26,930 nt of DNA from a virus, in the IMG/VR virus record IMGVR_UViG_3300031963_000793, positions 1 through 26,930 of that record. One strand, 5' to 3'. This document shows, one piece after another, positions 1 through 26,930 of the stretch. Within the stretch, counting starts at the first letter, position 1, and every line of letters begins with the position of its first letter. The notes under the pieces are model-generated. The model ran no database searches. It worked only from the letters and a program-made list of their open reading frames with translations, and was not told the origin of the DNA. Position numbers and translations under genes: made by a program.

Positions 1-1061
1 GGAACATCAATGTCGTTTTCTTTGAGCAGTTCAATGGTGACATTGCCCCAATACTCCAACACTTCAAAACGATCAACTCCAAAGTTTGGAGCGTAGTCTT
101 TCAGATCGTCTTCCCAATACTTCTTAACATAAGACTCGCCCAACTCAATGAGTTGGTCAATGACATTCTTACGGAAATGAGGACGGCGTTTTAGAGCGCG
201 AAGCTGAGTGCGCGACATCTTGTGTCGCTCAATAACATACTGGCAATCTTCTGTGTTACTAGCGTCAGGGTCCCAATAGAAATTCCAAAGGGAAACATGG
301 GCAGGTTCTGGTACAGTTTTGATTAATGGCTTGTACTCGCCTTGATCTGTCCAGTTTGGATATTCTTTGTTGACAGCAAACGGACCCTTCATAACGCCTG
401 TACCAAACAGTGCCATTTCAAATGCCGTAGCGCGAAGATGCTTACTTGCCCCGCCCTCTTCTAGCTGGTCATGGATTTTCTTTTCCATCTTCTTAGCAGC
501 CACCATAGCAGGACTAAACGTAAGTGACGATGGTGTAACGCCCGGACCCTTCTTAAGACCTTTAACATCCTTGAGGTCTTCTTTCATAGCACCAAGCATA
601 TCTTCAATATTGTCTAAGCTGAAGTCTTTACCAATGCTTGCAGAACCCTCATCACCAAAGGGAATGGCAGCAGTAGTGGGTGCGGCAGCAGGGTCAAAGT
701 GAACAGTTTCAAGAACACCATCGGGCAAGACAGAAGGGTCAATGCTTAATGGGAATTTGTTGTTAGAAAACAACACATCTGTAATCTGACCATAGGCAGC
801 AAGCGTTTTAGTCTTTGTAACCTTAACAAACACCCTGCTCTTTTCAGTGGATGTAAACTGTACGTCAGCACCATACAAGCCTCGATAGTTTCGATAGGCT
901 TTGAGCCAGCGAGTTTCATCGGGGCGGCGGCTTTCTTCAGAACGAGTAAATCGTTTCTCAATAAAGCTAAGCAGAGTATCTCCCTTAAAGCTATCTTCTT
1001 TTTTAGAAGCATCATCAAGGGCTAATGACTTATCATTAGAGGGTTTATCAATTAGTGCCAT
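1..1061 (-). CDS. Portal protein (head-tail connector), C-terminus cut by window edge
   Basis: My reading of the minus strand from the ATG at 1061 gives 353 codons with no stop before the window edge, so this is the N-terminal part only. The portal forms the ring through which TerL pumps DNA into the prohead. Recognisable stretches are an ALFGTGVMKGP segment near residues 217-227, then a WNFYWDPDAS segment near 259-268 followed by CQYVIERHKMSRTQLRAL. These are typical of the podovirus-type portal / head-to-tail connector family (recognition from memory, not a search). Residues 120-190 are an Ala/Gly/Lys-rich insertion. It lies 43 bp downstream of terL in the same leftward operon, the usual terL-portal order. 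The ribosome-binding site is weak (GGAAAA). Confidence 0.85.
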   Translation of the reverse strand, partial: MALIDKPSNDKSLALDDASKKEDSFKGDTLLSFIEKRFTRSEESRRPDETRWLKAYRNYRGLYGADVQFTSTEKSRVFVKVTKTKTLAAYGQITDVLFSNNKFPLSIDPSVLPDGVLETVHFDPAAAPTTAAIPFGDEGSASIGKDFSLDNIEDMLGAMKEDLKDVKGLKKGPGVTPSSLTFSPAMVAAKKMEKKIHDQLEEGGASKHLRATAFEMALFGTGVMKGPFAVNKEYPNWTDQGEYKPLIKTVPEPAHVSLWNFYWDPDASNTEDCQYVIERHKMSRTQLRALKRRPHFRKNVIDQLIELGESYVKKYWEDDLKDYAPNFGVDRFEVLEYWGNVTIELLKENDIDV

Positions 1062-1104
1062 GTATTTTCCACATTAAATTTAGTGTACCGTTGAAGGTAT
1101 ACCA

Positions 1105-2697
1105 TCAATACCCCATAACAGGGTCTGCAATACTCATTCCAGACTGAGAAGTTAATGGATTATAATCAAATAATCCGCTACGAGGGCGACTCATAAGCCC
1201 ATAACGCAAGGCATCATAGGTGTGATCATTGCTAACTTTGGTGTTGATATCCTCTGGATTCACCTTACTTAAGGGCAATGTAGGAAGATCACCAATGATT
1301 TGAACACAGGTATTAAAGAACGTAATGCGTGGTTGCTCAGTGAAACTGTCCACTTGCAAGCGTCTATGCACCTCATTCTTACCAGCAACACGGCTACCAG
1401 AGCTACGATCAGCGGGTCGCCAGCGGCATCCCTTCATAATCATGCGCTCTGCTATGGATGGGCCAGTGTCACCACGCTTATGCCAGCAACTACTGTCCAA
1501 TACACCATAACGAATCTTCTCATTGGTCTCAAGAGCCAAAATCTTCATAGCCAAATCTTCTGCCAACACCTTACTGACGTACAACTCACGATAAACCACT
1601 ATAGAATCATCAGGAGCTACAGCAAACCACAGCACAGCGCTGTGACTTCCGTAGCCATAGTCGCAACTTCTGAATCTAGGCCAGTTGTGCGGTATGTCGT
1701 AGGGTTCAACAACGTGAATTGCCCTATTAAACTCAGAAAAAGCAGCACCTTCAGCAATATCCCAATTACCATCAAGCAATTGCTTGCGCTGATGCTCTGG
1801 AAGTGACAGCAGCATAGCCTCATAGTCACCAGACTCAGCCAAATATGGGTTGTCTGACAGTTTTGCTGGTATAAACTTACGTTTAAATAGCGGCTCACCC
1901 TCTCTGCTGTGCCCTTTAGGGTATCTCATCACCTCGCCTGTCTCAATATCAGTGGCAAGGAACGATTTATTCGGTGGAGAAGGAAGAATAAACATCTTCC
2001 TAACCCATTGGTGGCCGGGACCACCCGGATTCGTAGTGGCTCTCATGTACAAAGGCAGATCAGCAGCAGCTGTACGCAAGCGTGAACGCATATAGTTGTA
2101 CGCAAACGGGGTTGCCCACTGTGTAAGCTCATCAAAAGCTATATACGAGAAGCTCAAACCCTGATATCGCATAACGTCTTCATCTCTATCGAGGTAAGAC
2201 ATCCATAGTCTAGCACCCGAAGGCGCTTGCCACTGCATCTTTCGCTCACTCCACTTAATGCCGGGGTATATCTTCGGATACATCTCCTGACTTTTCCAAA
2301 TCAGTTCACGAAGTTCCTCAGTAGTGTGGCGTAGAATGAGTCCAGAAAACTGTGGATGACCCATGTAACGCAATGGGTCTGCTAAAATTGCATAACTCTT
2401 ACCACCACCAGCACTACCACCATACAATACTTCACGCTCTGGCGCTGCTAGAAAAGAAGTCTGTGGGCCAGCATTAGGCTTGAAGATGATGTTCTGTAAT
2501 TCAACTACCGGCGCTGCTGGAATTGTTGCTGCTGTCGCTGAAGGTGTTTTTAATGGCTCCGTAACGATCTGTGGTAAAGAAGCTGTCTTGGCCGGTGCCG
2601 GTTCTTTTTTCGTACTCTTCCGCTTTCTTAAGGGCTTCTTCGTACCTGTCGGCAAGCTTTCGATAAGTAGACGATTTTCGTTTGTGGGACTGCTCAT
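1105..2697 (-). CDS. terL: Terminase large subunit (ATPase-nuclease packaging motor)
   Basis: 530 residues. It should cleave concatemeric DNA and drive ATP-dependent packaging at the portal. Walker A is GGSAGGGKS at residues 93-101 and Walker B is SYIAFDE ending at E190. Motif III/coupling is RATTNPGG near 219-226. The C-terminal RNase H-like nuclease is marked by RSCDYGYGS, by YGVLDSS, and by NDHTYDALRYG near the end. The first ~67 residues are a Lys/Pro/Ala-rich extension lacking family motifs. This extension coincides with a 197-nt overlap with the upstream gene in another frame. No later in-frame ATG precedes the Walker A motif, so 2697 is the only ATG start that keeps the ATPase domain intact. 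Confidence 0.95.
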   Translation of the reverse strand: MSSPTNENRLLIESLPTGTKKPLRKRKSTKKEPAPAKTASLPQIVTEPLKTPSATAATIPAAPVVELQNIIFKPNAGPQTSFLAAPEREVLYGGSAGGGKSYAILADPLRYMGHPQFSGLILRHTTEELRELIWKSQEMYPKIYPGIKWSERKMQWQAPSGARLWMSYLDRDEDVMRYQGLSFSYIAFDELTQWATPFAYNYMRSRLRTAAADLPLYMRATTNPGGPGHQWVRKMFILPSPPNKSFLATDIETGEVMRYPKGHSREGEPLFKRKFIPAKLSDNPYLAESGDYEAMLLSLPEHQRKQLLDGNWDIAEGAAFSEFNRAIHVVEPYDIPHNWPRFRSCDYGYGSHSAVLWFAVAPDDSIVVYRELYVSKVLAEDLAMKILALETNEKIRYGVLDSSCWHKRGDTGPSIAERMIMKGCRWRPADRSSGSRVAGKNEVHRRLQVDSFTEQPRITFFNTCVQIIGDLPTLPLSKVNPEDINTKVSNDHTYDALRYGLMSRPRSGLFDYNPLTSQSGMSIADPVMGY

Positions 2698-2971
2698 TTT
2701 TTAATCGTTTAGATAAACCTACATGGCTGATTTCTCGACCAGTTACTTTCGTTAGCCATATAGCCACCTTTCGCACAGCGTATTGTTTAACATACACCTT
2801 TGCTTTTTCAAGAGCTTCAAGTTCTAGCGGTATAGGAATGAGCCAGCTGTCATCGTTCTCATCTTTTCTATAACCAAAAGGAACTGTCCTAGCCAATCGT
2901 GGAATAGGAACATATTCTTTTTTATCTTCTGGCTGTGGCAGTATCCATTTACCTAGCTCAAGTTCTTGCAT
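2501..2971 (-). CDS. HTH-like protein between the small-terminase candidate and terL
   Basis: 156 residues, basic, with a likely helix-turn-helix around AVRKVAIWLTKVTGREISHV, followed by a long charged helix rich in K/E/R and a Ser/Asn-rich tail. I recognise the N-terminal pattern (YVPIPRLARTVPFGY) as recurring upstream of terL in tailed phages, but its function is not established. A DNA-recognition role in packaging is an inference from the HTH and the position. Its start overlaps the stop of the preceding gene by one base (TGATG). Its last ~65 codons overlap the start of terL in a different frame, and the conserved part is upstream of that overlap. Confidence 0.75.
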   Translation of the reverse strand: MQELELGKWILPQPEDKKEYVPIPRLARTVPFGYRKDENDDSWLIPIPLELEALEKAKVYVKQYAVRKVAIWLTKVTGREISHVGLSKRLKNEQSHKRKSSTYRKLADRYEEALKKAEEYEKRTGTGQDSFFTTDRYGAIKNTFSDSSNNSSSAGS

Positions 2972-3339
2972 CAGTCTTCCTCGCGTTCCTTTGCTGGCAA
3001 GATCATAACACCATTTGTAGCTTCAACTTGAATCTTATCTGTCTTAGCAAGACCAGCACGGTCAAGCAAGTCTTTGGCAGCACTCATCTTCTCTTTGATG
3101 CCAAGCTCTGTTGGGTCAAGAATGCCATCAACCATAGCAAGAGCAGCACGAGGTGCATTCATTGCAATGTAAAGCTGTGTGGCTTCAATGATTTCTTCCT
3201 TGAGATAGTTAGTAATCATGCGGCTGCTATAGCCTTCAGAGAAACCAGCCAATAGTTTAGCTTGGTTAATGCTACCTTTAGCTTCACCAAATAATACATC
3301 AAGGAATTTCTTGTGTTGTTCTGTAAGTTCTTTTGCCAT
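2971..3339 (-). CDS. Terminase small subunit candidate
   Basis: 122 residues. The N-terminus (LTEQHKKFLDVLFGEAKGS followed by NQAKLLAGFSEG) has the helix-turn-helix layout of small-terminase DNA-binding domains. It is followed by a helical middle (APRAALAMVDGILDPTELG) and the segment KEKMSAAKDLLDRAGLAKTD, which is common in TerS-like phage proteins. A TerS recognises the packaging signal on concatemeric DNA and presents it to TerL. It lies two genes upstream of terL, with only the HTH-like protein between. The assignment rests on motif recognition and context, so the subunit role could instead belong to the neighbouring 156-residue protein. Confidence 0.65.
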   Translation of the reverse strand: MAKELTEQHKKFLDVLFGEAKGSINQAKLLAGFSEGYSSRMITNYLKEEIIEATQLYIAMNAPRAALAMVDGILDPTELGIKEKMSAAKDLLDRAGLAKTDKIQVEATNGVMILPAKEREED

Positions 3340-3341
3340 GA

Positions 3342-3692
3342 TTACATTTGTTTAGGAAAATAATATTCTTCAATTGTCACTGTAGTATCCATTGTTGCTC
3401 CAGCTTCAGGTGTCACAATAAGAGTGTCACCAGCATTTAATACAAGATAGCTGCCGTCAAGTTTGATATAGCCATTAGCGCTCAAAACCTGTCCACCAAC
3501 AATATAATAACTCTGACCTGCGCTAACATCATTCCATTGGATAGAAACAATTTTGTTATTTCCACCATGATTTGAAACAAACAACAATACCATACGGGCA
3601 ATGAAATTAGGAGGACAGGTGTAGACGGTGTTGGCAGCACCAGCCGTACACACTTTACCAACACTTCTAACTTTAGGTTCGTTGGCGGTCAT
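3342..3692 (-). CDS. Small beta-rich virion-associated protein (hypothetical)
   Basis: 116 residues with alternating hydrophobic/polar strands and no predicted helix or membrane segment. The C-terminal part (GSYLVLNAGDTLIVTPEAGA and following) resembles small beta-sandwich proteins found beside head and tail genes of tailed phages. A decoration or tail-associated role is an inference. Its ATG overlaps the stop of the upstream gene (ATGA), and it ends 2 bp before the next gene begins, so it is translationally linked to both. Confidence 0.7.
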   Translation of the reverse strand: MTANEPKVRSVGKVCTAGAANTVYTCPPNFIARMVLLFVSNHGGNNKIVSIQWNDVSAGQSYYIVGGQVLSANGYIKLDGSYLVLNAGDTLIVTPEAGATMDTTVTIEEYYFPKQM

Positions 3693-3844
3693 TTCTTCTG
3701 TTTCACTTTAGCTTCGGACAATGCAATGGCAATGGCTTGCTTAGGGTTGGTGACAACTTTGCCACCCTTACCACTATGCAAGCCTTTGTCTTTAAACTCA
3801 CCCATCACTTTGCCAATCTTGGCTGTTTGCTTCTTAGTAGCCAT
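3689..3844 (-). CDS. Small basic phage protein, DUF6496-like
   Basis: 51 residues read from the minus strand. It contains IGKVMGEFKDKGLHSGKGGK followed by VVTNPKQAIAIALSEAK. This pattern recurs in a small family I recall as DUF6496, of unknown function. It is highly basic. The start overlaps the previous stop by one base (TAATG) and its stop overlaps the next start (ATGA). Such coupling on both sides supports a real gene despite its size. Confidence 0.75.
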   Translation of the reverse strand: MATKKQTAKIGKVMGEFKDKGLHSGKGGKVVTNPKQAIAIALSEAKVKQKK

Positions 3845-4011
3845 TACTTCTTCTTAGCCATTGGCTTAGTAGCTGGCTTGCCAACACCAATCATGATGGC
3901 AACAACAGGCTTACCACCCTTGCCCTCTTTAGCCATACACTTACCGGCAGCTTTACATTTGGCTGGTGTAGGGCATCCCTCACAAGGTTTAAACGCTTTC
4001 TTAGTAGCCAT
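3844..4011 (-). CDS. Small Cys/Lys-rich protein
   Basis: 55 residues with a compact cysteine cluster CEGCPTPAKCKAAGKCMAK near the N-terminus (four Cys), possibly binding a metal, then a hydrophobic stretch VVAIMIGV and a basic tail. No enzymatic function can be assigned. Its N-terminus (MATKKxxxK) resembles that of the next small gene. It is separated by 2 bp from the upstream gene and overlaps the downstream start by one base. Confidence 0.7.
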   Translation of the reverse strand: MATKKAFKPCEGCPTPAKCKAAGKCMAKEGKGGKPVVAIMIGVGKPATKPMAKKK

Positions 4012-4013
4012 TA

Positions 4014-4304
4014 TCATTTACCTTTCTTAGCCGAAGTGGCTTTCTTAGCCACACCACCCTTAGCCATCATTGGTGTCTTCATTGCATAACCACCACCCAT
4101 CATCTTTGTCTCTTTATGCTTGGCTGTGCGGCTACCCCTTACAGGCAACATTGCACCACCCTTGTTCATTGTAGGCTTAGCCGCTTCCTTCTCAGCAGCG
4201 TTGGCTTTGTCGAGATAGGTGTTGCGAACAGCTTGTGGCAAGCTCTTGTCTTCAGCAATCTTACGGAATCGTGCAGCAGCTTCTGCTGGAGTTTCTTTAG
4301 CCAT
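4014..4304 (-). CDS. Small Lys/Ala/Gly-rich phage protein (hypothetical)
   Basis: 96 residues. The N-terminal half is a charged helix (ETPAEAAARFRKIAED...), the C-terminal half is rich in Met, Gly and Lys with repeated KGG motifs (NKGGAM, AKGGVAKK). Proteins with such KGG tails are common next to phage head and packaging genes and may bind nucleic acid (inference). A GAAAGAAA sequence upstream serves as a weak ribosome-binding site. It lies in the middle of the leftward small-gene cluster. Confidence 0.7.
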   Translation of the reverse strand: MAKETPAEAAARFRKIAEDKSLPQAVRNTYLDKANAAEKEAAKPTMNKGGAMLPVRGSRTAKHKETKMMGGGYAMKTPMMAKGGVAKKATSAKKGK

Positions 4305-4318
4305 TTTATTTCTTTCAA

Positions 4319-4519
4319 TTAAACAATGCTGTTAGTGCGATCTATACAGACAACCGCTACAGCTTCAATAGGTTTGTCTTTCAACAAAACCACCAACTCT
4401 TTCATTTCCATAGACGCTGCAAGTTTGCAGCTTCTTATGTCAGTGTGCATAACATATGGCTCTCGTTCTAACAAAGTACACACCTGTGCCATGCATACAA
4501 TGAACTGCGCTATATACAT
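4319..4519 (-). CDS. Hypothetical protein, 66 aa
   Basis: The start lies 2 nt after the TAG of the upstream gene, and the stop leaves 14 bp before the next start, so it fits the operon spacing exactly. The sequence is not Lys-rich like its neighbours and ends in a hydrophobic IEAVAVVCIDRTNSIV strand. I do not recognise it. An open frame on the opposite strand covers the same bases, but it runs against the operon and lacks comparable spacing, so the minus-strand reading is preferred. Confidence 0.5.
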   Translation of the reverse strand: MYIAQFIVCMAQVCTLLEREPYVMHTDIRSCKLAASMEMKELVVLLKDKPIEAVAVVCIDRTNSIV

Positions 4520-4521
4520 AA

Positions 4522-4755
4522 CTAACGATACTTAGCCGTCTTCTTTGCTACGCTCTTTGGCTGAGCAACAAACTGCTTACCCTTTGCTGTACCCTCACGC
4601 TTGGCTTTGGTGGTGGCAGCATATTCCTGTGAAGACAAAGCCTTGATGGCTTTCTCAGGCAGGTAGCGTTCCCCTGTCTCAGAGGAAGGCTTACCAGACT
4701 TTGTTTTCCATTTCTGATCGCCCCAATCCTTCAAAGACTTCTGAGGAGCTTTCAT
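4522..4755 (-). CDS. Small conserved basic protein of unknown function
   Basis: 77 residues. The segment SLKDWGDQKWKTKSGKPSSE and the following TGERYLPEKAIKAL recur in small phage proteins and, as I recall, also in large DNA viruses. No catalytic function is known to me. It is basic, with several Trp and Tyr residues that could contact nucleic acid. The start overlaps the upstream stop (ATGA) and the end is 2 nt from the next start. Confidence 0.75.
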   Translation of the reverse strand: MKAPQKSLKDWGDQKWKTKSGKPSSETGERYLPEKAIKALSSQEYAATTKAKREGTAKGKQFVAQPKSVAKKTAKYR

Positions 4756-4931
4756 TTGTATCCACCACCCTTAGCTTTATATTCTTTGGCAACCATCTGC
4801 GCCTTACGGGCGCTCCACTCGCCGGGGTCACCACCCTTGCTACCAGCCTTCACCTTAGCCACCAACGCCTTACGCATTGTTGGTTTGGTGTAATTGCCAG
4901 CAGCGTTAACAGTAGATTTTATTTTCATCAT
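4752..4931 (-). CDS. Small basic phage protein, 59 aa
   Basis: The minus-strand reading gives two adjacent in-frame ATGs (4931 and 4928) immediately after the upstream TGA (TGAATGATG). I use the first. The sequence contains GNYTKPTMRKALVAKVKAG, then GDPGEWSARKAQMVAKEYKA and a GGGYK end, a pattern I recognise from small conserved phage proteins of unknown function. The stop overlaps the next start as ATGA. Confidence 0.75.
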   Translation of the reverse strand: MMKIKSTVNAAGNYTKPTMRKALVAKVKAGSKGGDPGEWSARKAQMVAKEYKAKGGGYK

Positions 4932-5201
4932 TCACCACTTAACTTTATCAGCCCAATAGGCAGCTGACATCTTGCCTTTAGCAATGTTAGCAGCATGCCT
5001 AGCCTTGAAGCTTTCTTGTCTGTTCTTGTCCTTCTCAGTCTTTGGAGAAGCACCAGCACCGCTAACACCCTGCTGTCCAAACCTAATAAGCTTCACGCTG
5101 TCACCCTCTTTGGCTAACACAACATGACTCTTAGTTGGATGCTTCGGCGTAGCTTTAGGCTTGTTATACCCTGAAAACTCTTCTTTGCCACGTTTAATCA
5201 T
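4932..5201 (-). CDS. Conserved small phage protein of unknown function, 89 aa
   Basis: The sequence opens with IKRGKEEFSGYNKPKATPKH and contains KLIRFGQQGVSGAG and ARHAANIAKGKMSAAYWADK. This set is strongly conserved in many tailed phages and, as I recall, in some algal-virus genomes. It is basic and probably partly disordered. Its function is not known. The start adjoins the upstream stop (5201), and the next gene's ATG follows its TGA directly. Confidence 0.8.
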   Translation of the reverse strand: MIKRGKEEFSGYNKPKATPKHPTKSHVVLAKEGDSVKLIRFGQQGVSGAGASPKTEKDKNRQESFKARHAANIAKGKMSAAYWADKVKW

Positions 5202-5479
5202 TAGTAACGACCCTTGCCTTTCCTATCGCGCCAGCCTTCAGCCTTCATAGCCGCTTCAACTCTGTCTAACGGAAAATAGAAACCTGTATGCTTTTCCAGC
5301 GCTGCTCTAACAAAGTAAACATCTGAATGAGGGATGTGAACAGTGTCAGCTTTGTCTTTATATATAGCTTTGTAGACATGAGTCGCCGCGCTATAGGGTA
5401 ACACATCAAGAAGACCTAAAGCATTTACTTGTTCTTTTGTTGAACAAACATTTAGTTTGATAGCATTAGTGCATTTCAT
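5201..5479 (-). CDS. First gene of the leftward operon, hypothetical, 92 aa
   Basis: 92 residues ending in HTGFYFPLDRVEAAMKAEGW and a basic RDRKGKGRY tail. The body is mixed alpha/beta with two Cys in the first dozen residues. I do not know a function for it. As the promoter-proximal gene of the minus-strand cluster, it lies about 60 bp downstream of the candidate promoter at 5542-5571. Confidence 0.75.
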   Translation of the reverse strand: MKCTNAIKLNVCSTKEQVNALGLLDVLPYSAATHVYKAIYKDKADTVHIPHSDVYFVRAALEKHTGFYFPLDRVEAAMKAEGWRDRKGKGRY

Positions 5480-5541
5480 ACCGTGAAATATTATTGTTAT
5501 TCTATCTATTGTCTACTATATAGACTTTAAAGCTCTTTAGC

Positions 5542-5571
5542 GCTATAGGGATTCATTAATTACTATATCAA
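5542..5571 (-). promoter_or_regulatory. Candidate sigma70-type promoter of the leftward operon
   Basis: On the minus strand TTGATA (5571-5566) and TATAGC (5547-5542) are separated by 18 bp, the same spacing as all four rightward promoters. The -35 box matches 5 of 6 consensus bases and the -10 box 4 of 6. The position fits the start of the leftward operon. It is only moderately supported. Confidence 0.4.
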
Positions 5572-5819
5572 TTGTCTTTTATCTTCTTGCTACAGAAGCT
5601 ACAAGCATCATCAATGTCAATGTCTTCTAAGCCCCCTAATCCCCCATAGGCTATAGTTTTACCGTTTTGAGAAATCTTGTCAAGTGTTATTTTTGCATGG
5701 TGTTGCTTTCATGTTGAATTGTAGCACACTTAGGAAGACAAACAACAATGGCCCTAGTGCAAACTGCATCCGTCTATGTCTGCTACAGCATAGCTTAGCA
5801 TGGATTAAACGACTGTGGT

Positions 5820-5871
5820 GGCGTTTGTTTAGGAGTGGTAAGGGCTGGGTAGCTTAACCACTTTAAACGCC
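5820..5871. repeat. Bipartite inverted repeat / stem-loop
   Basis: GGCGTTT (5820-5826) pairs with AAACGCC (5865-5871), and AGTGGTAAG (5834-5842) pairs, with one bulge, with CTTAACCACT (5853-5862) around a 10-nt loop. It could form a cruciform or an RNA stem. Confidence 0.6.
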
Positions 5872-5979
5872 TGTGTTATTGCTCTCCACAAATCATAGCG
5901 TGTGGGAATAACTGTAGAAAGCTGTGTGGTTAACAGACTCATTTTCCTGATTTTTGAGTGTGGCTGTATACATATAGCG

Positions 5980-6038
5980 CCGTACCCCCCACTGGCCCAC
6001 ACCCGCCCCCGTACAGCCGCGCACTGGCGCACACTCGC
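5980..6038. repeat. GC-rich imperfect direct duplication
   Basis: CCGTAC occurs at 5980 and 6009. Each copy is followed by near-identical 17-mers, CACTGGCCCACACCCGC at 5990 and CACTGGCGCACACTCGC at 6022. The block is markedly richer in G+C than its surroundings. Confidence 0.6.
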
Positions 6039-6102
6039 GCAGCCCTGCACATCCAGCGGTAGGTGAGCGCTACAGCCCTGCGTAAATTCACCCGTCATTC
6101 AA

Positions 6103-6137
6103 AAGAGTCTTAAGAATCAATGACTTATAAGACTCTT
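6103..6137. repeat. Perfect 10-bp inverted repeat
   Basis: AAGAGTCTTA (6103-6112) and TAAGACTCTT (6128-6137) surround a 15-nt loop. No T-tract follows, so it is not a typical terminator. It may be a protein-binding site or cruciform. Confidence 0.65.
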
Positions 6138-6284
6138 GGAACTGATTCAAAATCAGCTACGGCATATCCCGTTACTGACTTTCCGGTCATTAAATAACCA
6201 TACCCCTACACTGTGAAGGGTCGGTATATCTATACCCCTATACTATGTATTGTGACTAATCAGTCTACACTGTGACTAGTGAGT

Positions 6285-6405
6285 CAATGCTGCAATGCAA
6301 CAATCTACACCATATCAGCAAAGCCTTATATATCCCAATGCTGCAATGCAACAATCTACACCATATCAGCAAAGCCTTATATATCCCAATGCTGCAATGC
6401 AACAA
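6285..6405. repeat. 51-bp tandem repeat, about 2.4 copies
   Basis: Units beginning CAATGCTGCAATGCAACAA start at 6285, 6336 and 6387. The first two copies are identical over the full 51 bp, and the third ends after 19 bases. Because 51 is a multiple of three, frames stay open across it, which produces misleading reading frames. It is iteron-like in appearance, but with only two full copies the function is open. Confidence 0.9.
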
Positions 6406-6463
6406 ACCACCATCGATGAAAAAGCCTCGCACACCTGCGCCAAGCTTCAGGCATACATACGCA

Positions 6464-6576
6464 GCAGCTTTGCTGCCTACAACAAACAATAAAACGACAA
6501 ATTGACGAAAAGCCTCGCATGACTCGCATGTCACTCGCGCATGTGATGCAAGCGTCATACGCCGCAGCTTTGCTGC
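6464..6576. repeat. Pair of GCAGC-TTT-GCTGC hairpins
   Basis: The identical 13-mer stem-loop occurs at 6464-6476 and 6564-6576. Each follows CATACG plus a C/A-rich stretch and an upstream AAAAGCCTCGCA word, so the ~100-bp segment looks imperfectly duplicated. The complementary version GCAGCAAAGCTGC recurs at 6978-6990 inside a gene. Confidence 0.65.
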
Positions 6577-6592
6577 CTGAGAAACCTTACAC

Positions 6593-6622
6593 TTGACAGG
6601 GCTATTGAAATGTTTGTATAAT
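6593..6622 (+). promoter_or_regulatory. Consensus sigma70-type early promoter P1
   Basis: TTGACA (6593-6598) and TATAAT (6617-6622) are both perfect consensus hexamers with an 18-bp spacer. It lies just upstream of the first rightward gene. The predicted transcript begins near 6629 and has a CAGC-GATTTT-GCTG stem-loop at 6634-6647. Confidence 0.9.
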
Positions 6623-6648
6623 TGAGGCCGAAACAGCGATTTTGCTGC
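6593..6648 (+). repeat. 56-bp promoter-leader repeat, copy 1
   Basis: The promoter plus leader (6593-6648) recurs at 7480-7535. The -35 region (TTGACAGGGCTATTG) and the -10 with leader up to TTTTGCTGC are identical; only about nine spacer bases differ. Confidence 0.9.
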
Positions 6649-6663
6649 TTCAAAACGCTACAC

Positions 6664-6674
6664 TACCGAAGGTA
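6664..6674 (+). promoter_or_regulatory. GAA-loop RBS hairpin, gene at 6681
   Basis: TACC-GAA-GGTA, a 4-bp stem. The 3' arm GGTA lies 6 nt before the ATG. Confidence 0.6.
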
Positions 6675-6680
6675 AACACC

Positions 6681-6896
6681 ATGAAACAATCACTCAAACG
6701 CATTTTCTTTATCTATAGCGAAGCTACTCTCGCTGTGTTTTTCGCTGCAATGTCGTTGCTTGAAGTAGCTTGCTACTTTGCTATTCCGTCATCACATGGC
6801 CTCATAGTTGAAATGCTGCCCCTAACCGCCGCAATAGGCTTTGCCTTGATGGCCGCATTGATGGTAAATGTAATTTACCGGAATGAAAAGCGCTAA
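6681..6896 (+). CDS. Small two-pass membrane protein, first early gene
   Basis: 71 residues from the ATG at 6681. The frame is open further upstream into the leader, but the hairpin-borne ribosome-binding site GGTAAA at 6671 selects this start. After a basic N-terminus (KQSLKR) there are two hydrophobic segments, roughly residues 14-35 (LAVFFAAMSLLEVACYFAI) and 42-63, and a charged tail RNEKR. It is predicted to sit in the inner membrane. Being first behind a consensus promoter suggests very early expression. No family is recognised. Confidence 0.75.
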   Translation: MKQSLKRIFFIYSEATLAVFFAAMSLLEVACYFAIPSSHGLIVEMLPLTAAIGFALMAALMVNVIYRNEKR

Positions 6897-6907
6897 AACA
6901 ACACCCT

Positions 6908-6922
6908 TTTACTGAAAGTAAA
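6908..6922 (+). promoter_or_regulatory. GAA-loop RBS hairpin, gene at 6927
   Basis: TTTACT-GAA-AGTAAA, a 6-bp stem ending 4 nt before the ATG. Confidence 0.65.
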
Positions 6923-6926
6923 CATT

Positions 6927-7124
6927 ATGCAAACCGAACAAATCATCACTGCCCTACACAATGCGAAGCTGTACGAAGCAGCAAAGCTGCAATGCGATAA
7001 CGCTAACATTGACAAACTGTCAATGATTATTGCAGTGGCAACAGGAAATGTTGCAACATACAAAGTATTGTATGACATGTTTTGCCAATTGCAAAGCGGC
7101 AGCCAAACCTACAACATTATCTGA
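6927..7124 (+). CDS. Hypothetical small helical protein, 65 aa
   Basis: 65 residues, mostly alpha-helical (EQIITALHNAKLYEAAKLQC), no membrane segment and no recognised family. Its stop TGA (7122-7124) forms part of the GAA-loop hairpin that precedes the next gene. The gene itself contains the perfect CATTGACA-AAC-TGTCAATG inverted repeat at 7007-7025. Confidence 0.65.
   Translation: MQTEQIITALHNAKLYEAAKLQCDNANIDKLSMIIAVATGNVATYKVLYDMFCQLQSGSQTYNII
7007..7025. repeat. Perfect 8-bp stem, 3-nt loop inverted repeat inside a gene
   Basis: CATTGACA-AAC-TGTCAATG. It could be an operator-like site or an RNA hairpin. Confidence 0.6.
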
Positions 7125-7132
7125 AAGATAAT
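7116..7132 (+). promoter_or_regulatory. GAA-loop RBS hairpin with embedded stop codon, gene at 7133
   Basis: ATTATCT-GAA-AGATAAT, a 7-bp stem directly abutting the ATG. TGA at 7122-7124 terminates the upstream gene. Confidence 0.7.
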
Positions 7133-7252
7133 ATGAAACACTTGCTCAATTGGCTCACAAACCCTCAGCCTATGTCATTAATGACATTCATGTCACCCGT
7201 CATAGTGCTTGCTGTGATGTTCATCGGCTTCGCTTTACTGAAAGTAAACTAA
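7133..7252 (+). CDS. Single-pass membrane peptide, 39 aa
   Basis: Minus-free plus-strand reading from the ATG at 7133 gives 39 residues: a short polar N-terminus (KHLLNWLTNPQ) and one hydrophobic helix (PVIVLAVMFIGFALL), ending KVN. It fits tightly between neighbours (8 nt after the previous stop, 1 nt before the next start). The 16-bp palindrome ATGTCATTAATGACAT (7172-7187) and the next gene's hairpin lie within it. A small inner-membrane role is likely; the function is unknown. Confidence 0.65.
   Translation: MKHLLNWLTNPQPMSLMTFMSPVIVLAVMFIGFALLKVN
7172..7187. repeat. Perfect 16-bp palindrome inside a gene
   Basis: ATGTCATTAATGACAT is its own reverse complement. It is a possible operator for a dimeric regulator. 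Confidence 0.5.
7234..7248 (+). promoter_or_regulatory. GAA-loop RBS hairpin, gene at 7254
   Basis: TTTACT-GAA-AGTAAA, identical to the copy at 6908, but here it is also coding sequence for the C-terminus of the upstream gene. Confidence 0.65.
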
Positions 7253-7253
7253 C

Positions 7254-7508
7254 ATGCAAACCATCATCAATTTCCTCGCTAAAACCATAGGTTTTACTGT
7301 CATTGGCAAGGGCAGCAAGAAACGCCATTACACTTTCACATTCAGCGAAGCTGCTGAGTGGGCAGCATGCTACGGCAGACATGGCGGTGCAAGCATATAC
7401 AAGCATGGCCTATGGGTAGCATCCAGAGGCAAGCATACGAAACCGAAGGTTTATAAAGCTAGTCGGAAAGCCCCTACATTTGACAGGGCTATTGCAAAGT
7501 CGTTATAA
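7254..7508 (+). CDS. Hypothetical basic protein, 84 aa
   Basis: 84 residues, basic (several Lys/Arg/His), no recognised family. The body contains GSKKRHYTFTFSEAAEWAAC and a Lys/His-rich C-terminal half (ASRGKHTKPKVYKASRK). It could bind nucleic acid (inference). Its last codons are overprinted by the second promoter copy (7480-7509). The stop codon TAA is inside the -10 hexamer. Confidence 0.65.
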   Translation: MQTIINFLAKTIGFTVIGKGSKKRHYTFTFSEAAEWAACYGRHGGASIYKHGLWVASRGKHTKPKVYKASRKAPTFDRAIAKSL

Positions 7509-7509
7509 T
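7480..7509 (+). promoter_or_regulatory. Consensus sigma70-type early promoter P2
   Basis: TTGACA (7480-7485) and TATAAT (7504-7509) with an 18-bp spacer, overlapping the 3' end of the preceding gene. It drives the GP88-like gene at 7560 and beyond. Confidence 0.88.
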
Positions 7510-7535
7510 TGAGGCCGAAACAGCGATTTTGCTGC
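7480..7535 (+). repeat. 56-bp promoter-leader repeat, copy 2
   Basis: It matches 6593-6648, including the leader stem-loop CAGC-GATTTT-GCTG at 7521-7534. Confidence 0.9.
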
Positions 7536-7539
7536 AACA

Positions 7540-7552
7540 TTCCTGAAAGGAA
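7540..7552 (+). promoter_or_regulatory. GAA-loop RBS hairpin, gene at 7560
   Basis: TTCCT-GAA-AGGAA. The 3' arm carries AGGA, 8 nt before the ATG. Confidence 0.75.
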
Positions 7553-7559
7553 ACACATC

Positions 7560-8315
7560 ATGTTCAAGTCTAAAGCTTTGCTTTCCATCAATGCCGATGC
7601 AAAAACTAGCAAGGGTGAAACCTTCGGTTTTCTGACTGGCATTCTCTATCTAGCACCTTACCTTTCCACAAAGTGGAATACATGCAGCATGGCAGCTAAA
7701 GCTGAGTGCGGCGAAGCATGCCTCTACACTGCTGGCCGTGGTGCAATGTCAACTGTTGCCAATGGCCGCATCAATAAAACCATTTGGTTTTTTACTGAAC
7801 GAAACAGCTTCATGCAACAGCTTGCTGTTAACATTCGACAGCTAGTGAGCAAAGCTGCTAAGCAAAGCTTAGTTCCATTGGTTAGACTGAATGGTACTAG
7901 CGACATTCGCTGGGAAAGCGTAGCTTTTACAGACAGTGACGGCATAGAATATGTAAACATATTTGCAGCATTCCCTGAAGTGCAATTCTACGACTATACA
8001 AAGGATGTGAATCGTAAGGGTTTACCCTTAAATTACGATCTGACATTCTCATACAGTGGTGTCGTAGGCTTTCAGCCTTATGTCAACAAAGCCATTGAAA
8101 ATGGTATGCGAATGGCTGTCGTTTTCCGTAGTGTCGCTGCTATACCGAAGGTATTTAAAGGCATGTCGGTCATCGGTGGCGATAACAGTGACATTCGTCA
8201 CTTAGAAGACAAAGGCGTTGTCGTTGCATTGTATGCTAAGGGCAAAGCGAAGCTTGATATGACAGGCTTTGTCGTTGATGCAGCTAAGCCTGTATTCATG
8301 CTGCAAGCCGCTTGA
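7560..8315 (+). CDS. Phage GP88-like / DUF7227-type protein
   Basis: 251 residues from the ATG at 7560. The frame is open back to a TTG in the promoter's -10 element, but the hairpin RBS (AGGAA at 7548) fixes this start. A cysteine cluster (C42, C50 and C54 in CSMAAKAECGEACLYTAGRG) followed by an Arg- and aromatic-rich segment recalls the phage 'gene product 88' family, which has no settled function. The C-terminal half is alpha/beta with conserved-looking VVFRSVAAIPKVFKGMSVIG. It is the only gene directly behind promoter P2. The cysteines might bind metal (inference). It is moderately recognised from pattern memory. Confidence 0.7.
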   Translation: MFKSKALLSINADAKTSKGETFGFLTGILYLAPYLSTKWNTCSMAAKAECGEACLYTAGRGAMSTVANGRINKTIWFFTERNSFMQQLAVNIRQLVSKAAKQSLVPLVRLNGTSDIRWESVAFTDSDGIEYVNIFAAFPEVQFYDYTKDVNRKGLPLNYDLTFSYSGVVGFQPYVNKAIENGMRMAVVFRSVAAIPKVFKGMSVIGGDNSDIRHLEDKGVVVALYAKGKAKLDMTGFVVDAAKPVFMLQAA

Positions 8316-8431
8316 TTGTAGGCATTCCGTGTAAGGTTGCGAGTCAGCCTTATGCAGAGTGTCTGTACCATGATGATGCGAATAGCCATGTGATGATGGG
8401 TTGCATTGTGGCACAGGGATTCAGGCTTTGA
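8312..8431 (+). CDS. Possible TTG-started small ORF (weak)
   Basis: A 39-codon frame starts at a TTG that overlaps the previous TGA. It encodes a plausible sequence (VGIPCKVASQPYAECLYHDD) but has no evident ribosome-binding site and an unusual start. I list it because the composition is protein-like; it may be chance. Confidence 0.2.
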   Translation: MIVGIPCKVASQPYAECLYHDDANSHVMMGCIVAQGFRL

Positions 8432-8491
8432 TTAGCATATGTTATGCGAGGCAAAAGCCGACTAAGTTGTAGGGTTGTTTTCCTGCAACAG

Positions 8492-8521
8492 TTGACAAGC
8501 GAAGTTAAATGTTTGTATAAT
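8492..8521 (+). promoter_or_regulatory. Consensus sigma70-type promoter P3
   Basis: TTGACA (8492-8497) and TATAAT (8516-8521) with an 18-bp spacer. The spacer end AAATGTTTG matches promoter P1. The predicted start is near 8527, ahead of a 270-nt untranslated leader. Confidence 0.9.
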
Positions 8522-8525
8522 GTAA

Positions 8526-8592
8526 GGGCACTGATCGAGGTGCTCCGAAATGTTCTTTAAAAATCTAATGCTAGTGTCGGTGAGGGTGTGTG
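8526..8592 (+). promoter_or_regulatory. Candidate boxB-boxA-boxC antitermination leader (rrn/nut-like)
   Basis: At the 5' end of the P3 transcript a stem-loop (8526-8545, core GCAC/GGTGC pairing) is followed by TGTTCTTTAAAAA (8551-8563), close to the rRNA-operon BoxA consensus TGCTCTTTAACA, and then by GGTGTGTG (8585-8592), resembling boxC. The order and short spacing match nut and rrn leaders, where NusB-NusE bind BoxA RNA. The antitermination function is inferred from the motifs. Confidence 0.55.
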
Positions 8593-8777
8593 TTTCTTGA
8601 CAGGGCATGCATCACTGCTATGGACTAGCCCAATCTGTACAGGGTGAATGTACAGGGCATGCTGACATATCATGCTGATAATATGTGAGTGAATCCATTG
8701 TGGCTGTTGGGTGATGGCTATACAGTGGGTTTCAGACAGGGCAGCTTGATGTCCTCTCTGAAGCTATTTCGCTTCGC
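8593..8777 (+). other. Remaining untranslated leader of the P3 transcript
   Basis: About 185 nt without a convincing gene. It contains repeated short words (TGTACAGGG twice; ACAGGGCA three times) and a second TTGACA at 8597 without a good -10. It may be a structured leader; I see no recognisable riboswitch. Confidence 0.4.
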
Positions 8778-8792
8778 TTTCCTATAAGGAAA
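8778..8792 (+). promoter_or_regulatory. RBS hairpin with ATA loop, gene at 8798
   Basis: TTTCCT-ATA-AGGAAA, a 6-bp stem ending 5 nt before the ATG. It is the only member of the series with a loop other than GAA. Confidence 0.65.
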
Positions 8793-8797
8793 TAAAC

Positions 8798-9226
8798 ATG
8801 GCTAAAACAATTATCCCTGTCACTGCTGGTGTGTCAACATGGGGTGAGAGTAGAGACTGTACAGTCAGGGCATTGGCTAACAGCACTGGTCTACGATATG
8901 GCAATGCCCATAACATACTGCGAAAGCATGGCAGGAAAGACAAGCGAGGCTGCACCTGTAATGTGTGGCACGATGCATACATTTCCAATGGCATGTCACT
9001 GGTAGGTGTCTACGGCACAACCAAAGGGGCACGATACCTAGCGAAGAAAATATCTGTTGTGGCACAGAAGGGCACAACACTGGGTAGCATACTACCTAAG
9101 CTTACAAATGGCAGCTACATCGTCATCATCACACGGCATGCATTGGCTGTGGTAGATGGTGGTGTCGTTGACATGAATTTAAATCGGTCTAACAGCCGTG
9201 TCATTGCAGTGTACAAACATTCCTGA
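8798..9226 (+). CDS. Papain-like cysteine-peptidase-fold protein (candidate)
   Basis: 142 residues. The sequence GESRDCTVRALANSTGL (Cys21 at the start of a helix), followed much later by SYIVIITRHALAVVDGGVVD (His114, Asp120 or Asp125 as possible third residue), matches the layout of papain-like / C39-like folds seen in small phage proteins. Peptidase activity is an inference, since the fold is also used by non-proteolytic proteins. A CTC pair of cysteines (52, 54) sits between them. It is the first gene behind promoter P3 and its leader. The stop TGA lies in the loop side of the next GAA hairpin. Confidence 0.6.
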   Translation: MAKTIIPVTAGVSTWGESRDCTVRALANSTGLRYGNAHNILRKHGRKDKRGCTCNVWHDAYISNGMSLVGVYGTTKGARYLAKKISVVAQKGTTLGSILPKLTNGSYIVIITRHALAVVDGGVVDMNLNRSNSRVIAVYKHS

Positions 9227-9232
9227 AAGGAA
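9220..9232 (+). promoter_or_regulatory. GAA-loop RBS hairpin with embedded stop codon, gene at 9240
   Basis: TTCCT-GAA-AGGAA. TGA at 9224-9226 ends the upstream gene. Confidence 0.75.
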
Positions 9233-9239
9233 ACATATT

Positions 9240-9479
9240 ATGGAACACAATTACACAATCACTCTGCATCCGTATGGAAATGTTATCGGTGCTGGCTTTG
9301 TGCAGATATCACCCTCTACACAGTATGGGTATTGGGAACATAGGGACGGCAGCGAGGGTGGTGGGCTGTGGTTTGAGGGCAAAGAACTGGCAGATTTTGA
9401 TGGTGATTATATGCTGCCAAAGGCAGTAGTTAAAATGCTGCGAGATAATGGCTACACATTGGACGAATCATTCGATTAA
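9240..9479 (+). CDS. Conserved small phage protein, 79 aa
   Basis: 79 residues from the ATG at 9240; the longer open frame runs back into the preceding gene and is disfavoured by the hairpin RBS. The segment YGYWEHRDGSEGGGLWFEGK and the C-terminal DFDGDYMLPKAVVKMLRDNG recur in phage proteins of unknown function (pattern memory). It is acidic and probably soluble. Regulation by the shared hairpin is inferred. Confidence 0.7.
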   Translation: MEHNYTITLHPYGNVIGAGFVQISPSTQYGYWEHRDGSEGGGLWFEGKELADFDGDYMLPKAVVKMLRDNGYTLDESFD

Positions 9480-9480
9480 C

Positions 9481-9493
9481 TTCCTGAAAGGAA
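9481..9493 (+). promoter_or_regulatory. GAA-loop RBS hairpin, gene at 9501
   Basis: TTCCT-GAA-AGGAA, with the same spacing (ACATATT) to the ATG as the copy at 9220. Confidence 0.75.
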
Positions 9494-9500
9494 ACATATT

Positions 9501-9869
9501 ATGTTGGGTATTAATGTTAGGAACACAAAGGATAAACCCTTTGCTGATTTAATTGTCGATGGTTTTAAAACTATAGAGACACGGGAAAGTAATAGTTTGT
9601 ATCCCTATGTTGGCAAGCGAATAGCAATTGTCAGGACAGGTATGGGCAAAGCCCTTGCAATTGGTGAAGTTACTATCACTGGTTTTAGTTGGACAAATAG
9701 TAAATCAATTTTCGATACCTATCAGCCCTTGCATATGGTGACTGAGGACAATGCCTTTTATTTTAAACAAGGCACAGGCAAGTTCATGTATTTCTTAGAG
9801 AATGCTGTGCGTTATAAAACCCCTGTTGCTGTTGGCAAGGGTATAGTGGCTAGACAATTAATATCCTGA
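9501..9869 (+). CDS. ASCH/PUA-like domain protein (candidate)
   Basis: 122 residues. The pattern KPFADLIVDGFKTIETRES near residues 12-30, followed by VGKRIAIVRTG and ALAIGEVTITGF, matches the ASCH domain core (a PUA-like beta-barrel often associated with RNA or modified nucleotides). Function in the phage is unknown; RNA or nucleotide binding would be an inference from the fold. Its stop TGA (9867-9869) is embedded in the next RBS hairpin. Confidence 0.65.
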   Translation: MLGINVRNTKDKPFADLIVDGFKTIETRESNSLYPYVGKRIAIVRTGMGKALAIGEVTITGFSWTNSKSIFDTYQPLHMVTEDNAFYFKQGTGKFMYFLENAVRYKTPVAVGKGIVARQLIS

Positions 9870-9874
9870 AAGGA
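9864..9874 (+). promoter_or_regulatory. GAA-loop RBS hairpin with embedded stop codon, gene at 9882
   Basis: TCCT-GAA-AGGA. TGA at 9867-9869 ends the upstream gene. Confidence 0.7.
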
Positions 9875-9881
9875 AACACAC

Positions 9882-10010
9882 ATGACTTCAATAGAATATT
9901 ACGCTAAGGTTGCTGATATGCACAAGGCTTATCAGTTGGCAGCACCTATTCCGTATGATCGTTGGGTTGTACTGTATTGGCCTACGATAAAGAAACAATT
10001 AACCTCCTGA
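9882..10010 (+). CDS. Hypothetical protein, 42 aa
   Basis: 42 residues (starts TSIEYYAKVADMHKAYQLAA) with a Trp/Tyr-rich second half (RWVVLYWPTIKK). Both ends are defined by GAA-loop hairpins: one supplies its ribosome-binding site and the next carries its stop TGA (10008-10010). This double fit is the main reason to call it real. No family is recognised. Confidence 0.6.
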   Translation: MTSIEYYAKVADMHKAYQLAAPIPYDRWVVLYWPTIKKQLTS

Positions 10011-10015
10011 AAGGA
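10005..10015 (+). promoter_or_regulatory. GAA-loop RBS hairpin with embedded stop codon, gene at 10025
   Basis: TCCT-GAA-AGGA. TGA at 10008-10010 ends the upstream gene. Confidence 0.7.
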
Positions 10016-10024
10016 AACAAACAC

Positions 10025-10186
10025 ATGATATTACATTGGAAATTTAAAAATAATCATGTCTGGCAGCAGACATTCACCAATGAAAATGAAATGTATAGTT
10101 TCATTTATCGGGTTGGTCTTACTATGCACCCTGATATTATCAGCGTGTGGGTTATAGAGGGTGACAAAAAAGTTACTATATCCTGA
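10025..10186 (+). CDS. Hypothetical protein, 53 aa
   Basis: 53 residues from the ATG at 10025, chosen by the hairpin RBS over an open upstream extension. Mixed beta/alpha layout (ILHWKFKNNHVWQQTF, then a helix, then ISVWVIEGDKKVTIS). No recognised family and no membrane segment. Its stop TGA (10184-10186) is inside the next hairpin. Confidence 0.6.
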   Translation: MILHWKFKNNHVWQQTFTNENEMYSFIYRVGLTMHPDIISVWVIEGDKKVTIS

Positions 10187-10191
10187 AAGGA
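10181..10191 (+). promoter_or_regulatory. GAA-loop RBS hairpin with embedded stop codon, gene at 10199
   Basis: TCCT-GAA-AGGA. TGA at 10184-10186 ends the upstream gene. Confidence 0.7.
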
Positions 10192-10198
10192 AACACAC

Positions 10199-10588
10199 AT
10201 GAAAGTATTCGTATACTTTAATCTGCACCGCAAGCTGTTCAGTGTCAAAGCATTAGAGGGTGACATGAAGGGGCGTGTCATAGCACATCGTCATGCTGTG
10301 CTGCTCACTGATGCGACATTCAAGGTGTCTGAGGCAGGGCGACAGCGTGTCATCCGTGAACAGCGTAAGAATGTACATGCTGGTGTCAGTGGCACATGGT
10401 TTGATGCTGCTAAAGCTGGTGGCAGGGCACATGAGTTCATCAGCAGGAATGGCAGAACCATTATGTACAACCCGTACAAATACGATTCGTTTGTTCACCG
10501 ATATGGTGAGCATCCGATAAAGTCTGCAAGAGTTGTAGCCCTGTCTGTCAATGACAGCAAGCGTCCATCCATCCACACTTGGGAGTAA
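10199..10588 (+). CDS. Conserved phage protein of unknown function, 129 aa
   Basis: 129 residues, strongly basic. MKVFVYFNLHRKLFSVKALE at the start and FKVSEAGRQRVIREQRKNVH in the middle recur in a widespread phage family without known function (pattern memory). The basic central helix could bind nucleic acid. It lies at the end of the uninterrupted run of eleven hairpin-controlled genes. The next gene instead has a conventional GGGAG ribosome-binding site. Confidence 0.75.
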   Translation: MKVFVYFNLHRKLFSVKALEGDMKGRVIAHRHAVLLTDATFKVSEAGRQRVIREQRKNVHAGVSGTWFDAAKAGGRAHEFISRNGRTIMYNPYKYDSFVHRYGEHPIKSARVVALSVNDSKRPSIHTWE

Positions 10589-10593
10589 CTAAT

Positions 10594-10899
10594 ATGATGC
10601 TTAAACTAGGCAAATGGAATGTTCGCATCGTCAATACTGGCGATCAATATGGCCTCAATATGTGCCTTACTAATGATAAAGCACCGATGGTAGAATTCTA
10701 CGATGTGCGATATCCACATACTCAATATGGACAGTTTGTTTCTCGCTACTATATCTCCACTATACTTAGTCAAGACAGCCGTGGAGGTGAATACTCTAAC
10801 GGACTGTGCTTAGATGGCAGAGTGCCAGCGTGGCATGTATCTGCTGAGGATATGGCACAGGTTGTAACCTTTCTGAAAGAACATAATGGAAACGCCTAA
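10594..10899 (+). CDS. Hypothetical phage protein, 101 aa
   Basis: Two tandem ATGs (10594, 10597) follow GGGAG (10581-10585) at good spacing, so I start at 10594. The sequence contains MVEFYDVRYPHTQYGQFVSR and GLCLDGRVPAWHVSAEDM; it looks like a compact soluble alpha/beta protein. No function is assigned. Its 3' end contains the TTCT-GAA-AGAA hairpin that serves the next gene, and the coding regions overlap by 14 nt. Confidence 0.65.
   Translation: MMLKLGKWNVRIVNTGDQYGLNMCLTNDKAPMVEFYDVRYPHTQYGQFVSRYYISTILSQDSRGGEYSNGLCLDGRVPAWHVSAEDMAQVVTFLKEHNGNA
10871..10881 (+). promoter_or_regulatory. GAA-loop RBS hairpin, gene at 10886
   Basis: TTCT-GAA-AGAA, a 4-bp stem within the 3' end of the upstream coding region and 4 nt before the ATG. 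Confidence 0.5.
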
Positions 10900-11104
10900 A
10901 TGTTATTACAGCTATTCTGAATCAGCCGACAATGATATCAATAATTGGAGCGTCATTGTAGATGGGCAACCAATATGCAGCAAGCGTACATTTCCTGAAG
11001 CTGTGCGCTGTGCTGAGAGTTTTAAACTAAACCCATGTGTATACTTTTGGAATGGTTATATAAAACAGTTTCAACTACTTAATATGAAAGAGGTGAAAGC
11101 ATGA
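10886..11104 (+). CDS. Hypothetical protein, 72 aa
   Basis: 72 residues with three Cys among ETPKCYYSYSESADN, GQPICSKRTFPEAVRCAESF and LNPCVYFWNGY (four in all). No recognised family. It overlaps the previous gene by 14 nt and the next by 4 nt (ATGA), and its end carries the AGAGGTGAAAGC ribosome-binding site of the next gene. Confidence 0.6.
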   Translation: METPKCYYSYSESADNDINNWSVIVDGQPICSKRTFPEAVRCAESFKLNPCVYFWNGYIKQFQLLNMKEVKA

Positions 11105-11319
11105 CAACATACATCGACATGTTTAATGTAGACAACTATTACACATGGGAAATGGCAGAGTTACAGGGTGCTGTATATACAGTGGCTATACATTCTGTTG
11201 ATGAACCACATCATGGTGCTGGTAAATACATTATGGATGACATACTCGCTGCCATTAATGTAACATGTGAGATGTTAGATGGCAGTCCTCATGTTAGAAC
11301 CCGTATTAGGAGCGAGTAA
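11101..11319 (+). CDS. Hypothetical protein, 72 aa
   Basis: 72 residues, acidic, beginning TTYIDMFNVDNYYTWEMAEL. It starts at an ATGA overlap behind a good GAGGTG ribosome-binding site. No family recognised. It ends one base before the next start, whose GGAG ribosome-binding site lies in this gene's last codons. Confidence 0.6.
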   Translation: MTTYIDMFNVDNYYTWEMAELQGAVYTVAIHSVDEPHHGAGKYIMDDILAAINVTCEMLDGSPHVRTRIRSE

Positions 11320-11320
11320 T

Positions 11321-11452
11321 ATGACCGACAAACAAATCAGTGAAGCATTCATTGTTCTGTATAAACTATTGCTTGAGGGCAATACTGTAGAGCATGAAGA
11401 ATGTTTAGGGCTTGTCGCAGAAGCACAGGCTATTTGGTTAAACGAAAATTAA
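11321..11452 (+). CDS. Hypothetical protein, 43 aa
   Basis: 43 residues, acidic amphipathic helix (QISEAFIVLYKLLLEGNTVE). It has the ribosome-binding site TTAGGAG in the end of the upstream gene and ends 17 bp before the next ATG, where TTAGGAG recurs. The repeated TTAGGAGC(G/A)A(G/C)TAA word at both junctions supports the call. Function unknown. Confidence 0.55.
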   Translation: MTDKQISEAFIVLYKLLLEGNTVEHEECLGLVAEAQAIWLNEN

Positions 11453-11469
11453 TATTAGGAGCAACTAAC

Positions 11470-11700
11470 ATGGCTAAAGTAGTATTTGAAAACAATGAAT
11501 ATATTTTGCGTGATGATTGGAGCATTGAAGATGTTCGCAATGTTATAGAATGTAATAACATTGAAGAGGCTGAGTGCTTCACAGATGATGATTGTGTCCG
11601 TGTACTTCAAAGAGTGGCAGAGTGTTTCGATGCTAATTATGGCATCACATGGGACAGTATAGACTTTGTTATCAATCAACTTATAGAAGAAACAAAATGA
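11470..11700 (+). CDS. Hypothetical acidic protein, 76 aa
   Basis: 76 residues from the ATG at 11470 behind TTAGGAGCAA. It is acidic with a DDDC segment, mostly helical, with no recognised family. It ends in EETK; the codons for this end (GAAGAAACAAAATGA) recur at the ends of two following genes and include the next start in ATGA overlap. Confidence 0.6.
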   Translation: MAKVVFENNEYILRDDWSIEDVRNVIECNNIEEAECFTDDDCVRVLQRVAECFDANYGITWDSIDFVINQLIEETK

Positions 11701-11762
11701 GTGACGCAGTTATATACTTGTTGCACATGATTGAGATCGTTATACTTTTTATTATCCATTGA
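11697..11762 (+). CDS. Possible 21-aa hydrophobic peptide
   Basis: ATGA overlap start, behind the same junction cassette that starts the two following genes. It encodes SDAVIYLLHMIEIVILFIIH, nearly all hydrophobic after four residues. A membrane microprotein is possible, but at this length chance cannot be excluded. Confidence 0.35.
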   Translation: MSDAVIYLLHMIEIVILFIIH

Positions 11763-11775
11763 TGGAGCATTGCAA

Positions 11776-11952
11776 ATGAAAACATTTAAAATAGTTATGA
11801 CCCGTACAGTTTATCAATGTGCTGAGATTGAAATAGAAGCATCCACTAAATCAGAAGCTGTGCAGCAAGTATTAGATACTCCAGAGCAGCATGTGTGGGA
11901 TACAGACTTTATATTAGATTATGAAATTGCTTACTTAGAGGAAACAAAATGA
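11776..11952 (+). CDS. Small protein, 58 aa, paralogue-like to the next gene
   Basis: 58 residues from the ATG at 11776, with GGAG 8 nt upstream. The layout (MKTFKIVMTRTVYQCAEIEI, then EASTKSEAVQQVL) matches that of the next gene: two beta strands, an I-E-(I/V)-E-A strand end, then a helix starting S-(T/R)-x-(S/E)-E-A. It ends EETK in the shared junction cassette. Function unknown. Confidence 0.6.
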   Translation: MKTFKIVMTRTVYQCAEIEIEASTKSEAVQQVLDTPEQHVWDTDFILDYEIAYLEETK

Positions 11953-12113
11953 AATACTCAGTGACTATTGCATTCAGCATCTTGCAGACTATCGAAGTGG
12001 AAGCAGACAGCCGTGAAGAAGCCATGAGCACCGCATGGGATTTGTTCGATCAGAATAAAGCTGTGCTTGGTGAAGGAGAGATTGTTAATATAACTGAAGA
12101 GGAAACAAAATGA
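11949..12113 (+). CDS. Small protein, 54 aa, paralogue-like to the previous gene
   Basis: 54 residues, starting at an ATGA overlap. MKYSVTIAFSILQTIEVEAD followed by SREEAMSTAWDLF parallels the previous gene in strand-helix order and in the EAD/EAS turn. It ends EEETK, again encoded by GAGGAAACAAAATGA. The pair looks like an old duplication. Function unknown. Confidence 0.6.
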   Translation: MKYSVTIAFSILQTIEVEADSREEAMSTAWDLFDQNKAVLGEGEIVNITEEETK

Positions 12114-12457
12114 AAACATTTACGGTGATTGTATACTCCGATGCAGGGCATGCATGGGGTAAGGTGAAGCGTCAAGTGCTGGTGAACTTGGGCATTGCAG
12201 ATAAGGTGTCTACATACAGCTACCAGTACAAGGACAATGTATATCTTGAAGAAGACTGCGATCTCAGGCTATTGATGGAGGCACTGCCTGAAACAACTCG
12301 CATTAAGTTTGTTGAGAAACATACTGATGGCAATAGCCGCATCCGTTCTTATGAGCGTTATGCTGCACAGAGTGATGCACTGGATCATATGTTTCCAGAT
12401 TTAAAAACCAACCTGTCAAACCTGACAATCTACTCTACAGAAAGCGCAACATCATGA
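12110..12457 (+). CDS. Hypothetical phage protein, 115 aa
   Basis: 115 residues. MKTFTVIVYSDAGHAWGKVK opens a soluble alpha/beta protein with a central acidic segment (YLEEDCDLRLLMEALPE) and SYERYAAQSDALDHMFP. I know no function. It starts by ATGA overlap after the GAGGAAACAAA cassette, and its own end carries the GAAAGCGCAACATCATGATA junction that recurs 143 bp downstream. Confidence 0.65.
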   Translation: MKTFTVIVYSDAGHAWGKVKRQVLVNLGIADKVSTYSYQYKDNVYLEEDCDLRLLMEALPETTRIKFVEKHTDGNSRIRSYERYAAQSDALDHMFPDLKTNLSNLTIYSTESATS

Positions 12458-12600
12458 TAAGCACAGTCCAAACAGCATGGGAGATATTAAATGCAGCAGT
12501 GTATGATCTTGAAGTGGGTGACCCTGCTGATGGTATCAATGCTGTTGAAGAGGCACTGAGTATGTTAGAGAAACTAATTGAAGAAAGCGCAGCATCATGA
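12454..12600 (+). CDS. Small helical protein, 48 aa, tandem paralogue 1
   Basis: 48 residues (ISTVQTAWEILNAAVYDLEV, then NAVEEALSMLEKLIEE). It is the same length as the next gene, with aligned helices (NAAVYDLE... versus NAAIHEFK...; AVEEALSMLEKL versus AIESLEMAKRTL). Both start at the same ATCATGATA overlap. A duplicated pair, probably a helical hairpin; function unknown. Confidence 0.6.
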   Translation: MISTVQTAWEILNAAVYDLEVGDPADGINAVEEALSMLEKLIEESAAS

Positions 12601-12743
12601 TAGATACTAGAGTGCCATCAATTACACTGGTATATAAGCTAGTGAACGCTGCTATACATGAGTTTAAAGATAAAGAATATGAAGAGGCTATTGAGTCACT
12701 TGAGATGGCGAAAAGAACTCTGGAGGATATAGCAGATGTTTAA
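12597..12743 (+). CDS. Small helical protein, 48 aa, tandem paralogue 2
   Basis: 48 residues (IDTRVPSITLVYKLVNAAIH, then EAIESLEMAKRTLEDIADV), aligned with the preceding gene along its length. It starts by ATGA overlap and overlaps the next gene by 8 nt; its GGAGG (12721-12725) is that gene's ribosome-binding site. Confidence 0.6.
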   Translation: MIDTRVPSITLVYKLVNAAIHEFKDKEYEEAIESLEMAKRTLEDIADV

Positions 12744-12975
12744 TATGCTGGCAATAAGCGCTGGTTGTTTTGCCCTGCTATCCTTTGCCTTTTGGGTAGG
12801 TGGTGAGACTGAGCGTATGAAGCAAGAGCTTATAGCTGCACAGATAGAGAGCAGGTGTTACGCTAAGGGTAAGTTTGAAGCATTCGTTGCTAAGGATGGC
12901 ACAGACTATGCTTGTTTCAAACAAAACATTGAAACAAAGAAGATTAGCAGATCATCAATTGTTATGGGAGAGTGA
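12736..12975 (+). CDS. Single-pass membrane protein, 79 aa
   Basis: 79 residues with an N-terminal hydrophobic segment (MLAISAGCFALLSFAFWVGG), then a charged region (ETERMKQELIAAQIESRC) and a second cysteine (YACFKQ). The topology suggests a membrane anchor with an outside or cytoplasmic tail whose two cysteines might pair; it does not meet a lipobox. GGAGG lies 10 nt upstream of the ATG. Function unknown. Confidence 0.65.
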   Translation: MFNMLAISAGCFALLSFAFWVGGETERMKQELIAAQIESRCYAKGKFEAFVAKDGTDYACFKQNIETKKISRSSIVMGE

Positions 12976-12977
12976 GC

Positions 12978-13142
12978 ATGTCATTGGAATATATGCTTGG
13001 GTATATGCAAGGACGCAGAGGACAATTTCGTTGTCGGCAAAATGTCAGTGATGAGTATAATGCCGGATACTTGAAAGGGTTTGCGCTATATGAAGGTGAC
13101 ATGATGATACTGAGACAACTAGTTAATAGGTACAACAAATGA
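12978..13142 (+). CDS. Hypothetical basic protein, 54 aa
   Basis: 54 residues, Arg/Tyr/Gly-rich (EYMLGYMQGRRGQFRCRQN). It starts 2 nt after the previous stop with GGGAG upstream and ends in an ATGA overlap. No family recognised. Confidence 0.55.
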   Translation: MSLEYMLGYMQGRRGQFRCRQNVSDEYNAGYLKGFALYEGDMMILRQLVNRYNK

Positions 13143-13417
13143 AAGGTGCTTATATGATTACTGATATTGATATCAATGACTTTGAAATCCATCCTGTCCG
13201 TGAGCTTTACAAGTGTAGGCCACGGAGTTATGTGCAGCTACCAACTGGTGATGTGTTCTACTACGATCACATTGACGGCTCATACAGCTACTGCCTGAAC
13301 ATGTTCGGTGAGGTGTGTCACTTGGCTGCATGGCAGAGTGTGCATCCGCTTGAAAGGGTCAGGCTTCGAATACCAGCACTTGATAAAAACCCTTCACCTG
13401 AGTCGGACATTACTTGA
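13139..13417 (+). CDS. Hypothetical protein, 92 aa
   Basis: 92 residues, mixed beta-rich, with LYKCRPRSYVQLPTGDVFYY and SYCLNMFGEVCHLAAW. Two starts are possible: the ATG at 13139 (ATGA overlap) or at 13154, which has AAAGG at good spacing. The gene ends at 13417, inside the -35 box of the next promoter, so it is the last gene of this operon before a new transcription unit. Confidence 0.65.
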   Translation: MKGAYMITDIDINDFEIHPVRELYKCRPRSYVQLPTGDVFYYDHIDGSYSYCLNMFGEVCHLAAWQSVHPLERVRLRIPALDKNPSPESDIT

Positions 13418-13443
13418 CAAACATTTAACTTATCGTTTATAAT
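13414..13443 (+). promoter_or_regulatory. Consensus sigma70-type promoter P4
   Basis: TTGACA (13414-13419) and TATAAT (13438-13443), 18-bp spacer. The leader holds CAGC-AATGTC-GCTG at 13455-13468, matching the stem of the P1/P2 leaders, and GGAAA before the DUF932 start. Confidence 0.9.
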
Positions 13444-13488
13444 CCAACCCCTAGCAGCAATGTCGCTGTGTCTTTCAAGGAAACTTCA

Positions 13489-14331
13489 ATGTCTAAACAT
13501 GTCATCTTCTCCCGCAATGCCAACAACACAGCCCTGACAACAGAGCGCATCCAACAGCTATCCCCTGCTGTGTTCGCTACTACCAAGCATGACCGCTTGA
13601 CTGATCGTTATGTTGCACTGCACACTAGCGACCTCATCCCTGTGATGCAGGACTATGGATATGCTCCAGTGCAAGCAGCACAGAAGCGTAGCCGTAAGGT
13701 GAGTGCTGAGCATTCAGCCCACATGATTGCCTTTGCTCGTACCATCGACACTGACTTTGCTCAGGGTGATGTGCGTCCTGAAATCATCCTGTACAACAGC
13801 CATGATGGCAGCAGCAGCGTCAAGTTGTTTGCTGGTGCATTCCGATTCATCTGCTCTAACGGCATCGTTGCTGGTGACGGCTTCCAGAATCGTATGTATC
13901 ACAATACATCTGCACTGTCAGGCTTTGAAGACATGCTGCGTAACACTGTTGCCAACCTGCCAGCTATGATGGAGCGTATCAACCTGCTCAAGAGTGTGCA
14001 GTTGTCCAGTGCTACAGCATATGAGATGGCTAAGCGTAGTGTTGCTACTCGTTGGGACATGTTTGATGCACAGACAAAGGGTGTCTATGCCATCGACAAG
14101 ACCATCACCGATGTGCTTGCCATCAACCGCAATGAGGATGACCACATGGATGCATTCACTGTGTTCAACCGCATTCAGGAAAGCGTCATCCGTGGTAAGG
14201 CATTCGTCAAGAGCCTGACTGAAGCAACACCATACGGCTCTATCCGTAAGGCTCGTCCCATCAACAGCGTGAAAGAAAACATCCGCATCAATGGCGAGTT
14301 GTGGAACATTGCTGAAGAGATGGCTGCGTAA
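13489..14331 (+). CDS. DUF932 family protein
   Basis: 280 residues from the ATG at 13489 (AAGGAAAC upstream); a longer frame upstream begins in the leader and is not used. RYVALHTSDLIPVMQDYGY near the N-terminus, the central RPEIILYNSHDGSSSVKLFA followed by GAFRFICSNGIVAG, and the long helical C-terminal half define the DUF932 / 'phage-plasmid primase-like TIGR03299' family. These are frequent in phages and plasmids, without an established activity. It is the first gene of the P4 transcript and likely strongly expressed (inference). Confidence 0.85.
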   Translation: MSKHVIFSRNANNTALTTERIQQLSPAVFATTKHDRLTDRYVALHTSDLIPVMQDYGYAPVQAAQKRSRKVSAEHSAHMIAFARTIDTDFAQGDVRPEIILYNSHDGSSSVKLFAGAFRFICSNGIVAGDGFQNRMYHNTSALSGFEDMLRNTVANLPAMMERINLLKSVQLSSATAYEMAKRSVATRWDMFDAQTKGVYAIDKTITDVLAINRNEDDHMDAFTVFNRIQESVIRGKAFVKSLTEATPYGSIRKARPINSVKENIRINGELWNIAEEMAA

Positions 14332-14430
14332 CTGTTGCAATGGCCTTGACCGCTATGGGGTTCTTCCGTTAGACAATCGGTGACAGCATGGAGAGACATG
14401 CATCTGTATTAATGAAGCGCGAGGAACATA

Positions 14431-15261
14431 ATGGATAAAGACAAAGCAATTGGTATGTTCATTGGCACAGCTATCGGTGACGCACTTGGTGCACCATTAG
14501 AATTTACACAGCCAAACACAGGGCATCCGCTCACAGAGATGGTGGGTGGTGGCTTTCACAACACTGATATCGGTGAGTGGACAGATGACACAGCCATGAT
14601 GGTGTGCATTGCCGATGCTTACATCAACTTCAAAACCTTTTCACCAAAGGTGATTGCAAATAACTTCGTTGATTGGAAACGCTACGGCACACATGGTACT
14701 CGTGACTATTGCTTTGACATTGGCCGTGTAACATCTGATGCACTGTCGAGCATTGAGAAGTCCCGTGTCTATGGTGGCAACACCTCCTACAACACCAACG
14801 GTAATGGTTCTATCATGCGAATGGCAGCTAATGTTGTGGTCAATCACAGATGTGTTGCACTGGCTGTCGGTGAGTCTGTTGCTACAGCACTGATTACACA
14901 TGGCACAAAGGACACTGTGCAATATGTGTCGGCACTAGGCGAGGAGTTGTTCTTCGGTAAGGCGTTGCCCTTTTACGACAAGCTGCGTGTCAAGGGTGCT
15001 GACAAGCCTGATGGTTCTGTGATGGGCTGCTATGCTTCAGCATGGGATAGCATTGCTCGTACAACAAACTTTGAGGACGCTGTTGTACATGCTATCAACA
15101 AGGGTGGCGATGCTGACACAGTGGGTGCTGTCACTGGTATGATTGCTGGCCGTATCTATGGATACTCTGGTATCCCTAAGCGTTGGCTCGACAAGCTGGT
15201 CAAGCATGATGAGTTGCTGGCTATGGCAAACGATCTGTACTATCTCTACGAAGGGGACTGA
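14431..15261 (+). CDS. ADP-ribosylglycohydrolase (DraG/ARH family)
   Basis: 276 residues, full length for the family. Hydrolyses ADP-ribose from modified protein (or other) targets with two metal ions. Signatures: FIGTAIGDALGAPLEF (10-25), GEWTDDTAMM with the metal-binding TDD (51-53), GNGSIMRMA (124-132), and HAINKGGDADTVGAVTGM with GGDADT (225-230). All expected acidic metal ligands are present, so it is predicted active. GAGGAA upstream provides the RBS, and the P4 promoter probably supplies transcription. In a phage it may reverse host or phage ADP-ribosylation (inference). Confidence 0.93.
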   Translation: MDKDKAIGMFIGTAIGDALGAPLEFTQPNTGHPLTEMVGGGFHNTDIGEWTDDTAMMVCIADAYINFKTFSPKVIANNFVDWKRYGTHGTRDYCFDIGRVTSDALSSIEKSRVYGGNTSYNTNGNGSIMRMAANVVVNHRCVALAVGESVATALITHGTKDTVQYVSALGEELFFGKALPFYDKLRVKGADKPDGSVMGCYASAWDSIARTTNFEDAVVHAINKGGDADTVGAVTGMIAGRIYGYSGIPKRWLDKLVKHDELLAMANDLYYLYEGD

Positions 15262-15262
15262 C

Positions 15263-15619
15263 ATGACTGTACAAGTGACAAGCGATGGCGCTGCTGTCGT
15301 TGACACAGAGTATTTCTGGATACCTGTAGATGAGCACACACCAAGAGGTGCAAAGCTACAGCTACTAGGGCAGGGTGGCGTAGCCGTCTACGCTAATTAC
15401 GATGGTGATAAATTCTGGACACACTGGTGTCCTTTGCCTAAGAAAAGGGCAACTCGTAAGGCATACCCGTCCGTAGTATTAGATGATCACGGCTATGTGG
15501 GTGCGAATGAGTGGCACAACATAGATAAACCAGTGATTGGTGTTGTGCTTTTGTTAGTTGTAATGGTCGTTAGTCTTCTGATATTGTTAGGCATGCACTT
15601 AAGCAGGATGCTCCCATGA
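15263..15619 (+). CDS. Tail-anchored membrane protein, 118 aa
   Basis: 118 residues from the ATG at 15263, with AAGGGGAC upstream; the frame is open further into the preceding gene but that extension is not credible. The N-terminal soluble part (EYFWIPVDEHTPRGAKLQLL, then FWTHWCPLPKK) recurs in small phage proteins of unknown function, and the C-terminus has one strong transmembrane segment (VIGVVLLLVVMVVSLLILLG). Its stop overlaps the integrase start (ATGA). Confidence 0.7.
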   Translation: MTVQVTSDGAAVVDTEYFWIPVDEHTPRGAKLQLLGQGGVAVYANYDGDKFWTHWCPLPKKRATRKAYPSVVLDDHGYVGANEWHNIDKPVIGVVLLLVVMVVSLLILLGMHLSRMLP

Positions 15620-16713
15620 AATTGCCACGCTATCTGTTATCGTTCATCCGCTATGACACTACACACTACCGCTACAACCCTCCAGTAGATGCGATTGATG
15701 CTGGTATAGTTGAGCGTAAGGCATGTGGCACAGACTACGAAGCTGCTGTGGAATATGCTGAGAAGCATAACGCAATCATGGATGCGTGGCGTAAGGAACA
15801 CCGCTACCTAAAGAACTTGTCTGAGAGGTCTAGGGTTGAAGACCTGTTCAAGTCCTACATAAATAGCATTGGTTACAAAGCCCTGTCGCAGAAGAGCAAG
15901 ACTGATTATGTCTACTACTTGAAGCAATGGTTTCATGACACCACAGTGGCACAGGAACTATACAGGACAAGGCTGTGTGACATTGCCACACCAATGTGTC
16001 AGCGCATCTATGACAAGCATGCAGAGAACAGCATCAGCCTTGCCAATCACACACTGGCTGTCTATCGTTTGTTGTTTAGCTTTGCTATTCGCAATGGCTT
16101 TACAAAGCACAACCCTTTCACTGAGGTGAGTAGACGGCAAGACAAACCAAGGCGTGTGGTGTGGGAAAAGAAACACATCAAGCAATTCATGGACAAGGCA
16201 TTCACCAAATATGAGTGGCGTAACATTGGACTGCTGGTGTACATGGCCTACTCATGGGGTCAACGCTTGGGCGACATGCGACTGCTCACATGGGACAACT
16301 ACAATGCTGACACTGGCGTGATGAAGCTGGAGCAGAGCAAGCGTAGGGCAAGGGTGGAGATACCAACTAGCGCTGCCTTGCGTGAGATGCTGGCACAGCA
16401 GAAGGCTGACATTGGCTGGCAAAAGTACATTGTCCCGTCACCTATTGGTGATGGCAGTGGTGGCTTTAAACCCTACAGTCTATTGCAATTGGCTAAGGTT
16501 GGTGGCACAATCATGCGAGAGTCTGGCATACCAGATCACCTTAAGATGATGGACATGAGGCGAACAGCAGTGACTGAGATGATTGAAGCTGGTGTACCGC
16601 TGACCAATGTCATGTCTGTCACAGGACATGCAACAACACACAGCCTTACACCTTACATCAAGAACACATTAAAGAGTGCATCTGTTGCACAGGATATGAG
16701 GGATATGATATGA
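15616..16713 (+). CDS. int: Tyrosine recombinase / integrase
   Basis: 365 residues. Residues ~75-170 form a SAM-like core-binding domain and 180-365 the catalytic domain. Visible active-site residues: Arg in GQRLGDMR (R217), Lys in EQSKRRARVEIP (K242), Arg in MDMRRTAVTEM (R315), His in SVTGHATTHS (H338), and the nucleophile Tyr in TPYIKNT (Y347). The usual His of the H-x-x-R box is replaced by Met (M312), so R315 follows M-D-M. Integration or resolution of phage DNA is the family role; no att site or repressor is visible here. ATGA overlaps join it to both neighbours. Confidence 0.9.
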   Translation: MKLPRYLLSFIRYDTTHYRYNPPVDAIDAGIVERKACGTDYEAAVEYAEKHNAIMDAWRKEHRYLKNLSERSRVEDLFKSYINSIGYKALSQKSKTDYVYYLKQWFHDTTVAQELYRTRLCDIATPMCQRIYDKHAENSISLANHTLAVYRLLFSFAIRNGFTKHNPFTEVSRRQDKPRRVVWEKKHIKQFMDKAFTKYEWRNIGLLVYMAYSWGQRLGDMRLLTWDNYNADTGVMKLEQSKRRARVEIPTSAALREMLAQQKADIGWQKYIVPSPIGDGSGGFKPYSLLQLAKVGGTIMRESGIPDHLKMMDMRRTAVTEMIEAGVPLTNVMSVTGHATTHSLTPYIKNTLKSASVAQDMRDMI

Positions 16714-16916
16714 ATATCACCAAAGACATTACTCGCAAGGACGGGGTACGCACTGTCACTGTGCAGCTTGCTGCTGGTGAGAGACTCATGGCATTCAAAG
16801 AGGACAGTTATTACCGACTTGGTGGGCAGCTTGACGATGTTGTGGGCGGGTACTGCATCATTGACAGTTCGCGTGTGTACTGGTGCAGCATTGAACAGAA
16901 GTGGGTGGACGCATGA
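16710..16916 (+). CDS. Hypothetical protein, 68 aa
   Basis: 68 residues, probably beta-rich (TRKDGVRTVTVQLAAGERLM, then GYCIIDSSRVYWCSIEQKWV). Starts by ATGA overlap with the integrase and ends by ATGA overlap. No family recognised. Confidence 0.6.
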   Translation: MNITKDITRKDGVRTVTVQLAAGERLMAFKEDSYYRLGGQLDDVVGGYCIIDSSRVYWCSIEQKWVDA

Positions 16917-17185
16917 ACAAAATAGACAAAGCACTTGCATTGCAGTGCCGCCTAATCACAAATGAAATGCGTGGTATTTATCCAGATACTTTGCAGGATT
17001 TTGCTGATCTAGTCCGTGCGGATGAGCGCAATGCAATCTACGATCAGTGGCACTCATGTGTCATGTCAGACTTAGAGAACGGGGTGAAGTGGTTGAATGA
17101 GAAGGCTGCTGCTGAGTGGCATAAAAACTATCCAGCGCAGAGTAATTTGTTTCCATCATGGGTTGAAGCAAGGGGACAATCATGA
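16913..17185 (+). CDS. Hypothetical protein, 90 aa
   Basis: 90 residues from the ATG at 16913, helical (DKALALQCRLITNEMRGIYP; DLVRADERNAIYDQWHSCVM). RADERNAIYDQW recalls short helical accessory proteins of phages ('RADEREAI' type) of unknown function. Overlaps its neighbours as ATGA. Confidence 0.65.
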   Translation: MNKIDKALALQCRLITNEMRGIYPDTLQDFADLVRADERNAIYDQWHSCVMSDLENGVKWLNEKAAAEWHKNYPAQSNLFPSWVEARGQS

Positions 17186-17430
17186 CTGAAGAAGAATTGA
17201 AAGACATGCTGAAGGCGCGGGATATGCTAGATGCACAACCAGTGCCAGAACTTTCGCCAGAAAGGTTGCACAACATTATGGAAGCTATGGGATTTGCACA
17301 GCGCCAGTGGGTAGGGCTGACAACCAATGAATTACTTGAGTGCGCCAAAGACTTTGACGGGAAACTACCTCAAGGATGGGCAAAGATTGTTTACTTGGCT
17401 CAAGACATACTTAAGGAGAAGAACACATGA
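17182..17430 (+). CDS. WVGLT-motif accessory protein, paralogue A
   Basis: 82 residues. Helical N-terminus (EEELKDMLKARDMLDAQPVP), then RQWVGLTTNELLECAKDF and the end DILKEKNT. The WVGLT motif and the KEKNT end, encoded by AAGGAGAAGAACACATGA, are shared with the genes at 18242 and 18511. The cassette carries AAGGAG as the ribosome-binding site of the following gene. Function unknown. Confidence 0.65.
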   Translation: MTEEELKDMLKARDMLDAQPVPELSPERLHNIMEAMGFAQRQWVGLTTNELLECAKDFDGKLPQGWAKIVYLAQDILKEKNT

Positions 17431-17543
17431 AAGTTTATAAGCACAGCAATGGTGAACTACATTGGTATCCAGAAACAATTCCCAAAGGATGGTATGTTCA
17501 GCTAGACCCAAATACATTTGATGTTATGTGGTGTAGACATTAG
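17427..17543 (+). CDS. Hypothetical protein, 38 aa
   Basis: 38 residues (KVYKHSNGELHWYPETIPKG, then WYVQLDPNTFDVMWCRH), Trp/Tyr-rich and beta-like. It starts by ATGA overlap behind AAGGAG and ends 13 bp before the next gene. The strong RBS supports it. No family recognised. Confidence 0.6.
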   Translation: MKVYKHSNGELHWYPETIPKGWYVQLDPNTFDVMWCRH

Positions 17544-17556
17544 ACTAGGAGTTAAA

Positions 17557-18240
17557 ATGAAAGTAACAATTGGTAAATATAAAAACTGGTTTGGTCCTTA
17601 TCAACTAGCTCAGGCTCTTTGCTTTTGGATGAAGGATGACACCGATTGTGTACACAAATTTGGTGAGTGGTTGGCACATGGCAGTGTGTGTCCTGCACCA
17701 AAGAAAGGTGACACGATTGTGTTGAGGGATGATCGACCCATGACAATGCTGTATAAGTTTTTAACTTGGATACACACCTTTCGCAATCAAAAGATTAGTG
17801 TACACATTGACAAGTGGGATACATGGAGCATGGACAACACACTTGCCCACATCGTATTGCCTATGCTCAAGCAGCTAAAGGCAAGTAAACATGGTGCGCC
17901 GCATGTTGATGACAAGGATGTGCCAGCTGAGTTGAGATCAACAGCAGCACCGCCTAAAGAAAATGAATATTGTGTTGATGACAACCATTTCAAACGATGG
18001 GATTGGGTGATGGGAGAAATGATCTTTGCTTTTGAAAGTCAATTCAATGATTGGGAAGAACGGTTTCATACTGGCAATCATGATATACGCTGGATTAACA
18101 ATGACAGTGGAGTGTATCAAATGATTACAGGTGACAAGGACACATACAAGTACGACATGAAAGGTGCTGCTGCTTATCAGAAGCGGATATCGAATGGATA
18201 TAAATTGTTCGGTAAATATTATGAAAACTTATGGGACTAA
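17557..18240 (+). CDS. Widely conserved phage protein of unknown function, 227 aa
   Basis: 227 residues from the ATG at 17557 with AGGAG 5 nt upstream. NWFGPYQLAQALCFWMKDD at the start, DKWDTWSMDNTLAHIVLPML in the middle, and GAPHVDDKDVPAELRSTAAP followed by DDNHFKRWDWVMGEMIFAFE are a very characteristic, widely distributed set in myo- and podophages. No biochemical function is known to me. It is the largest gene between the integrase and the primase and sits in the accessory segment with the WVGLT paralogues. Confidence 0.8.
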   Translation: MKVTIGKYKNWFGPYQLAQALCFWMKDDTDCVHKFGEWLAHGSVCPAPKKGDTIVLRDDRPMTMLYKFLTWIHTFRNQKISVHIDKWDTWSMDNTLAHIVLPMLKQLKASKHGAPHVDDKDVPAELRSTAAPPKENEYCVDDNHFKRWDWVMGEMIFAFESQFNDWEERFHTGNHDIRWINNDSGVYQMITGDKDTYKYDMKGAAAYQKRISNGYKLFGKYYENLWD

Positions 18241-18241
18241 T

Positions 18242-18514
18242 ATGAATAAGCTTACAGGTGCTGCCCTTGACCGAGCGGTAGCCAATACGATGGGGCTTAA
18301 AAGCGTACACAATTGTGAGGAATGGGGAGAACACATGAACCGCATAGAAGAAGATGATGACATCCAAGACTACAAGAAGCCGTGGGTAGGGCTGACGGAT
18401 GAAGAGCGCATGAGAGTCTTGCAATTCATAGACCCAAAAACCGTTAGGCTTCCACCGAGATTTAAGAAGTTTGCCGAGTCAATTGAGCAATTGCTAAAGG
18501 AGAAGAACACATGA
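18242..18514 (+). CDS. WVGLT-motif accessory protein, paralogue B
   Basis: 90 residues from the ATG at 18242; the upstream open frame overlaps the previous gene. The N-terminus MNKLTGAALDRAVANTMGLK resembles a common small phage protein start ('LTGAALDxxVA'). It is joined to KPWVGLTDEERMRVLQFIDP and ends LLKEKNT. It looks composite: an LTGAALD head fused to the WVGLT tail of its neighbours. Its last bases are the same AAGGAGAAGAACACATGA cassette. Confidence 0.7.
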   Translation: MNKLTGAALDRAVANTMGLKSVHNCEEWGEHMNRIEEDDDIQDYKKPWVGLTDEERMRVLQFIDPKTVRLPPRFKKFAESIEQLLKEKNT

Positions 18515-18870
18515 CCAAAGACGAAGCACTCAAGCTGGCGCTTGATGCGCTGGAGAACATATCAACCGCTTTGCGCGAAGACGATGTACTTGGTAGCGAC
18601 AGTGAACTGATGCTGAACGCCATCACCGCCATCGAAGAAGCCTTGGACGAGTGTGATGAAGATGAACTCATCATTCGATACCACGAAATGACAATCAAAA
18701 GGCTAGAAAAACGCATTGAAGAATTGACGGCACATCCACAACAAAGTATATGGGTAGGGCTGACGGATGAGGAAATACTACAAGGCAACAAAGAGTCTTG
18801 GGTAACTTTACAGGCATGGCAGTCTGCTGTTTGGTGGGCAGAAGCCAAACTCAAGGAGAAGAACACATGA
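18511..18870 (+). CDS. WVGLT-motif accessory protein, paralogue C
   Basis: 119 residues. An acidic helical head (KDEALKLALDALENISTALR; AITAIEEALDECDEDELIIR) leads into a coiled-coil-like KRLEKRIEELTAHPQQ, then SIWVGLTDEEILQG and KLKEKNT. Starts by ATGA overlap behind AAGGAG and ends with the same cassette. Function unknown; the helical head is typical of small phage proteins. Confidence 0.7.
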   Translation: MTKDEALKLALDALENISTALREDDVLGSDSELMLNAITAIEEALDECDEDELIIRYHEMTIKRLEKRIEELTAHPQQSIWVGLTDEEILQGNKESWVTLQAWQSAVWWAEAKLKEKNT

Positions 18871-19019
18871 GTGCATGGTTGATTGCCGTTATCGGCGTGG
18901 TATATTTAGTGGTTGCTGTTGATTTAATTATCAAAGGTAACATAGGATTGGGCATAGCCTTCGTTGGCTATAGCATAGGTAATGTAGGCTTATACATTGC
19001 AGCAAAGGCTGTAGCATGA
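18867..19019 (+). CDS. Two-pass membrane protein, 50 aa
   Basis: 50 residues from the ATG at 18867: two hydrophobic segments (LIAVIGVVYLVVAVDLI and LGIAFVGYSIGNVGLYIA) separated by IKGN. It starts behind the AAGGAG cassette and ends in an ATGA overlap. Holin-like size and topology, but no lysis genes are visible nearby, so I do not assign that role. Confidence 0.65.
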   Translation: MSAWLIAVIGVVYLVVAVDLIIKGNIGLGIAFVGYSIGNVGLYIAAKAVA

Positions 19020-19273
19020 CATGTAAATGCGCTAGCGACAACCCATTCCTTTGGAATGTAAATCGTAGATCATCATCGTTTGCCAATGACCCTTTGTATA
19101 CGGCAAGACTTAGTAGCGGAAAAACAACAGGTCAAATTATGACGGATGTTGTAAAGAAGAAACGCGAAGAGAATGTAAACTATGGTTCAGTCTATGGGTT
19201 GAACAATGACAGAGAGGCGGCAATGCTTCGTGCTAAATTGTTTAACATCTTTGCAAGAACTCCACCAAAATAG
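19016..19273 (+). CDS. Hypothetical protein, 85 aa
   Basis: 85 residues, basic, with an N-terminal CKC and a helical C-terminal half (MTDVVKKKREENVNYGSVYG; REAAMLRAKLFNIF). It precedes the primase-helicase by 4 bp and starts by ATGA overlap. No family recognised. Confidence 0.6.
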   Translation: MTCKCASDNPFLWNVNRRSSSFANDPLYTARLSSGKTTGQIMTDVVKKKREENVNYGSVYGLNNDREAAMLRAKLFNIFARTPPK

Positions 19274-19277
19274 AGAC

Positions 19278-20888
19278 ATGGCTTTCATAAAGACACATAC
19301 CCGCTGTGAGAAATGTGGCAGCAGTGATGGCTGTGCTATCAATAATGATAGATCAACCTACTGTTTTGTTTGTTCTGTATATACACCACCTGATGATGAG
19401 AAAGAATACACTGTGATTGATGTAGAAATTAAAGCGCCAGATATGTCGTTCCTCAAGAACTATGGCAATGGCAATGCTGTGTCTGTGGTCGATAGACGCA
19501 TTACTAAAACAACAATGGAACGCTTCGGTGTTGTTCGTGATGAGGATAAGTATTACTTTCCCTACTACGACAAAGACCTACAGCTTGTAGCTGCTAAGGT
19601 GAGAGGTGTGAAGGACAAGACCTTTGTTGCCAGTGGTGCATGGTCTAAGGGTACGCTGTTCGGACAGAACCTCTTTCCTACTGGTGGCAAGTACATCACC
19701 ATTGTTGAGGGTGAGTTCGATGCACTGGCTGCATACCAAATGACAGGTAGCAAATGGCCTGTCGTTAGCATTCGCAATGGTGCAGCATCGGCTGTCAAAG
19801 ACTGTCGTGCCAACTACGAATACTTGAACAGCTTCGACACCATTGTCGTTTGCTTTGATGGTGATGCTGCTGGTATCAAGGCCAGCAAAGAAGTGGCTGA
19901 GCTTTTCGGTAGCAAGTGCAAGGTGTTCAAGCCTGTTGCTGATCACAAGGATGCGTGTGATTGGCTTGCTGAAAGCAAAGAAGCAGCATTCGTTGATCGC
20001 TGGTGGAAGGCTGAGTCCTTTGTACCTGATGGCATCGTAGCTGGTAGTACGCTGTGGGATGTTGTGTGTACACCAATGGCACCAGCCGATTGCAACTACC
20101 CGTGGGCAGGGTTGAACGAGATTACCTATGGCATCCGCTTCGGTGAGCTTGTCACCGTCACTGCTGGCAGTGGCTTAGGTAAGAGTCAGGTGCTGCGTGA
20201 GGTGGTGTGGCATCTGTTGCAAAAGACGAAGGACAACATTGGCTTGATGTTCCTTGAAGAGAGTGTTCGCAAGACAGCGCTGTCGATGATGAGCTTGGCA
20301 GCTAACGCACCATTGCATCTACCTGATGCTGTTGTCTCCAATGAAGAGCGTGAACGAGCTTTTGCTGAAACACTTGGCACAGATCGGCTGTTCTTGTTTG
20401 ATCACTTTGGCAGCACATCAATTGAGAACATTGTCAATCGTGTACGCTACATGGCAAAGGGTATGGGATGCAAGTATGTATTCCTTGATCACCTGTCCAT
20501 CATTGTGTCAGCACAAGACAATGGTGATGAGCGCAAAGCCATTGATGAAATCATGACGAAGCTGCGTATGTTGGTACAAGAAACAAACATTGCCCTCATC
20601 ATTGTTAGTCACTTGAAACGACCAGCCAATGAAGGCCATGAGGAAGGTGCGCTTACATCATTGTCACAGCTTCGCGGCTCTGCCGCAATTGCACAGCTGT
20701 CAGACATGGTGATTGGTCTTGAGCGCAATGGACAATCTGAAGACCCTGTGATTCGCAACACCACTAAGGTGCGTGTGTTGAAGAATAGATACAGTGGACA
20801 GACAGGACCAGCCTGTCACTTGCATTACAACAAGCACACTGGTAGAATGTTGGAAGTTGAACCTGAACCTGATGGAGAATTGTTATGA
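19278..20888 (+). CDS. T7 gp4-like primase-helicase
   Basis: 536 residues from the ATG at 19278; the frame is open further upstream but overlaps the previous gene. Makes primers and unwinds DNA at the fork. Order: zinc-binding module (C10, C13, C29, C32), TOPRIM primase (VEGEFDALAAYQ with E144/E146, CFDGDAAGIK with D194/D196), then a RecA-type helicase with Walker A AGSGLGKS (296-303), Walker B YVFLDHL (D404), and SHLKRP with the arginine-rich SQLRGSAAIAQLSD. It is similar in size and layout to T7 gp4, though not identical in motif spacing. ATGA overlaps link it to the following gene. Confidence 0.93.
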   Translation: MAFIKTHTRCEKCGSSDGCAINNDRSTYCFVCSVYTPPDDEKEYTVIDVEIKAPDMSFLKNYGNGNAVSVVDRRITKTTMERFGVVRDEDKYYFPYYDKDLQLVAAKVRGVKDKTFVASGAWSKGTLFGQNLFPTGGKYITIVEGEFDALAAYQMTGSKWPVVSIRNGAASAVKDCRANYEYLNSFDTIVVCFDGDAAGIKASKEVAELFGSKCKVFKPVADHKDACDWLAESKEAAFVDRWWKAESFVPDGIVAGSTLWDVVCTPMAPADCNYPWAGLNEITYGIRFGELVTVTAGSGLGKSQVLREVVWHLLQKTKDNIGLMFLEESVRKTALSMMSLAANAPLHLPDAVVSNEERERAFAETLGTDRLFLFDHFGSTSIENIVNRVRYMAKGMGCKYVFLDHLSIIVSAQDNGDERKAIDEIMTKLRMLVQETNIALIIVSHLKRPANEGHEEGALTSLSQLRGSAAIAQLSDMVIGLERNGQSEDPVIRNTTKVRVLKNRYSGQTGPACHLHYNKHTGRMLEVEPEPDGELL

Positions 20889-21001
20889 GTGATTGCAAAC
20901 TGTCGGTAAATGTTGATAAGTGCCTACCAATTGAAACATTAAGGAACGAACATGAGCGAGATAGAAATCTATTGGCAAGCGATAAGAAAGAAGAGTCCTA
21001 G
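20885..21001 (+). CDS. Small protein, 38 aa
   Basis: Starts at an ATGA overlap with the primase and encodes 38 residues (SDCKLSVNVDKCLPIETLRN, then a charged EHERDRNLLASDKKEES tail). Its last 50 nt overlap the next gene in another frame. Supported by coupling and coverage only. Confidence 0.4.
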   Translation: MSDCKLSVNVDKCLPIETLRNEHERDRNLLASDKKEES

Positions 21002-21110
21002 ACCTTTACCAGAGTTTAAGAACCTACAACCAATGCACCAGCATATGATTATTCAAAGCGTCAACTTGTTACTAGCTGTCATCAATGGTGCATCTAATGA
21101 CATGGCTTGA
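20952..21110 (+). CDS. Small conserved-type protein, 52 aa
   Basis: 52 residues from the ATG at 20952, with AAGGAAC upstream at good spacing. SEIEIYWQAIRKKSPRPLPE and FKNLQPMHQHMIIQSVNLLL resemble a small helical phage protein family seen next to replication genes (pattern memory). Function unknown. The next gene starts inside its 3' end. Confidence 0.65.
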   Translation: MSEIEIYWQAIRKKSPRPLPEFKNLQPMHQHMIIQSVNLLLAVINGASNDMA

Positions 21111-21480
21111 TCGAACCCTGATAAGGGGTGACTTCCTTTGTCTGTGTACAACAGAGGCTGAGTTTGTAAAAGAACTTAAGCGAACAAAGGTGCCAACCCC
21201 GTGGCCTAAGTGGATTGACGATGACGCTCTTGCCATGACACACTATGTTGTCACAGCAAAAGGAAACAGGGTTAGCTTTGTATGTATTGCTGACAAAAAA
21301 CTGGATGGCATACCAACAGCGGGTCTGTTAGTACATGAGGCTGTACATGTGGTGCAGGAATACTTGAGATACATTGGTGAGGAATCACCAAGCATTGAGT
21401 TTCAAGCATATGCTATACAGGAAGTGAGCAATCATTTGATGTATGCTTATTCAGATAAACAATTAAAGAAGAGGAAATGA
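21097..21480 (+). CDS. Zincin-like (HExxH) metallopeptidase-type phage protein
   Basis: 127 residues. The start at 21097 (MTWLDRTL) matches the usual N-terminus of the family; an ATG at 21085 would add four residues. The motif LLVHEAVHVVQEYLRYIGEE contains HExxH, and SIEFQAYAIQEVSNHLM supplies a downstream glutamate in the manner of gluzincins. Related proteins are common in phages near replication genes; no substrate is known. Peptidase activity is inferred from the motif only. It overlaps the preceding gene by 14 nt and ends 1 nt before the polymerase start. Confidence 0.8.
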   Translation: MTWLDRTLIRGDFLCLCTTEAEFVKELKRTKVPTPWPKWIDDDALAMTHYVVTAKGNRVSFVCIADKKLDGIPTAGLLVHEAVHVVQEYLRYIGEESPSIEFQAYAIQEVSNHLMYAYSDKQLKKRK

Positions 21481-21481
21481 A

Positions 21482-23542
21482 ATGGATTGGGTATACGATA
21501 TTGAAACATACCCTAACTGCTTCACCTTCACAGCCATCTGTGCAGACAACTCACGCACTCATGTGTACGAATGCTCATCACGAAAGAATGATGTGTCGCA
21601 ATTGTTTGAGTTCTTAGATATGTTGCATGACAAGAAGCACAGGATGGTTGGCTTCAACAACAAGGGCTTTGACTATCCAGTGTTGCATGAGTTGCTTGAA
21701 GTGAGGGCTAAAGCTGTCACAGTGTCGGGCAAGGCTGTTGCCAAGAAAGCATACAAGGTTGCACAAGACCTCATCTCTGTACAAGCTGAGCATAACAATG
21801 CTCGTTTAAAAGAGCATATAAAGCAGATAGATCTATTTAAGATACATCACTTCGACAACAAGGCACGAGCCACTAGTCTGAAGATGATTGAATTTAACAT
21901 GAAGTCTGACAGCATTGAGGACTTGCCATTCCCTGTTGGCACTGAGCTTACTGACAGTGAGATTGATGTGTTGCTTAAATACAACATGCATGATGTAGTG
22001 AAGACGCTCGACTTCTATAACATCTCATTGAATCTCATCCGCTTTCGTGATGAGTTGTCGAAGAAGTATAAGCGTGACTTCACCAATCACAATGATACAA
22101 AGATCGGCAAAGACTACTTCATCATGCAGCTTGAGAAGACAATGCCAGACTCATGCTACAAGAAAGACAGTACTGGTAAGAAGGTTATTAACCAGACTAA
22201 GCGTCCATTGATTGCCATCAAAGACTGCTTGTTTAGTTACTATGACTTCCAACGACCAGAGTTTAAGGCAATCTTTGAATGGTTCAAGAAGCAGACCATC
22301 ACTGAAACTAAGGGTGTGTTCTCTGACATTGCAGAAGACAAGCTTGAGCGAGTGGCGATGTTTGCTGACATGAACATCATGCGTAAGAAGTTTAAGACAG
22401 AGCAGATAGACGAAGAGCTTGCTGTGTTCAAAGCTGCTTACCCTGCTGGCTGGATTGATAAGGTGGAGTTGAAGGCCAAGAAGAAAGGCCAGCCTGTCTA
22501 TTCCTACTGGTACTGCTGGCATGAAGCTGAGACATTGAATGTCATGGTTGATGGCTTTCGCTTTGACTTCGGCACTGGTGGTATTCATGGCAGCTTGTCA
22601 TCATGCATCGTAGCTGAGAGCGATACTCACCAGCTTATTGATGCTGATGTTAGCTCTATGTATCCGAACATTGCCATTGCCAACAGGGTGTATCCAGAAC
22701 ATCTCACTGACAGGTTCTGTGACATCTACAAGGATGTGTACGAGCAGCGTAAGAGCTACCCCAAGGCTAGTGCTGAAAACGCCATGCTGAAGCTGGCATT
22801 GAATGGTGTGTATGGTGACAGCAACAACCAGTACAGCCCCTTCTATGACCCTCAATACACCATGACCATCACTATCAACGGACAGCTTAGCCTGTGCCTG
22901 TTGGCTGAGAAGCTGTTGACTATTGAGGGATTGTCGCTGGTGCAGGTCAATACCGATGGTGTCACTGTGTTGTGTCCACGCAACATGATGGACAGGTACA
23001 ACACCATCTGTGAAGCATGGCAGCAGCAGGTAGGATTGCAGCTTGAGTATGCCAACTATTCAAAGATGATTATCCGTGATGTGAATAACTACCTTGCCTT
23101 CTACACCGATGGTAAAGTTAAACGCAAGGGAGCATATCAGTATGAAGGATTGGGATGGCATCAAAACCAAGGTGGATTAGTCATCCCTATGGCAGCTGAA
23201 GCAAACATGATTTATGGTACAGACATTAAAGATTTTGTACAAAACCATAAAGACATGTACAATTTCATGCTGAGAACAAAGGTGCCACGCAATAGCAAGC
23301 TTATGCTGGTGATGGATGATGGTACTGAAATACAACAGCAAAACATTTGTCGTTACTACGCTTGCAAAGATGGTGGTAAGCTGGTTAAAATCATGCCAGC
23401 ATTGATTGAGGGTGGTGAAGATAGAAGGTTGTCAATTGACAGCAGCTGGAATGTTAAGACATGCAACAACATCAAAGACTTCGGCAATGATATTGACTAC
23501 GATTATTACATTGCAGAAGCTGAGAAGCTTGTTGTACAATAG
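21482..23542 (+). CDS. DNA polymerase, family B type
   Basis: 686 residues; the replicative polymerase. The 3'-5' exonuclease region has motif I YDIETYPN (D6, E8), motif II GFNNKGFDYPVL (59-67), and motif III YNMHDVVKTL (Y167, D171). The polymerase region has FGTGGIHGSL (YxGG-like), motif A DADVSSMYPNIAI (D389, Y394), motif B MLKLALNGVYGDS (K437, N441, Y444), and motif C VQVNTDGVTV. Motif C reads NTDG where DTDS is usual: the first Asp is Asn, while the second (D492), the one aligning with the metal-binding Asp, is kept. The AAGAGGAAATGA before the start is a good RBS. T7-like primase beside a B-type polymerase is a mixed replisome. Confidence 0.9.
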   Translation: MDWVYDIETYPNCFTFTAICADNSRTHVYECSSRKNDVSQLFEFLDMLHDKKHRMVGFNNKGFDYPVLHELLEVRAKAVTVSGKAVAKKAYKVAQDLISVQAEHNNARLKEHIKQIDLFKIHHFDNKARATSLKMIEFNMKSDSIEDLPFPVGTELTDSEIDVLLKYNMHDVVKTLDFYNISLNLIRFRDELSKKYKRDFTNHNDTKIGKDYFIMQLEKTMPDSCYKKDSTGKKVINQTKRPLIAIKDCLFSYYDFQRPEFKAIFEWFKKQTITETKGVFSDIAEDKLERVAMFADMNIMRKKFKTEQIDEELAVFKAAYPAGWIDKVELKAKKKGQPVYSYWYCWHEAETLNVMVDGFRFDFGTGGIHGSLSSCIVAESDTHQLIDADVSSMYPNIAIANRVYPEHLTDRFCDIYKDVYEQRKSYPKASAENAMLKLALNGVYGDSNNQYSPFYDPQYTMTITINGQLSLCLLAEKLLTIEGLSLVQVNTDGVTVLCPRNMMDRYNTICEAWQQQVGLQLEYANYSKMIIRDVNNYLAFYTDGKVKRKGAYQYEGLGWHQNQGGLVIPMAAEANMIYGTDIKDFVQNHKDMYNFMLRTKVPRNSKLMLVMDDGTEIQQQNICRYYACKDGGKLVKIMPALIEGGEDRRLSIDSSWNVKTCNNIKDFGNDIDYDYYIAEAEKLVVQ

Positions 23543-23548
23543 GGTTTT

Positions 23549-23600
23549 CTTCTTTAGTAAAAGAAGCGGCATAGGTAGCCTCGTTAGTGCTACTGTTTTT
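23549..23600 (+). terminator. Two consecutive stem-loops between polymerase and SSB genes
   Basis: CTTCTTT-AGTA-AAAGAAG (23549-23566, perfect 7-bp stem) is followed by GTAGC...GCTAC (23575-23593) and a TGTTTTT run ending at 23600. The second looks like a weak intrinsic terminator or attenuator in an otherwise gap-free operon. Partial termination here would lower SSB expression relative to polymerase, or the stems may stabilise the upstream mRNA. Confidence 0.45.
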
Positions 23601-23614
23601 AAAAAGGAAATGAT

Positions 23615-24028
23615 ATGACTGAAGAAGTTAAAGCTATCAAGATTAAAGCAGATGTGTTCTGGTGTCAGCATGACAAGATCAATGAGATGAGCGGAAAGTT
23701 CCAACTTAACCTGTGCAACCTCTCTGATGCAGCAGCCGCTGCGTTTGAACAGATGGGTATCAGTGTGCAGATCGGTGAAGACAAGAAAGCCGACATGGGT
23801 AAATACATCACATGTAAATCTGAGAAGCCTATTCGGGTATACGATACAGATGGTGATGAGATTACTGGACAGATCGGTAATGGCAGCAAGTGTAAAGCTC
23901 TGGTCGGCAGCTACGATTGGACATATAAAAACAAGAAAGGCGTTAGCCCTTCCCTGCGTAAGCTTATCATCACTGACTTGGTTGAGTATGCTGTTGGTGG
24001 TGATCTCGATGATGATGACATCTTGTGA
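23615..24028 (+). CDS. Single-stranded DNA-binding protein, T7 gp2.5-like
   Basis: 137 residues. ADVFWCQHDKINEMSGKFQL, YITCKSEKPIRVYDTDGDEI, and ALVGSYDWTYKNKKGVSPSL match the gp2.5/DUF2815-type SSB proteins of phages, and the C-terminus GGDLDDDDIL is the acidic tail that contacts polymerase and primase-helicase. Expected role: protect ssDNA and coordinate the replisome. AAGGAAA 5 nt before the ATG is a strong RBS, preceded by the two stem-loops described at 23549-23600. Confidence 0.88.
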   Translation: MTEEVKAIKIKADVFWCQHDKINEMSGKFQLNLCNLSDAAAAAFEQMGISVQIGEDKKADMGKYITCKSEKPIRVYDTDGDEITGQIGNGSKCKALVGSYDWTYKNKKGVSPSLRKLIITDLVEYAVGGDLDDDDIL

Positions 24029-24034
24029 TTGGTA

Positions 24035-24742
24035 ATGACAATAGCACTGATTGACAGTGACATTGTTGCCTACCGCATAGCATTCGCATGCGAGAATGAA
24101 AATGAAGTCACTGCTAGGCGTAGGCTTGATAGTTACTTAACAGACATTCTTGTATGCGGTGTTGACAGCACATATCCTGATTGCTTCGTAGATAGTTGGC
24201 AATTGTTTCTCACTGGAAAGAATAACTTCCGGTATGACATTGCAACAACAGCGGTCTACAAAGGAAATAGGATTGCCCCAAAGCCTGAACATTTGCCAGC
24301 ATTACGCAAGCATATGATAGAGGAATGGGGCGCTTGTGTTTCTGAAGGGCAAGAAGCTGACGATGATGTTGCTATTGCTGGCACTGAGCATGGTGATAGT
24401 GGCATCATGGTGTCATTGGATAAGGACATTGATCAAGTAGCAGGGTGGCACTACAACTTCGTAAAGAAGCAGGGCTACTATGTAAGTGAAGCAGAAGGCT
24501 TATTCAAACTATACTGTCAGATATTGACAGGAGATACAGCAGATAACATCATCGGTATCAAAGGTGTTGGTCCTGTAAAGGCTAACAAAATACTCAGTGA
24601 TTGTGTCTATGAATACGACATGTACTGTCGTTGTGTAGAAGCATATGATGGTAATGAAGATCGTGTAATTGAGAATGCTCGATTACTTTATTTACGCAGA
24701 ACAAAGGACGAACCTTTATGGAACCCACCAGAGAAGACATGA
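24035..24742 (+). CDS. 5'-3' exonuclease / flap nuclease (T7 gp6-like)
   Basis: 235 residues from the ATG at 24035. Acidic metal-binding positions: ALIDSDIVAYR near the N-terminus, EGQEADDDVAIAG, and SLDKDIDQVAGWHYN, followed by TGDTADNIIGIKGVGPVKAN, the helix-3-turn-helix of FEN nucleases. It removes RNA primers or resects DNA during replication or recombination. It lies six bases after the SSB stop. The RBS is weak, so translation may depend on coupling to ssb. Confidence 0.9.
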   Translation: MTIALIDSDIVAYRIAFACENENEVTARRRLDSYLTDILVCGVDSTYPDCFVDSWQLFLTGKNNFRYDIATTAVYKGNRIAPKPEHLPALRKHMIEEWGACVSEGQEADDDVAIAGTEHGDSGIMVSLDKDIDQVAGWHYNFVKKQGYYVSEAEGLFKLYCQILTGDTADNIIGIKGVGPVKANKILSDCVYEYDMYCRCVEAYDGNEDRVIENARLLYLRRTKDEPLWNPPEKT

Positions 24743-25062
24743 AACCAAATGATGTGGCGATGATACTGCGTCCAATCATTGTAGAAGGCGAAGAATGGGA
24801 TGGAGGTTTTGAAGTATTGATTGCTGGTATTGGACCTATAACAATGCCAGAAGATAGCATCCGTGAGTTGATCAGCATGGCAATGTTGGTAGCCACTACT
24901 ATCCCTATGATGGAGAGTGATTCAGAGCTTACAGAAAAGATCATGATTGAGTGCGCTAAGGTGTACGGTGATGCTGATGATGTTGATATTCAAACTATGA
25001 TAGCTACAGAGGAAGGTTTGTCACTCACTGTTAATAGCAAAACAGTTGGAGGTATGCAATGA
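24718..25062 (+). CDS. Hypothetical acidic protein, 114 aa
   Basis: 114 residues from 24718, where AAAGGA lies at good spacing; 24739 (ATGA overlap) is an alternative start that removes seven residues. Acidic; contains ILRPIIVEGEEWDGGFEVLI and ELISMAMLVATTIPMMESD. No function assigned. Overlaps the exonuclease by 25 nt and the next gene by 4 nt. Confidence 0.65.
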   Translation: MEPTREDMKPNDVAMILRPIIVEGEEWDGGFEVLIAGIGPITMPEDSIRELISMAMLVATTIPMMESDSELTEKIMIECAKVYGDADDVDIQTMIATEEGLSLTVNSKTVGGMQ

Positions 25063-25562
25063 GGAATAGTTGCAATGGTTGTTTCTATCTAAACCAAGTG
25101 AGAGAAGAGGAGCCTTGTTACACCTGTCATAACTATTGCAACTGGGTTGCCAAAGACTTTTTAGCTAGCGTTCCTGATACACATGTTGGCAAGACTATTT
25201 TTTCTGAACGACAACAGGAAATTAAGGGTCACACTTACGATTCTTTGAGATACGCAACTAAGGCTGGTGTTAAGTTTGATCAGGACAAACCTCAATGGAC
25301 TCTGGTTCCTTTCAAAGCCCTTGACGAAGTGGTGAAGGTGCTGACCATTGGTGCAAGGAAGTATGCTCCTGACAACTGGAAGAAGGTGCCTAACGCACGG
25401 CAGCGCTACATTGATGCAGCGTTCCGTCACATGTCAGCATACGCCAGTGGTGAGAAGCTTGATGCTGAGACAGGTAAGAGCCATCTGGCACACGCTATGT
25501 GCTGCTTGCTATTCTTGCTGGCGTTTGATCTGGATAAAACTTTGGAGAAAACTAATGGCTAA
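25059..25562 (+). CDS. MazG-like dNTP pyrophosphohydrolase family protein (DUF5664 type)
   Basis: 167 residues. The C-terminal ~100 residues (GVKFDQDKPQWTLVPFKALD, then EVVKVLTIGARKYAPDNWKK and HLAHAMCCLLFLLAFDLD) match the dATP/dGTP diphosphohydrolase (MazG/MazZ-like) fold, with E/D/H metal-binding residues in the helices. Related proteins adjust nucleotide pools for phage DNA. The N-terminus has an added cysteine cluster (C5, C8, C20, C23, C27) that could bind zinc. ATGA overlap with the previous gene; overlaps the next. Enzyme substrate unknown. Confidence 0.82.
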   Translation: MRNSCNGCFYLNQVREEEPCYTCHNYCNWVAKDFLASVPDTHVGKTIFSERQQEIKGHTYDSLRYATKAGVKFDQDKPQWTLVPFKALDEVVKVLTIGARKYAPDNWKKVPNARQRYIDAAFRHMSAYASGEKLDAETGKSHLAHAMCCLLFLLAFDLDKTLEKTNG

Positions 25563-25728
25563 AGCTACTGTCACTGTTGAGTTTCATGTAGATGTAGATG
25601 ATCTTGGTGCTGCTTACAGCAATGAGGATTATCTCATTGAAGAAATTAAAGATCAGATATCTTACGGGCTGTACAGGTTTGATGCTCAGGAGGTTATGTT
25701 TACCCGTGTTGATATTGAAGGACTATGA
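25555..25728 (+). CDS. Hypothetical acidic protein, 57 aa
   Basis: 57 residues from the ATG at 25555 with GGAG upstream; a longer frame covers the previous gene and is not used. Beta strand (ATVTVEFHVDVDD) then an acidic helix (NEDYLIEEIKDQISYGLYRF). No function known. Joined to both neighbours by short overlaps. Confidence 0.65.
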   Translation: MAKATVTVEFHVDVDDLGAAYSNEDYLIEEIKDQISYGLYRFDAQEVMFTRVDIEGL

Positions 25729-25916
25729 TGGAAAACATTGTTATCCATTTAGCCAGTAATGGTTTCATCGTCACATACAACGAAGAGTTTTCTCAACAAG
25801 ACTACATTGCATACGACATTACAGAAGTTTGCGAGATTGTTCGTGACATCTTACGGGCAGCAACATACAATGTTGACATGTCTAATGTTGTAACAAACAC
25901 TGTGCCAAATGCATAA
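25725..25916 (+). CDS. Hypothetical protein, 63 aa
   Basis: 63 residues with two adjacent ATGs (25725, 25728). Opens MENIVIHLASNGFIVTYNEE and continues with a helix (ITEVCEIVRDILRAATY). Overlaps the preceding stop and the HNH gene start. No family recognised. Confidence 0.6.
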   Translation: MMENIVIHLASNGFIVTYNEEFSQQDYIAYDITEVCEIVRDILRAATYNVDMSNVVTNTVPNA

Positions 25917-26277
25917 CTCCGGTGAATGGACTGACGCGAGGTTCCGAAGCTTCATCACTTCGGCGCTTCGTGCTGCGTCCAGACGCTGGCCTCCTAAGTA
26001 CAAGTCTTTGAAAGAAGCCTTTGTCGGTAAGAAGGTTAATGCAAAAACTGGTAAGATTGCAATGCACTATAAGTGCGTTACCTGTGATGGCATCTTTGTT
26101 GCTGCTGATGTACAGGTAGACCACATCTACCCTGTCGTTGACCCTAAGAAGGGCTTCATCAGTTGGGATGTGTACATCACTAGAATGTTCTGTGAGATTG
26201 ATGGGCTTCAAGTGATGTGCAAACCTTGCCATAAAGAGAAAACTACCCAAGAAAAACTTGAAAGGAAAATGAAATGA
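25909..26277 (+). CDS. HNH endonuclease
   Basis: 122 residues. The HNH core is HYKCVTCDGIFVAADVQVDH (C56, C59 zinc ligands; D71-H72 catalytic) followed by DGLQVMCKPCHKEKTTQE (C104, C107; H108). The residue usually Asn in the N position appears replaced in the GLQ turn. It may act in packaging, recombination or as a free-standing homing-type nuclease. No intron or insertion is visible, and the gene fits the operon by overlap at both ends. It ends RKMK, encoded by the AAGGAAAATGAAATGAA cassette. Confidence 0.9.
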   Translation: MHNSGEWTDARFRSFITSALRAASRRWPPKYKSLKEAFVGKKVNAKTGKIAMHYKCVTCDGIFVAADVQVDHIYPVVDPKKGFISWDVYITRMFCEIDGLQVMCKPCHKEKTTQEKLERKMK

Positions 26278-26450
26278 ACTTTCTACCATTGCTTGCCCTG
26301 CTATTTATTGGGCTTAAACTTACAAACTATATTGATTGGAGTTGGTGGTTAATAACGGCTCCGTTGTATGTGCCAGCAATCATTGCTATACTTGCGTTGA
26401 TAGGTGGACTTGTTGCAGGTGGTAAACTAAGTATAAGGAAAATGAAATGA
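26274..26450 (+). CDS. Two-pass small membrane protein (Tmemb_185A / 'Fragile-X-F'-like)
   Basis: 58 residues from the ATG at 26274. LLALLFIGLKLTNYIDWSWW and VPAIIAILALIGGLVAGGKL are two transmembrane segments with a WSWW turn. This is the pattern of small phage membrane proteins that databases label Tmemb_185A-like. Function unknown. ATGA overlap with the HNH gene; ends RKMK in the same cassette that ends HNH. Confidence 0.75.
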   Translation: MNFLPLLALLFIGLKLTNYIDWSWWLITAPLYVPAIIAILALIGGLVAGGKLSIRKMK

Positions 26451-26677
26451 AAATCACAGTTGAATCTATTAAAGAGAACGAAGACGGGTCTGCTGATTGC
26501 AACATCTATCTTGATGAAGATGCTAAAGAATTTCTAATCAGATACGCCATCATTGCTTGCCTAACAGAGGCTATTGAGAATGGCAGAAAAGCAACCCCTC
26601 CTGTTGCAGAAACAATACAGGATGAAAATAAAGAAAGCAAGGGTGATGAATCAGGTATAACTACTGTTTCTAATTAG
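26447..26677 (+). CDS. Hypothetical acidic protein, 76 aa
   Basis: 76 residues; KITVESIKENEDGSADCNIY then LDEDAKEFLIRYAIIACLTE and a polar, acidic tail. Two beta strands and a hydrophobic helix suggest a small alpha/beta protein. Starts by ATGA overlap behind AAGGAAA. Its TAG stop (26675-26677) directly abuts the tRNA gene. Confidence 0.65.
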   Translation: MKITVESIKENEDGSADCNIYLDEDAKEFLIRYAIIACLTEAIENGRKATPPVAETIQDENKESKGDESGITTVSN

Positions 26678-26753
26678 CGCGGGTTACGTCAGTGGTCAGA
26701 CTATTAGGCTCATAACCTAAAGGACGGAGGTTCGAATCCTTCACCCGCAACCA
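26678..26753 (+). tRNA. Initiator-type tRNA-Met (CAU), C1xA72
   Basis: 76 nt with CCA encoded. The acceptor stem is CGCGGGT / ACCCGCA: the first pair is C1xA72, the mismatch specific to bacterial initiator tRNA-fMet. The anticodon loop is CTCATAA and the stem TTAGG/CCTAA. The D-stem has G11-C24 (purine-pyrimidine as in initiators), and the T-arm GGAGG TTCGAAT CCTTC is normal apart from one G-U. Only two of the three anticodon-stem G-C pairs typical of fMet are kept (A29-U41). Its 5' end follows the stop codon of the preceding gene without a gap. Confidence 0.92.
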
Positions 26754-26763
26754 CTTCATCAAC

Positions 26764-26783
26764 AGGGGCTTCGGCCCCTTTTT
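26764..26783 (+). terminator. Intrinsic terminator with UUCG tetraloop
   Basis: AGGGGC-TTCG-GCCCCT stem (26764-26779) followed by a T-run ending at 26783. It lies 10 bp after the tRNA and should end the replication-operon transcript. Confidence 0.92.
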
Positions 26784-26802
26784 CACCCGCCTGAATAGGA
26801 AC

Positions 26803-26930
26803 ATGAATAGCATTATGAATAAATACCCAGTGGTATTGGACATCTCTAGAGACTCTTTATTTGACGAACTTGGACTTCAAAGGCTTAAAGAAAGCTACAT
26901 GCGTGACGATGAGACTAGCCCACAGGAGCG
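26803..26930 (+). CDS. Ribonucleotide reductase large subunit, N-terminal fragment
   Basis: The reading frame continues beyond the window edge (42 codons seen). The N-terminal pattern SRDSLFDELGLQRLKESYMR followed by DDETSPQE is typical of class I/II ribonucleotide reductase alpha subunits, which reduce ribonucleotides to deoxyribonucleotides for phage DNA synthesis. Two in-frame starts exist (26803, 26815); AGGA at 26797 is rather close to the first and far from the second. The gene follows the terminator, so it probably has its own promoter or relies on read-through. Confidence 0.78.
   Translation, partial: MNSIMNKYPVVLDISRDSLFDELGLQRLKESYMRDDETSPQE

Follow-up and report, generated by a model that had tools for sequence, protein, structure and literature searches.

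The window analysed here is the whole of a 26,930-bp IMG/VR record, classed as linear. Its genes mark these 26.9 kb as a genome fragment from an HMO-2011-type podovirus, a member of a dominant and broadly distributed marine viral group (PMC9038755). Its large terminase subunit (TerL; 1105–2697, minus strand; PHROG 979, PF03237) shares 79% identity with its MW202701 counterpart and 70% with the one from Puniceispirillum phage HMO-2011, its small subunit (TerS) is 57% identical to that of HMO-2011, and its gene order, with divergent structural and replication modules, is that of HMO-2011, which places it in the group. Terminase and portal genes are read leftward, while an integrase (15616–16713), a primase/helicase, a DNA polymerase matching PHROG 1252 and an exonuclease are read rightward. 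A further hallmark of HMO-2011-type phages in general is a DNA polymerase whose central domain is DnaJ-like. The terS gene (2971–3339, minus strand) was assigned through PHROG 2538 (E=7e-6). Its profile matched the solved small terminases 7joq and 6w7t (E about 1e-7), and weakly the small-terminase DNA-binding domains 2cmp and 4zc3 (E about 0.5); the predicted TerS structure was of low confidence (pLDDT 55), too poor for a fold search.

The two modules diverge from a gene-poor region: leftward genes start at 5479, rightward genes at ~6642, and no supported gene lies in between. A preliminary description of this DNA had noted this layout and read the region as a repeat-packed candidate origin or control locus. 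Most of its repeat inventory was confirmed. Direct repeats are above chance. The region has 80 repeated 9-mers, where shuffled sequences averaged 3.5 (maximum 11), and still has 29 once one copy of a 51-mer is removed. The 51-bp units form an exact tandem repeat (6285–6335 and 6336–6386, followed by part of a third unit up to 6410), and the paired GCAGC-TTT-GCTGC hairpins are present in CATACGC(A/C)GCAGCTTTGCTGCCT units at 6456–6478 and 6556–6578. Short direct repeats, ATACCCCTA, CTACACTGTGA and TGTGACTA, occupy 6194–6277 (the ATACCCCTA pair lies at 6194–6247), outside the blocks conserved throughout the group, and the GC-rich duplicated block is visible as a partial duplication, CACTGGCCCACACCCGC (5990–6006) and CACTGGCGCACACTCGC (6022–6038). 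The clustered inverted repeats also claimed there did not hold up: no enrichment was found (3 against 4.7 expected, k=9), and among three imperfect inverted pairs in the region, two are nearly 1 kb apart.

Putative sigma70-type promoters flank the region on both sides. The best leftward promoter in its flank, TTGACA-N16-TAAAAC, lies at 5656–5683 on the minus strand, and many relatives have TTGACA-N16-TATAAC/TAAAAC in a comparable place. The rightward early genes are preceded by a perfect promoter sequence (TTGACA-N18-TATAAT, 12/12) at 6593–6622, plus strand. It belongs to a 64-bp cassette (6585–6648) that is duplicated with 89% identity at 7472–7535, the second copy carrying its own perfect TTGACA-N18-TATAAT at 7480–7509. 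The left and right promoters have ACTTGACA in common; with 3 matches in the window against 2 expected, this sharing alone is weak evidence.

Comparison with related phages put the emphasis elsewhere than on the repeats. Only near-identical contigs have the 51-mer in 2.5 copies (6285–6410); L007, L123, L169 and L170 each carry it once. The GCAGC hairpins were found only in close relatives, so neither repeat is the functional core of the group. The part conserved group-wide, identified by BLAST against relatives and by a profile, is a non-coding element of ~90 bp at 5922–6014 together with a right arm at 6102–6160. We conclude that this element, missed by the preliminary description, is the important feature of the region. 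A profile of 5922–6014 hit one place per locus in more than 100 loci, which were dereplicated to 66 sequences. Information content is highest at 5922–6011 and 6102–6160.

Within the element, alignments and the profile delimit a left-arm block, TGTGGTTAACAG (5925–5936, plus strand), followed by CCTGATTTTTG (5946–5956, plus strand; CTTCTGTGGGC in other relatives). The core, GGCTGTATACATATAGCGCCGTACCCCCCACTGGCCCACACCCGCCCCCG (5962–6011, plus strand), is present in a single copy and carries ~1 bit or more per position among the 66 non-redundant sequences; the second-best match to the position weight matrix (PWM) of the element is the GC-rich partial duplication described above. In the right arm, a site matching the IHF consensus, AATCAATGACTTA (WATCAANNNNTTR), lies at 6115–6127 on the plus strand. 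Of 60 non-redundant loci, 22 have a perfect consensus (0.5 expected) and 41 a relaxed one (0.9 expected), placed 82–111 bp, about 101 bp, to the right of the element end. An inverted repeat, CTGAT-N5-ATCAG (6142–6156, plus strand), follows at a distance of about 128 bp from that end and is present in 26 of the 60 loci, against 0.04 expected. A set of 40 sequences had given a weak minus-strand RNA fold, which was lost when all 66 were used; the lack of a consensus fold across the 66 sequences fits a DNA site. A quadruplex-type pattern of G tracts on the minus strand of the core (5984–6011) was seen in only 44 of the 66 relatives.

The element is recognisable in more than 60 non-redundant contigs and in most of the isolates examined, as a single copy per genome and in a fixed orientation relative to the terminase. 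Profile-positive isolates include HMO-2011, CRP-1, -2, -9, -13, -207, -235, -345 and -603, and weakly CRP-3. The match in CRP-738 was below significance (E=0.24). For HTVC104P, the best core match within its 4.4-kb stretch lies upstream of terS and is weak, and for HTVC103P and HTVC033P a similar core sequence was noticed by eye only, HTVC103P having no profile-detectable element. Wherever an isolate locus contained the terS region as well as the element, a TerS orthologue was present: TerS and the element occur together in the window, MW202701, HMO-2011, CRP-1, -3, -9, -212 and -235, phiM6 and RHph_N3_19. In CRP-738 and the pelagiphages, TerS accompanies elements that are weak or were recognised by eye, and both are absent from SIO1. 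No convincing similar sequence was found on plasmids or unrelated phages, a single MAG contig fragment was the only hit to prophages in bacterial genomes, and nothing similar was seen upstream of terS in Aeromonas phage MQM1 (TerL 41%).

An element with an IHF consensus, in a phage with a tyrosine integrase (15616–16713), could be a lambda-like attP, with IHF and arm sites, and an integrase was indeed found in 23 of the first 23 element-bearing genomes tested. Against this, CRP-9 and CRP-13 keep the element and have no integrase. Moreover, the CRP-3 attL-R and attR-F primers (PMC6918029) map to 2829 and 3642, downstream of int; attP of CRP-3 therefore lies between these positions, about 7 kb from its element. 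Contradicted on both counts, the attP reading strikes us as extremely improbable.

A different function is suggested by the Sinorhizobium phage phiM6. Its genome was predicted by PhageTerm to be terminally redundant and packaged by a headful mechanism, and the initiating pac cleavage was set at position 1 (PMC6256558). When a PWM of the element, built without phiM6, was run over the 68,176-bp phiM6 record, the best match, with a score of 9.9, was on the minus strand at 48–76, and the next one scored 8.7. A two-block scan of the same genome gave 24 at position 91, minus strand, against 20 at most in 20 shuffled genomes. The best match is thus 48–91 bp from the published pac cut, and the chance of a best match falling less than 100 bp from the cut is ~0.3%. 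Its orientation relative to the terminase is the same as in the rest of the group. Positions 72–91 carry GTATACAACTATAAGTACCC, a pattern that was written after phiM6 had been seen. As in the window, phiM6 thus has a two-block core, the same orientation and orthologous TerS and TerL; it differs by the distance to terS (about 0.5 kb, against about 2.6 kb in the window) and by its right side, where no IHF-consensus arm was seen by eye. The phiM6 paper gives no description of the element (PMC6256558). This single PhageTerm prediction, in a phage whose TerS is 36% identical, makes up the physical evidence for a pac site.

Some record and contig ends also lie at the element. The deposited records of three Rhizobium phages with this terminase begin inside the element, upstream of terS, at a point that may have been chosen by their authors: the circular record of RHph_N3_19 opens in mid-element (L319 1–40, continued from the end of L318), and two sister phages start identically. 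Among the metagenomic contigs, four have ends that lie no more than 3 bp apart, at the right edge of the core. DNA molecules cut at a pac site and running leftward from it would produce such ends, and we take them as supporting only. Two right-hand contigs, L178 and L204, start inside the element block and overlap the left-hand contig ends; the assembly may equally well have broken at a block that strains have in common, which makes the ends ambiguous evidence for a fixed physical end. A cos site would nevertheless predict such precise ends, and the GC-rich core and an IHF site, as at lambda cosB, would suit it. However, most contigs that are nearly complete continue across the element and end elsewhere, the HMO-2011 and MW202701 records are circular, and phiM6 was called a headful, pac-type phage (PMC6256558). 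A cos site is in our opinion very unlikely.

Lying between putative divergent sigma70 promoters, the element is upstream of both, and could be an operator or enhancer controlling them, that is, a site for a late-gene activator or a repressor. Its position is not always so. In CRP-3, CRP-235 and CRP-212, the element lies several kb away from the strand switch, in a 750–860-bp gap of the leftward gene cluster (L158:1579–1655, L166:8043–8124 and L249:10419, respectively). The CRP-3 and CRP-235 cases argue against control of the divergent promoters, as do the matching sequences upstream of terS in HTVC104P and RHph_N3_19. A rigidly conserved stretch of ~90 bp with a fixed IHF arm would also exceed the usual needs of an operator, and the coincidence with the phiM6 pac cut would be left unexplained. 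We therefore regard transcription control as quite unlikely.

As for the origin, either the element or the adjacent iteron-like repeats would load the phage replisome, through IHF and a DnaA-box-like TGTGGTTAA. The position at the strand switch, the IHF consensus and the direct repeats agree with such a role, and the perfect rightward promoter could prime replication. The iteron-like repeats, put forward in the preliminary description as a sign of an origin, are lineage-specific (the 51-mer and the hairpins alike). The cumulative GC skew, proposed there as a check, has its minimum near 7500, outside the region, and the skew switch follows gene strand rather than the element. In CRP-3 the two are separated: the element is at 48.6 kb, whereas the skew minimum coincides with the strand switch near 52 kb, about 4 kb away. 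HTVC103P shows the strand-switch skew pattern as well, though it has no profile-detectable element. Furthermore, the element is retained in CRP-9 and CRP-13 together with a Cobavirus-like replication module, i.e. one of another type (PMC8528129), and its homologue in phiM6 lies at a pac cut. An origin at the element or its neighbouring repeats is thus unlikely; one elsewhere in the same 1.1 kb, outside the conserved element, is possible. From the earlier proposal, the control locus stands, as the element is a genuine cis-acting control locus, and the origin is not supported by the evidence.

In the reading that we favour, the phage is an HMO-2011-type podovirus that packages by the headful mechanism, and its pac site lies in the strand-switch region. 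We consider this reading probable, as a candidate reached through homology, the window phage being inferred to do what phiM6 does. TerS, the proposed trans-acting partner of the element, would bind it, and host IHF would bend the DNA between the core and the right arm. The terminase would then cleave the concatemer produced by replication, at the C-rich core or immediately to its right, in a zone at about 6004–6060 that runs from the core's right edge, marked by the contig ends, to the equivalent of the phiM6 cut at ~6058. Packaging would proceed leftward, with the terminase and structural side entering first. Some observations speak against a pac site: the distance between the element and terS, about 2.6 kb in the window and about 8 kb in HMO-2011, exceeds that of classic pac phages, and the element matches in the pelagiphages and CRP-738 are weak. 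Taken together, the locus is likely a so far undescribed pac element, likely assisted by IHF and uncoupled from terS at the strand switch. A further proposal, that an IHF-assisted pac fixed at the early/late strand switch would allow one nucleoprotein complex to coordinate the start of packaging with divergent transcription or replication, is rather doubtful.

Known packaging sites offer partial parallels. In SPP1/SF6 pac and in lambda cosB, a region bound by the small terminase lies beside the cut, and lambda uses IHF at cosB. The proposed site would resemble these in having a TerS-bound region beside the cut, and it differs from lambda in that lambda makes fixed cohesive ends whereas the window phage would use a headful pac. 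P1 is similar in combining a packaging-initiation site with an IHF site, and its pac cleavage requires IHF and HU according to the statement in PMC10028697 that cites Skorupski 1994. Unlike the window site, P1 pac lies inside pacA and has methylated hexamers, and no sequence relation between the two was seen.

None of the papers found describes the packaging site of HMO-2011-type phages. With a pac element that can be recognised, their genomes would gain a natural point from which to start numbering. The element may also explain some of the metagenomic contig breaks at that point, and packaging in this group becomes testable with existing reads.

A few other features of the window and its relatives were recorded. 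An ADP-ribosylglycohydrolase-like gene is found among the early genes (14431–15261; PHROG 6572, E=5e-48), and the protein encoded at 25059–25562 matches both dATP/dGTP pyrophosphohydrolase and T7-type 'endolysin; inhibits RNA polymerase' PHROGs. A related large terminase is encoded on a Flavobacteriales MAG contig (L160), possibly a co-binned phage contig. Finally, an intact tRNA-Met(CAT) gene lies at 26678–26753, close to the record end; as CRP-3 integrates into the tRNA-Met(CAT) of its host, this gene is possibly related to attachment.
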